Positions 1 through 64,000 of a stretch of DNA of 64,000 bases are shown piece after piece. Every line of letters begins with the position of its first letter. Position 1 is the first letter of the stretch. The position numbers and the translations under genes are program-made. Source of the DNA: Burkholderiaceae bacterium (GTDB lineage: Bacteria; Pseudomonadota; Gammaproteobacteria; Burkholderiales; Burkholderiaceae_B); assembly GCA_021208885.1 (NCBI GenBank), contig JAJOJF010000048.1, positions 1 to 64,000 of the forward strand. Direction: 5' to 3'. The notes beneath the pieces were generated by a model. It made no database searches, was not told where the DNA came from, and saw only the letters and a list, made by a program, of their open reading frames with translations.

Positions 1-136
1 GATCTCAGGTTGCAGTTAAAAATAAAAAATATTCTAGAGGTCTAAAGGCCGAATTTGCTTCGTATTTGAATGGAAGAATGCACCAATTAAGAATAAAATT
101 CTGAAATTAAATTTAATAGCAAAATTAAATTAAGAA

Positions 137-622
137 ATGAAACTGGACAGCATTGACCTGAAGATTTTGCAGGAATTACAAGAAGACGGAAGCTTAGCCA
201 ACGTTGAGCTCGCCAAGCGAGTGCATCTAAGCCCGTCATCTTGTCTGAATCGGGTCAGGGCGCTTGAGGCCGATGGCGTCATCAACCGTTACGTGGCGAT
301 CGCCAACCCGGCGGCCCTAGGGCTTGACCTCAGCGTATTCATCAGCATCAGTCTAAAAACCCAGAGCAAAGAGGCTCTGGCCGAATTCGAGCAACGCATC
401 AGTGAGCACGACGAGGTCATGGAGTGTTATCTCATGACTGGCGACAGTGATTATCTGATTCGGGTGGCGGTCGCTAATATTGCGGCACTAGAGAAATTTA
501 TCCTCGAGCAACTGACCCCGATCCCTGGCATAGAAAAAATTCGCTCTGGCTTTGCTCTAAAACAGGTGCGCTACAAGACCGCGTTACCGCTGCCGGCCAC
601 GCCGATTAAAGCCAGCCGTTAA
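137..622 (+). CDS. Lrp/AsnC-family transcriptional regulator
   Basis: 161 residues, the usual family length. The N-terminal 60 residues hold a winged helix-turn-helix (LSPSSCLNRVRALE, about 31-44) for DNA binding. The rest is the AsnC/RAM ligand and oligomerisation domain (MECYLMTGDSDYLIRV, 95-110). Family members usually sense amino acids and act as dimers to octamers. Its target cannot be told: the left edge removes the upstream neighbour, and the peroxiredoxin gene follows 171 bp away on the same strand, so a regulatory link is only a guess. The 136 bp upstream are very AT-rich and the ribosome binding site is weak (AAGAA just before ATG). Confidence 0.9.
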   Translation: MKLDSIDLKILQELQEDGSLANVELAKRVHLSPSSCLNRVRALEADGVINRYVAIANPAALGLDLSVFISISLKTQSKEALAEFEQRISEHDEVMECYLMTGDSDYLIRVAVANIAALEKFILEQLTPIPGIEKIRSGFALKQVRYKTALPLPATPIKASR

Positions 623-793
623 TTTTCCCTACGAGTTTCCACCGGTTATCCACCATCTAACCATCATTGATAGTTAAAAAATATTATATTTGTTAATAAA
701 ATAAATAGCCTCTATTGATCCAAGTTAACCGAGCTGTTCTAAGGCCGGTGCTAACCTGAACTGGTCTCGTTACAACATGTAGGAGTAGTTCAA

Positions 794-1447
794 ATGTCTC
801 TCAGAATTAATGACGTCGCCCCAGATTTCACCACCGATTCGACTGCAGGTCAGCTGAAGTTTCATGACTGGGTTGGCGACAGCTACGCGATCCTGTTCTC
901 GCACCCCAAAGATTTCACGCCGGTTTGCACCACCGAGTTTGGCGCAGTGGCTCAGTTGGCGCCAGAGTTCGAAAAGCGCAAGACCAAAGTGATGGGTGTT
1001 TCGGTCGATAGTGTCGAAGAACACAAGAAGTGGATCAAGGATATCGAAGCAGTTGCTGGCGCACCGGCAAACTTTCCGATCATTGATGACCGTGACCTGC
1101 AAGTCTCCAAGCTCTATGACATGCTGCCAGCTGACGCGTATCTGCCTGATGGTCGCACGCCAGCTGACAGTGCTACTGTGCGCACGGTGTTCATCATCGG
1201 TCCTGACAAGAAAATCCGCCTGATGATGATCTACCCGATGTCAGTGGGACGTAACTTTGCTGAAATCCTGCGTGCGCTTGACGCGGTACAGGCCACCGAT
1301 GGTGTGCCAATTGCCACGCCGGCTAACTGGCAGCCTGGCCAGGACGTGATCGTAGCCTTGAGCCTGACTGACCAGCAGGCAAAAGACAAGTTTGGCGATA
1401 TCGACATCAAATTGCCTTACCTGCGCTACGCCAAAGCACCCAAGTAA
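794..1447 (+). CDS. 1-Cys peroxiredoxin (Prx6 type)
   Basis: 217-residue thiol peroxidase that reduces hydrogen peroxide and organic hydroperoxides in the cytoplasm. The peroxidatic cysteine is in the signature PVCTTEF (Cys45). It is the only cysteine in the protein, which with the length and the long C-terminal domain points to the 1-Cys Prx6 subfamily rather than AhpC/Tpx types. The start is supported by AGGAG eight bases before ATG. A clear hairpin terminator follows, so it is probably a single-gene transcript. The reductant is not visible locally. Confidence 0.93.
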   Translation: MSLRINDVAPDFTTDSTAGQLKFHDWVGDSYAILFSHPKDFTPVCTTEFGAVAQLAPEFEKRKTKVMGVSVDSVEEHKKWIKDIEAVAGAPANFPIIDDRDLQVSKLYDMLPADAYLPDGRTPADSATVRTVFIIGPDKKIRLMMIYPMSVGRNFAEILRALDAVQATDGVPIATPANWQPGQDVIVALSLTDQQAKDKFGDIDIKLPYLRYAKAPK

Positions 1448-1465
1448 TATGGCAAACATAAAAAT

Positions 1466-1495
1466 GGCCCTTAAGTTTTATTGAGGGCCTTTTTA
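1466..1495 (+). terminator. Rho-independent terminator after peroxiredoxin
   Basis: GGCCCT pairs with AGGGCC across a 12-base A/T-rich loop and is followed by TTTTTAT. It begins 18 bases after the peroxiredoxin stop codon. Confidence 0.8.
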
Positions 1496-1647
1496 TAGCG
1501 AAACTCCACCTGGGCACCCAAGCGCGGGGTTGGGCTCAGCGAAAGCTACGAGGTTTCACATACAGCAAGTAAGATTGATTCGCATTGCACTAAAATACAG
1601 TTATTGGTGTCGATTCACACTGCGAAACAATTCGGGAGTTTGCTGCT

Positions 1648-2676
1648 TTGTCCTTTCAAATGCGTTCGATTCACCTGTCGTTTGGTGACACTGCGGTCAT
1701 TAACGACCTCGATCTAGACGCTCGGTCTGGCGAGATCATCTGTTTGCTAGGGCCCTCGGGCTGCGGCAAGACTACGACACTTCGAGTCCTGGCTGGCCTT
1801 GAGCGGCCCGATTCAGGTTCTGTCGAAATCGATGGGCAGATTGTCTATGACCAGTCAGTGGATGCGGCGCCTGAGTCGCGCGCGATTGGCTATTTGTTTC
1901 AAGACTACGCGTTGTTTCCGCATCTGACAGTTGCTCAGAACGTGGGGTTCGGCATACAGGAGCAGGCAAACGCGGCCAGTGAGGTTCGTGCCTTGCTTGA
2001 TCGCGTGCACATGGGCCAATTTGCCCACGCCATGCCGCATACGCTGTCTGGGGGGCAGCAACAACGGGTTGCACTGGCTCGCGCATTGGCTAGAAAGCCA
2101 AAACTGTTGTTGCTTGATGAGCCGTTTTCTGGGCTTGATACGGCGTTGAAGATACAGTTGCGCGAAAGCACGCATTCACTTCTCAAAGAGATTGGGACCA
2201 GCGCGGTGATTGTGACCCATGACGCCGAAGAAGCGATGTTCATGGCTGACCGCATTGCGCTCATGCGAGAAGGGCGTATTGTGCAGTTGGGCACACCTGC
2301 CCAGTTGTATAACCGCCCCGTCGACGAGTTCACTGCCCGATTCCTGGGCGAGGTGATTGAATTGCAAGGTCAAATCAACGGAGTCCTTGTCACCACAGTG
2401 GCCGGCGAGTTCGAGTGCGATACCGAGCTGCCATCTGGTGCTGTTACTGTTCTGGTAAGACCTGAGGATCTGGTTGTGACGCCTGGGGATGGGCCTTATC
2501 GCATTGGGCACCGTCACTTCATTGGGTCGCATACCCTGGTTGACCTGTTCGGACACGACGCTGGTCTGCCCGACATTCAGTTGTCGGTGCCTACTGCTAA
2601 GGCTGTGCTGCTGGAAAGAGGGCAGCCTGTGTGCCCAAAGGCGCGGTGCCGCAAGCCATTGTTGATCACCCAATGA
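1648..2676 (+). CDS. fbpC: Ferric iron ABC transporter, ATP-binding protein
   Basis: ATPase of a periplasmic-binding-protein iron(III) importer. Visible are Walker A GPSGCGKTT (35-43), signature LSGGQQQR (133-140), Walker B LLLLDEP (about 153-159) and a TOBE-like C-terminal region. The TTG at 1648 is preferred because GGGAG lies nine bases upstream; the in-frame ATG at 1660 is too far from it. The stop overlaps the permease start as ATGA, so translation is coupled. The binding protein gene lies beyond the permease in opposite orientation. Iron as substrate rests on that FbpA-like protein. Confidence 0.9.
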   Translation: MSFQMRSIHLSFGDTAVINDLDLDARSGEIICLLGPSGCGKTTTLRVLAGLERPDSGSVEIDGQIVYDQSVDAAPESRAIGYLFQDYALFPHLTVAQNVGFGIQEQANAASEVRALLDRVHMGQFAHAMPHTLSGGQQQRVALARALARKPKLLLLDEPFSGLDTALKIQLRESTHSLLKEIGTSAVIVTHDAEEAMFMADRIALMREGRIVQLGTPAQLYNRPVDEFTARFLGEVIELQGQINGVLVTTVAGEFECDTELPSGAVTVLVRPEDLVVTPGDGPYRIGHRHFIGSHTLVDLFGHDAGLPDIQLSVPTAKAVLLERGQPVCPKARCRKPLLITQ

Positions 2677-4328
2677 GGTCTCGATACCGTCCTAGTCTTG
2701 CCACCTGGCTTGCGATTTTGATCGGGCTGACGTTGTCGTTGCCGCTGATCAGTATCGTCATAAGCGTGTTTCAAGAAGGGCAGGGTAACTGGCCGCATCT
2801 GGTTGATACGGTATTGCCACGCTATGTCATCAACAGCCTTTACCTGACTGTGGCTGTTGGGCTAGGTGTTGGGTTGATTGGCGTTGGCTGCGCCTGGTTG
2901 GTGGTGATGTGTCAGTTTCCCGGCCGCCGGCTATTTGAATGGGCATTGATATTGCCACTGGCCATGCCAGCTTATGTCGTGGCTTACGCTTATACGGATG
3001 TATTGCAAAGTTCGGGACCCGTGCAAGTTTGGCTGCGCGAACTCACAGGGCTGCGGTTTGGCGAATATTGGTTTCCGCAAATCCGGTCCATGGGTGGCGC
3101 CATGGCGGTGTTCATTTTTGTGCTCTATCCCTACGTCTATTTGTTGGCAAGAACGGCTTTTTTAGAGCAATCGGTCGCTACTTTAGAAGCCTCTCGGATG
3201 CTCGGCAAAACCCCGTGGGGCGCATTTCAAAAGGTGGCTTTGCCATTGGCGCGTCCGGCTATTGTGGTGGGGATTTCGCTAGCGTTGATGGAAACGTTGG
3301 CTGACTTTGGCACGGTGTTCCATTTTGGGGTGCAAACCTTCACCACGGGCATCTACCGGACCTGGGCAAGCATGGGTGACAAAGTGGCCGCTGCACAGCT
3401 CTCGAGCGCTTTGTTGGCATTTGTGGCGATTTTGTTGGTGCTTGAGCGCAGCAGCCGGGCGCGGGCAAAATATTACGAGCCACGAATTCGGTTTGCGAGC
3501 CCCAAATCTTTTGAACTGAAGGGCTTGCGCGCCCTTGGCGCGTTTGTGGCGTGCGCGATCCCACTGGCAGGCGGATTCTTACTGCCGGCAATTATGTTGC
3601 TTTACATGCACGTATCGGCAGGGCACGACCTGACCAACCCGCGCTACGTGTCCATGATCGCCAACACCACCATCTTGGCTGCCGTGGCAGCAGTCGTTGC
3701 TGTGTTGATTTCGTTGTTCTTGGCTTTTGTTGCACGCGTTGAGCGTTCGGCAGCCACCTTGGCCGTCAACAAAATCGCATCGATGGGCTACGCGATTCCT
3801 GGAACCATGATTGCCATCGGCATTTTGTATCCCGTGGCGTTTGTTGACAACACCATTAATCAAGTTAGCCAGAGTTTGTTTGGTCAAAATGTTGGGCTAG
3901 TACTAACGGGAAGTTTTGCGGCGCTGATTCTGGCGTACATGGTCAGGTTTATGGCGGTGTCGCTAAACACCGTTAGCGCCAGTCTGGGAAAAATCACGCC
4001 AAATATGGAGGCTGCCGCCCGCACACTGGGTAAAGGCCGGCTGGCAACGGTTAGGCAGATTCATGCGCCACTTATTTCAGGTGGGTTGTTGACTGCAGCG
4101 CTTATTGTGTTCGTGGATGTAATGAAGGAATTGCCAGCCACTTTGATTTTGCGGCCGTTTAATTTCGATACGCTGGCGATTCAAGCCTATAACCTAGCAA
4201 AGGACGAACGCCTGACACAGGCGGCCACACCGTCGCTGGTGATTGTGGCGGTCGGTCTTTTGCCGCTCATGATTTTGAGCAGGCAAATCATGCGTTCTCG
4301 CCGCATTACGAAGTCGGTGATCCCTTGA
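2673..4328 (+). CDS. fbpB: Ferric iron ABC transporter, fused permease
   Basis: Inner-membrane permease of 551 residues made of two fused binding-protein-dependent transport domains, as is typical of FbpB/SfuB, with about 12 membrane segments. Each half carries an EAA-type loop (EASRMLGKTPWGAFQKVALP and EAAARTLGKGRLATVRQI). The ORF track begins at GTG 2631. The ATG at 2673 is chosen instead because it forms an ATGA overlap with fbpC and gives a normal N-terminus; the longer start would overlap fbpC by 46 bases. A strong hairpin terminator lies just downstream. Confidence 0.92.
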   Translation: MRSRYRPSLATWLAILIGLTLSLPLISIVISVFQEGQGNWPHLVDTVLPRYVINSLYLTVAVGLGVGLIGVGCAWLVVMCQFPGRRLFEWALILPLAMPAYVVAYAYTDVLQSSGPVQVWLRELTGLRFGEYWFPQIRSMGGAMAVFIFVLYPYVYLLARTAFLEQSVATLEASRMLGKTPWGAFQKVALPLARPAIVVGISLALMETLADFGTVFHFGVQTFTTGIYRTWASMGDKVAAAQLSSALLAFVAILLVLERSSRARAKYYEPRIRFASPKSFELKGLRALGAFVACAIPLAGGFLLPAIMLLYMHVSAGHDLTNPRYVSMIANTTILAAVAAVVAVLISLFLAFVARVERSAATLAVNKIASMGYAIPGTMIAIGILYPVAFVDNTINQVSQSLFGQNVGLVLTGSFAALILAYMVRFMAVSLNTVSASLGKITPNMEAAARTLGKGRLATVRQIHAPLISGGLLTAALIVFVDVMKELPATLILRPFNFDTLAIQAYNLAKDERLTQAATPSLVIVAVGLLPLMILSRQIMRSRRITKSVIP

Positions 4329-4364
4329 TGGCGCCAGACTTATGTTGCGACCAACAACTGACAT

Positions 4365-4394
4365 AGCAAAGGGCGCCCTTGGCGCCCTTTGCTT
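4365..4394. terminator. Bidirectional terminator between fbpB and fbpA
   Basis: A 13-bp perfect stem (AGCAAAGGGCGCC with GGCGCCCTTTGCT) closes a 3-base loop between two convergent genes. T-runs are short on either side, but the position and stem strength suit termination in both directions. Confidence 0.75.
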
Positions 4395-4441
4395 GGTTAG
4401 GTTTTAAGTCTGGCTGTCTAGACTAAGCATCAATTGACGGG

Positions 4442-5467
4442 TTATTTGAAGCCGACGCGATCGTAGATTTGTTGTGCCTCGCGTTGGTTCTCACCATAGA
4501 CCGACAGGTTGACTTGATCGACTTTGAACTCGCCGAGCTTTGAAACTGACTCGGACAGTTCAACGCCATCAACGACCGGGTATTCGTCGTTGCCAGCCGA
4601 GAAATATTCCTGGGCTTGATCACTGGCGAGATACTCCAGAAACTTGATCGCGTTTTCTCGGTTGGGCGCTGTCGCGACAACACCGGCTCCCGAGATGTTC
4701 ACGTGCGTGCCGCGGTCAGCCTGGTTGGGGAACACCCAACCGATGTTTTTAATATCTGCTTCATTTAAGCCTTTGACACCAGTGCGCAAAGCGCGCGCAA
4801 AGTAGTAGGTGTTAGCAATGGCAATCGCGCATTCGCCTGAAACAATCGCACGCAATTGATCAGTGTCACCGCCCTGAGGATCGCGAGCACGGTTGTCCCA
4901 GACACCTTGAGCCCATTTTTGTGCGCCTTCAGCGCCCGCGGCGTCAATGATCGATGCCAGTAGCGACAATGAGTAGATGTTGCCGGCTGAGCGCATGCAC
5001 ACTAAACCCTTGAGTTTGGGGTCAGCAAGGGACTCATAAGTCTGGATATCTTTGGGATCGACTTTGGTTTTGTCATAAAAAATCACACGGCCCCGCTGAG
5101 AAAACCCGAACCAGTGTCCATTGGGGTGGCGAAGATGATTAGGGATACGCTCAATAAGAACCTCTGAAACAACCGGTTGAAATAAACCTTCCTGTTCAGC
5201 CCGCCAGAGACGACCGGCATCCACCGTCAGCAAGACATCAGCAGGGCTATTTGCGCCTTCGGCTTTGATGCGTTCAATCAGTTTGTCCGCGTCATCCTCG
5301 ATGCGGTTGATTTTGATGCCGGTCTGCTCTTCGAAATTGGCATACAGACGTTCATCAGTGTCGTAGTGCCTTGAGGAGTAGAGGTTTAGTTCGCCGGCGG
5401 CATACGCTTGCGAGGTGCCGAGCACCGCAATGGCTGTGACTGTCATGATGAAATGCTTGATGTTCAT
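4442..5467 (-). CDS. fbpA: Iron(III) substrate-binding protein
   Basis: Periplasmic binding protein of the FbpA/FutA type, 341 residues. It starts at MNIKHFIMTVTAIAVLGTSQ, a standard signal peptide with cleavage near AYA/AGEL. The track start 12 codons earlier would place an acidic stretch before the signal, so ATG at 5467 is preferred. LNLYSSRHYDTDE is the typical mature N-terminus, and a Tyr pair (NTYYFARAL) matches the iron-coordinating tyrosines of the family. The gene converges on fbpCB instead of leading the operon, so it is transcribed separately. No Fur box is convincing by eye. Confidence 0.9.
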   Translation of the reverse strand: MNIKHFIMTVTAIAVLGTSQAYAAGELNLYSSRHYDTDERLYANFEEQTGIKINRIEDDADKLIERIKAEGANSPADVLLTVDAGRLWRAEQEGLFQPVVSEVLIERIPNHLRHPNGHWFGFSQRGRVIFYDKTKVDPKDIQTYESLADPKLKGLVCMRSAGNIYSLSLLASIIDAAGAEGAQKWAQGVWDNRARDPQGGDTDQLRAIVSGECAIAIANTYYFARALRTGVKGLNEADIKNIGWVFPNQADRGTHVNISGAGVVATAPNRENAIKFLEYLASDQAQEYFSAGNDEYPVVDGVELSESVSKLGEFKVDQVNLSVYGENQREAQQIYDRVGFK

Positions 5468-5884
5468 GTCGTTTACTTCGTCCTCGGTTGAGCTTGGTTG
5501 CACAAAAAGTTACTGCCATGAGTGAATATTGACAGATAAGAAGTAAAAATGCAAATGCGACCTATTCGTAATACGGTTATTGTCCAAAGATTACGGAATG
5601 TTCACGGGAGAGCAGGGGGCGGCGAGTGGTGCGATGACCGACTGTTAAAGCCAGCGGCAATCCAAAGAAGGGGTAATTGAAAACAAAGGCTAGCGTTGAT
5701 CGCCATCGTAGAAGTCTGGCAAAGCACGCTGTGAGGTGACGTTCAATCGCCGCATGGTTCATCCGAACTGATGTTTCGGTCGACTCCTTATGGGGCTTGC
5801 CGGGGAAGTTGTCGGATTGGTGATGCCCGAAAGGCTTGGTCAGCCTACCTTGCTCTGAAGTGATCTGACGGTTTCAGCCAGAGA
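5468..5884. other. Intergenic region, no gene seen
   Basis: About 400 bp between fbpA and the small secreted-protein gene, both on the minus strand. It should hold the fbpA promoter. Two weak hairpins lie near the right end, AGGCT/AGCCT at 5832-5846 and AGTGATCT/AGATCACT at 5859-5889; they may end transcription of the 5885-6280 gene. The 61-codon ORF at 5577-5762 has no recognisable features. Confidence 0.4.
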
Positions 5885-6280
5885 TCACTGGCGTTTGAGC
5901 GTTTGGCAGCCGACAATTTGAAAATCCACGCCGGGCTCTGCGTAGCATAAATCCATCAGACCATTTTCGAGCGTCACCATAAAAACGCCGTCTTCGTCGG
6001 CCATCAATATTTCTCCGTTGCTACGGAAGGCGTCAACGACTGATTCGCATCGATCTGCGCTACACCATTTCGCGTGAAATGCACGACCTTTTTGATCTAT
6101 AACCTCGAGTCGCCATTGCACGTCGCGGTTATCGGTATATGACTTTGTAAACGTTTGATTGTCGTGGGCGGCGTCCGACTTGCCGCTGACGGCTCCCGCA
6201 GGTTGTGCCGCTTGCACCCACACGCCCTTGAGGTCTACTTGGCTATATGCCAGTGAGCTCATCGTAAGGCAGCTAACCAT
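5885..6280 (-). CDS. Small putative exported protein, unknown function
   Basis: 131 residues, not recognised. After a short hydrophobic start ending ...SSLAYS the mature part looks like a small beta-rich periplasmic protein (LKGVWVQAAQ...VQWRLEVIDQKG...GVFMVTLENG) with four cysteines that could pair. The ATG gives an unusually short signal lacking a basic residue. In-frame codons upstream (VFKAIP before MVSCLT) would complete a better signal peptide, but no ATG, GTG or TTG lies there before a stop. So either an unusual start is used or the gene is damaged at its 5' end. Confidence 0.55.
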   Translation of the reverse strand: MVSCLTMSSLAYSQVDLKGVWVQAAQPAGAVSGKSDAAHDNQTFTKSYTDNRDVQWRLEVIDQKGRAFHAKWCSADRCESVVDAFRSNGEILMADEDGVFMVTLENGLMDLCYAEPGVDFQIVGCQTLKRQ

Positions 6281-6562
6281 TGGTATGGCTTTAAAAACGG
6301 TATCTGAAATTGCATGGCAGTTTTAAAGTCGTAATAACCAATGATGTTTTCGAGTGCAGACGAGGTCTGGGCTTTAAGTCTACTGACTAACCGCGAAGAC
6401 TCAGGCCGCCCTGCAAACGTTTTTGGGGCGTGCTGTTGACTGATAGGCCGTCGTTTGAAACCACTCAGAGGACTCTGGGGCGTAATGAAGTCAGCAAGTC
6501 AATTGAGACTTAGGTGAGCCATCGCTCCAGAAAAAAGTTTATTGAAAATCAATGTGTTAAAT

Positions 6563-6684
6563 GTGGTGCGCAGAACCGGCCTCAAAAGCCGCATGGATAA
6601 AGGCTTTGCGTGAGATTGGGGAAAGGTTGTTGTTCCCCACGCAAAATTTCACTTCGGTGTTAGCAGGGCGCAACAGGGACAATC
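6563..6684. repeat. Direct repeat copy 1 (tRNA-Leu 3'-end-like)
   Basis: 122-bp repeat matching 8035-8156 without gaps; by my count about 100 of 122 positions agree. It opens with GTGGTGCGCAGAACCGG, a diverged copy of the 3' end of tRNA-Leu(UAA), read antisense, found intact at 9281-9298. It contains an inverted repeat, TTTGCGT...GGGGAA with TTCCCC-ACGCAAA. It sits before the nuclease gene. Known tRNA-targeted islands leave such 3'-end copies at the distal edge, so an attachment-site role is inferred. Confidence 0.75.
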
Positions 6685-6938
6685 GGGGAAATGAAGTAAA
6701 ACCGATTCTGTAGCATTGAGTCCGGCGCCCTATAAGCCGTGGTTTTCGTATGCATCAACATTCTCACGATCTAGGGTATGACCTAGGTCGCGCAGATGGT
6801 CCGTTCAGATCCAACCCGGCAAAGACTCGTGAGCGTGATCAACTACACTGGATGCCGAGTAAAGGCGATGATCACTGGATTTGACTGGATGTGTTTGGCG
6901 AACAGTTTGAGGCTTTCCACAGTCGCCGAAGGGAACGC

Positions 6939-8023
6939 ATGAGTACTGAAAAATCTTTGTCACATTTGAATAAATCTCAGGATGAGTTAGAGCCTCTTTT
7001 GACTGATTTACGGCGATTGGTCATTGAAGCACGCGACCGTGCCCTGAGAGCAGTTGATGTCGTTCAGGTTCAGACCTATTGGCAGCTTGGACGTCATCTG
7101 GTGGAGTTTGAGCAGGGTGGTTCGCCGAGAGCCGAGTACGGCAAGCGGCTGCTTCCTCTCGTAGCAGACCGGTTGACTGCCGAGTTTGGCAAAGGTTTTG
7201 ATGTGTCAAATCTGCGCAATATGCGGCTCTTTTACAAGTCTTTCCCAAAATGTGACGCACTGCGTCACGAATTGAGCTGGACCCATTATCGTATTTTGTC
7301 TCGGGTGCAAAGTGAGGAGGCGCGTGTATGGTACATGTCCGAGGCTGCTGAGCAAAACTGGAGCTCACGAGTGCTAGAGCGACAAATAGGCACGCTGTTT
7401 TATGAACGATTGCTTCTGAGCCAGGATAAGGCTTCGGTCGCTCGTGAGGCCGAGCACAATATCGCCAAAGTCGAGTCTGCTCCACGTGCCTTTGTGCGGG
7501 ACCCCGTCATGCTCGAGTTTCTGGGCCTGCCTTCAAGCGGTAAGCTGTTGGAGTCCAGCCTCGAGGAGGGCTTGATGGACAAGTTGCAGTCGTTTTGCTG
7601 GAACTTGGTAAGGGGTTCGCCTTTGTCGCGCGTCAGCAGCGAGTCAGCACAGAGAGCAAGGATTTTTACATCGACCTGGTCTTTTATAACTATCTGCTGA
7701 AGTGCTTTGTTTTGATCGACTTAAAAACTGCTGAGCTGACGCACCAGGATATCGGCCAAATGGACATGTATGTTCGCATGTATGACGACTTAAGGCGTGG
7801 CAAAGACGATAACCCCACTGTTGGCATTCTTTTGTGTGAAGACAAAGACCATTCCGTGGCCAGATATTCCGTGCTGCACGGCAGTGAACAATTATTTGCA
7901 AGCCGCTACAAGTTGATCCTGCCAAGCGAGGAGGAATTGAGATCTGAATTGGCTCGTGAAGCAGAGGCCATACGAGCCGTGATGAGACTCGACGAGAAAG
8001 AAATTGACCTAAGCAAGTATTGA
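6939..8023 (+). pseudogene. DUF1016/YhcG PDDEXK nuclease, frameshifted
   Basis: Two overlapping ORFs (6891-7700 and 7595-8023) are one gene. The first carries the DUF1016 N-terminal helical domain (YWQLGRHLVEFEQGG, LSWTHYRILSRV); the second carries the nuclease domain (FYIDLVFYNYLLKCFVLIDL...). The family sequence ...LQSF-LLELGKGFAF... is restored by adding one T to the TTTT run at 7593-7596. ATG 6939 is preferred over GTG 6891 because AAGGGA precedes it at good spacing. The catalytic core is otherwise intact and near full length, so the lesion is recent, a sequencing error, or bypassed. DUF1016 proteins often lie near restriction and other defence genes; none is adjacent. It sits between the two 122-bp repeats. 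Confidence 0.85.
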
Positions 8024-8034
8024 TCGACCTAAAG

Positions 8035-8156
8035 GTGGTGCCCGGAACCGGATTCAAAAGCTACATGGATAAAGGCTTTGCGCCGATTTGGGGAAATAAA
8101 TTTGTTCCCCATGCAAAATTTCACTTCGGTGTCATCAGGGCACAACAGGGGTAATC
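8035..8156. repeat. Direct repeat copy 2 (tRNA-Leu 3'-end-like)
   Basis: Second copy of the 122-bp repeat, 12 bases after the nuclease stop and before fic. Its first 18 bases, GTGGTGCCCGGAACCGGA, are identical to the 3' end of the intact tRNA-Leu at 9281-9298 in the same orientation; beyond that the match fades. The inner hairpin GGGGAA/TTCCCC is conserved with copy 1, and the outer arm is shorter (TTTGC/GCAAA). No gene is seen in 8157-8333. Confidence 0.78.
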
Positions 8157-8333
8157 TGGAAAAGCAGCTGACATTTTCTTCGTGTGATCCAATCCCCAAG
8201 TTAATGCAGTGACGAGTAGTGACGGTGCCACTTCACTGTCGGGGTTTTGCACGGCCACGGCTTCTCTGCGCGAACAGAGTTCGCGTATGATGCCAATCGT
8301 TTTGATTCCTAGAACACAGCTGGAGCATTTTGG

Positions 8334-8966
8334 ATGAGTCGCTACACGGTTCATGGTGATGAGGGTGAGTTTCAACCTGGTTCAGATGGCTTGGTTCTAC
8401 GCAACAGGGTCGGCATCGTTTCTCTTGATGAGATGAATGAACTGGAATTCGAATTACTGGCTCAACTTTACGAAAGCATTCTTCTTGCAGATTTTCCGAA
8501 TCGTGTTCTATCAATCGAAGATATCAAATCCTGGCACCTACGTTGGTTAGGTAACGTTTACGACTGGGCTGGACAAGAGCGATCGGTCAACATGTACAAA
8601 GGGGGATTCGCATTCGCTGCGGCAGGACAAATTCCAACATTGTTGGCGCAATTTCAGAAGGATTGCCTTGAGCGTTGGACTCCATGCGTTAGCTTGTTCG
8701 GCGAACATTTGGTCGAAGCGATAGCTGTGACCCACGTGGAGCTGATACTGATCCACCCTTTCCGGGAGGGTAACGGTCGCCTATCGCGTTTATTGGCAGA
8801 TGTAATGGCTGTGCAAGCTGGCCTTGAGCCCTTGGATTACAGCTATTGGGAGGCCAACAAAGACGACTACATTAGTGCGATTCATCAAGGCATGGCAATG
8901 AACTATGAACCGATGAAACAATGTGTGAGGTTGGCTATGCGTCAGAGTTCGACGGCAACTACATAG
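8334..8966 (+). CDS. Fic-domain AMP-transferase-like protein
   Basis: 210 residues. The Fic motif HPFREGNGRLSR (about 138-149) is complete, with the catalytic His, the anion-binding loop and the terminal Arg. WHLRWLGNVYDWAGQERSVN is typical of the Fic fold before the active site. Family members transfer AMP from ATP to hydroxyl side chains of target proteins, and many are toxins. No clear inhibitory [S/T]xxxE[G/N] helix is seen within the protein, which fits a class I Fic needing a separate antitoxin. Start supported by GGAG eight bases upstream. A small ORF on the other strand overlaps its last 8 bp. Confidence 0.88.
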   Translation: MSRYTVHGDEGEFQPGSDGLVLRNRVGIVSLDEMNELEFELLAQLYESILLADFPNRVLSIEDIKSWHLRWLGNVYDWAGQERSVNMYKGGFAFAAAGQIPTLLAQFQKDCLERWTPCVSLFGEHLVEAIAVTHVELILIHPFREGNGRLSRLLADVMAVQAGLEPLDYSYWEANKDDYISAIHQGMAMNYEPMKQCVRLAMRQSSTATT

Positions 8967-9132
8967 CCAACTTGATGTTTACAAAACGACGCTTGGTAGG
9001 ATCTTTTAATTTTTGCTCGAGCGCTTGAACGTTTTGTCCGGTTTCAACAGCAGTAGAGCTAGCAACGGCACGCCGAACCGAGGCAAGGCTTGGCTTCTTA
9101 TGAGTCGAGATCGACTTTTTTCCTGATTCCAT
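8959..9132 (-). CDS. Candidate Fic antitoxin, 57 aa, convergent with fic
   Basis: Open frame of 57 codons below the ORF-track cutoff, ATG 9132 to TAG 8959, overlapping the fic 3' end by 8 bp tail to tail. The peptide is basic at the N-terminus, then SVRRAVASSTAVETGQNVQA and a charged C-terminal half. The segment SVRRAVASSTAVET resembles the inhibitory helix of class I Fic antitoxins such as VbhA (family motif [S/T]xxxE[G/N]): here S-T-A-V-E-T keeps the Ser and Glu but has Thr for Gly/Asn. Known class I antitoxins are encoded upstream on the same strand, so this arrangement would be unusual. No good ribosome binding site is seen; read-through from tRNA-Leu on the same strand could transcribe it. 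Function is inference. Confidence 0.5.
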   Translation of the reverse strand: MESGKKSISTHKKPSLASVRRAVASSTAVETGQNVQALEQKLKDPTKRRFVNIKLAM

Positions 9133-9280
9133 AAAACGAAGTGTACCGAATATTTAGGCTCCAACGGTAATCCTATATCGAATCACCGGCTGAACCGACT
9201 GAGCTTTGAGCGGGATCACACACGCCAATCAAACTGATATTGAACTAAAAAAGCTCAATAAAATCAATTGGTAGCAAGCC

Positions 9281-9298
9281 GTGGTGCCCGGAACCGGA
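9281..9298. other. Putative attachment core inside tRNA-Leu 3' end
   Basis: GTGGTGCCCGGAACCGGA spans the CCA end, acceptor strand and T-arm start of the minus-strand tRNA-Leu. It recurs exactly at 8035-8052 and imperfectly at 6563-6580, always in the same orientation. This is the pattern left by site-specific integration at a tRNA 3' end. No integrase gene is present in either unit. Confidence 0.55.
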
Positions 9299-9371
9299 AT
9301 CGAACCGGTACGACCGTTTTAGGGTCGGCAGATTTTAAGTCTGCTGTGTCTACCAATTTCACCACCCGGGC
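9282..9371 (-). tRNA. tRNA-Leu(UAA)
   Basis: 90 nt including encoded CCA. Acceptor GCCCGGG pairs with TCCGGGC; the anticodon stem GCAGA/TCTGC closes loop CTTAAAA with anticodon TAA; a long variable arm is present; the T-loop is TTCGATT. A TAGAAT box lies about 10 bases upstream of the 5' end. Downstream a weak hairpin (CAAT/ATTG) followed by TTTTTT may terminate it. Confidence 0.95.
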
Positions 9372-9433
9372 GCCGACCGTCATTCTACGCCATCTTCGAA
9401 GATGTGTTTTTAGGGGGTCGAACACCGTAAAAC

Positions 9434-9447
9434 TTGTTCTGGATCAA
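9434..9447. promoter_or_regulatory. FNR/DNR-type box upstream of hemN
   Basis: TTGTTCTGGATCAA differs from the FNR consensus TTGAT-N4-ATCAA at one position. Its centre is about 62 bp before the hemN ATG. A class II position (-41.5) would put the transcription start near 9482, with GATGAT at about 9472 as a -10-like element. hemN is a standard target of FNR/ANR/DNR regulators, and a Dnr-like gene follows it. Confidence 0.7.
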
Positions 9448-9502
9448 ATTTGAGGTGTTCAGCCCTCTAGGCGATGATGCCGGCCCACATTAACTTAGAG
9501 GC

Positions 9503-10900
9503 ATGGAACTCGCACACTTAACTACGATGGATTTTGATGCGGCAATGATCGCTCGCCACGACGGCAGCGGCCCGCGTTACACCTCCTATCCAACCGCTGA
9601 CCGATTTCAATCTGGTTCAGTGAGTACCAATTACATCGAAGCCTTGCGTGAGCGTGATGCGGGGCATGCCGATGCGCCGCTGTCACTTTATGTGCATATC
9701 CCGTTTTGTGACACGGTTTGTTACTACTGTGCTTGCAACAAGATTGTGACCAAGCACAAGTTCAAGGCTGACCCGTATCTTGATGATCTCGAGAGAGAAA
9801 TTGGACTCATCCGGAAGCTCTTTCATGAAGCGCCCGTCGTTAGCCAGTTGCACTTTGGGGGCGGAACACCAACGTTTCTGACCAATGTGCAGATGGAACG
9901 ACTGCTCAAGATGTTGCACGCCAACTTCAGGTTTGCTGAGCAGGCTGAGTGTTCGGTCGAAATTGATCCGCGCAGGCTTGAGCCCGGTGTGTTAAAGCTC
10001 ATGGCTGATTATGGCTTTAACCGTATGAGCTTGGGCGTGCAAGACGTCGATCAAGCTGTACAAAAGGCCATTAATCGGCTGCAGCCAGTAGAGGTCACTG
10101 GGCAAGTCCTAGAGGAGGCTCGTTCGCTTGGTTACAAATCCATCAACATGGATTTGATCTATGGGTTGCCGTTGCAGTCGGTCAACACCATGTATCGGAC
10201 GTTAAAGACGGTATTGGAATGGCGTCCTGACCGCATCGCACTTTACAGCTATGCTCACCTGCCTGAGCGGTTTAAGCCGCAGCGCCGCATTGACAACGAT
10301 GCCATTCCATCGCCACAAGAAAAGTTGGCCATGCTCAAGCTCGCAGTCACGACGCTCCTCGATGCAGGCTACGTTTACATTGGAATGGATCACTTTGCGT
10401 TGCCAGATGATGAGCTTGCAAGATCCCTCGATGAAGGGTCGCTGCAGCGTAATTTTCAGGGATATTCCACTCGCGCCGACTGTGATTTGATCGCCCTTGG
10501 GGTGTCTGCGATCAGCCGAATTGGGCATGTTTATGCCCAGAATGCTCGAACGCTTGAGGAGTATCACGAGATGCTCGAGCGCGATGAGCTGCCACTGATC
10601 CGCGGTTTGGTCATGAGTCGTGACGATGAAATCCGCCGAGATGCGATTCATTCTCTTCTCTGTCAGTCTAAGTTGTCATTTGCTGATATGGGTCAAACCT
10701 GGGGAATCGATGCGCAGGAATACTTTGCAGAGGATCTCGAGTCATTACGGCGCTTGCAGTCTGATGGCTTGGTCGAGATTGACGATGAGCAGGTAACGAT
10801 TACACCCAAGGGAAGGTTTTTGTCGAGAGTCGTGGCAATGCGCTTCGACAAATACCTGCGCATGGGACAACCCATGGCCCGATACTCCAAGGTGATTTAG
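9503..10900 (+). CDS. hemN: Oxygen-independent coproporphyrinogen III oxidase
   Basis: 465-residue radical-SAM enzyme that decarboxylates coproporphyrinogen III to protoporphyrinogen IX without oxygen, in the cytoplasm. The motif HIPFCDTVCYYCACNK has the HemN-type Cx3Cx2CxC cluster ligands, and GPRYTSYPTADRF is the conserved N-terminal signature. The first ATG has AGAGG only one base away; ATG 9527 is an alternative that would match the usual family N-terminus. An FNR-type box lies upstream. The Dnr-like regulator starts directly after the stop (TAG-ATG), so the two form an operon. Confidence 0.95.
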   Translation: MELAHLTTMDFDAAMIARHDGSGPRYTSYPTADRFQSGSVSTNYIEALRERDAGHADAPLSLYVHIPFCDTVCYYCACNKIVTKHKFKADPYLDDLEREIGLIRKLFHEAPVVSQLHFGGGTPTFLTNVQMERLLKMLHANFRFAEQAECSVEIDPRRLEPGVLKLMADYGFNRMSLGVQDVDQAVQKAINRLQPVEVTGQVLEEARSLGYKSINMDLIYGLPLQSVNTMYRTLKTVLEWRPDRIALYSYAHLPERFKPQRRIDNDAIPSPQEKLAMLKLAVTTLLDAGYVYIGMDHFALPDDELARSLDEGSLQRNFQGYSTRADCDLIALGVSAISRIGHVYAQNARTLEEYHEMLERDELPLIRGLVMSRDDEIRRDAIHSLLCQSKLSFADMGQTWGIDAQEYFAEDLESLRRLQSDGLVEIDDEQVTITPKGRFLSRVVAMRFDKYLRMGQPMARYSKVI

Positions 10901-11572
10901 ATGAATATGCCCAAGGATGTGCAGCAAAAACTGGCCACTCATCCTCTCTTTGAGGGCATGGGCCGTAGTCAGCAGAACTGGCTCTTCACGGTTGGGGATT
11001 CCATAACGCTTGCTAAACACGACTATCTGTTTCGTCGTGGCGAGCAAAGTGGCAGGTTGTACGTGCTGCTCTCGGGTCACATAAAACTCTCGATTCCAGC
11101 CGAACGTGGCCAAGAGAAGGTGCTTGAGTTTCTGTCCCCCGGTGACGTGTTTGGTGAGTCAGCTCTGTTGACGAATCACGCGGCAATTACCGATGCCCAA
11201 GCCCTTGGCCCCTCAGAGTTGTTGGCGTTTGAAGGCAAAGACGTGATGGTGGCAGTAACCAGAGTGCCATCGTTTGCCCAGCAAATCCTGACCAATTTGA
11301 GCCAACGGGTCGAAACCCTGTTTCGCGACATGGAGTCAACCAGCCTGTTGTCAGCGGCTCAACGCGTTGCGGAATACCTGTTACGCCAACCTAGAGTGGG
11401 CAACCAGGCCAAACTGCCGTTTCACAAGCGTGCAATTGCATCGAAGCTTGGCCTTCAACCTGAGACCTTCTCGAGGTCCTTGCAGCAATTAGCTGCCGAC
11501 GGGCTGATTTCCGTGCGTGGTGCACGAGTGGTGATACACGATGCTGACAAATTGCAGGCAATGCTGGTTTGA
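10901..11572 (+). CDS. Crp/Fnr-family regulator, Dnr-like, cysteine-free
   Basis: 223 residues: cyclic-nucleotide-binding-like beta roll (about 15-130), long dimer helix, and a C-terminal HTH with recognition helix LQPETFSRSLQQL. The E-SR pattern reads TTGAT-type half sites as in FNR, ANR and DNR. The protein contains no cysteine, so it cannot carry the oxygen-sensing 4Fe-4S cluster of true FNR. It resembles Dnr, which senses nitric oxide through haem. Linkage to hemN and moa genes fits control of nitrate respiration or denitrification. Boxes near 9434, 59109, 60952 and 60992 are candidate targets. Which ligand it senses is inference. Confidence 0.85.
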   Translation: MNMPKDVQQKLATHPLFEGMGRSQQNWLFTVGDSITLAKHDYLFRRGEQSGRLYVLLSGHIKLSIPAERGQEKVLEFLSPGDVFGESALLTNHAAITDAQALGPSELLAFEGKDVMVAVTRVPSFAQQILTNLSQRVETLFRDMESTSLLSAAQRVAEYLLRQPRVGNQAKLPFHKRAIASKLGLQPETFSRSLQQLAADGLISVRGARVVIHDADKLQAMLV

Positions 11573-11614
11573 TCGGCAATTCAAGCAACAAACAAAAGCA
11601 AGAAACTCGAAACT

Positions 11615-12091
11615 CTACCGCTTCCAGTGGCCAGACTTGCCACCGAGCTTCTCTTGCAAGGCGATGGGGCCAATCACCATGCCACGGTCCACGGCTTTGA
11701 GCATGTCGTAAATCGTTAGAAGTGCTACAGAAGCAGCGGTCAAAGCTTCCATTTCCACGCCAGTTTGACCCACCGTTTCAGCTGTCGCTGTGCAATCGAT
11801 GCGACAAGCCTGTTCGTCAGTTTCGAATTCGATAGAAACTTTGGTCAGACCGATGGGATGACAAAGCGGGATAAGGTCACTGGTTTTTTTGCTGGCCATG
11901 ATGCCAGCGATTCGGGCAATGCCAAGTACATCGCCTTTTTTGCTGGTGCCTTCGAGCACCTTTTGCATGGCAAGTTCACCTAGCGTAATCGATCCTCTCA
12001 CTACTGCCTGACGTTTGGTGCTGGCTTTGTCGCCAACATCCACCATGTGGGCCTGGCCGCTAGCATCGAAATGCGTCAGTTCATTGCTCAT
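11615..12091 (-). CDS. moaC: Cyclic pyranopterin monophosphate synthase
   Basis: Second step of molybdenum cofactor synthesis: with MoaA it converts GTP to cyclic pyranopterin monophosphate. 158 residues from [20 protein letters not shown], the family's usual start; GAGG lies nine bases before this ATG. The track start (12106) would overlap the moaE stop as ATGA. Conserved signatures include [13 protein letters not shown] and [20 protein letters not shown]. Last gene of the moaA-moeA-moaD-moaE-moaC cluster. Confidence 0.95.
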
Positions 12092-12102
12092 GACAGATTG
12101 CC

Positions 12103-12573
12103 TCATTGATCCTGATGCCAGCGTGCACGCGCCTGTTCATCGCTGTCTCGACCTTTGACCCAGTGTTGGCCTTGTGGGGTTGTCTCTTTTTTCCAGAAGG
12201 TGGCACGAGTTTTTAAGTGATCCATGATGAAGGCGCATGAATCGAGTGCTGCGTGGCGATGGGCGCTAGCTGTTAACACCAGCACGATGTTCTCGCCAGG
12301 TTTTAAAGGGCCAACTCGATGAATGACACGAGCGCCAAGCAATGGCCAGCGTTGTCTGGCTTCGTTCAAGACCTCGAGCATGACTTTCTCAGTCATGCCA
12401 GGGTAGTGTTCAAGCTCGAGCGTCTTGATGTCTTGATCATCGTTGGTTTCGCGCACTCGGCCCACGAATGAGGCCACTGCGCCGGCGGCCCGGTCACCAT
12501 CAAGGAAGGTGTTGTATTCCTCACCGAAATCGAAGGCTTCGGCTTGGACTTTGGCCTGAAACAGCGCATCCAT
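12103..12573 (-). CDS. moaE: Molybdopterin synthase catalytic subunit
   Basis: 156 residues. MoaE is the large subunit of the MoaD2-MoaE2 heterotetramer, which inserts the dithiolene sulphurs to make molybdopterin. Seen: [12 protein letters not shown] near the N-terminus, [12 protein letters not shown], and [21 protein letters not shown]; the C-terminal TRATFWKKE holds the catalytic lysines. It starts one base after the moaD stop. Confidence 0.95.
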
Positions 12574-12574
12574 A

Positions 12575-12829
12575 TCAGCCCCCAGTTACTGGACGAAACA
12601 GCGCTACTTCAGCGCCATCGGTCAATGGGGTTTTAAGGGCTGCCATCTCCTGATTGACAGCAACCCGTAGCGGGTCCGATGTCCTCAAGGCGCTTTGCCA
12701 AGGCTCGCCGCGCTCAGCCAACTGATCAATCAGATCGGATACGGAAATTCCAGCAATGACGTCGACCGACTCGCTGGCCGTGCCAACTGTCTCACGCAGT
12801 TCCCCAAAAAACAGCACCTGCACCTTCAT
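12575..12829 (-). CDS. moaD: Molybdopterin synthase sulfur carrier subunit
   Basis: 84-residue ubiquitin-fold protein ending in Gly-Gly (FRPVTGG), the tail that is adenylated and thiocarboxylated to deliver sulphur to MoaE. The start overlaps the moeA stop by four bases (ATGA), so translation is coupled. Confidence 0.94.
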   Translation of the reverse strand: MKVQVLFFGELRETVGTASESVDVIAGISVSDLIDQLAERGEPWQSALRTSDPLRVAVNQEMAALKTPLTDGAEVALFRPVTGG

Positions 12830-14070
12830 TTGGCCCGATCCAATATGTCTCTCAAAGACAAGTAGGGTACAGCATCGCCGCGTGCAATGGTTTGTCCGGG
12901 TGCGATGTCAACTAAACCGTCAGCCCATGCCACACTGCTCATGACCCCGGAGCCTTGGTTAGGCCAGCGATCAAGGCTCACATGGCCTTGGGCGTCGGTC
13001 TTTTGTCGTACTCGGATAAATTCGCGCCGGCGATCAGGTTTGGGCCAGTCAAAGTCGGCAGTCAACATCTCGAGGGTAGGGCTTGGGGCTGGCAGCCCCA
13101 TGCGTACCTGCAAAAACGGCAGTCCCATGAGCACAAATGTCACAAAGGCGCTCACTGGGTTGCCGGGCAGGCCAATGAAATCCGCATCATTTGCCTTGCC
13201 ATACGCTAGAGGCTTGCCAGGCTTCATCGCGATTTGCCAGAGATCGATTCGACCCATGCTGGCCACTGCTGCTCGCACATGGTCTTCTTCACCAACTGAG
13301 ACGCCACCGCAGGTGATGATGACATCGGCCTTTTGGCTTGCATCGCGCAATGCCGCGCGCGTTTCTTCAGGCGTGTCACGCACAATGCCTGGGTCGAGGA
13401 CGTCGCACCCAATCTCGGTCAACAGGCTTTGCAGCCAGTAGCGGTTGCTGTTGTAGATCTGGCCAGGGCCCAGAGGGTTGCCCGGCTCAACTAGCTCATC
13501 GCCAGTTAACAGAATGGCCACGGTCAATGGTTTGTAGGTCGCTACATGCGTGACACCGACTGAGGCGGCGAGCGCCAGATCAGCGGGTTTAAGCTTTTTG
13601 CCGGGCGCGATGATTTCAGTGCCAGCAGATATGTCCTCCCCTTGAGCACGAATGTGGTCACCCGCACTCACGGTTTGCGCAATGGTGATCCGGTCGCCAT
13701 CGACTTCGACCACCTCTTGCGGCACCACCGCATACGTGCCCGGTGGAACGGGCGCCCCAGTAAAGATACGCGCGGCCTGGCCAGGTGAGAGTTCAGTGCC
13801 ATAACCGCCAGCGACAATCCGTTGGGTGACGGTGAGCTGCAGTGGCGATGCGCTTGGGTCAGTAGGGCGGATGGCATAACCATCCATGCCACTGTTGGCA
13901 AATGCAGGCACGTCCATGGGCGAGGTCACACCCTTGGCCAGCACACGACCATGCGCTTTAAGCAATGGCACGTCTTCAGTGATGGTGGGAGCGGCGGCAA
14001 AAGACAGCAACTGCGCTTTGGCTACATCAAAATCCAGCAGAGGTGGACGTTTGTTGAAAGGTTCAGACAT
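12826..14070 (-). CDS. moeA: Molybdopterin molybdenumtransferase
   Basis: MoeA inserts molybdate into adenylylated molybdopterin. About 414 residues from MSEPFNKRPPLLDFD, preferred over the track start four codons earlier. Seen: FANSGMDGYAIR near the N-terminus, the MoCF-binding segment (ITCGGVSVGEEDHVRAAV), GLPGNPVSAFVTF and a C-terminal domain IV. Lies between moaA and moaD on the same strand. Confidence 0.94.
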   Translation of the reverse strand: MSEPFNKRPPLLDFDVAKAQLLSFAAAPTITEDVPLLKAHGRVLAKGVTSPMDVPAFANSGMDGYAIRPTDPSASPLQLTVTQRIVAGGYGTELSPGQAARIFTGAPVPPGTYAVVPQEVVEVDGDRITIAQTVSAGDHIRAQGEDISAGTEIIAPGKKLKPADLALAASVGVTHVATYKPLTVAILLTGDELVEPGNPLGPGQIYNSNRYWLQSLLTEIGCDVLDPGIVRDTPEETRAALRDASQKADVIITCGGVSVGEEDHVRAAVASMGRIDLWQIAMKPGKPLAYGKANDADFIGLPGNPVSAFVTFVLMGLPFLQVRMGLPAPSPTLEMLTADFDWPKPDRRREFIRVRQKTDAQGHVSLDRWPNQGSGVMSSVAWADGLVDIAPGQTIARGDAVPYLSLRDILDRAK

Positions 14071-14089
14071 TCTGGACAACAAAGTAGGG

Positions 14090-15073
14090 TTAGCCGCCAG
14101 TTTGCGACATGAAGCGCACGATTTTTTCTGGGGCTTCGCGAAAATGATGTCGCTCAGGTTTCAAGTGGATGCCTTGTGCCAAGGCATCGCGGATGATGGC
14201 GTCATCATGGGGGTTGTTGCGCAATAGCTCGCGCATCTCAATTTTTTCTTCCTGACCCAGGCACAGATAGATCGTGCCGTCGACTGCCAATCGGATTCGA
14301 TTGCAAGTCGCACAGAAATGTTGGCTGATTGGCGTAATGGCGCCAACCTGAGTCTTGCCATCGGGTGTTTGCCAGTAGCGAGCCGGACCACCACCGAGTT
14401 CAGCAATCAGCGGGATCAAGCCGTGATCTTCTCGCAGTTTCTCCAATATCGGTTGCAAAGATACCGTGCCGGCCTCGAGTGCTGTATGACCCATGGGCAT
14501 GGTCTCGATCATGCGAAACATGAGTCCGCGATCGCGACAGAAATGAAACATGGCGTCGATTTCATCTTCGTTGACGCCCGGCATGACCACCATGTTGATT
14601 TTGATGGGGGAAAGACCTGCGTCAATGGCACTGTCAATGCCCGCAATCACTTGATCAAGTACGTCACGACCACAGATTTTTTCTACTTTGTCGCGTTTCA
14701 GACTATCTAGGCTAATGTTGATGCGGTTAAGCCCCGCATCTTTCAAGTCCTTCGCAAAGCGTGTCAGCCGCGTTGCGTTGGTGGTCAGCGAAATGTCTTG
14801 GACAGCCGTTTCCTGCCGCAGGCTAGCGACAAGATCGGGCAGGTTGCGACGCAATAGTGGCTCGCCACCGGTCAGACGAATACGGCGTGTGCCGGCTTCA
14901 GACATGACTTTGACCAAGCGGGTGATCTCGGGGAATGTCAGCCAGCTCGCGGGTTCACGATAGTCTTTAAAGCCCACCGGCATGCAGTAGTTGCAACGCA
15001 GGTCGCAGCGATCAGTCACGCTGATGCGTACGTATTCGATTTTGCGGCCGTAGTTGTCAATCAGTGGTGTCAC
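14090..15073 (-). CDS. moaA: GTP 3',8-cyclase
   Basis: Radical-SAM enzyme starting Moco synthesis. 327 residues. N-terminal cluster motif CDLRCNYC; LTGGEPLLRR; C-terminal cluster CATCNRIR...CLG; the protein ends in the conserved Gly-Gly (SQTGG). First gene of the Moco operon. A TATTAT box at 15108-15113 and an inverted repeat at 15146-15165 lie in the leader. The cluster supports molybdoenzymes such as nitrate reductase, none of which is in the window. Confidence 0.95.
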   Translation of the reverse strand: MTPLIDNYGRKIEYVRISVTDRCDLRCNYCMPVGFKDYREPASWLTFPEITRLVKVMSEAGTRRIRLTGGEPLLRRNLPDLVASLRQETAVQDISLTTNATRLTRFAKDLKDAGLNRINISLDSLKRDKVEKICGRDVLDQVIAGIDSAIDAGLSPIKINMVVMPGVNEDEIDAMFHFCRDRGLMFRMIETMPMGHTALEAGTVSLQPILEKLREDHGLIPLIAELGGGPARYWQTPDGKTQVGAITPISQHFCATCNRIRLAVDGTIYLCLGQEEKIEMRELLRNNPHDDAIIRDALAQGIHLKPERHHFREAPEKIVRFMSQTGG

Positions 15074-15145
15074 AGCTTGTCTCAGTTCCTCTTAAAAACA
15101 AAACCGGATAATAGAGATCAAGTTTTGTTTTGTGTTTGGTTTTGC

Positions 15146-15165
15146 ATCGTTATACAGCTAACGAT
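15146..15165. promoter_or_regulatory. Inverted repeat between moaA and tarD, ModE-like arms
   Basis: ATCGTTA-tacagc-TAACGAT is a perfect 7-bp inverted repeat in the divergent region. The arms resemble those of molybdate-responsive ModE sites (ATCGxTATATA...TATATAACGAT), but the spacing is shorter. It lies about 54 bp upstream of the presumed moaA transcription start. The role is inference. Confidence 0.45.
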
Positions 15166-15365
15166 ACTGTAAAAGCCTCAGCCGTGGGGAAAACGCCCAA
15201 TGAGGGGAGGGAAATCGAGGGGTGGCACCAGCGATATGGCGTGTTTGACTCCTCAGTGCTGTTTGACGGTAACCTCTGACTTTTGCCGTCAATTGCCGCA
15301 GGATGGCTTTTGTCGCTCGCGCAACAGCACACTCTAAAAACAACACTAGAAATCAGGGGTTAGAA

Positions 15366-16532
15366 GTGAGAATCGTCGAGATCCGAGAAAAAACTGTGCC
15401 GATCAGCTCTTCTATCCGGAACGCTTACATCGACTTCAGCAAAATGACCATCAGCCTGGTAGCAGTGATCACGGATGTGATTCGTGACGGCAAGCCGGTG
15501 GTTGGCTATGGCTTTAACTCCAATGGCCGTTACGGCCAGGGGATGTTGATGCGCGAGCGGTTTATTCCCCGGATTATGGAAGCTGACCCCGAGAGCCTGG
15601 TCGACGACAGTGGCAAAAACCTCGATCCGCACAAGATCTGGCACTGCATGTACACCAATGAGAAACCCGGTGGTCACGGTGAGCGTTCGGTGGCCATCGG
15701 TACCATCGACATGGCGGTGTGGGATGCAGTGGCAAAGATTGAAGGCAAGCCTCTGTTTCAATTGCTAGCAGATCGGTATGGCGATGGCACGGTCAATCGC
15801 AAGGTGTTTGTGTATGCTGCCGGTGGCTACTACTACCCGGGCCAGGATCACGGCAAACTAAAAGACGAAATGCGTAGTTACATTGATCGTGGCTACACCG
15901 TGGTGAAGAAGAAAATCGGTGGCGCCTCGCTTGACGAAGACCTGCGCCGCATCGATTCGATCCTGAGTATTTTGCAAGAGGGACAAAAGCTGGCTGTCGA
16001 TGCCAACGGCCGATTCGATCTCGATACCGCGATTGCCTACGCCAAGGCGCTGTCGCAATACGACCTGTTTTGGTATGAAGAGGCTGGCGATCCGCTTGAT
16101 TTTGATTTGCAGGCAACGCTTAGAAACTACTATGCCAACCCCATGGCAACCGGTGAGAACTTGTTTTCTATGCAAGATGCCAGGAACCTGATTCGCTACG
16201 GTGGCATGCGTCCGGATCGTGATTGGCTGCAGTTTGACTGTGCGTTGAGCTACGGCTTGGTTGAGTACCTCAGGACGCTCGATATGCTCAAAGAGCATGG
16301 CTGGTCAGCCTCACGTTGCATCCCGCATGGTGGCCATCAAATGTCGTTAAACATTGCCGCTGGCTTGGGGCTTGGTGGCAACGAGTCCTACCCTGATCTA
16401 TTCCAGCCTTACGGTGGGTTCCCGGATGGTGTGAAAGTGGAGAATGGTTACGTGACGATGCCAGATTTGCCGGGCATCGGGTTTGAGGGAAAGTCAGACC
16501 TGATTTGTCACATGCGAGAGCTATCAAACTAA
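15366..16532 (+). CDS. tarD: D(-)-tartrate dehydratase, enolase superfamily
   Basis: 388 residues; dehydrates D-tartrate to oxaloacetate. Very close to Bradyrhizobium TarD as I recall it: IRNAYIDFSKMT, VGYGFNSNGRYGQG, KPGGHGERSVAIGTIDMAVW, WLQFDCALSYGL and RCIPHGGHQMSLNIAAGLGL. The KKKIGG lysine, the metal ligands (VDANGRF, WYEEAGDP, ATGENL) and the catalytic His in PHGGHQ are all present. GTG 15366 is chosen because AGGGG precedes it by six bases and the protein then matches the family length; the track start adds 21 unlike residues. No transporter or regulator for tartrate is adjacent. Confidence 0.9.
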   Translation: MRIVEIREKTVPISSSIRNAYIDFSKMTISLVAVITDVIRDGKPVVGYGFNSNGRYGQGMLMRERFIPRIMEADPESLVDDSGKNLDPHKIWHCMYTNEKPGGHGERSVAIGTIDMAVWDAVAKIEGKPLFQLLADRYGDGTVNRKVFVYAAGGYYYPGQDHGKLKDEMRSYIDRGYTVVKKKIGGASLDEDLRRIDSILSILQEGQKLAVDANGRFDLDTAIAYAKALSQYDLFWYEEAGDPLDFDLQATLRNYYANPMATGENLFSMQDARNLIRYGGMRPDRDWLQFDCALSYGLVEYLRTLDMLKEHGWSASRCIPHGGHQMSLNIAAGLGLGGNESYPDLFQPYGGFPDGVKVENGYVTMPDLPGIGFEGKSDLICHMRELSN

Positions 16533-17707
16533 CGCAGTTGCTCAGTTAGCCATGCAGTGAATTCTCGCCAAGGCAGGGCCATATGACCGCCTGGCAAGGT
16601 TCTAGGAGAGTTGGTTTGACAAACCAGTGTGCCATTGCCGCTGGCCTCGACGCCTGCGAGCTCAATAAACCGAGCAAGCGGCGCGGTGTGACCAACGGTT
16701 GGTGTTGCTGAGAGTTTGATTTCAACTGGATGCAACTTGCCTTTGATGACGATAAGCAGGTCTACCTCCAAGCCTTCATGGGAGCGCCAATAATAAATAT
16801 CTGGCTTGCGTCCTAATGACATGAACACTTTTGCGGCTTCGCTAATCACCCAGCCTTCAAGCAGTGGTCCCCCAAGCGGACCAGCGATTGCTGATTGAGC
16901 ATCGGGCTGGCGCGTCAATATGTTCGCCAAACCGGTGTCTAAGAAGTAGCACTTGGGCGTTTTAGTGATTCGCTTGCCATAGTTGCGAAACCAAGGTTGC
17001 AACAGGTAGGCGATGTATGAGGCTTCCAGTACGCTCACCCAGGATTTTACGGTGGGCAATGTGATGCCAAGATCGCGGGAGATTTCCGCTTGGTTAAAAA
17101 CTTGACTGTGCCGCGCAGCCATTATGCTCAAGAACTGATTAAAGGCACCGAGATCGGGGATGTTCCGTATTTGGCGCACATCACGCTCAAGGTAGGTCGC
17201 GATGTAGCTGCTCATCCACAAGTCACGTCTATCCGGAAACAGTGCCGGGATTGGGTAGCTGCCGTTCCAGAGCACTTGTGCGAGGTTGTCGCGTGCGCAC
17301 TCGGTTTGTGAGAATGGTGGCAATTGCAGAATCGCCACACGGCCGGCAAGTGACTCGCTCACGTCTCGCATCAATCCGAACTGCTGTGACCCCGTCAGCA
17401 ACCATTGCCCGCAGTGGGTGGGGTCATGATCGATTCTCATCTTTATATAAGACAACAAGCCTGCAACATACTGTATTTCATCCAGAATCACTGGCATGCC
17501 AGCAAAACGGTTCAGAAATCCCTCTGGGTCTGTTGTTGCAAAATCACGTTCTAGCGGGTCGTCAAAGGTCACGTAGGCGGCATCCGCCCCAGCCTCATGA
17601 CGCAGAAGTGTGGTTTTGCCGGACTGGCGAGGCCCAGTTAACAGCACGGCGGGAAAGCTAGCCATGGCCTGTTGTAAGACGGGAGTGATTTGACGATTTT
17701 GATACAT
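16529..17707 (-). CDS. AAA_14 ATPase with DUF4143 nuclease-like domain
   Basis: 392 residues. N-terminal P-loop GPRQSGKTT (about 26-34) and Walker B VILDEIQ mark the AAA_14 ATPase. A winged-helix part (EISRDLGITLPTVKSWVSVLEA) follows, then DUF4143 with PD-(D/E)xK-like residues (LEVDLLIV...HPVEIK). The family is widespread, often patchily distributed, and its function is unknown. The gene is convergent with tarD, overlapping it by 4 bp at the stops. The promoter is striking: consensus boxes within a 25-bp palindrome and a start codon at the predicted +1. Confidence 0.88.
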   Translation of the reverse strand: MYQNRQITPVLQQAMASFPAVLLTGPRQSGKTTLLRHEAGADAAYVTFDDPLERDFATTDPEGFLNRFAGMPVILDEIQYVAGLLSYIKMRIDHDPTHCGQWLLTGSQQFGLMRDVSESLAGRVAILQLPPFSQTECARDNLAQVLWNGSYPIPALFPDRRDLWMSSYIATYLERDVRQIRNIPDLGAFNQFLSIMAARHSQVFNQAEISRDLGITLPTVKSWVSVLEASYIAYLLQPWFRNYGKRITKTPKCYFLDTGLANILTRQPDAQSAIAGPLGGPLLEGWVISEAAKVFMSLGRKPDIYYWRSHEGLEVDLLIVIKGKLHPVEIKLSATPTVGHTAPLARFIELAGVEASGNGTLVCQTNSPRTLPGGHMALPWREFTAWLTEQLR

Positions 17708-17712
17708 TCTGA

Positions 17713-17742
17713 AATTATAAAATCGGATTTTATAATTGTCAA
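17713..17742 (-). promoter_or_regulatory. Consensus promoter overlapping 25-bp perfect palindrome
   Basis: On the minus strand TTGACA (17742-17737), exactly 17 bases, then TATAAT (17719-17714): both hexamers fully consensus. Positions 17713-17737 form a perfect palindrome, AATTATAAAATC-c-GATTTTATAATT on that strand, covering the -10 box and spacer. Transcription would begin about 7 bases after the -10, at the ATG of the ATPase (17707), with no room for a ribosome binding site, so the mRNA should be leaderless. The palindrome is an obvious operator; the regulator is unknown. Confidence 0.75.
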
Positions 17743-17904
17743 AATATTGATTTTATTGAGTTTTAATTGCTTTGAGGCGTATTAACGGTGTTCGAGCCGT
17801 CAATGGAAGCTTGGGGTCGTGAGGTGGTGGGGGTCATCCCCCCCATAATGGGGTAGAGCCGGTTGGAACGCAGTCATTAACCGGTTAACCGGGATAAGGG
17901 TCAA

Positions 17905-17994
17905 TGGCGGAAGCGGTGAGATTCGAACTCACGGAGGGCGCAAACCCTCGCCGGTTTTCAAGACCGGTGCCTTAAACCACTCGGCCACGCTTCC
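17905..17994 (-). tRNA. tRNA-Ser(UGA)
   Basis: 90 nt with CCA. Acceptor GGAAGCG/CGCTTCC; anticodon stem CCGGT/ACCGG with loop CTTGAAA, anticodon TGA; long variable arm; T-loop TTCGAAT. A palindromic stretch (ACCGGTTAACCGG) lies downstream at about 17880. Confidence 0.95.
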
Positions 17995-18097
17995 TGACAT
18001 GAACTTCTTGGGGGAGGCGTTCTTGGATCAAGACCGCTGAAGACGCATAATAAACCATTTCGGCATTTCAATTTTTGAATGAAGGGGACAAAACACA

Positions 18098-19072
18098 ATG
18101 CGCGCAATCGAAATCAAAGAACCAGGTGGCCCAGAAGTATTGGTAGTGGGTGAGCGTCCAATGCCAGAGCCTGGCCCAGGTGAAGTGTTGATCAAAGTTG
18201 CAGCGGCTGGCATCAATCGGCCGGATGTGTTTCAGCGTCAGGGTAACTACGCTCCGCCACCGGGAGCATCTGATATTCCCGGGTTAGAAGTTGCTGGTGA
18301 GATTGTCTCGGGTGCCGTTGAGGGTTCGCCTTTCAAGGTGGGTGACCAGGTCTGTGCCTTGGTTGCTGGTGGCGGATATGCCGAATACTGTGTCGCCCCA
18401 ATTGAGCAGTGTTTGCCTATTCCGAAGGGTTTGTCTCTGGTTGAGGCTGCTGGTCTGCCGGAAACCTATTACACCGTCTGGAGCAATGTGTTTGATCGAG
18501 GGCGTCTAAGCGAGGGTGAAACATTGTTGGTGCATGGCGGAGCCAGCGGCATTGGGACAACGGCGATTCAGTTGGCCGTGGCCATGGGCAATCCGGTTAT
18601 CGCGACGGTTGGTAGTGATGAGCGTGTCAAGGCAGTCGAAGCGTTGGGCGCTAAAGGCATCAACTACAAAACCCAGGATTTTGTGGAAGAGGTGCGCAAG
18701 CTCACCAACAAGCGTGGTGCAGATGTGATCTTGGACATGGTGGCAGGTGACTATATCGAGCGGGACTTGCAATGTCTGGCTGATGATGGACGCATTGTGA
18801 TTATTGCAACACTTGGCGGCACGGCCGCATCATTTAACGCAAGTTCACTGATGCGTAGGCGCCAGACGATCACAGGCTCTACCTTGCGCCCAAGGCCTGT
18901 AGCCTTCAAGGCCCAAATCGCCAAGAATCTGCAGCAGCATGTCTGGCCGTTGCTTGAGGCCGGCAAAATTAAGCCGATTATTTATGCCCAGATTGATTTG
19001 TCCGAAGCTTCCAAGGGGCACGCCATGATGGAGGCCGGTGAGCAAATTGGCAAAATCATCATGACGGTGTGA
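18098..19072 (+). CDS. NAD(P)H-quinone oxidoreductase, zinc-free MDR family
   Basis: 324 residues of the medium-chain dehydrogenase/reductase superfamily, PIG3/QOR type. N-terminal GroES-like domain (PGPGEVLIKVAAAGINRPDV) without catalytic zinc cysteines; nucleotide fold with HGGASGIGTTAIQLA at about 147-161. Likely reduces quinones with NADPH. The start follows AAGGGG. Substrate unknown; no operon partner. Confidence 0.88.
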   Translation: MRAIEIKEPGGPEVLVVGERPMPEPGPGEVLIKVAAAGINRPDVFQRQGNYAPPPGASDIPGLEVAGEIVSGAVEGSPFKVGDQVCALVAGGGYAEYCVAPIEQCLPIPKGLSLVEAAGLPETYYTVWSNVFDRGRLSEGETLLVHGGASGIGTTAIQLAVAMGNPVIATVGSDERVKAVEALGAKGINYKTQDFVEEVRKLTNKRGADVILDMVAGDYIERDLQCLADDGRIVIIATLGGTAASFNASSLMRRRQTITGSTLRPRPVAFKAQIAKNLQQHVWPLLEAGKIKPIIYAQIDLSEASKGHAMMEAGEQIGKIIMTV

Positions 19073-19343
19073 GAGGTCCCCAACCCGTCGACGTCAGTGA
19101 ATGTCGACCAGCACCTATAAGCCTAGATAGAGGTTACAATGTTGGGTTAGCTCGGCATTGTACTTTTTTCCTTTGGGCCTCTATGGGTGGCACCAGTCGT
19201 CTCGTGAGTTGCTTTAGAGATTTGCGAGGCAGACTGTGACTCCGATTAGCCTGGGTTTGCAAATCTGGTTTAGCGACAGATAACCGATGACGCCTAACGG
19301 TAACGAATAACCAATAATTGTGGCGGCCTGCCGCCTTGCTTTC

Positions 19344-20114
19344 ATGACTGACGTTCAATACAAATCTGGCCCCGTTACCCGTTCCAAGACGCTGGTGATT
19401 GGCAACTGGAAGATGAATGGCTCGCTCGAGTCGAACCGCACCTTACTAGACGGCATAGTGGCTGGGGTTGCGGGTGGCGATGGCAAAGCCACCATGGCTG
19501 TCTGTGCGCCATTCCCCTACTTGGCTCAAGTCGCTGACGTGTTAGCAGGAACCAGCATTTCGTGGGGTGCTCAGGACGTCAGCGCCCATGACAAGGGTGC
19601 CTACACCGGTGAAGTGTCAGCTTCGATGCTGCTTGAATTCAACTGCAGTTGGGCCATTGTGGGTCACTCCGAGCGTCGGGCCATGCATGGCGAAACGGTG
19701 GAGCTTGTGGCTGACAAGGCTCAAGCCGCTGCAAAAGCTGGCATCACCCCAGTTTTTTGTGTGGGGGAGTCACTTGCCGAGCGTGAGGCCGGCCAGGTGC
19801 AGACGGTGATTGCGGCACAGCTTGCACCACTTTTGGCAAAAGGCGACGAGCTGGTGGCTCGTACCGTTATTGCCTATGAGCCGGTGTGGGCCATTGGTAC
19901 CGGCAAAACAGCGAGTCCTGAGCAGGCGCAAGAAGTGCATGCTTTTATTAGGGCGCAATTGCCAACAACAGCTAAAGAAGTCCCATTGCTGTACGGTGGC
20001 AGCGTAAAGCCAGACAATGCCGCCACTCTATTTGCGATGGATGATATCGATGGCGGTTTGATCGGTGGTGCGGCTTTGGTAGCAAAAGACTTTTTGGCGA
20101 TTGCGACGGCTTGA
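19344..20114 (+). CDS. tpiA: Triosephosphate isomerase
   Basis: 256 residues; interconverts dihydroxyacetone phosphate and glyceraldehyde 3-phosphate. Catalytic Lys in GNWKMNG, His in IVGHSERR, Glu in [11 protein letters not shown]; phosphate loop [13 protein letters not shown] 19344 is chosen over GTG 19320; the family normally starts still closer to GNWKMN, so the first 15 residues are extra. A GGCGGC/GCCGCC hairpin lies just before the ATG. Followed by secG and tRNA-Leu, the common Burkholderiales order. Confidence 0.95.
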
Positions 20115-20170
20115 CCGGCCAGATCAACGCATCAATGAAAAACATAGACGGAATTTGGAGTTAAACGGAA

Positions 20171-20611
20171 ATGCCCATTGAGTTCACAATATTGCTGGTG
20201 ATTCAGATCATCGTGTCCTTTTCTATCATCGTGCTGGTGCTTTTGCAGCAGGGCAAAGGCGCTGACATGGGTTCAGCATTTGGCAGCGGCTCGGCTGGCA
20301 GCCTGTTTGGCGCCACTGGCGCGGCGAACTTTCTGTCGCGCATGACCAAATGGGCTGCTGTGGTGTTTTTTTTAACAACCATCGGTCTGGCTTACATCGC
20401 CAACTCAGGTGGTCGCGAGCAAGACACTGGCATTATGGAGTCCTTCCAGCCTAGCCAGTCAGTGCCTTCAGTGCCGGGAAGTGCGCCGGCAACACCCTCG
20501 GGTGCCGGAGCTATCCCCAGTGCGCCTCAGGTTCCCAGTGCACCTACTGCACCCAGTGCTCCTACGGCTCCAGCGACTGGCGCAGGCTTGGTACCTAGCC
20601 AGTCCAATTGA
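20171..20611 (+). CDS. secG: Preprotein translocase subunit SecG
   Basis: 146 residues, two membrane helices as in all SecG, with the conserved loop QQGKGADMGSAFGSGSAGSLFG. SecG assists SecYE in export across the inner membrane. The C-terminal 50 residues are a low-complexity Pro/Ser/Ala/Thr tail built on repeats of PSAPTA, longer than in E. coli SecG. Lies 56 bp after tpiA. Confidence 0.95.
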   Translation: MPIEFTILLVIQIIVSFSIIVLVLLQQGKGADMGSAFGSGSAGSLFGATGAANFLSRMTKWAAVVFFLTTIGLAYIANSGGREQDTGIMESFQPSQSVPSVPGSAPATPSGAGAIPSAPQVPSAPTAPSAPTAPATGAGLVPSQSN

Positions 20612-20683
20612 GGCAAACCGCAGAAACGACAGGTGGAAAGTTACAACCGAGGACTAGTGTTAGAATCTCGTTCTCGGAATTTA

Positions 20684-20768
20684 GCCGACGTGGTGGAATT
20701 GGTAGACACGCTATCTTGAGGGGGTAGTGGCGAAAGCTGTGCGAGTTCGAGTCTCGCCGTCGGCACCA
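20684..20768 (+). tRNA. tRNA-Leu(GAG)
   Basis: 85 nt with encoded CCA. Acceptor GCCGACG/CGTCGGC; anticodon loop TTGAGGG with anticodon GAG between CTATC and GGTAG; variable arm; T-loop TTCGAGT. A TGxTAGAAT extended -10 (20658-20666) lies 18 bases upstream. Confidence 0.95.
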
Positions 20769-20818
20769 GGCAAATAGCTTCAGTAGATTGCATTAAAATT
20801 GCACAAAAGCGCCAAGAC

Positions 20819-20854
20819 AAAACCGCGTTACAGAGTAATCTGGCGCGGTTTTTT
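20819..20854 (+). terminator. Terminator after tRNA-Leu(GAG)
   Basis: AAAACCGCG pairs with CGCGGTTTT over a 16-base loop, ending in six Ts. Together with 20855-21116, where no gene is seen, it separates the tRNA from the asparaginase gene. A 14-bp palindrome AATTCAGCTGAATT sits at 21032-21045. Confidence 0.8.
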
Positions 20855-21116
20855 GTTGGTGGGGCATGGTTGAGACTTAGTTGCTGGTGTCTCTCGGCTT
20901 TGTCTTTTGTGTGTTGCTAGTGGCGCATCGTTGGCTAAGTGTTGGCCGGAACGACAGACAGGGTTGTGGACGGCCGTGGTATTTCCAATATTATTTAGCC
21001 ATTACCGATCAAGTAGTCCATACCATTGACTAATTCAGCTGAATTTGACCGCAGATTAAATGGTTTTGTTGCTTGGTCCGGCGCGAATTCTGCAACGCAC
21101 GCTAGGAGATAACGCT

Positions 21117-22136
21117 TTGGCTACTCAAACCGCTAATCAATCTGCTCCTTCGCCAGATTTGCCACGCATTGCCATCATCGCTACCGGTGGCACGATCGCC
21201 TCTGCAGCACCCGACAAAACCCAGCTTGCTGACTACAAGGTCTCTGTCAGCGCAAATGATCTGGTTTCTGCAGTGCCGGGCTTAGAAGAGTTGGCTCAGT
21301 TCGAGTTTGAGCAAGTGTGCAACATAGAAAGCCACGAGATCGATGATGAGATCCTGCTTAGGCTGGCGGCTTCGGTTCAGCGGTTCTGTGATCGGGATGA
21401 TATTGATGGTGTTGTTATTACCCACGGCACCGATACGCTAGAAGAGACGGCGTTCTTTTTGCATCTCACCATCGATACGATAAAACCGGTGGTAATGGTG
21501 GGCGCCATGCGTCCCGCAACCGCCTTAAGCGCAGACGGCCCTCTAAATCTGTTTCATGCTGTGGTGGTGGCCAGTAATCAGGCATCTGCATCCCGAGGGG
21601 TGTTGGTTGTCATGAACGATCGGATCGTTTCTGCCAGACACGTCACCAAAGGGCACGCCAATGCGGTGGATGCTTTTGTGCCAACTGAGTTTGGTTATCT
21701 AGGTTTGGTGTTTGGGCGGTGGGTCCAGTACCAGTCTCGCATTGATATGCCACACACGGCCTTCAGTGACTTCAAGCGAGGGTTCACCCATGATCTGGCG
21801 GCCGTCGACATTATCTATGACCACCAAGGCGCGAAAACGCACCACTATGGTGCGTCTATTAAAAATGTGAAGGGGATCGTCTTGGCTGCAACTGGTCAAG
21901 GCAGCCTATCGCCAAAGGCATCTCAGGGGGCGCTGATGGCTAAAGAAGTTGGCGTTGTCGTTGTGAGATCAAGCAGAGTTTGGCAGGGGGTGGTCAGACC
22001 ATCAGTAAAAGACGAGCAGTTTGGAACTTTAGCTGCCTACACATTGAATCCAGCCAAAGCCCGTGTGTTACTGCGCCTGGCGTTGCAACGAACTGACAGC
22101 AGAGAGCAGATACAGAAGTGGTTTGCGATTTACTAG
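21117..22136 (+). CDS. Type II L-asparaginase-like amidohydrolase
   Basis: 339 residues from TTG 21117, preferred because AGGAG lies eight bases upstream; ATG 21060 would add 19 unlike residues and has no ribosome binding site. Hydrolyses L-asparagine (perhaps glutamine) to aspartate and ammonia. Catalytic threonines are in IIATGGTIAS and VITHGTDTLEETAFFL. The N-terminus has no convincing signal peptide, so export is doubtful although the sequence resembles periplasmic type II enzymes. It lies with two porin genes between tRNA-Leu and nuoA. Confidence 0.9.
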   Translation: MATQTANQSAPSPDLPRIAIIATGGTIASAAPDKTQLADYKVSVSANDLVSAVPGLEELAQFEFEQVCNIESHEIDDEILLRLAASVQRFCDRDDIDGVVITHGTDTLEETAFFLHLTIDTIKPVVMVGAMRPATALSADGPLNLFHAVVVASNQASASRGVLVVMNDRIVSARHVTKGHANAVDAFVPTEFGYLGLVFGRWVQYQSRIDMPHTAFSDFKRGFTHDLAAVDIIYDHQGAKTHHYGASIKNVKGIVLAATGQGSLSPKASQGALMAKEVGVVVVRSSRVWQGVVRPSVKDEQFGTLAAYTLNPAKARVLLRLALQRTDSREQIQKWFAIY

Positions 22137-22440
22137 GCCACAAAAGGCTCGGTCGTAGACAAGTCGATGTCACAACGCAAGAAAAAATGCTAAAGAAAGA
22201 CTGCCAAGGACTGGACGAGTGTAACCGTCGCTATTTCGCTACAGAGTGTATTTTTAAAACAACAAATGTTGTGCTTTACCAACATAAATCACCTAAATCT
22301 AGCCGGCGAGCCATGCTTTTATAGCCAGACGGCCAGAAATTTGATGCAATAACACCAACTTCCCTTAGCGGAGTTAGGGGGGCGAAAACAACGATTCTGT
22401 TGTGTCGCTCTTGTCACTCAAAATCATTGGAGATTCTTAA
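22137..22440. other. Intergenic region before porin 1, no gene seen
   Basis: 304 bp that should hold the promoter and 5' leader of the porin. An inverted repeat AACAACAAATGTTGTG lies near 22259. The short ORF 22118-22324 has no recognisable content. No sRNA or riboswitch is evident by eye. Confidence 0.4.
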
Positions 22441-23610
22441 ATGAAAAAGACTCTGCTTGCCGCAGCTCTGCTAGCCGGCTACACCGGCGCCGCTATGGCG
22501 GAAAACAGTGTAACCTTGTATGGTCGTTTAAGCGTAGGTTACGTCTATGAGAGCGTCAAAATTCCTACCGATAATGCGTTAATCAATGCTGAAGTAACAA
22601 ACCCACGGACTGGCACCAACAACCAGTTCGAAATGGCATCGAGCTACGCACCTGGCGGTTCACATTGGGGTATGAAAGGCTCCGAAGACCTTGGTAATGG
22701 TTTGAAGGCTTCGTTTGCGCTTGAGAGCGCAACCATCAACACCACCAACGGCAACTGGAGTGGTTTCGGTCGGCTTGCCTATTTGGAGCTTTCCAAATCT
22801 TCTTGGGGTAGTGTTCGTTTAGGCCGCGACTATACTGCTGGCTCGAATATGGTCTCTGGTATTGACCCGTTTGGTGCTAGTTGGGGTTTTGCTAACGGCA
22901 ATAACTCCATGGGCGTCATTAGTGTTAACCAGCCCAACATGATTAAATACACGACTCCTAGCTTCTCTGGAGCCCAAGCCGCAATTTCTTACTCGACGGA
23001 AGGTACGACAGTTTATAACGGCGACACCGGGGCCCAGGTTTCAGAAGCGGCCTTTGGAACATCAAATAAGAACCGCTATCTCAGTATCGGTTTGCGTTAC
23101 GCAAATGGCCCCGTCCTAGTTGCAGGTTCGTATGATATGGTTTCTCCTGCGAACAATGCTGCTAACACCTCACCGAAAGTGTGGATGCTTGGTGGTACAT
23201 ATGATTTCAAAGTCGCTAAGCTACACGGTGCATTTGGTCAAAATATTGACGGTATCACTTCAGGCTCACCAGTTAGCGATTCGCTCGGCTTGAATGGAGC
23301 GTTCGGTGTTACTGGCGCTGGCTCTATTGCTGCGCAAGGTGTTCGTACCACCAACTGGTTAATCGGTGCAAGTGCTCCTGTCGGTGAGGCTGGTCAGGTT
23401 CTGCTGAGCTTCCAGCAGCAAATCCCCGGCGGCGACCTTGACCAAGCTGATAGCTCTTTTAGCACGCAGAGCATCGTTGGTTTAGGTTATTTGTACTCAA
23501 TGTCAAAGCGTACCCAGTTGTATGCTTCGGTTAACTACGTCAATAACTTGTACATGCTTGACGGTGTGAAGGGTACTCAGGTCGGCGCTGGTATCATTCA
23601 CCGCTTCTAA
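22441..23610 (+). CDS. Gram-negative general porin (outer membrane)
   Basis: 389 residues. Signal peptide MKKTLLAAALLAGYTGAAMA then ENSVTLYGRL, the standard start of Burkholderiales trimeric porins. LRYANGPV, GGTYDF and KLHGAFGQN are typical strands, the eyelet segment GSVRLGRDYT is present, and the last residue is Phe (HRF) as needed for BAM-mediated assembly. Strong GGAG eight bases before ATG. A strong terminator follows, so it is probably monocistronic. Confidence 0.93.
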   Translation: MKKTLLAAALLAGYTGAAMAENSVTLYGRLSVGYVYESVKIPTDNALINAEVTNPRTGTNNQFEMASSYAPGGSHWGMKGSEDLGNGLKASFALESATINTTNGNWSGFGRLAYLELSKSSWGSVRLGRDYTAGSNMVSGIDPFGASWGFANGNNSMGVISVNQPNMIKYTTPSFSGAQAAISYSTEGTTVYNGDTGAQVSEAAFGTSNKNRYLSIGLRYANGPVLVAGSYDMVSPANNAANTSPKVWMLGGTYDFKVAKLHGAFGQNIDGITSGSPVSDSLGLNGAFGVTGAGSIAAQGVRTTNWLIGASAPVGEAGQVLLSFQQQIPGGDLDQADSSFSTQSIVGLGYLYSMSKRTQLYASVNYVNNLYMLDGVKGTQVGAGIIHRF

Positions 23611-23652
23611 CCGCAAGAGTGAGTCGGTTTTCATAAAGACTCGCTCGCTCCA

Positions 23653-23682
23653 GCAAAAAAGCTCCCTCGGGAGCTTTTTTGC
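23653..23682 (+). terminator. Terminator after porin 1
   Basis: GCAAAAAAGCTCCC/GGGAGCTTTTTTGC is a perfect stem with a T-run built into the 3' arm; 42 bases after the porin stop. Confidence 0.85.
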
Positions 23683-23832
23683 ATTCAGTTGTCTCATTTC
23701 TAATCCGCGGTTTGTTTTTAGTCTTTCCCGCCTTCTGTTGAGTTCCCTTCACCTCGTTCTTGCAATCATTTTGCATCCACCACCCACAGCTGTTAAGGTT
23801 CATGGTCGGTTAGTCAAGCGTCTCAACTTGCC

Positions 23833-25034
23833 ATGTCTCTCAGAAGATCGTTGTTTTTCTTTTTTCAATCTTTGCCTGGTCCTCTGCTTGGGCAACCCCC
23901 TCGGTAGTTCTCTACGGTGTCATCGACACCGGCTTTAGTTATGTACATGTCTCCCGTAATGCTGTTGGCGGCCAAACTGGGTTGTCAGCTTCGCAGTTCG
24001 GGATGAACTCGGGTGTGCAAAGTGGCTCGCGTTGGGGAATGAAAGGCACCGAAGATTTGGGTGACGGGTGGTCGGTGTCGTTTGTTTTGGAAAGTGGGTT
24101 TAATTCCGACAATGGGCAGTTAGCGCAAGGCGGTCGAGGTTTTGGTCGTCAGGCAACCTTGGGTGGTTCGCATACAGATTTTGGGAATTTGGTTGTCGGT
24201 CGACAGTCAACGATTTCTACTAACTATCTCTCTGCGGTTGATCCGTTCGGTGAGAGCTTTGGCCAGGCCAACATCGGCGCCTCATTTGGATCGGTCAATA
24301 CTGTTCGCTATGACAACTTGATTCAGTATGAGTCACCGAATTTGAATGGGTTTCAGTTTGGTGTTGGTTATTCGACCAATACAGGTGTATCGGGGTTATA
24401 TCGGAGTGGCCAGGTGGATGTCTTTGCGCCACGATCTGAATATTTCGGTACGGTTTCTAACATGCGGGCGCTAACTGCAGCAGCACGTTACACCTACGAC
24501 GAGTTCAGTATTGTGGCGTCGTTCGATCGGGCTTTTGCTGCAGGTCTTGTGCCGGGACCTGATGGTCCTGTTAGCAACATGAATGACGCACAACCGACTG
24601 CCTGGATCGTGGGTGGTACCTACAACTTCAAGGTCATCGAGTTTGCTTTGGCTTATGGCCGTACCTACGACGGTGCTTTTACGGGTAACGGACCTGGAAA
24701 TGGGTTGAGCGATACTGGGCTTGATACTTTTACCGGTGGGGCTGGCGTGCTGTTTGATAAGGGGTTTGACAGTCAGTCGACGATGGTTGGCTTTACCGTA
24801 CCGGTGTCAGGTAATGGCAATGAATTGATGTTTTCTTGGCAGACCAAACAGCCTCGGGGGCGATTGTCAGGCGATGAGACGTTTGCCACGCAGAGTATTT
24901 TGGGGGTGGCGTACACACACGGACTGTCCAAGCGCACTAACCTATATTTCTGGGGGTCATACGGTAATAACTTCCAGATGTTTAATAGTGCTAAAAGCAG
25001 CGTCGTTGGTGCGGGAGTGCGCCACTTGTTCTGA
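23833..25034 (+). CDS. Second porin, out of frame at signal-peptide poly-T tract
   Basis: The track ORF (23982-25034) lacks a signal peptide and first strand. Upstream, the same frame reads ATPSVVLYGVIDTGFSYV, a normal mature N-terminus, back to about 23862. A good signal start, MSLRRSLFFFF, is at ATG 23833 but in the other frame. Adding one T to the TTTTTCTTTTTT tract (23854-23865) joins them into a complete signal peptide ending AWA/TPS. The rest is intact and ends in Phe (RHLF). So the gene is phase-variable, recently broken, or misread in sequencing. No Shine-Dalgarno is seen before 23833. Paralogue of the preceding porin. Confidence 0.82.
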
Positions 25035-25041
25035 CGCACGA

Positions 25042-25050
25042 TGCTACAAT
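25042..25050 (+). promoter_or_regulatory. Possible extended -10 promoter for the nuo operon
   Basis: TGCTACAAT lies 32 bases before the nuoA ATG, in the short gap after porin 2. No good -35 is seen. This is the only promoter-like element between porin 2 and nuoA. Confidence 0.35.
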
Positions 25051-25082
25051 CTCGTGGTTTTCACTGATACCCGAGTTTGCCG

Positions 25083-25442
25083 ATGAACCTCGAACAGTAT
25101 TTCCCCGTCCTGTTATTCATCATCGTCGGCTCCTTGATTGGTTTTGCGCTGATCACGGCCGGTTCACTCATCGGCCCGCGCAAGCCCGATGCAGAAAAAC
25201 TTTCTCCGTACGAATGCGGTTTTGAGGCGTTTGGCGACTCCCGCATGAAATTCGACGTTCGCTATTACCTTGTAGCGATTCTTTTCATTTTGTTTGACCT
25301 TGAGATTGCATTTTTGTTTCCTTGGGCCATTGCTAATGGCACCGTGGGGATTGTGGGTTTCACAACCGCGATGATCTTTTTAGTCATTCTGACGGTTGGG
25401 TTTCTTTATGAATGGAAAAAGGGCGCGCTCGATTGGGAGTAA
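25083..25442 (+). CDS. nuoA: NADH-quinone oxidoreductase subunit A
   Basis: 119 residues from ATG 25083; the track's TTG two codons earlier is less likely. Three membrane helices, with the conserved loop [31 protein letters not shown] holding the quinone-site cysteine and acidic residues. First gene of the complex I operon. Confidence 0.95.
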
Positions 25443-25490
25443 GTCTGGCGTTTTGTGTTGTCCCTGAGTCTGAAAACAATTGGTGAAACG

Positions 25491-25967
25491 ATGGCGATTG
25501 ATGGCATTCTGAAAGAAGGCTTTGTCACGACCAGCGCCGATAAGGTGATTAACTGGGCAAAGACAGGTTCCATGTGGCCAATGACATTCGGGTTGGCCTG
25601 CTGTGCTGTTGAGATGATGCACGCTGGCGCGTCGCGTTATGACCTTGACCAGTTTGGCATCGTATTTCGTCCAAGTCCGCGTCAATCTGACTTGATGATC
25701 GTGGCGGGTACGCTATGCAACAAGATGGCGCCAGCTTTGCGAAAGGTCTATGACCAGATGCCTGAGCCGCGCTGGGTGATTTCAATGGGATCATGTGCTA
25801 ACGGTGGCGGTTACTACCACTACTCATATTCGGTAGTGCGTGGCTGTGATCGCATTGTGCCGGTTGACGTTTACGTGCCCGGCTGCCCACCGACTGCGGA
25901 AGCGTTGCTGTATGGCTTGTTGCAAATGCAAAACAAGATTCGTTTGACCAACACGATTGCGCGCTAG
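25491..25967 (+). CDS. nuoB: NADH-quinone oxidoreductase subunit B
   Basis: 158 residues from ATG 25491 ([10 protein letters not shown]), preferred to the TTG start 12 codons earlier. Carries the ligands of cluster N2, the last electron carrier before quinone: [17 protein letters not shown] and [10 protein letters not shown]. Confidence 0.96.
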
Positions 25968-26053
25968 GTGTTGAAATAAATATTGGTTACAAGGTTTCGT
26001 GTTGATGCGGTTTTTGATCACGAACCAAAAATTTAACGAAGGCAACTTTACTC

Positions 26054-26674
26054 ATGTCCAGACTTTCCACCCTGCAACAGAATTTGCTTGATGTGCTGGG
26101 TCAAGACGCTGATGTGGTGATGGCGTATGACGAACTGACGCTGACCGTGCCTGCTGACCAGTGGGTGGCGATAGCTGAGCGACTGCGTGATGAACCGAGT
26201 CTGAAGTTTGAGTCCTGTATTGATTTATGCGGCGTCGACTATTTGACATATGGACAAGGCAAAGAAGGACAGCCCGAGGCCCCGATGCCTGTGTTTCCTG
26301 CCCGGTTTTCTGTAGTCGCCCAGTTAATGTCGCTCACTCACAACTGGCGCTTGCGCGTTCGTACATGGCCAAGTGACAGTGAGTTTCCAGTGCTGGATTC
26401 TTTGGTCAATGTTTGGCCGGCAGCAAACTGGTACGAGCGTGAAGCATTTGACCTCTTTGGTATCGTGTTTGCAGGTCACCCGGACCTGCGCCGCATTCTC
26501 ACGGACTACGGATTTATTGGCCATCCGTTTCGCAAAGACTTCCCGATTTATGGCAACGTTGAAATGCGTTATGACCCTGAGCAGGGGCGTGTGGTCTATC
26601 AGCCTGTCACGATTGAGCCGCGCGAAATTATTCCGCGAGTCATCCGTGAAGACGGCTACGGTGTGGGGCGTTAA
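26054..26674 (+). CDS. nuoC: NADH-quinone oxidoreductase subunit C
   Basis: 206 residues, the separate 30-kDa subunit of the hydrophilic arm (not fused to NuoD as in E. coli). Signature [34 protein letters not shown] precedes the ATG. It ends 2 bp before nuoD. Confidence 0.95.
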
Positions 26675-26676
26675 TC

Positions 26677-27933
26677 ATGGCTGAAATCAAAAACTACACC
26701 TTGAACTTTGGCCCTCAGCACCCGGCAGCCCACGGCGTGTTGCGTCTGGTGCTTGAGCTTGATGGCGAAGTGATCCAGCGTGCTGACCCCCATATTGGGC
26801 TTTTACACCGCGCCACTGAAAAACTCGCAGAGCATCGGACATTCATTCAGGCCTTGCCCTACATGGATCGTCTGGACTACGTGTCCATGATGTGTAACGA
26901 ACACGCCTACGTCATGGCCATCGAGAAACTCATGGGTGTCACGCCACCATTGCGTGCACAGTACATCCGTGTGATGTTCGATGAAATCACCCGGATTCTC
27001 AACCACCTGATGTCCTTGGGTTCGCATGCCTTGGACGTGGGCGCCATGGCGGTGTTTTTGTATGCCTTCCGCGAGCGCGAAGACCTGATGGATTGCTACG
27101 AGGCTGTCTCCGGTGCGCGTATGCACGCAGCCTATTACCGTCCGGGCGGTGTGTACCGCGACCTGCCCGACAGCATGCCGCAGTTTCATGGACCGTCAAA
27201 ATTCCGTTCCGAGAAAGATATCAAGTTTATTAACGATGCCCGTTCGGGGTCGTTGCTGGACTTCATTGAAGACTTCACCAACCGCTTTCCTGCGTGTGTC
27301 GATGAGTACGAGACACTCCTGACCGACAACCGTATCTGGAAGCAACGGTTGGTTGGCATTGGCGTTGTCGAACCTGAGCGTGCCAAGGCGCTTGGATTTA
27401 CTGGCCCGATGTTGCGTGGTTCAGGCGTGGCCTGGGACTTGCGCAAGATGCAGCCGTATGAGGTCTATGACCGCATGGAGTTTGACGTGCCGGTTGGTGT
27501 CAATGGCGACTCGTATGATCGCTATCTAGTGCGGGTGGCCGAAATGCGTGAGAGTAATCGCATCATTGCGCAGTGCGTGCAGTGGCTACGCAACAACCCT
27601 GGTCCGGTGATGCTCGATAACCACAAGGTGACACCACCACATCGCACCGACATGAAAACCAACATGGAAGAGCTGATCCATCACTTTAAGCTCTTTACTG
27701 AAGGTTTTCATGTGCCTGAGGGCGAGGTTTACAGTGCCGTTGAGCACCCCAAGGGTGAATTCGGTATTTATCTGGTGTCTGATGGCGCCAACAAGCCTTA
27801 CCGTCTGAAGATCCGTGCGCCAGGGTTTGCTCATCTGCAGTCCCTTGATGAGATGACACGGGGTCATATGTTGGCTGATGCGGTAACCGTGATTGGCACC
27901 CAGGATATTGTGTTTGGTGAGATTGATCGTTGA
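26677..27933 (+). CDS. nuoD: NADH-quinone oxidoreductase subunit D
   Basis: 418 residues, the 49-kDa subunit forming the quinone pocket with NuoB. Seen: [40 protein letters not shown]-type segment [12 protein letters not shown], and C-terminal [23 protein letters not shown]. Confidence 0.96.
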
Positions 27934-27959
27934 TCAGCCAGAAATTGGATAGATTGAAC

Positions 27960-28451
27960 ATGTTGCTTTCAGAACAGGCATACAAAAAGATTGACCGGGA
28001 GCTTGCCAAGTATCCCGACGATCAGAAGCAGTCGGCCATCATGGCTGCCTTGGCGATTGCGCAGGAAGAAAAAGGCTGGGTGTCTCCTGAGGTTATCGAA
28101 GATGTAGCCAAGTATTTGGGTCAGCCCCCAATTCTGGTGCAAGAAAATGCGACCTTCTACAACATGTTTGACGTTAAACCTGTCGGCCGCTTCAAGATCA
28201 CCGTTTGCACCAACTTGCCCTGTGCCTTGCGCGATGGTGAAAAAACCATGGACTACATCAAGCAAAAGCTTGGCATTCAAGTCGGTCAAACGACACCTGA
28301 TGGGCAATTCACGCTGGTTGAAGGTGAATGCATGGGTGCTTGTGGTGATTCGCCAGTGTTGCTGGTTAACAACCAACACATGTGTGTACGCATGGCCCCG
28401 GAAAAAATTGATGCGATGTTGACTGAACTGTCAGCAGTCAAGGAGGCATGA
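27960..28451 (+). CDS. nuoE: NADH-quinone oxidoreductase subunit E
   Basis: 163 residues from ATG 27960; the track TTG at 27930 overlaps the nuoD stop and adds 10 residues. Binds the 2Fe-2S cluster N1a through CTNLPC and CMGAC. The usual EVATFYNM is here ENATFYNM. Confidence 0.94.
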
Positions 28452-29815
28452 GCGTGAGTATCTCAGCTGTTTTGGAGAAGTATTCACAGGGGCTTGATCC
28501 CGCACCGCAGGGTGACCTGGCTAATTCGATGGCCTTGCACGGTCGTCATATTTCGCCTCAGATCATGGCTGATCTCGATGGCAAGAATTGGCGTTTGGCG
28601 GATTACGTCAAGCGTGGCGGCTATGAGGCACTGAAAAAAGTGCTCACCATGAAGCCTGAGGACGTGATTGCTGAAATCAAGACATCAGGTTTGCGTGGTC
28701 GTGGAGGCGCCGGGTTTCCAACCGGGTTGAAGTGGAGTTTCATGCCGCGCACCTTTCCCGGTCAAAAGTATCTGGTTTGTAACTCAGACGAGGGTGAGCC
28801 TGGCACGTTTAAAGACCGCGATATCTTGCGCTTGAACCCACATATTGTGATTGAGGGAATGGCCATTGGTGCCTATTGCATGGGTGTGTCCGTTGGCTAC
28901 AACTACATCCACGGCGAGATCTTCGAGGTCTACGAGCGGTTTGAAGAGGCGTTGGAAGAGGCTCGTGCCGCAGGATTTCTCGGTAACAAGATTCTCGGTT
29001 CGGACTTCAGTTTCGAATTGCATGCGTTTCACGGTTATGGCGCGTACATCTGTGGGGAAGAGACGGCGCTGCTAGAGTCGCTCGAAGGCAAGAAGGGTCA
29101 ACCACGCTTCAAGCCCCCATTTCCGGCGAGTTTTGGTCTATACGGCAAACCGACCACGATTAATAACACCGAAACGTTTGCTGCTGTGCCCTGGATCATC
29201 CGTAACAGCGGTCAGGCATACCTGGATGTGGGCATCCCCAACAACGGTGGTACAAAGTTGTTCTCGGTGTCAGGTGATGTCGAGATGCCAGGTAACTACG
29301 AAGTGCCGTTGGGCACGCCGTTTTCCAAGCTACTGGAGCTGTGTGGTGGCATGCGTGGCGGCCGCAAACTGAAGGCCGTCATTCCCGGTGGGTCAAGCGC
29401 GCCGGTCATCCCCGGCGACATCATGATGGATACCACCATGGATTACGACGCGATTGCCAAGGCTGGATCGATGCTCGGTTCAGGTGCAGTTATCGTGATG
29501 GATGAAACGCGTTGCATGGTGAAGTCCTTGTTGCGCTTGTCGTACTTCTACTATGAAGAAAGTTGTGGCCAGTGCACACCGTGTCGTGAAGGCACGGGTT
29601 GGCTTTATCGAATGGTGCATCGTATTGAGCACGGCAAAGGCCGCCCGGAAGATCTGGAGTTGCTTGATTCGGTCGCCGGCAACATCATGGGCCGCACGAT
29701 TTGCGCGCTCGGTGATGCTGCCGCCATGCCTGTGCGAGGGTTCCTAAAGCACTACCGTGACGAATTCGCCTATCACATCGAGAACAAGCGATGTGTCGTG
29801 GCTCCTTACCTTTGA
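28448..29815 (+). CDS. nuoF: NADH-quinone oxidoreductase subunit F
   Basis: 455 residues. NADH and FMN site [20 protein letters not shown] loop EPGTFKDRD; cluster N3 ligands [12 protein letters not shown] and a later Cys. AAGGAGG sits one base before ATG 28448 but seven before GTG 28454, so translation may begin two codons later. The N-terminal 30 residues before LHGRHI are longer than in E. coli. Confidence 0.95.
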
Positions 29816-29827
29816 TTTGGATTGACC

Positions 29828-32158
29828 ATGGTTGAACTAACCATTGATGGCAAGAATGTAGAAGTGCCTGAGGGCAGTATGGTGATGCATGCTGCGCACA
29901 AGTTGGGTATCTATGTGCCACATTTCTGCTATCACAAGAAGCTTTCGATCGCAGCCAACTGCCGCATGTGTTTGGTCGAGGTTGAAAAAGCGCCCAAAGC
30001 GTTGCCCGCGTGCGCCACGCCAGCCACCAACGGCATGATTGTGCATACCTGTTCCGAGAAAGCGATCGCTGCACAGAAGTCGGTGATGGAGTTCTTGCTG
30101 ATCAACCATCCGCTTGATTGTCCGATCTGCGACCAGGGCGGCGAATGCCAGCTGCAAGATTTGGCGGTTGGTTACGGTGGTTCAGCTTCACGCTACGAAG
30201 AAGAAAAGCGCGTGGTGTTCCACAAGGATTTGGGCCCGTTGGTGTCGGCCGAAGAAATGTCACGCTGTATTCATTGCACCCGCTGCGTGCGATTCGGTCA
30301 GGAAATTGCCGGTGTGATGGAACTCGGCATGCTCAATCGCGGTGAGCATTCGGAGATCACGACATTTGTGGGTCGTTCGATTGAGTCTGAGCTCTCAGGC
30401 AACATGATCGACATTTGTCCGGTCGGTGCGCTGACTTCCAAGCCGTTCCGTTATTCGGCCAGAACCTGGGAGTTGGCGCGTCGCAAGTCGGTGTCACCGC
30501 ATGACAGCTTGGGTGCCAATCTGGTTGTGCAGGTCAAGCGTGACGAAGTGATGCGTATTGTCCCGTTTGAGAACGAAGACATCAACGAGTGCTGGATCAG
30601 CGATCGTGATCGTTTTGCGTACGAGGGCTTGCGCGAGGATCGTCTTGAGTCGCCTATGATCAAGGGCGACGACGGTGTTTGGCGTGAGGCAAGCTGGGCT
30701 GATGCGCTGCAGGCTGTTGCACAGGGTTTGGCGAACGTTCGTGAAACCATGGGCGCGTCACAGATTGGTTTTATTGGTTCAGAGCAGTGCACCCTAGAAG
30801 AACTCTCGCTGTTGTCGCGATTGGCGCACGGTGTTGGGTCACCAAACATTGATGCGCGGGCTCGCTTGACTGACCCCAATTGGGATGCCGCTCTTGAGGG
30901 CGTACCGTCACTTGGCATGCCGATTGCCGAGTTGGACAATCTGGATCGTGTTCTGGTTGTGGGCTCATTTATGCGGGCTGACCATCCGCTGATGACGCAA
31001 CGTCTGCGTCAGGCTGCTAAACGCGGCACGCAGGTTAGCAGCATTGACTTGGCTGCAGACGATCTGTTGTTGCCATTGTATGGGCGCATGACTGTTGCAC
31101 CGGCTGCGGTGGACCGTGCACTGGCTGAGGTCGCTGTGGCACTTGCCGCTCTCAAAGGAGTTGATGCACCGGCTGCACTGGCTGATGTGGTTGCTTCTGA
31201 CGAGGCTACCCGTATCGCCCAGAGTTTGGCGTCAGGACAAAACGTCGCGGTCTTGTTGGGCAACGCCGCTGCGCACGCCCGTAATGCTTCGCAGCTGGCA
31301 GCCAACGCGCGCTGGATTGCTGAGCAGGCTGGAGGCAAGTTTGGTTTCCTGACCCCGGGCGCCAATACTGTCGGTGTTTATTTGGCTAATGCTTTGCCGG
31401 CTCAGGGTGGCAAGATGGTCAACCAGATGTTGGAGCAGCCACTGGCAGCGTATGTCGTCGTCAACCTAGAGCCCAAGTTCGACACGGCATTAGGGCACTT
31501 GGCAGTTGACAGCTTGCGTGCTTCGAAATTCGCTGTTGCGTTGACGCCTTATCAGTCAGCCGCGCAAGATTGGGCGCATGTCATGTTGCCGATTGGCCCG
31601 TATACCGAGACCTCTGGTACGTTTGTCAATGCCGAGGGCACACCGCAAAGCTTCAAGGCCACCGTGCCGCCGCACGCACAGAGCCGCCCCGGCTGGAAAG
31701 TGCTGCGCGTGCTGGGTAATTTACTGAAACTGCCAGAGTTCGATGAAGAGTCATCGGAAGCGGTGCGTGACGCAGTGTTGACTGGCGGTATTGCGTCCAA
31801 GCTCAGCAATGGCATTAAGACGCCCGTTGGACTATCTAAGGCCGATGGCCGTGATGGCTTGCAGCGTATCGCTGATGTGGCCATTTATCGTTCTGATGCT
31901 ATCGTGCGCCGCGCGCATGCCTTGCAGCAAACCAAAGCGTCTGAGGCACCGGCTGCCCGTATCCACCCTGAAACGCTGACTAGTCTGGGACTTGCCGATT
32001 GTGCCAACGTGAAACTGCGTTCAGGAACTGGTGAGACTGTCGTGTCGGTGCGCGCTGATGCATCAGTGCCGGCCAATTGCGTACGTTTGCCAGTCGGGTT
32101 TGAGTCTTCGGCGGCGCTGGGTTCGGTTCAGTCAGTCTTGCAAATGGAGCGTGCCTGA
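29828..32158 (+). CDS. nuoG: NADH-quinone oxidoreductase subunit G
   Basis: 776 residues from ATG 29828 (the track TTG is two codons earlier). The N-terminal ferredoxin domain has [15 protein letters not shown]; then [18 protein letters not shown] (with the His ligand region), CIHCTRC and a molybdopterin-oxidoreductase-like C-terminal region that binds no molybdenum. Carries several FeS clusters of the electron wire. The stop shares its last base with the nuoH ATG. Confidence 0.95.
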
Positions 32159-33231
32159 TGGACTTGCTCAATGTCATTAACCAGTTTGGTACCGATCTCA
32201 TCGGCCCGACCCCCTGGCTGGTGGTCTGGACGCTCATCAAGATCATTGTGATTGCATTGCCGGTCATCATTTCTGTTGCTTACCTGACGTATTGGGAGCG
32301 CAAGATGATCGGTTTCATGCATGTTCGCCTTGGACCAAACCGTGTCGGTTTTAGAGGGGCGCTACAACCGTTTGCCGATGTATTGAAACTTCTGACGAAG
32401 GAAGTGATTGTTCCAAGTCAGGCCAATAAGATTCTGTTTATCTTGGCGCCTGTGGTCGTTTTGATGCCGGCGCTGGCAGCTTGGGCGGTTGTGCCGTTTG
32501 GACCCGAGGTGGTTTTAGCGGACGTTAATGCTGGTCTGCTGTACATCATGGCGATTACCTCCATTGGCGTGTACGGTGTGATCGTCGCCGGTTGGGCATC
32601 GAACTCGAAGTACGCATTTCTGGCTGCCATGCGTGCATCAGCTCAGATGATTTCTTATGAGCTGGCAATTGGCTTTGTGTTGGTCACAGTATTGCTCGTG
32701 TCTGGCAGCTTGAACATGTCGGAGATCGTCAACGTTCAGAACCGCGGCTACTTCGCTGACATGGGATTGACGTTCCTCTCCTGGAACTGGTTGCCATTGT
32801 TGCCGCTATTTGTGATTTATGTCGTCTCGGCTGTCGCTGAAACAAACCGTCACCCGTTCGACGTGGTGGAAGGTGAATCCGAGATCGTGGCTGGCCACAT
32901 GGTTGAATACTCAGGCATGGCGTTTGCTCTGTTTTTCTTGGGTGAATACGCCAATATGATTTTGTTGTCTTGTTTGGCTTCGATCATGTTCCTGGGCGGT
33001 TGGGCGCCACCTGTTGATATCGCCATCCTGCACTGGATTCCGGGATGGTTGTGGTTGGGCATCAAGACCTTCTGTGTGGTGTCCCTATTTATCTGGTTCA
33101 GGGCTTCCTTCCCACGTTATCGCTATGACCAGATCATGCGTCTGGGCTGGAAAATCTTTATTCCACTGACCGGTGTCTGGTTGGTGGTGGTGGCGATCTG
33201 GATGCAGACGCCGTTCAATATCTGGGACTGA
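32158..33231 (+). CDS. nuoH: NADH-quinone oxidoreductase subunit H
   Basis: 357 residues, eight membrane helices; with NuoB and NuoD forms the quinone channel. Conserved [30 protein letters not shown], and the acidic loop [19 protein letters not shown]. Confidence 0.96.
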
Positions 33232-33259
33232 GCGCGGACCAAAGGCAAAGAGGCAAGCG

Positions 33260-33748
33260 ATGGAAGCGATCAAGGATTTTTTTGGGAGTTTGATGCTCTT
33301 GGAATTGCTCAAGGGCATGAAGCTGACCGGCAAGTATTTTTTTAAGCGCAAGATCACTTTGCGCTACCCCTATGAGAAAACGCCGATGTCGCCACGTTTT
33401 CGTGGCTTGCACGCGTTGCGTCGCTATCCCAATGGGGAGGAGCGTTGCATTGCTTGCAAGCTTTGCGAAGCGGTTTGTCCTGCGCTAGCGATCACGATTG
33501 AGTCAGCTGTTCGTGAAGACGGCACGCGCCGCACCACGCGCTATGACATTGATTTAACCAAGTGCATTTTCTGTGGGTTCTGTGAGGAAAGTTGCCCGGT
33601 TGATTCGATTGTGGAAACCCATATTCACGAGTATCACGGTGAGAAGCGTGGCGATCTGTACTTCACCAAGGATATGTTGTTGGCCGTTGGCGATCGCTAC
33701 GAAACCGAGATTGCACGCAACCGTGCCGCTGATGCACCTTATCGTTAA
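33260..33748 (+). CDS. nuoI: NADH-quinone oxidoreductase subunit I
   Basis: 162 residues from ATG 33260 with AAGAGG upstream; the track start 29 codons earlier reads through the nuoH end. Two 4Fe-4S clusters: [12 protein letters not shown] and [12 protein letters not shown]. Confidence 0.96.
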
Positions 33749-33765
33749 TGGACTGACGACCTGAG

Positions 33766-34386
33766 ATGAATTTCACCACTGTCCTTTTTTACATTCTAGC
33801 TACCGTGCTGGTCGTTGCTGCCTTTCGGGTGGTTACTGCCAAGAGCCCAATCACCGCGGTGTTGTTTTTGATTTTGGCGTTTGCCAATGCCGCGATGCTG
33901 TGGATGCTTCTTGGCGCTGAGTATCTGTCGCTGCTGCTAGTGCTCGTTTATGTGGGCGCGGTGATGGTGTTGTTCTTGTTTGTCGTGATGATGCTCGACG
34001 TGAAGATGGAAGTACTCCGTGAGGGTATGCGACGCTATTTGCCCCTGGGTTTGGTGATCGGTTTGATCATGGTTGCCGAAATGTCGTTTGTCCTAATGCA
34101 ATCCTGGGGTAATGTTGGCCCCGCCGCTGAAATGGCGAGTGACTACAACAACGCCCGTGCCCTTGGTGAGCTGATGTACACCGAGTACATCTATGCGGTC
34201 GAGGTGGGCGCCGTCATTTTGCTGGTTGGCATGATCGCAGCGATTTCCCTGACCCTGCGGCGTCGTAAAGATGTGAAATATAACAATCCAGGTGCTGCGG
34301 TGCGCGTCAAAGCCAAAGACCGTGTGCGCTTGGTTGATCTGAAGCCGCAAGCACCTGTTAACGCCAAATCGGAAGAGAAGTCGTAA
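33766..34386 (+). CDS. nuoJ: NADH-quinone oxidoreductase subunit J
   Basis: 206 residues, five predicted membrane helices in the N-terminal 165 residues, then a charged cytoplasmic tail ([10 protein letters not shown]...). Supports proton translocation by the membrane arm. Stop and nuoK start overlap by one base (TAATG). Confidence 0.94.
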
Positions 34387-34694
34387 TGGAACTGACCCTG
34401 ACTCATTTTTTGGTGCTAGGTGCCATTCTGTTTGCGATTGGTGTATTTGGCATTTTTTTGAATCGTCGTAATTTGATCGTGCTCTTGATGTCGATCGAAT
34501 TGATGCTCTTGGCGGTGAACATGAATTTTGTGGCGTTTTCAACTTGGATGGGTGACGCCGCGGGCCAAGTGTTTGTGTTTTTTATCTTGACGGTGGCAGC
34601 TGCAGAAGCTGCGATCGGTTTGGCAATTCTGGTGTTGCTGTTTCGTAATGTCAGCAGCATTAACGTTGACGACCTCGACCGCCTGAAGGGTTAA
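34386..34694 (+). CDS. nuoK: NADH-quinone oxidoreductase subunit K
   Basis: 102 residues, three helices with the conserved membrane glutamates ([18 protein letters not shown] and [13 protein letters not shown]) of the proton path. Confidence 0.95.
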
Positions 34695-34749
34695 TCCGCA
34701 GAGCTAAAGAACCGATTAAATAAAGCGAAAGCTACAGAAGAACTTACTT

Positions 34750-36753
34750 ATGTCTAGCGTACCTTCTATATACCTCATCATTGCCTTGGCACCATTACTC
34801 GGTGCCGTGCTGGCGGGCCTATTCGGCACGGGCTTTCTCGGTCGGCCCATTAGCCGCTTCATGGCGCACCGAATCACGATTGCTTTGGTGGCCGTGTCAG
34901 CAGTGTTGTCCGTCTATGTGTTGTATGACGTGGTTCAGGGTAATACCTTCGAGGGTACCTGGTACGTTTGGAGCATGATCGGTGACATCAAGCTTGAAAT
35001 TGGCTTTTTGATCGACCCACTCTCGGCGCTCATGATGGTGGTTGTGACCTCGGTGTCACTGATGGTTCACATCTACAGCATTGGCTACATGGCTGATGAT
35101 GATGGTTACGAGCGATTCTTTGCCTACATCTCGCTTTTCACTTTCTCGATGCTGATGTTGGTCATGGCCAACAACATGCTGCAACTTTTCTTTGGTTGGG
35201 AAGCTGTTGGTCTGGTCTCGTATCTCTTGATTGGTTTTTACTTCAAACGTGAGACGGCGATATTTGCCAACATGAAGGCATTTCTGATCAACCGGGTTGG
35301 CGACTTTGGCTTCGTGTTGGGCATTGGTTTGTTGTTCGCGTACGCAGGGTCACTGAACTACGGTGAAGTATTTGCCAAGGCTGACGAGCTCTCGACACTG
35401 ACCTTGCCGGGCACCGACTGGATGCTGCTAACTGTCGCATGTATCTGCCTGTTCATTGGTGCGATGGGTAAATCGGCGCAGGTGCCTCTGCATTCATGGC
35501 TGCCTGACTCTATGGAAGGTCCGACACCGATTTCTGCTTTGATCCATGCTGCTACCATGGTGACTGCCGGTATTTTTATGGTGTCACGTTTCTCGCCCTT
35601 GTTTGAGTTCTCGGACACGGCGCTCTCGCTCATGATCGTGGTGGGTGGCCTTGGGGCCTTGTTCCTCGGCATCCTCGGTGTTGTGCAAAACGACATCAAG
35701 CGTGTCATTGCCTACTCTACGTTATCTCAGCTCGGTTACATGACCGTAGCCTTGGGAGCTTCGGCTTATTCGGTGGCCATCTTCCACATGATGACGCATG
35801 CGTTTTTTAAGGCGCTGTTGTTCTTGGCCGCCGGGTCTGTGATCATGGCCGTGCACCACAATCAGGACATTCGCTATATGGGTGGCCTGCGCAAGTACAT
35901 GCCGATCACCTACATCACGTTCTTGATTGGCGGACTGTCGTTGTCGGCGTTCCCGTTTTTTTCAGGCTTCTATTCTAAAGAGCACATCATTGAAGCAGCG
36001 GGTGCAGCCGGTGTGTGGGGTGCGAACTTTGCCTACATTTGCGTGCTGTTAGGCGCGTTTGTGACGGCGCTCTATACGTTCCGTGTCTTCTTTGTGGTGT
36101 TCCACGGTGAAGAGCGCTATGACCAGGCACCGCATGATGACGAACATGGTCATGATGAACACGCTCATAGCGGTAAGCCCCATGAAACGCCTTGGGTGGT
36201 GACATTGCCTTTGAGCCTGTTGGCCATCCCATCGGTGATTGCGGGCGCCATGTTTGTGAACCCGCTGCTGTTTGGTGACTTTTTCAATTACCTGAATTCA
36301 GTGCAGCACACGGGGCACGATGCCATGCGTGATCTGGCTTCAACCTGGCACGGTTGGTTTGCATACGGACTGCACGCCTTCGTGACCTTGCCGTTCTATC
36401 TGGCACTCGCTGGTGGTTTGACTGCATGGTATTGCTACGTGGTAAATCCGAAGGCGCCGGCAGCGATTGCTAAGTCTTTGTCATTTCTTAAGCCCTTGCT
36501 CGACAACAAGTTTTACTTCGACTGGTTCAACGAGCAGGTCATCTCGCGCGCTGCGCGCTGGTTTGGCAACATGCTTTGGACTAAGGCTGATGAGGGCATT
36601 ATTGATGGCGGCATGGTTAATGGCTCAGCCAAAGTCGTGGGTGTATTTGCTGCGATCAGCCGCCGGCTCCAGTCCGGTTACATCTATCACTATGCATTTG
36701 TCATGATCATTGGTCTGATGGGTCTTATTACTTTTATCTTGGTAACTAAATGA
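34750..36753 (+). CDS. nuoL: NADH-quinone oxidoreductase subunit L
   Basis: 667 residues, MrpA-like antiporter subunit at the end of the membrane arm with the long lateral helix at its C-terminus. Conserved MLQLFFGWEAVGLVSYLLIGFYF, GAMGKSAQVPLHSWLPDSMEGPTP and ALIHAATMVTAG. A His-rich cytoplasmic stretch (HDDEHGHDEHAHSGKPHE) near residue 460 may bind metal; this is common in betaproteobacterial NuoL as far as I recall. Confidence 0.96.
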   Translation: MSSVPSIYLIIALAPLLGAVLAGLFGTGFLGRPISRFMAHRITIALVAVSAVLSVYVLYDVVQGNTFEGTWYVWSMIGDIKLEIGFLIDPLSALMMVVVTSVSLMVHIYSIGYMADDDGYERFFAYISLFTFSMLMLVMANNMLQLFFGWEAVGLVSYLLIGFYFKRETAIFANMKAFLINRVGDFGFVLGIGLLFAYAGSLNYGEVFAKADELSTLTLPGTDWMLLTVACICLFIGAMGKSAQVPLHSWLPDSMEGPTPISALIHAATMVTAGIFMVSRFSPLFEFSDTALSLMIVVGGLGALFLGILGVVQNDIKRVIAYSTLSQLGYMTVALGASAYSVAIFHMMTHAFFKALLFLAAGSVIMAVHHNQDIRYMGGLRKYMPITYITFLIGGLSLSAFPFFSGFYSKEHIIEAAGAAGVWGANFAYICVLLGAFVTALYTFRVFFVVFHGEERYDQAPHDDEHGHDEHAHSGKPHETPWVVTLPLSLLAIPSVIAGAMFVNPLLFGDFFNYLNSVQHTGHDAMRDLASTWHGWFAYGLHAFVTLPFYLALAGGLTAWYCYVVNPKAPAAIAKSLSFLKPLLDNKFYFDWFNEQVISRAARWFGNMLWTKADEGIIDGGMVNGSAKVVGVFAAISRRLQSGYIYHYAFVMIIGLMGLITFILVTK

Positions 36754-38249
36754 TGGCAGGCGAAATAGCATCCTCTCCTATTCCGTGGTTGACGCTTGCG
36801 ATCTTTGTTCCAATCGTTGCCGGTTTGATTCTGCTTGCGGTCGGCCGTGACGACCGACCGGAATTCACTCGCTCCCTGGCCTTGGCAGGTGCGTTAGCTG
36901 GTTTGTTGGTAACCATTCCGCTCTATACCGGATTTGACTCAACGACGGCCGCCATGCAGTTTGTCGAAAAGGTTGAGTGGATCCGTGCCTTTCCGGTCTA
37001 CTATCACTTGGGCATTGACGGCATCTCACTGTGGTTTGTGATCTTGACGGCATTTATCACGTTGATTGTGGTGATTGCCGGTTGGCAGGTGATTACCTAC
37101 CGTATCGCCCAGTACATGGCAGCATTTCTCATCATGTCGGGTCTCATGGTGGGTGTGTTTGCAGCACTTGATGGATTGCTGTTTTATATCTTCTTTGAAG
37201 CAACCCTGATTCCGATGTATATCATCATCGGTGTTTGGGGAGGCCCGAATCGGGTCTACGCTGCGTTTAAGTTCTTCCTGTACACGTTGTTGGGTTCGCT
37301 CCTGACATTGGTGGCCTTTATTTATCTCTGGCAAGCCTCTGGCACCTTCAACATTCTCTATTGGCATCAGTTGCCACTGACGCACCAGGAGCAGGTATTG
37401 ATCTTCCTGGCATTGTTGGCCGCCTTTGCAGTCAAGGTGCCGATGTGGCCGGTGCATACCTGGTTGCCAGATGCTCACCCCGAGGCGCCGACGGGTGGTT
37501 CAGTGGTGCTAGCTGCCATCATGTTGAAACTTGGCGCCTACGGTTTCTTGCGTTTCTCATTGCCGATTGCACCGGATGCATCGCATAGCTTGTCCGGGCT
37601 CATGATTGCTTTGTCGCTGATTGCAGTGATCTACATCGGGTTTGTGGCGATGGTGCAAAAGGACATGAAAAAGCTGGTGGCCTACTCATCGATTGCACAC
37701 ATGGGGTTTGTTACGCTGGGGTTCTTCATCTTCAACATGGCAGGTATCGAAGGCGGCATCATTCAAATGGTGTCGCACGGTTTCGTGTCTGGCGCCATGT
37801 TCCTGTGTATCGGTGTGTTGTATGACCGCATGCACACCCATGAGATCAAGGACTTTGGGGGCGTGATTAATCGCATGCCCAAGTTTGTGACTTTCTTTGT
37901 CCTGTTCTCCATGGCCAATGCTGGCTTGCCTGGCACCAGTGGATTTATTGGTGAGTTTATGGTTATTTTGGGCGCGGTCCAATATGACTTTGTGATTGGC
38001 TTGTTGGCTGCAACTGCTTTGATCCTGGGTGCTGCGTACTCGCTCTGGATGGTCAAGCGCGTCGCTTTTGGTCCGGTGGCCAACGAAGAAGTTAACAAGC
38101 TGACCGATATCACCGGTCGTGAGTTTCTGATTCTGGGTGTGATGGCCGTGATGGTGCTCTATATGGGCATCCACCCCAAACCATTTACTGATGTGATGCA
38201 TGTCTCGGTGCAAGCCTTGCTTGATCACATCGCTATTTCCAAACTGTAA
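36750..38249 (+). CDS. nuoM: NADH-quinone oxidoreductase subunit M
   Basis: 499 residues, antiporter-like proton pump subunit. FFEATLIPMYIIIGVWGG holds the key Glu; VPMWPVHTWLPDAHPEAPTGGSV and the loop lysines are present. ATGATG start overlaps the nuoL stop by four bases. Confidence 0.96.
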   Translation: MMAGEIASSPIPWLTLAIFVPIVAGLILLAVGRDDRPEFTRSLALAGALAGLLVTIPLYTGFDSTTAAMQFVEKVEWIRAFPVYYHLGIDGISLWFVILTAFITLIVVIAGWQVITYRIAQYMAAFLIMSGLMVGVFAALDGLLFYIFFEATLIPMYIIIGVWGGPNRVYAAFKFFLYTLLGSLLTLVAFIYLWQASGTFNILYWHQLPLTHQEQVLIFLALLAAFAVKVPMWPVHTWLPDAHPEAPTGGSVVLAAIMLKLGAYGFLRFSLPIAPDASHSLSGLMIALSLIAVIYIGFVAMVQKDMKKLVAYSSIAHMGFVTLGFFIFNMAGIEGGIIQMVSHGFVSGAMFLCIGVLYDRMHTHEIKDFGGVINRMPKFVTFFVLFSMANAGLPGTSGFIGEFMVILGAVQYDFVIGLLAATALILGAAYSLWMVKRVAFGPVANEEVNKLTDITGREFLILGVMAVMVLYMGIHPKPFTDVMHVSVQALLDHIAISKL

Positions 38250-38255
38250 GCCGCC

Positions 38256-39734
38256 ATGATGGAATCACAATTCAACTTCGCCCTTGTTCTGCCAGAGATT
38301 GTTTTGCTGGTGGCGGCCATGGCCATTCTGTTAATCGACGCGTTCTCCAATGATCCGCGTCGCACACTTGCCTATGCATTGTCCAATGCGACGCTCGTGC
38401 TTGTCTTTGTTCTGTCAGCTTGGCAATGGATGAACGGTGTCAGTGGCACGGGCTTCTACAGTATGGTGGTGGTCGATAATCTGTCTCACTTCCTGAAACT
38501 GGTTTCGTATGTGGCAGTGTTTGCGACCTTGGTTTATGGTCGGGAGTACATTCAGAGCCGTGATATGTTGCGCGGGGGTGAGTTCTACGTGCTCGTGCTT
38601 CTGGCGCTCTTGGGTCAGATGGTGATGATCTCGGCTGGCAATCTCATGGCGATTTACCTCGGTCTAGAGCTTATGTCGCTTGCCATGTACGCACTGGTTG
38701 CATTGCGACGCGACCATGAGCGTTCGACCGAAGCTGCGATGAAGTATTTTGTGTTGGGATCGCTGGCATCGGGTTTCTTGCTCTATGGTATGTCGATGGT
38801 CTATGGCGCGACCGGTTCGTTAGATCTGTCAGTGATTGGCGCCCGTGTTGAGTCGGGTGGCATGGAAATGGCGCTGGTGTTTGGCTTGGTGTTCCTGGTG
38901 TCAGGCTTGGCATTCAAGTTGGGTGCCGTGCCGTTCCACATGTGGGTGCCCGACGTCTATTCCGGCGCGCCAACTGCCGTGACCCTGGTGTTGGCTGCTG
39001 CGCCCAAGCTTGCAGCGTTTGCAATCACGCTACGTCTGCTCGTCACTGGCCTCGGTGACCTGACAATCGACTGGCAGCCGATGCTAACTATTCTGGCTGT
39101 ATTGTCGCTTGTTGTTGGTAACTTGACTGCCATCATGCAGTCGAATTTCAAGCGCATGCTGGCCTATTCGACCATTGCGCACATGGGTTTTGTGTTGCTT
39201 GGGCTTGCTTCTGGCTCGACGGAGGGATCGCTGCAGGTAAACGCCAGCGCCTATGGCTCGTCTTTGTTTTACATGGTCACCTACGTGTTGACCACACTGG
39301 GCAGCTTCGGTGTCATCATGTTGATGTCGCGCGAAGGGTTTGAATGTGAGACTATCGAAGACTTAAAGGGACTCAACCGTAAGAGTCCCCTGTTGGCTGG
39401 TGTTTTGTTGGTCATCATGTTCTCACTTGCGGGCATTCCACCACTGGTCGGTTTTTATGCCAAGCTGATGGTGCTGCAAGCAGTGATTCAGTCCGGCATG
39501 GTGTGGTTGGCCGTGTTGGCCGTGATCTTTTCCCTGATCGGTGCTTTTTACTACTTGCGGGTCGTTAAGGTGGTGTATTTCGATGAGCCTTCGCCTGATC
39601 AGATTCAGGTTCATGGTGTTGCGACCGTGCCGGCTTCGATGTTGACTGTCAACGTTGTCCTGATACTGCTACTGGGTATCTTGCCTGGCGGCTTGATGGA
39701 TATGTGTATCAACGCTATTCTGACATCGTTTTAA
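38256..39734 (+). CDS. nuoN: NADH-quinone oxidoreductase subunit N
   Basis: 492 residues, antiporter-like subunit next to NuoK. Conserved [40 protein letters not shown] and [17 protein letters not shown]. Starts 6 bp after nuoM and completes the 14-gene set in canonical order A-N. Confidence 0.96.
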
Positions 39735-39753
39735 AGCGGTCTGAGGATTAAGC

Positions 39754-40059
39754 GTGGTTAGTCAAAGCGTTGCTGTCTGGATTTTGATTGCGTTGGCAGT
39801 GGCCGCTGCCAACTTGCCGTTTATCTCGGAGCGCGTGTTGGCACTCATGCCGATTAAAACCTGGGTTAAAAAACCCGCCTGGGCATTGATTGTTGAGTTC
39901 CTCGGTCTGTTCGTTGTCATCGGCTTGGTGGGTTATGCCTTTGAGACTGCGCTAGTCAACCCTTTCCCGCGCGGCTGGGAATTTTATGTCACTGCGCTTT
40001 GCATCTTCCTGGTGCTAGCCTTTCCCGGGTTTGTGTATCGGTATTTGTTGAAGAAGTGA
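39754..40059 (+). CDS. DUF2818 membrane protein
   Basis: 101 residues with three predicted membrane helices (VAVWILIALAVAAANLPF; WALIVEFLGLFVVIGLVGY; FYVTALCIFLVLAFPGF). DUF2818 genes follow nuoN in Burkholderiales; the function is unknown, with a complex I link inferred from position. Starts at GTG 19 bp after the nuoN stop. Confidence 0.9.
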   Translation: MVSQSVAVWILIALAVAAANLPFISERVLALMPIKTWVKKPAWALIVEFLGLFVVIGLVGYAFETALVNPFPRGWEFYVTALCIFLVLAFPGFVYRYLLKK

Positions 40060-40092
40060 TGAGAAGATAGTGGACTCAAACGCTATCTCGTA

Positions 40093-40303
40093 ATGACACT
40101 GGAAGAGGCAGCACTGCTGGTTGTTTCTCACCCCTAATTGATCGGTCTATTAGAAAAAGGCGACATTTCTTGTTGAATTGAAGAGGGTGAGTTTCGTGTA
40201 AGTCGCGACGAACTGGTTGCTCATAAGACTCACATCGACGTTGCCCGCCGAAAAACTCGATAAGTTGGCAGAAGAAGCACAAAAGCTAAACCTGGGGTAC
40301 TAG
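40093..40303 (+). pseudogene. Decayed excisionase-like HTH antitoxin gene
   Basis: In the 305-bp gap after the DUF2818 gene, translation gives MTLEEAALLVVSHP-stop-LIGLLEKGDIS, then FRVSRDELVAHKTHIDVARRK, and after a frame change LDKLAEEAQKLNLGY-stop. The pattern matches the small HTH_17/excisionase-family proteins often paired with PIN toxins (consensus-like EAAxxLxVSRPYLxxLLxxGxIP...A...L...LGY). Two in-frame stops and one frameshift make it a pseudogene. No PIN-domain remnant is visible next to it. Confidence 0.7.
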
Positions 40304-40364
40304 TTCCAACGCTTCGTTGTGAGTTTTGGTGAAACTCAGGTCTTGACGCAAACCCGCTAACCAA

Positions 40365-41225
40365 TCACGCCTGCGCGAACCAGTTCAACACTGCATCAAG
40401 CGGGCTGTGGTTGAGTGCGAACCTGGCTTGCGCCTGCACCACCGGCTTTGCACGATAGGCAACGGCATAGTGGGCGCTTGCCAACATCTTCAAGTCATTA
40501 GCACCATCGCCAATCGCAATAATGTGTTCAGGCTTGGCGTTTAACCGTTTGGCCAAGTCTGCTAAAAGATCCGCCTTGCCCTGTGCGTCGATGATGGGGC
40601 CAGTGACGCGTCCAGTGAGCTTGCCTTGACCGTCAGTCTCAAGCACGTTGGCATGTGCTACATCGAGCCTCAGACGCTCTTTTAGGCGATTGGTAAAAAA
40701 GGTAAAGCCACCGGATACCAGCATGGTTTTAATGCCGGCTTGTTGGGCAGAGCGGATCAGGTTCTCGGCACCTGGGTTTAGTTCTAAACGTTCATCGTAG
40801 ACCCGCTCGAGCACGGACTGATCCAGACCTTCGAGGTAACCGACCCGAAGGCGCAGGCTATCGGCAAACTCGGTGATTTCACCGCGCATGGATCGTTCGG
40901 TAATTGAGGCGACCTCAGCCTTAAGTCCCGCAAACGCGGCGATCTCGTCAATGCATTCTATATTGATCAAGGTCGAGTCCATGTCCATGACCAGAATCTT
41001 GCAATCAGAGAGCTTGGCGTTTGCATCCACAAACGCGATGTCGGCTTTCTTCTCAATCGCCCAGCCGGCGATGAGCTCACAATTGTCCTCGCTTTGAGTG
41101 ACGTCCAACAGCCGTGCGGCTGATTTGCTGATCCACTGGACCCCATTGGCTTCGACTAGCGCAGCAGCCTGATCGATCAGGGACAGGTCTAAGGCAGGGG
41201 ATTGAACGATCAGGTTGGTGGTCAT
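40365..41225 (-). CDS. serB: Phosphoserine phosphatase
   Basis: 286 residues from MTTNLIVQSP (ATG 41225); the track ORF extends 63 codons further only as a shadow of the mfd end. Last step of serine synthesis. HAD motifs: DMDSTLI with nucleophile Asp, LVSGGFTFF, and GDGANDLKML. N-terminal extension as in other proteobacterial SerB. Located 43 bp after mfd on the same strand. Confidence 0.94.
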   Translation of the reverse strand: MTTNLIVQSPALDLSLIDQAAALVEANGVQWISKSAARLLDVTQSEDNCELIAGWAIEKKADIAFVDANAKLSDCKILVMDMDSTLINIECIDEIAAFAGLKAEVASITERSMRGEITEFADSLRLRVGYLEGLDQSVLERVYDERLELNPGAENLIRSAQQAGIKTMLVSGGFTFFTNRLKERLRLDVAHANVLETDGQGKLTGRVTGPIIDAQGKADLLADLAKRLNAKPEHIIAIGDGANDLKMLASAHYAVAYRAKPVVQAQARFALNHSPLDAVLNWFAQA

Positions 41226-41268
41226 GGTGGGTTTCCAGGTATCGGTTTCCAGATGTGGGCGTCCAGAA

Positions 41269-44200
41269 CTAGCGCATTTGTTTGAGCAACGAGCGTACCG
41301 CGTCGGTACGCTGCCTGATGTCGGGGGCCTTGATGTCAGCGCGAATTTTGTCAGGACCAGCGAAACGGATGTTCTTCTGTTTTTGTACCAAGTCGATGAG
41401 CTTAAGCGGATCAACCGGCGTGTTGTCTTTGAACTGGATTAACGTTTGAACCTCACTGGCATCAATCTTCTGAATGCCGAGTGTCATGGCTTCGATGCGC
41501 AAGCGATGGGTAGCTATTAGTGCTTGTGCAGATTCCGGAAGTTTGCCGAATCGGTCAATCAACTCTTCCTGGATACGGATCAAGTCATCTGTGTCAGTGG
41601 TGTTTGACAGGCGTTTATAGATCCCTAAACGCGCATTGATGTCAGGGCAATAGTCATTGGGCAATAACGCCGGAACATGCAGGTTGACCTCGCAGCCTGG
41701 ACTAAACGGGGCATCCAGATCGGGTTCCTCTCCAGCTTTAAGTGCCCGGACAGCTTCCGATAGCATGTCGTTGTACATCGAAAAGCCGACTTCCTGAATA
41801 TTGCCTGACTGCGACTCGCCAAGCACTTCACCCGTGCCGCGGATCTCTAGATCGTGCATCGCCAGAAAGAAGCCAGAGCCAAGCTCTTCCATGGCCTGAA
41901 TGGCTTCCAAGCGCTTTTTAGCCTGCTTGGTCATGGCATCCTCACCGGGCGTCAGGAGGTAAGAGTACGCTTGGTGGTGCGAGCGGCCAACCCGTCCTCG
42001 CAACTGATGCAGTTGGGCTAGCCCAAACTTGTCAGCACGATGGATGATGATGGTATTTGCAGTTGGCACATCAATGCCAGTTTCAATGATGGTGGTGCAC
42101 AACAGCACGTTGTAGCGCTGCTGGTAAAAGCCTTTCATGACTTGTTCAAGGTCACGTTCCCCCATCTGACCGTGGGCTACCGCAATACGGGCCTCGGGCA
42201 CAAGTTCCTGCAGCCTTTGTTTGCGTGTTTCGATGGTTTGTACCTCATTGTGCAAGAAGTACGCTTGGCCACCACGCTTGAGTTCCCTGAGCAATGCCTC
42301 ACGGATTGTGCTGTTGTCTTCCCGGCGCACGAAGGTTTTAATGGCCAGACGCTTTTGTGGGGCGGTGGCGATCACTGAAAAGTCACGAATGCCCTCTAGC
42401 GACATACCCAGTGTTCTGGGTATTGGTGTGGCGGTAAGCGTCAGTACATCCACTTCGGCCCGCAGGGACTTCAAGGCCTCTTTCTGGCGCACCCCAAACC
42501 GATGTTCTTCATCGATGATGACCAAGCCAAGTTTTTTGAATTGCACGTCCTTAGACAGCACCTTGTGCGTGCCGATTACAATGTCCACGCTGCCCCTCGC
42601 GATGCCTTCAATCGCTGCCTTTATTTCCTTGGGCGAGCGAAACCTGGACATTTCAACGACCTTTACTGGCCAATCAGCAAATCGGTCTGTAAAGGTATGG
42701 GCATGTTGTTCTGCCAACAGCGTGGTGGGGCAAAGCAGTGCGACCTGTTGGCCATTGCTGACTGCGACAAACGCAGCCCGAAGCGCCACTTCAGTCTTGC
42801 CGAAGCCTACATCGCCGCAGACTAGGCGATCCATGGGTTTTTCTGACACCATGTCAGCAATGACAGCTTGGATGGCAGCCGCTTGATCCACCGTCTCTTC
42901 AAATCCGAAGCTTTCAGCAAAGAGTTCGTAGTCCCCGGGTGGCAGTTTAAAGGCATGCCCCTGTCTTGCTGCACGCTTGGCGTAGAGGTCTAGTAGTTCA
43001 GCAGCGGTGTCACGTACTTGTCTGGCCGCCCTTTTGCGTGCTTTATCCCACTGACCTGAACCGAGTTGATGCAGCGGGGCTGTTTCGGGGTCAGCCCCAC
43101 TGTAGCGCGCAATCACATGCAGTTGCGAGACAGGTACATACAGCTTGGTGGCATTGGCGTATTCGAGGTGCAGAAACTCGGTTTGGCCTTCACCCAAGTC
43201 CATGCTGATTAACCCATGATAGCGACCCACGCCATGTTCGACGTGCACCACCGCATCACCTGCGCGTAGTTCGGCCAAGTCCCTGACCATGGCATTGACG
43301 TCACTTGCCCGTCCACGATCACGGTTGGCCCGTCGGGTTGAGCTGGCATGCCCGGTACGGAGGTCATTTTCTGTGAGGAGGATAAGTTGGTCGGCAAGCG
43401 ACACGAATCCACCGTCAAATGGTGCCACCAGCACCCCGAACCTGGCATTGCCCTGTAAAAAGTCCTGCAGTGACTCCAGCGGCGTATCTGGCCGAATATT
43501 GTGCTCGGCGAGCATTTCAACAATGGTCTCGCGCCTGCCATGCGAATCCGTACACAAGGCGATTCGTCCGCTGTCTAAATCAGCCAGTACAGCACGAAGC
43601 AATTGCAATGGATCTTCAGCCCGGCGGTTGACCGCGACATCGGGTGCTGGCAAGAAGTTGGGATGGTCTCGCGTATCGACAAGCGCCAAGCGGGCAAGTG
43701 GCTGTAACTGCGTAAACAGCAGTTCGCCTTGCATGAAGAGGTCTTGCGGCGGCAACACTGGTCGCTCACGATCGCTCTTAAGAAACTGGTAGCGCGACTG
43801 GGTGTCGTCCCAAAATCGGCGCATGGCATCTTCAAGATCGCCATGTGTCACGCACAGGCAGTCCTTGGGCAGATAGTCAAAGAGCGTCGCCGTTTCTTCA
43901 AAAAACAAGGGCAGGTAATACTCAACACCGGCAAACGGGATGCCATTGCCAATGTCGCGGTAGGGCAATGCACGTGATGGGTCACCCTCAAAGACTTCAC
44001 GGAACTTGGCCCGGAAGTGGTTGCGAGCTGTCTCGTCCATCGGAAACTCGCGACCAGGCAACAATTGGATTTCTGGCACCGGATACAGACTGCGCTGCGT
44101 GTCGACATCAAAGGTCTTGATGGACTCAATTTCATCGTCAAACAAATCGATCCGATAGGGCAACACCGAACCCATGGGGAAAAGGTCAATCAAACCGCCA

Positions 44201-44712
44201 CGAATGCAAAATTCACCTGGGGCACTGACCTGGGTGACGTGGGTGTAGTTGGCTAATACCAACTGATCGCGCAGGGCCGCCTCGTTTAGTGTGTCCTTCT
44301 GCTTAAAAGAAAACGTGTATGCCGCCAGGAAACTTGGCGGACACACTCGATACTGGGCTGTCGTTACAGGCACGGTGAGCACATCGACTTCACCTTGCAT
44401 CAGCGCATGCAGGGTGCGCAGGCGTTCGGAGACCAAGTCCTCGTGGGGCGAGAATGCGTCGTAGGGCAGGGTTTCCCAGTCTGGCAGCATGCGTACCCTG
44501 AGGCTCGGTGCAATCTGTGCGATTTCGCCAGCCAATCTCTGAGCTTGCAGCGGCAAAGCCGTCAGGACTACCAGCAGCCTGCCTGCCTCTGATCCCAGGC
44601 CAGCTAGAAGCCATGCATCGCCCGATCCGGGGGGGCAGGGGTGCGACACGCGTTGCCCGGGCTTAAGGCTCGCTAGTAGCGATTGGAGGTCAGGATTGGC
44701 TAGGGTGTTCAT
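41269..44712 (-). CDS. mfd: Transcription-repair coupling factor
   Basis: 1147 residues, full length. Removes RNA polymerase stalled at DNA damage and recruits UvrA. Order: UvrB-like N-terminal module (LPDWETLPYDAFSPHEDLVSERL), RNA polymerase interaction domain (RAGDAVVHVEHGVGRYHGL), RecG-like translocase with Walker A GDVGFGKTEVALRAAF, IDEEHRFGVRQKE and LLCTTIIETGIDVPTANTI, and the C-terminal domain that binds UvrA when exposed. Confidence 0.97.
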   Translation of the reverse strand: MNTLANPDLQSLLASLKPGQRVSHPCPPGSGDAWLLAGLGSEAGRLLVVLTALPLQAQRLAGEIAQIAPSLRVRMLPDWETLPYDAFSPHEDLVSERLRTLHALMQGEVDVLTVPVTTAQYRVCPPSFLAAYTFSFKQKDTLNEAALRDQLVLANYTHVTQVSAPGEFCIRGGLIDLFPMGSVLPYRIDLFDDEIESIKTFDVDTQRSLYPVPEIQLLPGREFPMDETARNHFRAKFREVFEGDPSRALPYRDIGNGIPFAGVEYYLPLFFEETATLFDYLPKDCLCVTHGDLEDAMRRFWDDTQSRYQFLKSDRERPVLPPQDLFMQGELLFTQLQPLARLALVDTRDHPNFLPAPDVAVNRRAEDPLQLLRAVLADLDSGRIALCTDSHGRRETIVEMLAEHNIRPDTPLESLQDFLQGNARFGVLVAPFDGGFVSLADQLILLTENDLRTGHASSTRRANRDRGRASDVNAMVRDLAELRAGDAVVHVEHGVGRYHGLISMDLGEGQTEFLHLEYANATKLYVPVSQLHVIARYSGADPETAPLHQLGSGQWDKARKRAARQVRDTAAELLDLYAKRAARQGHAFKLPPGDYELFAESFGFEETVDQAAAIQAVIADMVSEKPMDRLVCGDVGFGKTEVALRAAFVAVSNGQQVALLCPTTLLAEQHAHTFTDRFADWPVKVVEMSRFRSPKEIKAAIEGIARGSVDIVIGTHKVLSKDVQFKKLGLVIIDEEHRFGVRQKEALKSLRAEVDVLTLTATPIPRTLGMSLEGIRDFSVIATAPQKRLAIKTFVRREDNSTIREALLRELKRGGQAYFLHNEVQTIETRKQRLQELVPEARIAVAHGQMGERDLEQVMKGFYQQRYNVLLCTTIIETGIDVPTANTIIIHRADKFGLAQLHQLRGRVGRSHHQAYSYLLTPGEDAMTKQAKKRLEAIQAMEELGSGFFLAMHDLEIRGTGEVLGESQSGNIQEVGFSMYNDMLSEAVRALKAGEEPDLDAPFSPGCEVNLHVPALLPNDYCPDINARLGIYKRLSNTTDTDDLIRIQEELIDRFGKLPESAQALIATHRLRIEAMTLGIQKIDASEVQTLIQFKDNTPVDPLKLIDLVQKQKNIRFAGPDKIRADIKAPDIRQRTDAVRSLLKQMR

Positions 44713-44753
44713 GCGATTTACCGCAGATTAAAGCGTGATTATAAAATCGCTGA

Positions 44754-45470
44754 ATGAATGATGCTCGCACTCCCCCAATTCATGGCCTAGTCCCCGCTGG
44801 CGGCGTCGGCCTGCGTGCTCAAGCGCCCGGGGTTCAAACACCCAAACAGTACCGGCCAATCAATGGTCAGATGATGTTGGCCTTGGCTGTTAAAGCCTTG
44901 TTGGCAGATCCGCGCGTGACCGACGCGGTAGTTGGTGTGCAGGCAGATGACCCGTTTGCCAAGGAATGTTTGTCCGGTCTTGGCCGAGTCAATGTGTTGC
45001 CTACTGGCGGTGCGAGTCGTGCATTGACGGTTTTACAAACGCTAGATCAAGGCAAATTCGGGGATGATGACTGGGTGCTGGTGCATGACGCAGCACGCCC
45101 GGGACTGCCTTTGGCTAACTTGTCGGCCTTGATTGATGCTTGTTTGACGCATCAGAGGGGTGGTTTGTTGGCCATGCCGGCGGCTGACACGGTTAAGCTA
45201 GCGAGTATTGATCTGTCGTCTGGGGCGATCGCGCAAGTAGACAAGACGCTCGACCGTCAAACCATCTGGCTGGCCCAGACACCACAGATGTTTCGGGTTG
45301 GCGAGTTGCGAGATTCGTTAAGTCGAGCGCTTGCTGCTGGCGTGGATGTCACAGATGAAGCCAGTGCCATGGAGTGGGCGGGCCATCAACCGTTGCTGAT
45401 CAACGGCTCGGCCCGCAATCTGAAGGTGACATGGGCAGAGGATTTTGAGTGGATAGAGGGGTTGCTTTGA
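44754..45470 (+). CDS. ispD: 2-C-methyl-D-erythritol 4-phosphate cytidylyltransferase
   Basis: 238 residues; makes CDP-methylerythritol in the MEP isoprenoid pathway. [20 protein letters not shown] is the CTP-binding start; [10 protein letters not shown] and QTPQMFR are conserved. The first motif reads GLRAQ where many enzymes have GxRMG. Divergent from mfd; its stop overlaps the ispF start (TTGA). Confidence 0.93.
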
Positions 45471-45955
45471 GTCAAGTACCGTTTCGGGTGGGCCAGGGGT
45501 TTGATGTGCATGCATTGGAGCCTGGTGGTCCTTTGATACTTGGTGGCGTTTCTATCGACTACACCCATCACTTGAAAGGCCATTCGGATGCCGACGCGCT
45601 CTTGCATGCGATCACCGACGCCATGCTTGGTGCGGCAGCTCTGGGCGACATCGGGCGCCTGTTCCCCGACAATGACCCTAAATTTGCGGGAATCGACAGT
45701 CGGGTGCTGTTGCGCGAGGCCTATGCTCGCGTAAAAGCCGCTGGCTGGCGGGTGGTCAATATCGATGCCACCATTCATGCGCAAGCTCCGAAGATCGCAC
45801 CGCATGCACCAGCCATGGTGGCCAATATTGCGGCCGATCTTGAGCTTGCCTTAGATGCTGTGAACATCAAAGGCAAGACCAATGAGGGATTAGGGTTCTT
45901 GGGGCGTCGTGAAGGAATTGCGGTGACCACGGTGGCGCTGATTGAGCGTGTCTAG
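45467..45955 (+). CDS. ispF: 2-C-methyl-D-erythritol 2,4-cyclodiphosphate synthase
   Basis: 162 residues from TTG 45467, preferred because GAGGGG lies five bases upstream and the length then fits the family; the track GTG is 6 codons earlier. Metal ligands GFDVHAL and [25 protein letters not shown] and [13 protein letters not shown] are conserved. Next step after IspD apart from IspE. Confidence 0.93.
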
Positions 45956-45966
45956 ATATTGTTCAA

Positions 45967-47355
45967 TTAAGCGTTGTGCTTGACGGCCACTGCTTGCTTG
46001 GATTGACCGCCTGTGCGGTGTTGCCGTGGACGTTTGGCTCGTGGCAAGTCAATACGGGCAGTCAGGCCGCCAGCCTCTCGGGGCAACAGACGCAAACGAC
46101 CACCGGCGCGCGCAAGCAGTCGCTCCACGATCGCGAGACCCAAGCCTGAACCTGCACCACCCGTTCGGGCGGTTTCCCCCCGCGAAAACGGCCTAAGCAA
46201 TCGCTCGATATCCTGGCTGGCAATGCCCGGCCCTCGGTCACGCACATCTATATGTAATCTGTCGCCGCGAGATTGCACCACAATTTCAATCGCTACTGAG
46301 CCATCAATGGATTTGCCGTACCGCCTGGCATTCTCGACTAGGTTGGTGACACAACGGCTGAAGTCTTCCCGATCAATCATGCAGTAGGCCGATGTGCGAG
46401 ATCGGTACTGCAATATGTCTTGTGAGCCGGCAAGCATCGGTTGCACCTGACGGATAACATCCTCAATAGCGTCAAGTAGGTTCACCGGCTTGCTTGGCGG
46501 ATTACTCGCTGGTTTGGCATATTGCAATAACTGGCCAATCGTCTGGTCGATTTGTGACAGGTCTTCATCGATAGCGCGTCTTTGTTCCTCGGACATGGCA
46601 CTCATTTCGACCTCGAGCCGCATGCGTGCCAGTGGCGTGCGCAGGTCATGCGAGATGCCAGCCAACATCAGATTGCGATCAGCCTCGGCCTGTTGCAACT
46701 CCGAGACCATACGATTAAAGCTAGCATTTAGTTGTTGAATCTCTTGTGGCCCTGCCTCTGGCAATGGATCAGGCGTTTGCCCTTGTGATAGTTGTTGAGC
46801 AGCCCGCGAGAGCCTGGACAGTGGACTGTTCAAGTAGCCCACAGCAACCGCTGCACCGACCATAGACAGCAAGGCGGCAGCGGCAATCCAGCTAACCCAC
46901 TCCGGTGCGGTGCTCAGGCTCATGGGCTGCGCTTGAATACCTAGCCAATGCTCATCTGGCAATTGAACCCAGACAAGCCCGGTAAATGGTTCGGTGGCTG
47001 CGAGCTTCGTGTCACTACCTAGCTTGGCTTGTACGAGAGCAATGACTGTTCTCCAGTCGGCATCGTCAGGCACATTGCCCAGGTTTTGTGATTCTGATGG
47101 GCCCAGCAGTTTCAGGTCCGTTTGCGTAGTGATTGCCTCAAGTAAGGTCCGCTGTGCATCGGCTTGAACAAACTCACGGGTTGCTTGGGTTAATTGCACA
47201 GCGCGCACGATTTGGTCAGCGATCTGGGCTGCCCTTGGTTCGCGCTCCAAGGTCCAAAACACATGCAGCCAGGCGGCAAGGCTAGCTAGCATAAGCAACG
47301 CCAGCAATAAAAATGTTCGGGCAAATAGCCCGAGTTTGAATTCAGCGTTCACCAT
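45967..47355 (-). CDS. risS: Sensor histidine kinase, EnvZ/RisS type
   Basis: 462 residues: N-terminal membrane helix (about 12-32), a periplasmic region of about 120 residues, second helix (WVSWIAAAALLSMVGAAVAVGY), HAMP, H-box GISHDLRTPLARMR, N-box NLVENARRYG, and G boxes DRGPGI and GSGLGLAI. Phosphorylates the OmpR-type regulator with which it overlaps by 14 bp. The symbol is by resemblance to Bordetella RisAS. The signal is unknown. Confidence 0.85.
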   Translation of the reverse strand: MVNAEFKLGLFARTFLLLALLMLASLAAWLHVFWTLEREPRAAQIADQIVRAVQLTQATREFVQADAQRTLLEAITTQTDLKLLGPSESQNLGNVPDDADWRTVIALVQAKLGSDTKLAATEPFTGLVWVQLPDEHWLGIQAQPMSLSTAPEWVSWIAAAALLSMVGAAVAVGYLNSPLSRLSRAAQQLSQGQTPDPLPEAGPQEIQQLNASFNRMVSELQQAEADRNLMLAGISHDLRTPLARMRLEVEMSAMSEEQRRAIDEDLSQIDQTIGQLLQYAKPASNPPSKPVNLLDAIEDVIRQVQPMLAGSQDILQYRSRTSAYCMIDREDFSRCVTNLVENARRYGKSIDGSVAIEIVVQSRGDRLHIDVRDRGPGIASQDIERLLRPFSRGETARTGGAGSGLGLAIVERLLARAGGRLRLLPREAGGLTARIDLPRAKRPRQHRTGGQSKQAVAVKHNA

Positions 47356-48088
47356 CGGGCACGAACACGTAGCCTACGCCCCACACTGTCTGGATATAGA
47401 CCGGCTTGGATGGATTGGGCTCTAGTAGTTTGCGAAGGCGTGAGATTTGGACGTCAAGGCTGCGGTCAAAGGCTTCATATTCACGACCACGTGCCAGTTC
47501 CATTAAGCGGTCACGCGATAGCGGTTCATTGGGATGGCGGGCAAACACCTTGAGCATCGCAAACTCGGCTGTGGTGATAGCGACTTTCTCACCCTGGCAC
47601 GATAGTGTTCGGTTAGACAGGTTTAGTTCATACGGGCCAAACCGAAGCACTTCGGGCCAGTGGCTGGGCCCTGCCGGGTGTTCCTGTGACTGGGTGCGAC
47701 GCAGCACGGCGTTGATTCGTGAGAGCAACTCACGGGGGTTAAAGGGCTTGGCAACATAGTCGTCAGCACCTAGATCCAAACCCATGATGCGGCTGCTGTC
47801 TTCGGCCTTGGCTGTGAGCAAGATAACAGGGGTTTTGTCGCCCGCGCTACGCAGCCGACGACAGATGTTCATGCCATCTTCACCCGGCATCATGACATCA
47901 AGCACAATGAGGTCAACGGTAGCTTGACGTTTCAGTTCGGTCATGGCTTTGCCATCGGCTGCAACCGACACCCGGAAACCTTGTTCGGTCAAGTAACGTT
48001 GCAACAGATCGCGCAGTCGTTCGTCGTCGTCAACCACCAGGATGTGTCGGATTGATGTGCTACGAGTCGTGAGATCGGTTTCTGTCAT
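47342..48088 (-). CDS. risA: OmpR-type response regulator, RisA-like
   Basis: 248 residues from ATG 48088 (MTETDLTTRS), preferred to the track start 14 codons upstream. Receiver domain with HILVVDDDERLRDLLQRYL, phosphorylated Asp in DLIVLDVMMPGEDG and KPFNPRELLSRI, then the winged-helix DNA-binding domain (RDRLMELARGREYEAFDRSLDVQISRLR-type). Likely controls envelope genes such as porins; two porin genes are in this window, but no direct link is shown. Confidence 0.88.
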   Translation of the reverse strand: MTETDLTTRSTSIRHILVVDDDERLRDLLQRYLTEQGFRVSVAADGKAMTELKRQATVDLIVLDVMMPGEDGMNICRRLRSAGDKTPVILLTAKAEDSSRIMGLDLGADDYVAKPFNPRELLSRINAVLRRTQSQEHPAGPSHWPEVLRFGPYELNLSNRTLSCQGEKVAITTAEFAMLKVFARHPNEPLSRDRLMELARGREYEAFDRSLDVQISRLRKLLEPNPSKPVYIQTVWGVGYVFVPDGER

Positions 48089-48196
48089 GTGAGTTCTGCA
48101 AATGCTTGCCTTGGCCAAATCCGTGAGCAAAGTACCGGTTTAATTTGCAAGTCTGATGTGGTTTTGAGTGTAGCCTAGTGAGAATTGGCTGGATCA

Positions 48197-48826
48197 TCAA
48201 TCATGTTCGAGATCAAGATCTTCCAAAAAGCATTCTCCAAAAAATTTTCTGGCTGTGTCACTGTTGGTGGCCAAGCTCGGCGCAATAAATGACAGTGTCC
48301 AGGTCGCGTGAATTGGGTCACAGAGTGCTTGGCCGGTATCAGCGTGAAGACCTGAAGGGATATCAAGTGCCAGCACGGGCACTTGCCAGGCGTTGACAGT
48401 TTGAATCGCGTCCGTCCACGGCCTGTCTAAAGTCCGGGACAGTCCGATGCCAAACAGCCCGTCAATGACTACGTCGGGCTTGTCGGCAGGCAAGTCTGGC
48501 ATGACCGTGCCTCCAATTACCAACCAGTGCATCAGCGCATGTTTAGCATCTGCGGATGCATCGGGGGCTGCTTGTGGCATTACCACCGTTAAACGGTGAC
48601 CAAACTTGTGTAGTTCAGCTGCAGCTACTAACGCATCGCCCCCGTTATTGCCAGGCCCGACTAGCACCACGACGTGGCTTGCTGGTTTGATCTGGTCATG
48701 TAAAAACACCGCTGCCGAGGTGCCAGCACGTTGCATTAGCGGCAAGCCTTGTTCGAGACCCCGTTTCTCCAGCATGCGAATGGCGGCAATTGACAGAGCA
48801 GTCGATGGGTCAGTGGCTTTAATCAT
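48197..48826 (-). CDS. nnrE: NAD(P)H-hydrate epimerase, single-domain
   Basis: 209 residues, YjeF N-terminal domain only. Repairs damaged NAD(P)HX by epimerisation. Seen: GPGNNGGDALVAAAEL and DGLFGIGLSR plus LDIPSGLHADTG. Many bacteria fuse this to the ADP/ATP-dependent dehydratase (YjeF C-terminal); here the protein stops soon after the Rossmann fold with an unusual tail (NSDTARKFFGECFLEDLDL). The dehydratase must be encoded elsewhere. Confidence 0.85.
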   Translation of the reverse strand: MIKATDPSTALSIAAIRMLEKRGLEQGLPLMQRAGTSAAVFLHDQIKPASHVVVLVGPGNNGGDALVAAAELHKFGHRLTVVMPQAAPDASADAKHALMHWLVIGGTVMPDLPADKPDVVIDGLFGIGLSRTLDRPWTDAIQTVNAWQVPVLALDIPSGLHADTGQALCDPIHATWTLSFIAPSLATNSDTARKFFGECFLEDLDLEHD

Positions 48827-48966
48827 GTTTGATCTTGGTGCATACGAAGGGCAATGGCAGGTATTTACGTTCAGATGCTGTCAGTTGTACGACAGCTTTC
48901 CATTCTTGTCACGCACGTTGCCGATGAACCGATAGAATGGTGTCTTGGCTTGGTAAAGGTTTGGTT

Positions 48967-51798
48967 ATGGCATCAGAACGTGTGCGTCCGGAAGAACGAC
49001 CTTTGGTTGAAGATATTCGCTTGCTTGGCAGGTTGCTTGGCGAAGTAATTCGCGAGCAAGAAGGCAAAAAAGCATTTGATTTGATTGAGCGCATCCGGCA
49101 GTTGTCGGTGACGTTCCGACGCCATGATGATGATGAAGCTGACAAGACGCTAAAGCGCACGTTGCGCCAACTAAGCGACGAACAGGCTGTGAGCGTGATT
49201 CGCGCATTTACTTACTTCAGTCACTTGGCTAATTTGGCAGAAGACCGCCACTACATTCGGCGCCGGGTGTTTCATGAACGCGCCGGCCACCGCCAGAAGG
49301 GTAGTCTTGCTTTAGCGTTTGAGCGTCTGTCCGAAGCGGGCATCAAACGCGGGCAGGTGGCCAAGACACTGGCAAACAGTCATGTTTCACCAGTTTTGAC
49401 GGCACACCCAACGGAGGTTCAGCGCAAAAGCATTCTGGATGCAGAGCGCGCGATTGCCAGGCTGCTGGAAATGCGCGATCAAATTCGCGATCGTGGCGTT
49501 GATGTACTGCAAAAGCAAGAGCTTCTCGAGAATGAACGGCACATCAAGGCCCGGATTGTGCAGCTCTGGCAAACACGCTTGTTGCGATTTACCAAGTTGA
49601 CGGTGGCTGACGAGATCGAAAATTCCCTGAGTTATTACGAGTCGACTTTCTTGTCTGAGATTCCACGCCTGTACAAGCAGCTTGAGCGCGAGCTAGGCGT
49701 GGCTAATGTGCCATCGTTTTTAAGGATGGGGCAGTGGATAGGTGGCGACCGAGACGGCAATCCCAATGTCAATGCTGATACGTTGCGTGATGCACTGCGT
49801 CGTCAGTCTGAAGTTGCTGTGCGTCATCACCTGCGTGCGTTGCATTACTTGGGCGCTGAGCTCTCGATGTCTGCCATGCTGGTGCCAGTCGGTGCCGCCA
49901 TGCAGGCACTGGCTGATCGGTCTCCCGATCAGAATGTGCACCGTACCGATGAACCCTACCGCCGCGCGCTAACGGGCATGTATGCACGTCTGGCTGCTAC
50001 CCTCAGCGCTTTGACCGGACAAGAAGCTGCACGCCACGCCATTGCCCCACAAAACCCATATCTCACCCCCAATGAGTTGCTGGCTGACTTGCAAGTGATT
50101 CGTGAGTCGCTAGTGGCCAACAATGGTGCTGTCCTGGCGCAAGAGCGACTCGAGGATTTGATCCGGGCTGTTGATGTGTTTGGGTTTCATCTGGCAACAG
50201 TGGATCTGCGTCAAAGCTCAGATCAGCACGAGTTGGTGGTGGCTGAATTGTTACGCGTGGCGGACGTGTGTCCGGACTATCTAGCCCTTGATGAGACAGC
50301 TCGCACTGATTTGTTGACAAACGTGCTGCTACAAGCACGTCCCTTGCGTGTGCCGGGCGCCAAATACAGTGAGCTCGCTAAAAAAGAGCTTGATGTATTT
50401 GAAGCGACTGTTGAAGTCAGAAGAAGGTTTGGGCAAGCCGCGGTACGCCAGTACATCGTTAGTCACACCGAGACAGTGAGCGATTTGCTTGAAGTCTATC
50501 TCCTGCAAAAAGAGACCGGTCTTATGTCTGGCCCACTTGGTGGCCGATCTAACGGTGACGCCTCACAACCGGCCCGGGCAGCTCTCATCGTGGTCCCCTT
50601 GTTTGAAACCATCGGTGATCTGCAGCGCGCACCCACCATCATGCGCGATCTCTTTGCTGTGCCGCACCTCTTGGATTTGCTCAAGGCAAGCGGCGGTGAG
50701 CAGGAGATTATGTTGGGCTATTCGGACAGCAACAAAGATGGCGGGATTTTTACGAGCACCTGGGAGTTGTATCGAGCCGAACTGGCGTTGGTTGAGGTTT
50801 TTGAATCACTGGGCAAAAAGCATCAACTCACCATGCGACTGTTTCACGGCCGTGGTGGCACGGTAGGTCGTGGTGGTGGCCCAAGCTATGAAGCCATCCT
50901 GGCGCAGCCGCCAGGAACCGTGGGAGGGCAGATTCGACTGACCGAGCAGGGTGAGGTTATTGGCTCCAAGTATGCCAATCCTGACATAGGGCGTCGCAAT
51001 CTAGAGACGCTGGTGGCGGCAACACTTGAAGCCACGCTCTTGCAAACTCATGACCAAACGCCATCTGTCTATTTGGCTGCGGCACAGCGCTTGTCTGACG
51101 AGAGCTTTGCGGCATATCAGGCATTGGTCTACGGCACGCCAGAGTTTGCATCTTATTTTTTCGAGTCGACCCCGATACGGGAGATCGCGCAACTTAACAT
51201 TGGCTCCAGACCCGCTGCGCGGCCCAAGTCAGGCACTGATGGTCCCAAGATTCAGGACTTGCGCGCCATTCCCTGGGGGTTTAGTTGGGGTCAATGTCGC
51301 TTGACCTTGCCGGGCTGGCTCGGGTTTGGTGCGGCAGTCGATGCGTTTTTGAACGACCCGCCTGAAGGCATGAAGCGCAAGCAAGCGGTGGCTCTACTGC
51401 GAGAAATGTACGCCAAGTGGCCATTTTTTAGGGCTATTTTGTCGAACATGGACATGGTCATGGCAAAAAGTGACCTCGCCATTGCCAGTCGTTACGCGAG
51501 CCTGGTGTCAGACCGCAAAGTTCGCCAAACAGTGTTTGATGCCATCGCCGCGCGCTGGCACAGCACCCGTGAGGCGCTCGATCTCATCACTGAGCAAAAG
51601 TCGCGTTTGGCCAATAACCCTGCGTTAGCTCGTTCGATCCGGCACCGTTTCCCCTATATCGACCCCTTGCATCACCTTCAGGTCGAGCTCATCCGTCGAT
51701 TCCGGGAAAAACCCCTTGATCAAGCCAGTGAGCGCGGCAAGCGGGGTATTCATATCTCGATTAACGGGATTGCTGCAGGGCTACGCAACACGGGCTAG
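48967..51798 (+). CDS. ppc: Phosphoenolpyruvate carboxylase
   Basis: 943 residues from ATG 48967 (AAAGG eight bases before); the track GTG adds 10 residues. Carboxylates PEP to oxaloacetate to refill the TCA cycle. Catalytic His in [26 protein letters not shown] and [10 protein letters not shown] are conserved; the C-terminus ends NTG, as in allosterically inhibited enzymes. Divergent from nnrE. Confidence 0.97.
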
Positions 51799-51833
51799 GA
51801 ACACGGATCGATCCAACAAGGTGACGCAGATGG

Positions 51834-51842
51834 TGCTATAAT
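51834..51842 (+). promoter_or_regulatory. tRNA-Arg promoter, extended -10
   Basis: TGCTATAAT, a perfect -10 with TGn extension, ends 12 bases before the tRNA. No clear -35 at 17 bp. Confidence 0.6.
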
Positions 51843-51854
51843 TCGATTCCTTTA

Positions 51855-51931
51855 GCGCCCGTAGCTCAGTTGGATAGAGTACTTGGCTACGAACCAAGGG
51901 GTCGTGGGTTCGAATCCTGCCGGGCGCGCCA
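51855..51931 (+). tRNA. tRNA-Arg(ACG)
   Basis: 77 nt with CCA. Acceptor GCGCCCG/CGGGCGC; anticodon stem CTTGG/CCAAG, loop CTACGAA, anticodon ACG (inosine-modified in bacteria); T-loop TTCGAAT. Confidence 0.96.
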
Positions 51932-51939
51932 GTATGCCG

Positions 51940-51965
51940 GGGCCGATCGTTAGATCGGCCCTTTT
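51940..51965 (+). terminator. Terminator after tRNA-Arg
   Basis: GGGCCGATC/GATCGGCCC with loop GTTA and TTTT directly after. Nothing else is recognised between 51966 and 52110. Confidence 0.88.
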
Positions 51966-52110
51966 CGTATGGGGCGTCGGTTCGTGCACCTATCAGGTGC
52001 ATGCATTGACCACTGTTGCTTGTCAGGACTAGCTTTGTCAGTGCTAGCATACGAAGTTTTACAGCGGTGTTGCGTACCATGACAACAAGTCATGCTAGAC
52101 ACTCATTGCC

Positions 52111-53214
52111 GTGGAGCCTCTGGTGATTCGGCTCGAGCCACGCCAGGCTCCTAGCGCATCCATGCGGGTAGCCACGCCCGTGCTCGCCATCGTCCTGACC
52201 ATTGTGACGGGATTGTTCATATTTGCGCTTCTTGGCAAGGATCCTGTTCGTGGGTTCGAGGTCTTCTTCGTCAATCCACTCAAGACGACCTATGGTGTCT
52301 CCGAGTGGCTATTGAAAGCCACGCCTTTAGCGCTCTGCGCAGCCGGCTTGGCAGTGGGTTTTCGGGCGAGCGTCTGGAACATCGGTGCTGAGGGGCAATT
52401 CATTGTGGGTGCCATTGGCGCAACATTTGTCGCGCTTTATGTGGGCTCTATCCCCGTGGTCACCCTGGTCTTGATGGTTGTGCTGGGTGTGGCAGCTGGT
52501 GCTGCCTGGGCTGCCATTCCCGCATTTCTCAGAACCCGCTTTAATGCCAGTGAGATCCTGGTGTCGCTTATGCTGGTCTACGTGGCCGAACTCTTGGTGT
52601 CATGGCTGGTGTTTGGACCATTGCGCGATCCAATGGGTTTTAATTTTCCACAAACCGTCATGTTTGAGCCCGAGGCTTTATTGCCCATTCTCGTGCCCGG
52701 CACGCGCCTAAACCTCGTGCTCGGTTTCGTGGTTGTGGCGTTATTAGCTACCTATGTGCTGGTCTTTAAAACCCATCTTGGCTTCAAAATGCGAGTAGCG
52801 GGTGAGTCCCCAAGTGCCGCTCGCTATGCTGGCATTCCTGCAAAAGCCATGATTTGGCTGGGACTGTTGATTGGTGGTGGCTGTGCAGGCTTGGCTGGCA
52901 TGGCTGAAGTGGCCGGCCCGATGGGGCAACTGACCGACAAGGTGGGCAGTGGCTACGGATTTGCGGCGATTATTGTGGCCTTTGTGGGTCGCTTGCACCC
53001 TGTGGGCATTGCCTTGGCTTCTTTGCTGATGGCCCTCTTTTTTATTGGAGGCGAGCAGGCTCAGCAATATTTGGGATTGCCAGGTTCGATTTCCATGGTG
53101 TTTCAGGGGTTGCTGCTCTTTTACTTGTTGGCAACTGATGTATTGATTGGCTACCGGATTCGTTTTGCGCGACAGCCAAACGTAGCCGCCAAGTCTGAGG
53201 CGAGGATGAGTTAA
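52111..53214 (+). CDS. BMP-type nucleoside ABC transporter permease 1
   Basis: 367 residues, BPD_transp_2 family with about nine membrane helices. VGFRASVWNIGAEGQFIVGAI is the family signature. Partner of the next permease and of the BMP lipoprotein-family binding protein, like YufP-YufQ/NupP-NupQ systems for purine nucleosides. Start is GTG 52111. In known operons the ATPase gene comes just upstream; here the neighbour upstream is tRNA-Arg and no ATPase is present. Confidence 0.87.
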   Translation: MEPLVIRLEPRQAPSASMRVATPVLAIVLTIVTGLFIFALLGKDPVRGFEVFFVNPLKTTYGVSEWLLKATPLALCAAGLAVGFRASVWNIGAEGQFIVGAIGATFVALYVGSIPVVTLVLMVVLGVAAGAAWAAIPAFLRTRFNASEILVSLMLVYVAELLVSWLVFGPLRDPMGFNFPQTVMFEPEALLPILVPGTRLNLVLGFVVVALLATYVLVFKTHLGFKMRVAGESPSAARYAGIPAKAMIWLGLLIGGGCAGLAGMAEVAGPMGQLTDKVGSGYGFAAIIVAFVGRLHPVGIALASLLMALFFIGGEQAQQYLGLPGSISMVFQGLLLFYLLATDVLIGYRIRFARQPNVAAKSEARMS

Positions 53215-53218
53215 GGCC

Positions 53219-54148
53219 ATGGACTTGCTGACTTCCATTCTGTTTGCCACTGTGGTCGCTGGCACGCCTTTACTGCTTGTGGCCTTGGGTGAGCTTGTCT
53301 GCGAGAAGTCAGGCATGCTCAATCTCGGTGCCGAAGGGATGATGTCGGTGGGGGCGGTTGCCGCATTTGTGGCGGCGTTTACGTTCGAATCGACCCTGTT
53401 GGGTGTGACAAGTGGAATTCTCGCCGGTGCTTTGCTCAGTCTCGTCTTTGCGTTTATTACGGTGCACCTGATGGCCAACCAGGTGGCCACTGGGCTGGCC
53501 GTTGCGATATTTGGAGTTGGGCTCGCTGCATTTTTAGGCAAGCCCTTTGAGGCCAAGGTATTGACTTCGATAAAGCCCACTGAAATCCCCTTTTTGTCGG
53601 AGTTGCCGTTTATTGGTCCGGCGTTGTTCGGTCAGCAATGGATTGTGTATGTCACTTGGGCAATATTTGCTGCAGTAGTCTGGTTTCTCGCTAAAACCCG
53701 TGGTGGTCTGGTGTTAAAAGCCGTGGGTGAGTCACCCGATGCGGCCAACTCAATTGGCATTGACGTAATCAAGGTGCGCTACTTGGCGATTTTGTTTGGC
53801 GGTGCCATGGCGGGCTTAGGCGGAGCGTTCTTGTCGCTGTTTCACACACCGATGTGGGCCGAAGGCATGGTCGCTGGCAAGGGTTGGATTGCGCTGGCGC
53901 TGGTGGTGTTTGCCACCTGGCGGCCCTGGCGGGTCCTGTTTGGCGCTTATCTCTTTGGCGGCGTCATGATATCTCAGTTGTTTGTGCAGTCCTCCCCCAT
54001 TCCGATTAAGATTCCGGCTCAATTTCTCTCGGCTCTGCCGTATATTGCAACAATCGTGGTGTTGGTGCTGATTTCTCGCAATGTCAAGATGATCAGGTTG
54101 AACTCCCCGGCTTCTCTTGGTAAACCATTTCAAAAGGAACGCGCATGA
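53219..54148 (+). CDS. BMP-type nucleoside ABC transporter permease 2
   Basis: 309 residues, second BPD_transp_2 permease. ERT-like signature CEKSGMLNLGAEGMMSVGAV; GESPDAANSIGIDV is the cytoplasmic coupling loop. Four bases after permease 1; its stop overlaps the binding-protein start as ATGA. Confidence 0.87.
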   Translation: MDLLTSILFATVVAGTPLLLVALGELVCEKSGMLNLGAEGMMSVGAVAAFVAAFTFESTLLGVTSGILAGALLSLVFAFITVHLMANQVATGLAVAIFGVGLAAFLGKPFEAKVLTSIKPTEIPFLSELPFIGPALFGQQWIVYVTWAIFAAVVWFLAKTRGGLVLKAVGESPDAANSIGIDVIKVRYLAILFGGAMAGLGGAFLSLFHTPMWAEGMVAGKGWIALALVVFATWRPWRVLFGAYLFGGVMISQLFVQSSPIPIKIPAQFLSALPYIATIVVLVLISRNVKMIRLNSPASLGKPFQKERA

Positions 54149-55233
54149 AAAACCGTCGCATGTTGTTTCAGGCTGGCTTAGCCTCATTAGCTTTGACTGC
54201 TGCTGGCTTTCTATCCAGTGCCCAGGCACAAGACCCCTTGAAGGTTGGCTTTGTGTATGTCAGTCCAATTGGTGATGCAGGTTGGACCTATCAGCATGAC
54301 CTCGGTCGCAAACAGATGGAGCAGGCTTTGGGCGACAAAGTCACCACTTCATTTGTGGAAAGCGTGCCCGAAGGCGCTGATGCCGAGCGTGTGATTCGCG
54401 AGATGGCAGCCAGTGGACACGACCTGATTTTTGCAACGAGCTTTGGCTACATGAACTACGTAGACCGCGTGTCCAAGCAGTTCCCGAACGTCAAGTTCAT
54501 GCATGCTACTGGCTATAAGAGTGGCCCGAATTTCCACAACTACAACGCCCGCTTTTATGAAGGCCGCTACCTGACCGGGGTCATCGCTGGCGAGATGTCC
54601 AAGAGCAATGTGCTTGGTTACATCGCTGCATTCCCGATTCCTGAGGTGCTGCAAGGCATCAACGCCTTTACGCTGGGCGCACAAAGCGTGAACCCGAATA
54701 TTGAAGTTCGCGTCATCTGGGTCAACAGCTGGTATGACCCAGGCAAAGAGCGTGAAGCTGCTTTGGCATTGATCGCCCAAGGCGCTGATGTCATTACGCA
54801 TCACACGGATTCGACGGCTGCCGTGCAGGCTGCCCAAGAAAAAGGCGTGTACGCAGTGGCTTATCACTCCGACATGTCCAAATATGGCAAAGACGCCCAT
54901 TTGACTGCCACGACCCATCACTGGGGTGACTACTACACCCGAGCCGCTCAAAAGGCACTCAACGAAAACGGCATGGTTGAGTCGATCTGGGGTGGCATCA
55001 AAGACGGCTTCATTGATATCGCGCCGATTAACCCAGTCGTGCCCCAGGCCACGCAGGACAAAGTTGCCCAGTTAAAGCAACAGATCAAAGATGGCAGCTT
55101 CCATCCGTTTACAGGTCCTGTTCTCGCGCAAGACGGCAAGGAAGTGTTGCCTGCGGGCCAGACCATGAGCGATGAGGCGTTAGGTCAGATGAACTACTAC
55201 GTCAAGGGCGTGAGCTCAAAGATGCCAAATTAA
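54145..55233 (+). CDS. BMP-family substrate-binding protein
   Basis: 362 residues. Signal peptide (MKNRRMLFQAGLASLALTAA...AQA) then PLKVGFVYVSPIGDAGWTYQHD, the BMP/Med family start. It has no lipobox, so it is a free periplasmic protein. The family binds purine nucleosides or related compounds; the exact ligand is unknown. Third gene of the transporter operon, followed by a 19-bp hairpin. Confidence 0.9.
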   Translation: MKNRRMLFQAGLASLALTAAGFLSSAQAQDPLKVGFVYVSPIGDAGWTYQHDLGRKQMEQALGDKVTTSFVESVPEGADAERVIREMAASGHDLIFATSFGYMNYVDRVSKQFPNVKFMHATGYKSGPNFHNYNARFYEGRYLTGVIAGEMSKSNVLGYIAAFPIPEVLQGINAFTLGAQSVNPNIEVRVIWVNSWYDPGKEREAALALIAQGADVITHHTDSTAAVQAAQEKGVYAVAYHSDMSKYGKDAHLTATTHHWGDYYTRAAQKALNENGMVESIWGGIKDGFIDIAPINPVVPQATQDKVAQLKQQIKDGSFHPFTGPVLAQDGKEVLPAGQTMSDEALGQMNYYVKGVSSKMPN

Positions 55234-55308
55234 TCTGGATACTCAATGGCTGCGGTGTCAGCGCAAGCCCCGCGCTTGCCTGAGACTTAAACGTCACGAG
55301 CCTCTGCA

Positions 55309-55349
55309 ATCAAACATCAAGCCCCGCGTTGCGGGGCTTGATGTTTGAT
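55309..55349. terminator. 19-bp perfect hairpin after BMP gene
   Basis: ATCAAACATCAAGCCCCGC and its exact reverse complement enclose loop GTT. No T-run follows, so it may be a transcript-stabilising or bidirectional terminator structure. Confidence 0.6.
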
Positions 55350-55476
55350 GACGCCATGGGTTGAGTATCATCTAATCAGACGGTGTATTCGGCAACAAAC
55401 TTGGCTCTAGTCAGGCCGTGAAAAGCCTAAGCAGTGTTACTGTGAAGTTTGCTGAGTTCATTGCAGGAGATAAATC

Positions 55477-56223
55477 ATGACAGCTTTGAATCTATCTGAA
55501 TCAGTGGTGCTCATCACAGGCGGGGCGCGGGGTATTGGTGCGGCAACCGCCAAATGCCTGGTTGATGCGGGTGCCAAGGTTATGGTGGCGGATGTGCTTG
55601 ACGATGAGGCAAAGGCATTGGCAGCCTCTCTCGGTGACAAGGCGAGCTATTGTCATCTCGATGTGACGCAAGTCTCGCAATGGCAGGCCGCAGTCGAGCA
55701 CTGCCTAAAAACCTTCGGCAAGCTCAATGGTCTCTTTAATAACGCCGGCATTGCTTCGTTTAATGGCATCGAAGAAGAAACACCCGAGGGATTTCAGCGG
55801 GTGATCGACATTAACCTGCTTGGCGTATTCTTGGGTATTCAGGCGGTCATAGAGCCAATCAAGCAAGTCGGAGGGGGTGTGATTGTTAACATGTCCTCGA
55901 CCGCTGGTTTGCAAGGCTATGCCGGTTTGTCAGCCTACGTCGCAAGCAAATGGGGAGTCAGAGGGCTGACCAAGGCCGTCGCGCTGGATCTCGCACCGCA
56001 TCATATTCGGGTGCTGTCTATTCACCCAGGTCCTATCCGCACGCCCATGACATCGGGGATGCCAGAGGCAGCGGTTGCCGCTCAACCCATTTCCCGGTTT
56101 GGTGAACCGGATGAAGTGGCCAACATGGTTCGTTTCATGATGGCCGAAGCCTCATTTAGCACGGGTAGTGAGTTCGTGGTCGATGGTGGTGCAGTCACCG
56201 GGCAGGTATTGCCACTGAAATGA
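55477..56223 (+). CDS. SDR-family oxidoreductase
   Basis: 248 residues, classical short-chain dehydrogenase. Cofactor motif TGGARGIG (about 14-21), NNAG, catalytic Ser in MSSTAGLQ and YVASKWG (YxxxK), and C-terminal FVVDGGAVTG. It resembles 3-alpha- or 20-beta-hydroxysteroid dehydrogenase-like enzymes; the substrate cannot be told. Asp after the second beta strand (VADVLDD) favours NAD. AGGAG precedes ATG. Confidence 0.9.
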   Translation: MTALNLSESVVLITGGARGIGAATAKCLVDAGAKVMVADVLDDEAKALAASLGDKASYCHLDVTQVSQWQAAVEHCLKTFGKLNGLFNNAGIASFNGIEEETPEGFQRVIDINLLGVFLGIQAVIEPIKQVGGGVIVNMSSTAGLQGYAGLSAYVASKWGVRGLTKAVALDLAPHHIRVLSIHPGPIRTPMTSGMPEAAVAAQPISRFGEPDEVANMVRFMMAEASFSTGSEFVVDGGAVTGQVLPLK

Positions 56224-56310
56224 TCGCAACGATTGCGACGGAAGTTCCGTTTGTGTGTGATCGCGCTATCCGTTAGCATCGCAGGTACTGTAACTGGATA
56301 GGAAACCGAG

Positions 56311-56688
56311 ATGTCATTCTTTGAGGCGATTGCAGCCTGCTTTGGCAAGTACGCCACGTTTTCTGGTCGCGCATCGCGAGCGGAGTATTGGTGGTTTGCG
56401 CTGTTCACGATTCTGGCTTGGCTGATTATCAACGCATTGGTGTCATCGTTTGTTGGTCCACAAATTGGCATCAACACCTCTTATGTGTTTTTGTTGTTGG
56501 TGTTGTTGCCAAGTCTGGCTGTTGGTGCTCGGCGCTTGCATGATATGAATGTCTCAGCCTGGTGGTTATTGCTGCACACGACTGGTGTGGGTTCAGTGAT
56601 TTTGTGTATTTGGATGTTATTTCCTGGTTCAACCGGCGCGAATCGATTTGGTGCGCCGGTGGTTGACCCTGAAGACGTATCGCGTTAG
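56311..56688 (+). CDS. DUF805 membrane protein
   Basis: 125 residues with three to four membrane helices and the DUF805 signatures GRASRAEYWWFALF near the N-terminus and VGARRLHDMNVSAWWLLL centrally, ending GANRFGAP. Unknown function; widespread. AGGAAACCGAG precedes ATG. Confidence 0.88.
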   Translation: MSFFEAIAACFGKYATFSGRASRAEYWWFALFTILAWLIINALVSSFVGPQIGINTSYVFLLLVLLPSLAVGARRLHDMNVSAWWLLLHTTGVGSVILCIWMLFPGSTGANRFGAPVVDPEDVSR

Positions 56689-56691
56689 CGG

Positions 56692-56844
56692 TTAACCATA
56701 GATCTTGCACATATCACCAGCCGTTGGTGTCGGTTCGTAGAAAATGACTATCAGAACCAGCAGCACTAGGATGACAATCAGGGCTGAGATACAGCCCTTG
56801 CCGCAAGAGAAGCCATCATTGTTTGACGCTGGTGAACCCGACAT
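56692..56844 (-). CDS. 50-aa single-pass membrane protein, last gene of TehA operon
   Basis: Below the track cutoff. MSGSPASNNDGFSCGKGCIS, then the hydrophobic helix ALIVILVLLVLIVIF, then EPTPTAGDMCKIYG. Three cysteines (CGKGC before the helix, one after) and the position 17 bp after the TehA-like gene on the same strand argue that it is real. The ribosome binding site is weak (AGGA 15 bases away). Not recognised; a metal or redox role for CGKGC is conceivable. Confidence 0.55.
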   Translation of the reverse strand: MSGSPASNNDGFSCGKGCISALIVILVLLVLIVIFYEPTPTAGDMCKIYG

Positions 56845-56861
56845 CGTTTGTCTTGGTGATC

Positions 56862-57824
56862 CTAATGCGCGGGTTCTGGCGCAAGCAGTTTGCCGGCAAA
56901 TAAAGCCATGAGCGTCTTATAGACCAGATACACGACAACAACCGTCAGCAGTGCCAGCAGTCCCCATGCCAGCGCGATATAGCCAAACAGGCTGGTCAAT
57001 TGCCCCATCTCAAAACTGGCCACCGTCATGGCGGCAATCGGGAATGAGTATGCCCAACCTGAAATAAAGAAAGGCAGTTTGAGAAACTTGACCGCATTGA
57101 TGCCAAGCAGTAAGGCAAGAAATAGTGCCGTGAAATACAAGATGCGGGCAAAGGCATCAAGCGCCATGCCATTTAGGCTTAAGTACGACACAAAGCCCAC
57201 GGCTGGGGGTGCAAGAAGAATAAACAGCGTTGGGCGCATGCGATCGATCAGCGCATCATGAAAGATCAAACGGTTCATCACCAAAGTGGTTAGCACGATC
57301 CAGAACACAACACCAATACTGAAGAAAAACCAGCTGATTTCGATCTGGCCGAATCGCATGCCAGCAATCGGCACCAGAATGTTGCCCACCACTGGAATAA
57401 ACCAGGCTGGATTCAAGTGCCCGACTTGATAGTGTGAATGATGGATCCAGCTATTCATGGTGAATAGGGTTGCCACTAGCATGGCACTGATGCCAGCCCA
57501 CCAGATGGGTGCAGCAAAAGTCGGTTCGATACCAGACCACAGGGTGGACACCAGAATCAGACCAATCGGGATTGCCGCGAAGAAGTTCAGTTTGATGGGA
57601 TGTCGGGCCTCGTCACAAACTGCCGGCCAGTACCTTGAGGCTTTTAGTGCATACATCAGCAGCAGGAAGGCCAGCAAGGCACTTGTGATAATGGCGGCAA
57701 CCAAGCCAATGCCGCTAGCAACAGGCCAGCCCATGTTGCCGGCTTTTAGCCAGCCAAGCGTCAAACCAGACATTCCCATGACGCTGGCAAAAATCGCAAT
57801 AGGCAAGTGGGCAAGTTTGTTCAT
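56862..57824 (-). CDS. TehA/SLAC1-family (TDT) anion channel or exporter
   Basis: 320 residues, ten predicted membrane helices, with the family segments LNPAWFIPVVGNILVPIAG and LLAPPAVGFVSYLS. The family includes TehA, the SLAC1 anion channel, the malate transporter Mae1 and the sulphite pump Ssu1; the substrate here is unknown. Second gene of a three-gene operon behind an NNR/DNR-type box, suggesting export or channel activity needed at low oxygen or under nitrosative stress. Confidence 0.8.
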   Translation of the reverse strand: MNKLAHLPIAIFASVMGMSGLTLGWLKAGNMGWPVASGIGLVAAIITSALLAFLLLMYALKASRYWPAVCDEARHPIKLNFFAAIPIGLILVSTLWSGIEPTFAAPIWWAGISAMLVATLFTMNSWIHHSHYQVGHLNPAWFIPVVGNILVPIAGMRFGQIEISWFFFSIGVVFWIVLTTLVMNRLIFHDALIDRMRPTLFILLAPPAVGFVSYLSLNGMALDAFARILYFTALFLALLLGINAVKFLKLPFFISGWAYSFPIAAMTVASFEMGQLTSLFGYIALAWGLLALLTVVVVYLVYKTLMALFAGKLLAPEPAH

Positions 57825-57850
57825 GTGAATCGGTTTCCAGAGTGAAGCGT

Positions 57851-59047
57851 TTAATGACTGTTAGCCACGGGATGAGTTGCTCTTGAATGCCGGTTGTTTC
57901 TATGTTTGCCAGGCATGGCGTTAACCAAAAAATAAGCAAACAGCGCCAATGTAGCTGCCTGAACAAACCCAAGAGCACTGTAGGCAATGGTCGTTGATGA
58001 TCCTGTTAGCCATCCAAGCGGCGCAAGGCCATTGGATACCAAAAACATGCCAAGTACAAATAAGCCGACCCCTGGGCAAATCAGAGAAAAGCTAGCTCCC
58101 TGAGGCTGTTCGCAGACCAATGTACGCCACCCGCCAGCACGCATCAACACGGGGGTTGCCACCAGAAAAATCAGGATTTGTGCCAAAAACAGAATCCCAA
58201 GTGTTGCGGTGATTACACCCTGACCTAGCGCGACGTCAAAGTGATGTTTGCTTGCCATCATGACCCGGTAGATCGCGATCCCGAGTACAGTGAGGATAGG
58301 CACGCCCATGAGTAAAGACCCCGTGGCTGTTGCTGCGATAGGGTGTACTTTTAGACTCGGCCCTCTGTCAATCAACACGCGAATTGCTGCCCAGATGGTC
58401 ATGGCTGCGCCGGCCAACGACAGTGCCACGCCAGTGGTATGGACCCAAGCCGTATCACTCATGGCAGCCGATGCAGAAAATCCTACGGTAATCATGGCAA
58501 ACGCGAATGTGGCTAACAACTCAATCAAGCCTTTGCTTTGGTAGGACAACCGATTCGATTTGAGCAGCGCCTGTTGCGCTAACCATCGAGATGTCGCTGT
58601 GGCAAATAGAATCACGAAGGCTAAAAGTGCAAACGGAAACAGCAACTCCTTGACGCTCCAAAGCCCGGGCACAAACACCAAACCCACGACGAAGCCGGCA
58701 TTGACCGACATGGCCAAAACAAGCGGAGCGATCATCTTAAAAATGTGAGCCTCACCGACAAACAAAGTTGTGCGGATTTCCTGTGGTAGTTGCCTGCCTT
58801 GGCGCAACCACCATATCAGAAGGCCGTAGTGAGCTACAGCCAGAATCGCAACCATGGCAACAACCAAGGGAATCCACCCGCCACCACTTGAAGATTTGGC
58901 TAATGCCAGTGATTCATAAGTGGGTACTGGTGAATCAGGGTGTGGGGTTAAAAACATCAGCCAGACAAAAAAGCTCACAGAAAGCCCACCGGCGCCCAAA
59001 CTGGCCAAGCCATGCAGTGGCGAGAATTCGATTTTGTTGTGCTTCAT
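57851..59047 (-). CDS. Ten-helix membrane protein next to TehA, unknown function
   Basis: 398 residues, about ten membrane helices. MKHNKIEFSPLHGLASLGAGGLS at the N-terminus and SFSLICPGVGLFVLGMF in a late helix are distinctive. It may belong to the family I remember as TsoY (seleno)protein, in which case the Cys of CPG could be the selenocysteine position; this is unverified recall. GAGGAG seven bases before ATG. First gene of the operon, preceded by TTGACCTGAGTCAA. The final 20 residues are His/Asn/Arg-rich. Confidence 0.7.
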   Translation of the reverse strand: MKHNKIEFSPLHGLASLGAGGLSVSFFVWLMFLTPHPDSPVPTYESLALAKSSSGGGWIPLVVAMVAILAVAHYGLLIWWLRQGRQLPQEIRTTLFVGEAHIFKMIAPLVLAMSVNAGFVVGLVFVPGLWSVKELLFPFALLAFVILFATATSRWLAQQALLKSNRLSYQSKGLIELLATFAFAMITVGFSASAAMSDTAWVHTTGVALSLAGAAMTIWAAIRVLIDRGPSLKVHPIAATATGSLLMGVPILTVLGIAIYRVMMASKHHFDVALGQGVITATLGILFLAQILIFLVATPVLMRAGGWRTLVCEQPQGASFSLICPGVGLFVLGMFLVSNGLAPLGWLTGSSTTIAYSALGFVQAATLALFAYFLVNAMPGKHRNNRHSRATHPVANSH

Positions 59048-59108
59048 GATGTTGCTCCTCTAGCGCAAGGTAGATTCCATCATTTTATAAATTTACATAT
59101 TGTTAGCG

Positions 59109-59122
59109 TTGACCTGAGTCAA
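59109..59122. promoter_or_regulatory. NNR/DNR-type box upstream of the TehA operon
   Basis: TTGAC-CTGA-GTCAA, a perfect inverted repeat of the Crp/Fnr type favoured by NnrR/Dnr regulators. TATAAA (minus strand, 59089-59084) lies so that the box centre falls about 38-42 bp before the expected transcription start. The ATG at 59047 is 68 bp from the box centre. Confidence 0.6.
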
Positions 59123-59264
59123 TTAGTCATCACGACCAGACCGTTTGTCAGTGATCCTTGTTTCTAACGGTCACATTCTGGTTGCACAAACCAAGTTACG
59201 ATGACGCTCATTTGTTGATTTCAGTTCATCCACCGTTTGGTTTTGTTGCTGTTGTGTGCCCTTT

Positions 59265-59738
59265 ATGAAAACTCTGCTTCTGGTCCGTCACGCTAAAACA
59301 GCACCTGCTGGTCCCAACCAGACCGATCACTCGCGCGCGCTTGAAGACAGCGGCGTCACCGATGCTGGGAAGCTAGCGCACTACCTCAGAAAAAAGGATC
59401 TGATGCCAGATCAGATGCTAGTTAGTTCAGCCAATCGCACACAAACGACTGCCCAGATACTGTTGACGGCATTTGAAGGGCAAGATATTGATGTGGTGGT
59501 ATCTGATGAACTGTATCTGGCCGACGTCTCGTTTTTGCAGCAGGTAGTGAACAATGCCAGTGATAAAGTCGATACCCTTATGATCGTTGGTCACAATCCG
59601 GGTCTGTCTGAATTGGCGTATCAATACGATCATCAGCTACAGGGTTTACGCCCTGCCCAGATGTTGAGGGTTGAGTTTGATACCAAGCACTGGGCCAAGG
59701 CGACCAAAGACCGGGTTGTCAAAACCCGAATCATTTAG
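59265..59738 (+). CDS. SixA-like phosphohistidine phosphatase
   Basis: 157 residues from ATG 59265 (the track GTG is 3 codons earlier). Histidine phosphatase superfamily: LLLVRHAKTAP with the catalytic RHA, VSSANRTQTTAQ, and the second His in MIVGHNPGLSELA. SixA removes phosphate from HPt domains or PtsI; the target here is unknown. Confidence 0.87.
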   Translation: MKTLLLVRHAKTAPAGPNQTDHSRALEDSGVTDAGKLAHYLRKKDLMPDQMLVSSANRTQTTAQILLTAFEGQDIDVVVSDELYLADVSFLQQVVNNASDKVDTLMIVGHNPGLSELAYQYDHQLQGLRPAQMLRVEFDTKHWAKATKDRVVKTRII

Positions 59739-59787
59739 CTCATGTCTTGTTGGTCCCACTCGCTAAGTTTGGAGACTCCATACAAAA

Positions 59788-59809
59788 GGCCGGCAACATG
59801 TTGCCGGCC
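59788..59809 (-). terminator. Terminator of the cytochrome c peroxidase gene
   Basis: GGCCGGCAACATGTTGCCGGCC is a perfect 22-bp palindrome followed on the minus strand by TTTTG, 30 bases after the ccp stop. Confidence 0.75.
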
Positions 59810-59838
59810 CAGGGGAGACACCCTACAACGTTTGTGAA

Positions 59839-60861
59839 TTAGTCAGCAAACGGCGTGGGACGTGGGGTAGCATCGGACGACGGTGGCAGGATCGGCACGA
59901 TGATTCGTGGCTGCTCACCAGTCAACGTCTTCAAGAAAGCTACGATCGCAGCGTTTTCGTCAGGCGTGAACTTCTTGCCTAACTGCAGTCGACCCATGAT
60001 GTCCACGGCTTCAACCAGGGTGTCAGCGCCACCATCGTGAAAGTAGGGGTAGGTCAGCTCAACGTTACGCAACGTCGGCACCTTGAAGTTAAAGCGGTCA
60101 GCGTCCTTGCCCGTCACAGCTGAACGGCCTTCAGCTGCAGCGGTGGTGTGGTAGGGCTCAACCAGACCCATTTTCTGGAACGAGTTGCCGCCAAGTGCAG
60201 CGCCGTTGTGGCATGCCACACAACCGCTGGTCTTGAACAACTCCCAGCCACGCAGTTCGGTCGGAGTCAGTGCGTCATCGTCACCGGCCAACCACTTGTC
60301 AAACTTCGAGTGCGGGGTAACGAGCGTTTCTTCAAACGCAGCAATGGCATCAGTCACCATGTCGATGTTGATCTTGTCCGTGCCGAACGCCTTGCGGAAC
60401 TCAACCGTGTAACCAGGTACGGATTGCAACATCTCTACAGCAAGCTCGTGCGTGAAAGCCATTTCACCTGGGTTAGCGATGGGACCCCCAGCCTGTTCTT
60501 TAAGGTCAGCGGCACGACCGTCCCAGAATTGAGCCACGTTCAAGCTCGAATTCAGTACGGTGGGTGAATTGATTGGTCCTTCCTGCCATTTGTCACCGAT
60601 GGAGGTCTTCAGGTTGTCTGAGCCACCGCGTGACAGGTTGTGACAGGAGTTACAAGAAATGAACCCGGACTTCGATAGACGGGGATCAAAAAAGAGCATG
60701 GCGCCCAGCTTAACTAGCTGAGGGTCAGTAACCTTGGCAGGCTGGATGGGCTGAACCGGTTCCTGACGAACCGAAATCACCTCATCAAAAGCCATCGAAA
60801 CACCAGAGACGGATACGGCCGCAGTAGCGAACAGAGCAGCGGAGAGAGTTTTTAATTTCAT
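59839..60861 (-). CDS. ccp: Di-haem cytochrome c peroxidase
   Basis: 340 residues from ATG 60861, where GAGG lies six bases upstream; signal peptide MKLKTLSAALFATAAVSVSG...SMA. Two c-haem sites, CNSCH and CVACH, of the CcpA/MauG family. Reduces hydrogen peroxide in the periplasm with electrons from the respiratory chain, and is typically made at low oxygen. Two FNR/DNR boxes lie upstream and a palindromic terminator downstream. Confidence 0.93.
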   Translation of the reverse strand: MKLKTLSAALFATAAVSVSGVSMAFDEVISVRQEPVQPIQPAKVTDPQLVKLGAMLFFDPRLSKSGFISCNSCHNLSRGGSDNLKTSIGDKWQEGPINSPTVLNSSLNVAQFWDGRAADLKEQAGGPIANPGEMAFTHELAVEMLQSVPGYTVEFRKAFGTDKINIDMVTDAIAAFEETLVTPHSKFDKWLAGDDDALTPTELRGWELFKTSGCVACHNGAALGGNSFQKMGLVEPYHTTAAAEGRSAVTGKDADRFNFKVPTLRNVELTYPYFHDGGADTLVEAVDIMGRLQLGKKFTPDENAAIVAFLKTLTGEQPRIIVPILPPSSDATPRPTPFAD

Positions 60862-60951
60862 GACTAGCCTCACTTGATATGCCGGTCTCGTTCCGGCAAC
60901 TCCAAGGTAACAAGATTGCTAGTCGATAGGGGTTAACGCGAATAGTGATTT

Positions 60952-60965
60952 TTGATATTGATCAA
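60952..60965. promoter_or_regulatory. FNR box 1 upstream of ccp
   Basis: TTGAT-ATTG-ATCAA, an exact match to the FNR/ANR consensus, centred 97 bp before the ccp ATG. At -41.5 it implies a transcription start near 60917. Confidence 0.8.
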
Positions 60966-60991
60966 AAGTTTAACCTGCGCCAGTTTTAGGT

Positions 60992-61005
60992 TTGATATAG
61001 ATCAG
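60992..61005. promoter_or_regulatory. FNR box 2 upstream of ccp
   Basis: TTGAT-ATAG-ATCAG, one mismatch to consensus, centred exactly 40 bp from box 1. A second activator dimer or a repressor site is possible. Confidence 0.6.
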
Positions 61006-61057
61006 ACGCTAACTGTTGTTAGATATCGGGAACCACGCCAGATTGGTCTCGATCTAC

Positions 61058-61085
61058 AAAAACGCTCCATTGGAGCCGTTTTTTT
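61058..61085. terminator. Hairpin after the PCuAC gene
   Basis: AACGCTCC/GGAGCCGTT with loop ATT and one bulged base; T-runs follow on both strands. It would end transcription of the minus-strand copper genes. Confidence 0.65.
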
Positions 61086-61133
61086 GTTCAATGACTGTTG
61101 GTAATTTGCGACATGCCTGTGCAGCAAGCCGTG

Positions 61134-61640
61134 TCAGTTGGTTTTCATCATGCCGTGGCCGCCATGCCCATGACCTTGCATGCCGCCACCGCCCATGTAG
61201 GTGGGTGCCTTGACCGAGAAAGTGACTTCAGTCGATTGGCCATTGGCAAAGTTTAATTTCACAGGGATCGACTCACCCTCTTTAAAAGGCTGCTTCAAGC
61301 CAATGAACATCACGTGATAGCCCCCTGGTTGCAAGGTGACCGAACCATTGGCTGGCACCGGTATTTCTTGTACTTCGCGCATTTTGGCCACACCGTCCTC
61401 GCGCACGATGGTGTGCAGCTCAATGCGGTCAGCTCGATCGCTGTTAACCGATACCAGGGCAGCAGGTTGGCTCGATTGGTTGTCGATGACCAAGTAACCA
61501 GCGCCATTCTTTTGCCCTGGGACTGAGCCGCGGATCCAGGGATCGTTAAAGGAAAGATCGTCGATGTTGGGTTGAGCGAGCGCCGCGGATGCGGCGCAGC
61601 CAACAGCAAAAGCTGAGATAAGGTTCACAAAGCGTTTCAT
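61134..61640 (-). CDS. Periplasmic copper chaperone, PCu(A)C family
   Basis: 168 residues from ATG 61640 (AAGGA upstream), signal peptide ending ALA. The copper motif H-x10-M-x21-H-x-M is exact: His in IELHT, Met in AKMRE, and HVM in GGYHVMF. A His/Met-rich tail (MGGGGMQGHGHGGHGMM) adds binding capacity. The family delivers Cu(I) to cytochrome c oxidase. Sits after a DUF2946-like gene on the same strand. Confidence 0.93.
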   Translation of the reverse strand: MKRFVNLISAFAVGCAASAALAQPNIDDLSFNDPWIRGSVPGQKNGAGYLVIDNQSSQPAALVSVNSDRADRIELHTIVREDGVAKMREVQEIPVPANGSVTLQPGGYHVMFIGLKQPFKEGESIPVKLNFANGQSTEVTFSVKAPTYMGGGGMQGHGHGGHGMMKTN

Positions 61641-61758
61641 GATTAAAGTTCCTTCTGTTATGTTCAATGCTCAAATTTTCATCGCTAGCAAACGAACAGA
61701 TCGCCAGGCTCCTGAAGTTGCAGTCTGATCGTTAGCGGGTTGTTGCGCGAGTGTTTGA

Positions 61759-62211
61759 TCACACAGAAGGCGGCGCGCGCGGTGCTGCATTAGGGTTTAG
61801 GACAAAGGTGGCCCCAATAAGTTGGCTAGCCCGAGCGACCAATGACCCGTCGTTCGCTAAGGGTTCAAGCAACAGCGAGTCTTGAAGGTCAAACCGCAGC
61901 TGATGCGGTGACACCGTGCAGAGCGTGCAGTTGCCAGACGACGTGTTGTTGCCGGGTTCGGTACTTTGTTTGATGCCGTCGGGTGTCCAGATGATGTACT
62001 GGATGCCGGTGCTGGTGCATACCGGTATTCGGATTTCGTCATTGTTGCGCTCGGCGGCGATGCCATAGCCAAAGCCAAGCACGAACTGGCCAAGCAACAG
62101 CGAGAACAATACGAGCCAGTGAATGACTTGTTGGTTTCCGATGAGACGAAATTTTAGTGACATCTTCTCATTGTATCGGTTGAATCTGGATGTCAACTGA
62201 TTGGTTGACAT
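61759..62211 (-). CDS. DUF2946-like membrane-anchored protein
   Basis: 150 residues (or 134 from an internal ATG at 62163). One helix (VIHWLVLFSLLLGQFVLGFGYGIAA) then a periplasmic part with IPVCTSTGIQ and CTLCTV cysteines and a C-terminal RAPPSV; these are the marks of DUF2946, often linked to copper genes. Role unknown; location beside the PCuAC gene supports metal handling. Confidence 0.75.
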   Translation of the reverse strand: MSTNQLTSRFNRYNEKMSLKFRLIGNQQVIHWLVLFSLLLGQFVLGFGYGIAAERNNDEIRIPVCTSTGIQYIIWTPDGIKQSTEPGNNTSSGNCTLCTVSPHQLRFDLQDSLLLEPLANDGSLVARASQLIGATFVLNPNAAPRAPPSV

Positions 62212-62240
62212 CTAGCCAACGGGATTTCGTGGTGGGTTCA

Positions 62241-63662
62241 CTAGCGATTGATTTCAAATAACGTGTAACGACCAAAGGCCTTTGGGTTTTTTAGTTGTGA
62301 GCGCAGCGACTCTGGCATCGCGCGCAGTTGACTGTCGTAGAGCGCCAGAAACATCGGTTTGCCAGCGTTAATTGTTCGTTCAAGCTGCTCGGTGTCTTTA
62401 AATAGTCCCGCTTGGCCAGCGGTATAAAATTTCGAAGACTGTGGGACCCATAGATAGAAATACAACGGTTCGCTGTTTTGCGCACTGGCGTGCCACGTTT
62501 GAACCAACGCTTCGGTGGAGATTTTTTTGTGCTCGTCCGTCAATAGGATGTACCCCACCGCGCCAAAGCTTAATGCCGTCGTAAAAATCACGCCACCAAT
62601 CAACGTTCGACCAATCGCTTTGTCAGCTTGGCGCTGCGCCAGCCAAAGCCCAGCTAGGCATGCCAGGGGAGCCACGGTAGGCAAGGTATAGGCGATCAGG
62701 ACGTTGCTTGATAAGGAAAAAAACACCAGTGGGAACAAACCCCAGATAGCGAAGTAAACCATCATCTGATGTTGCGGCTTGATCGAGTCGCTACGCGGCG
62801 CTCGTCGCGTTATCCATGCCAGAACAGGCAACAAGATCGTCCAGGGCAAAAGTGATATCAGTGCATAGACCCAGATCATCCCAAGCGCTTTGCCATGGCC
62901 CTTGCCATAAAGGTCACCGGCCCAGTCTTTCTGCAGATAACGTTGCCAGTGTTCGCCAACGATGAAGTACTCAAGAAAGCCCGGGGTTCTGAGTTCCGCG
63001 ACGATGTACCAGGGCAGCGCAATCGCTAGCATCAACAACACGCCACGAATCCACGGCAAGTCGACAAACACGGTTTTGAGGTTGCGACTGTAGATGGTCC
63101 ACAAGCCAATTGGAATCAAACTTAAGACCAACACCAGTGGACCTTTGGCTAAAAGTCCAATCGCTAGGCCCACAAATGCCAGATAGCACTCTTTGTGTCG
63201 ACGGCCTGGTTCACCATTGACTGATAACCAAAACCCGCGCATCGTCAGTGTGCAACCAACCACCAAGGCAGCGTCGGTCATCACCGTGCCACTTGAGACA
63301 TAGAAAATCACACTGCCCGCGGTGATTGCCAGCGAATAAATACCAGCTTTGGCAAGCCCAGCTCGCTTAAATAGGTCATAGACGATCCACAGGATCAACG
63401 CGCCGGCAATAAAGTGTGGCAGTCGTGCAGCAAATGCAGACTCGCCAAGTGTTTGCAAGCTAGCGCCTGTCATCCAGAAAGACAGGGGAGGTTTGCCCCA
63501 GAAGGGCACACCTTGGTCAATCCAGGGAGTTACCCAATCGCCGTATTCAACAATACGCCGTCCAATGTCAGCGTAACGACCCTCGCTTGGGTCGGTCAGG
63601 GGGTACAGCCCAAGCGATAGCAGGCGGGCAAAAAAAGCGGCAACGACAGCAAAAATGATCAA
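62241..63662 (-). CDS. ArnT-like lipid-linked glycosyltransferase
   Basis: 473 residues, GT-C fold with about 12 membrane helices. DPSEGRYADIGRRI carries the catalytic acidic region, and PFWGKPPLSFWMTG is the family motif. ArnT/PMT_2 enzymes move a sugar from a polyprenyl carrier to lipid A or protein. The start is TTG, the only in-frame start after an upstream stop, with GGAG eleven bases away. Lipid A as acceptor is not shown. Confidence 0.85.
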   Translation of the reverse strand: MIIFAVVAAFFARLLSLGLYPLTDPSEGRYADIGRRIVEYGDWVTPWIDQGVPFWGKPPLSFWMTGASLQTLGESAFAARLPHFIAGALILWIVYDLFKRAGLAKAGIYSLAITAGSVIFYVSSGTVMTDAALVVGCTLTMRGFWLSVNGEPGRRHKECYLAFVGLAIGLLAKGPLVLVLSLIPIGLWTIYSRNLKTVFVDLPWIRGVLLMLAIALPWYIVAELRTPGFLEYFIVGEHWQRYLQKDWAGDLYGKGHGKALGMIWVYALISLLPWTILLPVLAWITRRAPRSDSIKPQHQMMVYFAIWGLFPLVFFSLSSNVLIAYTLPTVAPLACLAGLWLAQRQADKAIGRTLIGGVIFTTALSFGAVGYILLTDEHKKISTEALVQTWHASAQNSEPLYFYLWVPQSSKFYTAGQAGLFKDTEQLERTINAGKPMFLALYDSQLRAMPESLRSQLKNPKAFGRYTLFEINR

Positions 63663-63734
63663 GGCTAGTTGGCTCCGGGTCTACGGCTTATGTCGTCTCG
63701 ACCCGAAGATTCTAGCCTAGACAGCTAGTCGGCT

Positions 63735-64000
63735 TCAGAGTGACTGAACAACAGCTGCTTCAAACTTGCCGGCACGGTAGTCCTGCAGGGTCTGATGAAT
63801 TTGCTCAGTGGTGTTCATCACAAACGGACCATATTGCGCAATCGGCTCATTCAGAGGTTTGCCGGCGATCAATAAAAGCCGGGTGGGCTCGGCGCACGAC
63901 AACTCTACTGTATCGCCATGGTCGTCCAAAATCCCCATGTTCCGGTCCACGACCGTAGTGCCACCGACTTGCGCGCTGCCTCGATAGGTGTAGACGAATG
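63735..64000 (-). CDS. Pirin-family protein, C-terminal part (cut by window end)
   Basis: The frame is open to the right edge, so the track ATG (63950) is internal. FVYTYRGSAQVGGTTV followed by ILLIAGKPLNEPIAQYGPFVMNT-type text (LLLIAGKPLNEPIAQYGPFV) is the Pirin_C cupin domain. Pirins bind iron and some act as quercetinases; the function here is unknown. The N-terminal cupin lies beyond base 64000. Confidence 0.88.
   Translation of the reverse strand, partial: FVYTYRGSAQVGGTTVVDRNMGILDDHGDTVELSCAEPTRLLLIAGKPLNEPIAQYGPFVMNTTEQIHQTLQDYRAGKFEAAVVQSL

Follow-up and report, generated by a model that had tools for sequence, protein, structure and literature searches.

A Fic toxin gene and a convergent small gene as a very probable toxin-antitoxin pair whose antitoxin family is undescribed

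The window analysed here, 64,000 nucleotides from the start of contig JAJOJF010000048.1 of a Burkholderiaceae bacterium, carries a fic gene that meets, tail to tail, a 57-codon ORF on the opposite strand (MESGKKSISTHKKPSLASVRRAVASSTAVETGQNVQALEQKLKDPTKRRFVNIKLAM; Table 1). The initial annotation had described the two coding sequences as overlapping by 8 bp and the small ORF as carrying an SxxxET motif, and both details are correct, with S26 and E30 lying in the segment RRAVASSTAVETGQ. Upstream of fic, a DUF1016/YhcG nuclease gene (PADLOC PDC-S02; 6891-8023) that a frameshift has broken into two ORFs (6891-7700 and 7595-8023) sits between two copies of a 134-nt repeat. This repeat opens with a copy of the 3' end of tRNA-Leu(TAA) and holds a GGGGAA/TTCCCC hairpin; this genome has 17 copies, which point the same way on each contig and often lie 1 to 2 kb apart, and sister genomes have 0 to 9. 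The genes between copies include toxin-antitoxin or defence genes (Abi_2, PIN, YafQ, AbiE and DUF1016) as well as some metabolic ones (L113, L114 and L115 are among these sites), and the repeat sites look like a cassette array. An integron cassette was considered and rejected, as no integron integrase above the cut-off is found in the genus and the repeat has no attC boxes by eye. The integrase matches in the genus are probably XerC/D-like, since control genomes show them too.

Table 1. Positions of the gene pair and its flanking features in the window
Feature	Position	Strand	Remarks
134-nt repeat, second copy	6558..6691	+	Beyond the neighbouring DUF1016 gene
134-nt repeat, copy upstream of fic	8030..8163	+	Flanks the module; tRNA-Leu 3' end copied at its start
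fic toxin gene	8334..8966	+	210 aa; PADLOC PDC-S04 model PDLC04839
FIC signature HPFREGNGRLSR	8754..8789	+	Within fic; includes R152
Tail-to-tail coding overlap	8959..8966	.	8 bp; from coordinates of fic and the small ORF
Candidate antitoxin gene	8959..9132	-	57 aa; ATG start; convergent ORF conserved in ~52 loci; dN/dS ~0.1
S26-T-A-V-E30, SxxxE core of proposed inhibitory helix	9043..9057	-	STA[IV]ETG in all intact-Fic loci; predicted helix 16-31
tRNA-Leu(TAA)	9282..9371	-	149 bp upstream of the antitoxin start; bears a short sequence repeated at 8035

The Fic protein of the window matches the Pfam Fic domain PF02661 (1.6e-16), and its complete FIC motif has the canonical HxFx(D/E)GNGRxxR form of class I Fic proteins. 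R152 and the HPFREGNGR core are invariant in all 17 aligned Fic proteins of the subfamily, and R152 is the second arginine (R2) of the motif and the expected partner of the inhibitory glutamate. An internal [ST]xxxE[GN] motif is absent from 16 of these 17 proteins, including that of the window, by motif scan. The AF2 model (pLDDT 88, pTM 0.86) finds its best fold match in VbhT (3shg), with EcFicT-EcFicA (5jff) also among the best, and a tree of 41 Fic proteins has a branch (93/94; one change) that sets the 17 subfamily members apart. Because the FIC motif is intact, we infer from the sequence that this protein is an AMP-transferase toxin without a built-in brake.

The small peptide was searched by tblastn beside close relatives of this Fic taken from viral contigs and bacterial genomes. 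It lies antisense directly behind fic in all fetched relatives except a degraded fragment (L051), and every intact Fic of the subfamily, at about 52 distinct loci (a hand count from the locus table), comes with a convergent small ORF bearing an invariant STA[IV]ETG. These loci range over beta- and gammaproteobacteria, E. coli islands and conjugative plasmids, with hosts that include Serratia, Yersinia, Kluyvera, Citrobacter, Salinisphaera, Lysobacter, Alcaligenaceae and Deefgea. The module is present in 35 of 5426 complete E. coli genomes and in 22 plasmid records, one of which is a conjugative IncHI1B/IncP Salmonella plasmid. The stop codons of pairs in Enterobacterales nearly always interlock by exactly 4 bp; the window has its 8-bp overlap, and some loci are gapped, with 48 bp between the genes at L023 and up to 116 bp at L022.

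RefSeq independently calls the small gene of E. coli as a CDS ("hypothetical protein", WP_096835729.1). Between enterobacterial copies, the differences at codon positions 1, 2 and 3 number 395, 343 and 1502, with a mean dN of 0.097 and a mean dS of 0.875 (dN/dS ~0.1), and within the genus of the window dN is 0.008-0.039 and dS 0.05-0.24. Because of this codon-position bias and the low dN/dS, selection must act on the peptide: the 57-codon ORF is a real protein gene under coding selection. The initial annotation had asked whether the small ORF is conserved beside homologues of this Fic, and it is, at all of the ~52 intact loci. Neither of the two outcomes named there as speaking against the pair occurred, as intact homologues that lack the small ORF did not turn up and the frame is conserved along with the DNA.

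The occurrence of the two genes is strikingly one-sided. Among 399 genomes sampled evenly across the phylum, each of the 6 carriers of this Fic (matches with E <= 1e-30) also has the small gene, which is found alone in only 2 further genomes (hypergeometric p 5e-12), and neither this sample nor the ~52 intact loci include an intact Fic of the subfamily without it. The small gene itself persists where fic is broken or gone, at 15 to 20 loci. It outlasts fic in two sister genomes (L063 and L065) and in a second copy in the genome of the window (L002/L061), and the same is seen on viral contigs (L091, L092 and L094), on plasmids (L122 and L123) and at L057, L060, L118 and L119. At L117 and L119, which lie 3.5 kb apart in one genome, the same neighbour gene stands with and without a fic remnant, and the antitoxin gene is present in both. 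The motif variants ETD, ATALETG and STVLSTG occur only beside a broken fic or in a degenerate duplicate, so that the motif is altered at 3 of 19 loci with broken fic versus 0 of 52 with intact Fic (p 0.017). The distance matrices of Fic and antitoxin are closely correlated (Mantel r 0.92), as linkage alone would also produce. The intact toxin thus strictly depends on the presence of the antitoxin gene, which is the genetic signature of a toxin-antitoxin system.

Several loci depart from the simple pair. At L059 (1149-1659), the antitoxin gene is duplicated in tandem behind a Fic with HPFRERNGR, and the outer copy has lost its glutamate (STVLSTG) and has an in-frame stop. At L057 (1498-2969), the start of an orphan antitoxin gene overlaps the end of an intact, co-directional hipA by 4 nt, and at L118 and L119 orphan antitoxin genes are placed after RHH-GNAT toxin pairs. 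We rejected the reading that these antitoxins belong to the HipA or GNAT toxins: the neighbour gene of L119 is also present at L117 in that genome, there with a fic remnant in between, and the copies beside hipA and GNAT genes therefore look like orphans after fic loss. From their position, a wider role of the small gene is conceivable but improbable.

The small protein is predicted to consist of a disordered N-terminus, a helix at residues 16-31 and two short helices (model pLDDT 74), with S26 and E30 near the end of the long helix. This SxxxE at the helix end is the most conserved stretch of the protein and invariant wherever fic is intact. The residue after the glutamate is threonine in every member, and because of it the segment misses the published [S/T]xxxE[G/N] consensus by one residue. 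Its STAIE core is the same as in class II Fic helices of these genomes (ASTAIEGN, SSTRIEG) and closer to them than to the SxRLEG of FicA. The family has no match in Pfam, NCBIfam, PHROG, PADLOC or PDB, and a structure search with the model (pLDDT 74) gave no significant fold match. No profile similarity to VbhA/YhfG was found by hhalign with only two template rows; a search for the VbhA family in the class gave one match above the cut-off, too few for a good profile. The likeness to the inhibitory helix of VbhA/FicA antitoxins seen in the initial annotation thus holds for the SxxxE helix segment, but not for the following residue or the nearest relatives of the core.

Two further features of the family were noted. 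A Leu-Ala pair at or close to the C-terminus is invariant in all 27 aligned antitoxins, some of which end exactly in LA; this could be a protease-recognition tail. A phage ORF on an IMG/VR contig with dUTPase and ribonucleotide reductase genes (L095:1957-2244) carries RSVATSTAIETGEKWQDIEKRL ahead of a zinc-ribbon-like phage family (phrog_23579), and its relative in Vibrio phage phi 3 is without the RSVATSTAIETGEKWQDIEKRL part; as a single case, the ORF is a possible phage-borne mimic of the Fic antitoxin.

In class I Fic systems, the glutamate of a small protein's inhibitory helix binds the second arginine of the FIC motif (PMC5033356, PMC8401265, PMC3667792). By analogy, the 57-residue protein encoded opposite fic would bind Fic and set its SxxxE helix beside the active site, where its glutamate would pair with R152 and block productive ATP binding, as VbhA does on VbhT; the Fic protein would be toxic and the small protein would neutralise it. 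The proposal of a convergent Fic toxin and antitoxin with a segment resembling an inhibitory helix is supported by the layout at the ~52 intact loci and by the SxxxE in the predicted helix. We consider it quite likely that the module is a Fic toxin-antitoxin pair with class I-type inhibition, a new antitoxin family in reversed position and a separate promoter for the antitoxin.

It is improbable, yet the best of the alternatives, that the small protein neutralises Fic otherwise than by an active-site helix, by destabilising the toxin or altering its activity, e.g., in a deAMPylase complex. The strict genetic linkage is uninformative about the mode of neutralisation, and the residue after the glutamate deviates from the inhibitory-helix consensus. 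There are also possible precedents, as the downstream 47-aa antitoxin AS1 of Sofic possibly acts on toxin stability (PMC12249575) and Fic-1-AntF is described as a deAMPylase (PMC13327609). Against such a mode, the conservation of the small protein peaks precisely at the SxxxE of the helix end, and its STAIE core equals that of class II inhibitory helices.

The pair of toxin and helix-bearing antitoxin compares with known systems as follows. Similar to class I FicTA modules (VbhA-VbhT and EcFicA/YhfG-EcFicT), it combines a canonical Fic that has no inhibitory helix, with a model closest to 3shg and 5jff, and a small separate SxxxE partner. Known class I pairs have the antitoxin gene upstream and co-directional (PMC5033356, PMC3667792), a contrast drawn in the initial annotation that we could reproduce: an upstream co-directional [ST]xxxE[GN] ORF precedes 10 of 22 outgroup Fics scanned but none at 48 loci of the subfamily, and in all intact loci the antitoxin gene is convergent and downstream. 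Unlike class I antitoxins, that of the window thus lies behind and antisense to fic rather than upstream in an operon; it further differs by the threonine in place of G/N, the separate promoter that the family appears to have and the lack of profile similarity to VbhA/YhfG in the comparison with two template rows. Class II helices of the SoFic/FICD type share a nearly identical STAIE/SSTRIE core, but there the helix is part of the Fic protein itself. The closest published precedent for a Fic antitoxin encoded behind the toxin is Sofic-AS1 (PMC12249575). Sofic is a class II Fic of two domains that contains an inhibitory helix itself, and the small AS1 gene lies downstream of it; the likeness lies in a small antitoxin gene downstream of Fic, with AS1 compared by its description. 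The window Fic, in contrast to Sofic, consists of the Fic domain only, with neither an N-terminal inhibitory helix nor a C-terminal domain. A convergent Fic antitoxin was not found in the literature searched.

How the two genes are expressed can be read in part from their surroundings. In most homologues, the antitoxin start is preceded ~25-30 nt upstream by a sigma-70-like promoter. The upstream DNA of enterobacterial antitoxin genes is unrelated except for TTGCNA-17-TAGAAT-like boxes, mostly ending 24-30 nt before the ATG, and Alcaligenaceae and Serratia have TATAAT/TATACT 23-27 nt before it. Because such boxes stand shortly before the ATG in most homologues, the antitoxin usually appears to have its own promoter, as judged by consensus matches. 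The two genes would thus be expressed separately, the antitoxin from this promoter and fic from upstream. Read-through from tRNA-Leu, proposed earlier as the source of antitoxin transcription, is not supported as a rule: no tRNA accompanies the module at the sister locus L065, and a promoter-like sequence precedes the antitoxin gene in most homologues; it is possible in the window, where a promoter scan gave no good match for either strand. tRNA genes (Leu, Lys or Met) stand upstream of the antitoxin gene on the same strand in the window and at L002, L055, L034, L038, L043 and L032, and such neighbours in unrelated loci are what one would expect of modules that sit where islands targeting tRNA genes end.

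In Enterobacterales, a tyrosine integrase gene often ends 4 bp ahead of fic, whose expression would then be in line with that gene; this gap suggests that toxin output is linked to integrase expression. The same 4-bp spacing is seen on enterobacterial islands and plasmids at L120 (4731-6821) and L121. That the small protein serves a mobile element, for instance as an excisionase, and is encoded beside fic because the two genes share the end of an integrated island, would fit the integrase gene directly before fic in most Enterobacterales loci and the tRNA genes that adjoin several loci, but we reject it as highly improbable: the window and the non-enterobacterial loci have no such integrase while the pair of fic and small ORF is constant, and every intact fic keeps the small gene in any setting.

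The two mRNAs may pair at their 3' ends, as the initial annotation suggested. Convergent genes with overlapping 3' ends suit antisense control, and in E. coli a terminator-like hairpin behind fic sits inside the antitoxin gene, yet it is likewise highly improbable that an antisense transcript rather than the peptide controls fic in a type I-like manner, given the selection on the peptide described above, coding overlaps of usually only 4-8 bp (and gaps at L022 and L023), and antitoxin genes that remain after fic loss.

For the preferred toxin-antitoxin pair, the antitoxin is too small for an obvious DNA-binding domain and the stops interlock head-on; for these reasons, polymerase collision or antisense pairing might conceivably replace operon autoregulation, so that convergent transcription sets the balance of the module, although we regard this as unlikely. 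If true, transcription entering fic, e.g., from the integrase gene during excision, would lower antitoxin output.

The window pair is thus very probably a real, ordinary-sized Fic toxin-antitoxin pair in an unusual arrangement, and brings to the Fic toxins an antitoxin family that has no name yet. Its Fic matches PADLOC model PDLC04839 at E 1.9e-87 and so shares the label PDC-S04, which we take to denote a single-gene candidate defence system; unlike PDC-S04 as listed, it belongs to a two-gene module. A PDC-S04 gene was tested and had no effect (PMC12409345), but this may be another Fic than that of the window, since the label spans several Fic models. The "single-gene" candidate has a second, essential-looking gene, and clones or knock-outs of fic only would miss the antitoxin. 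Kept across beta- and gammaproteobacteria, the convergent layout offers a natural way to test if the balance of toxin and antitoxin is governed by how the genes are arranged.
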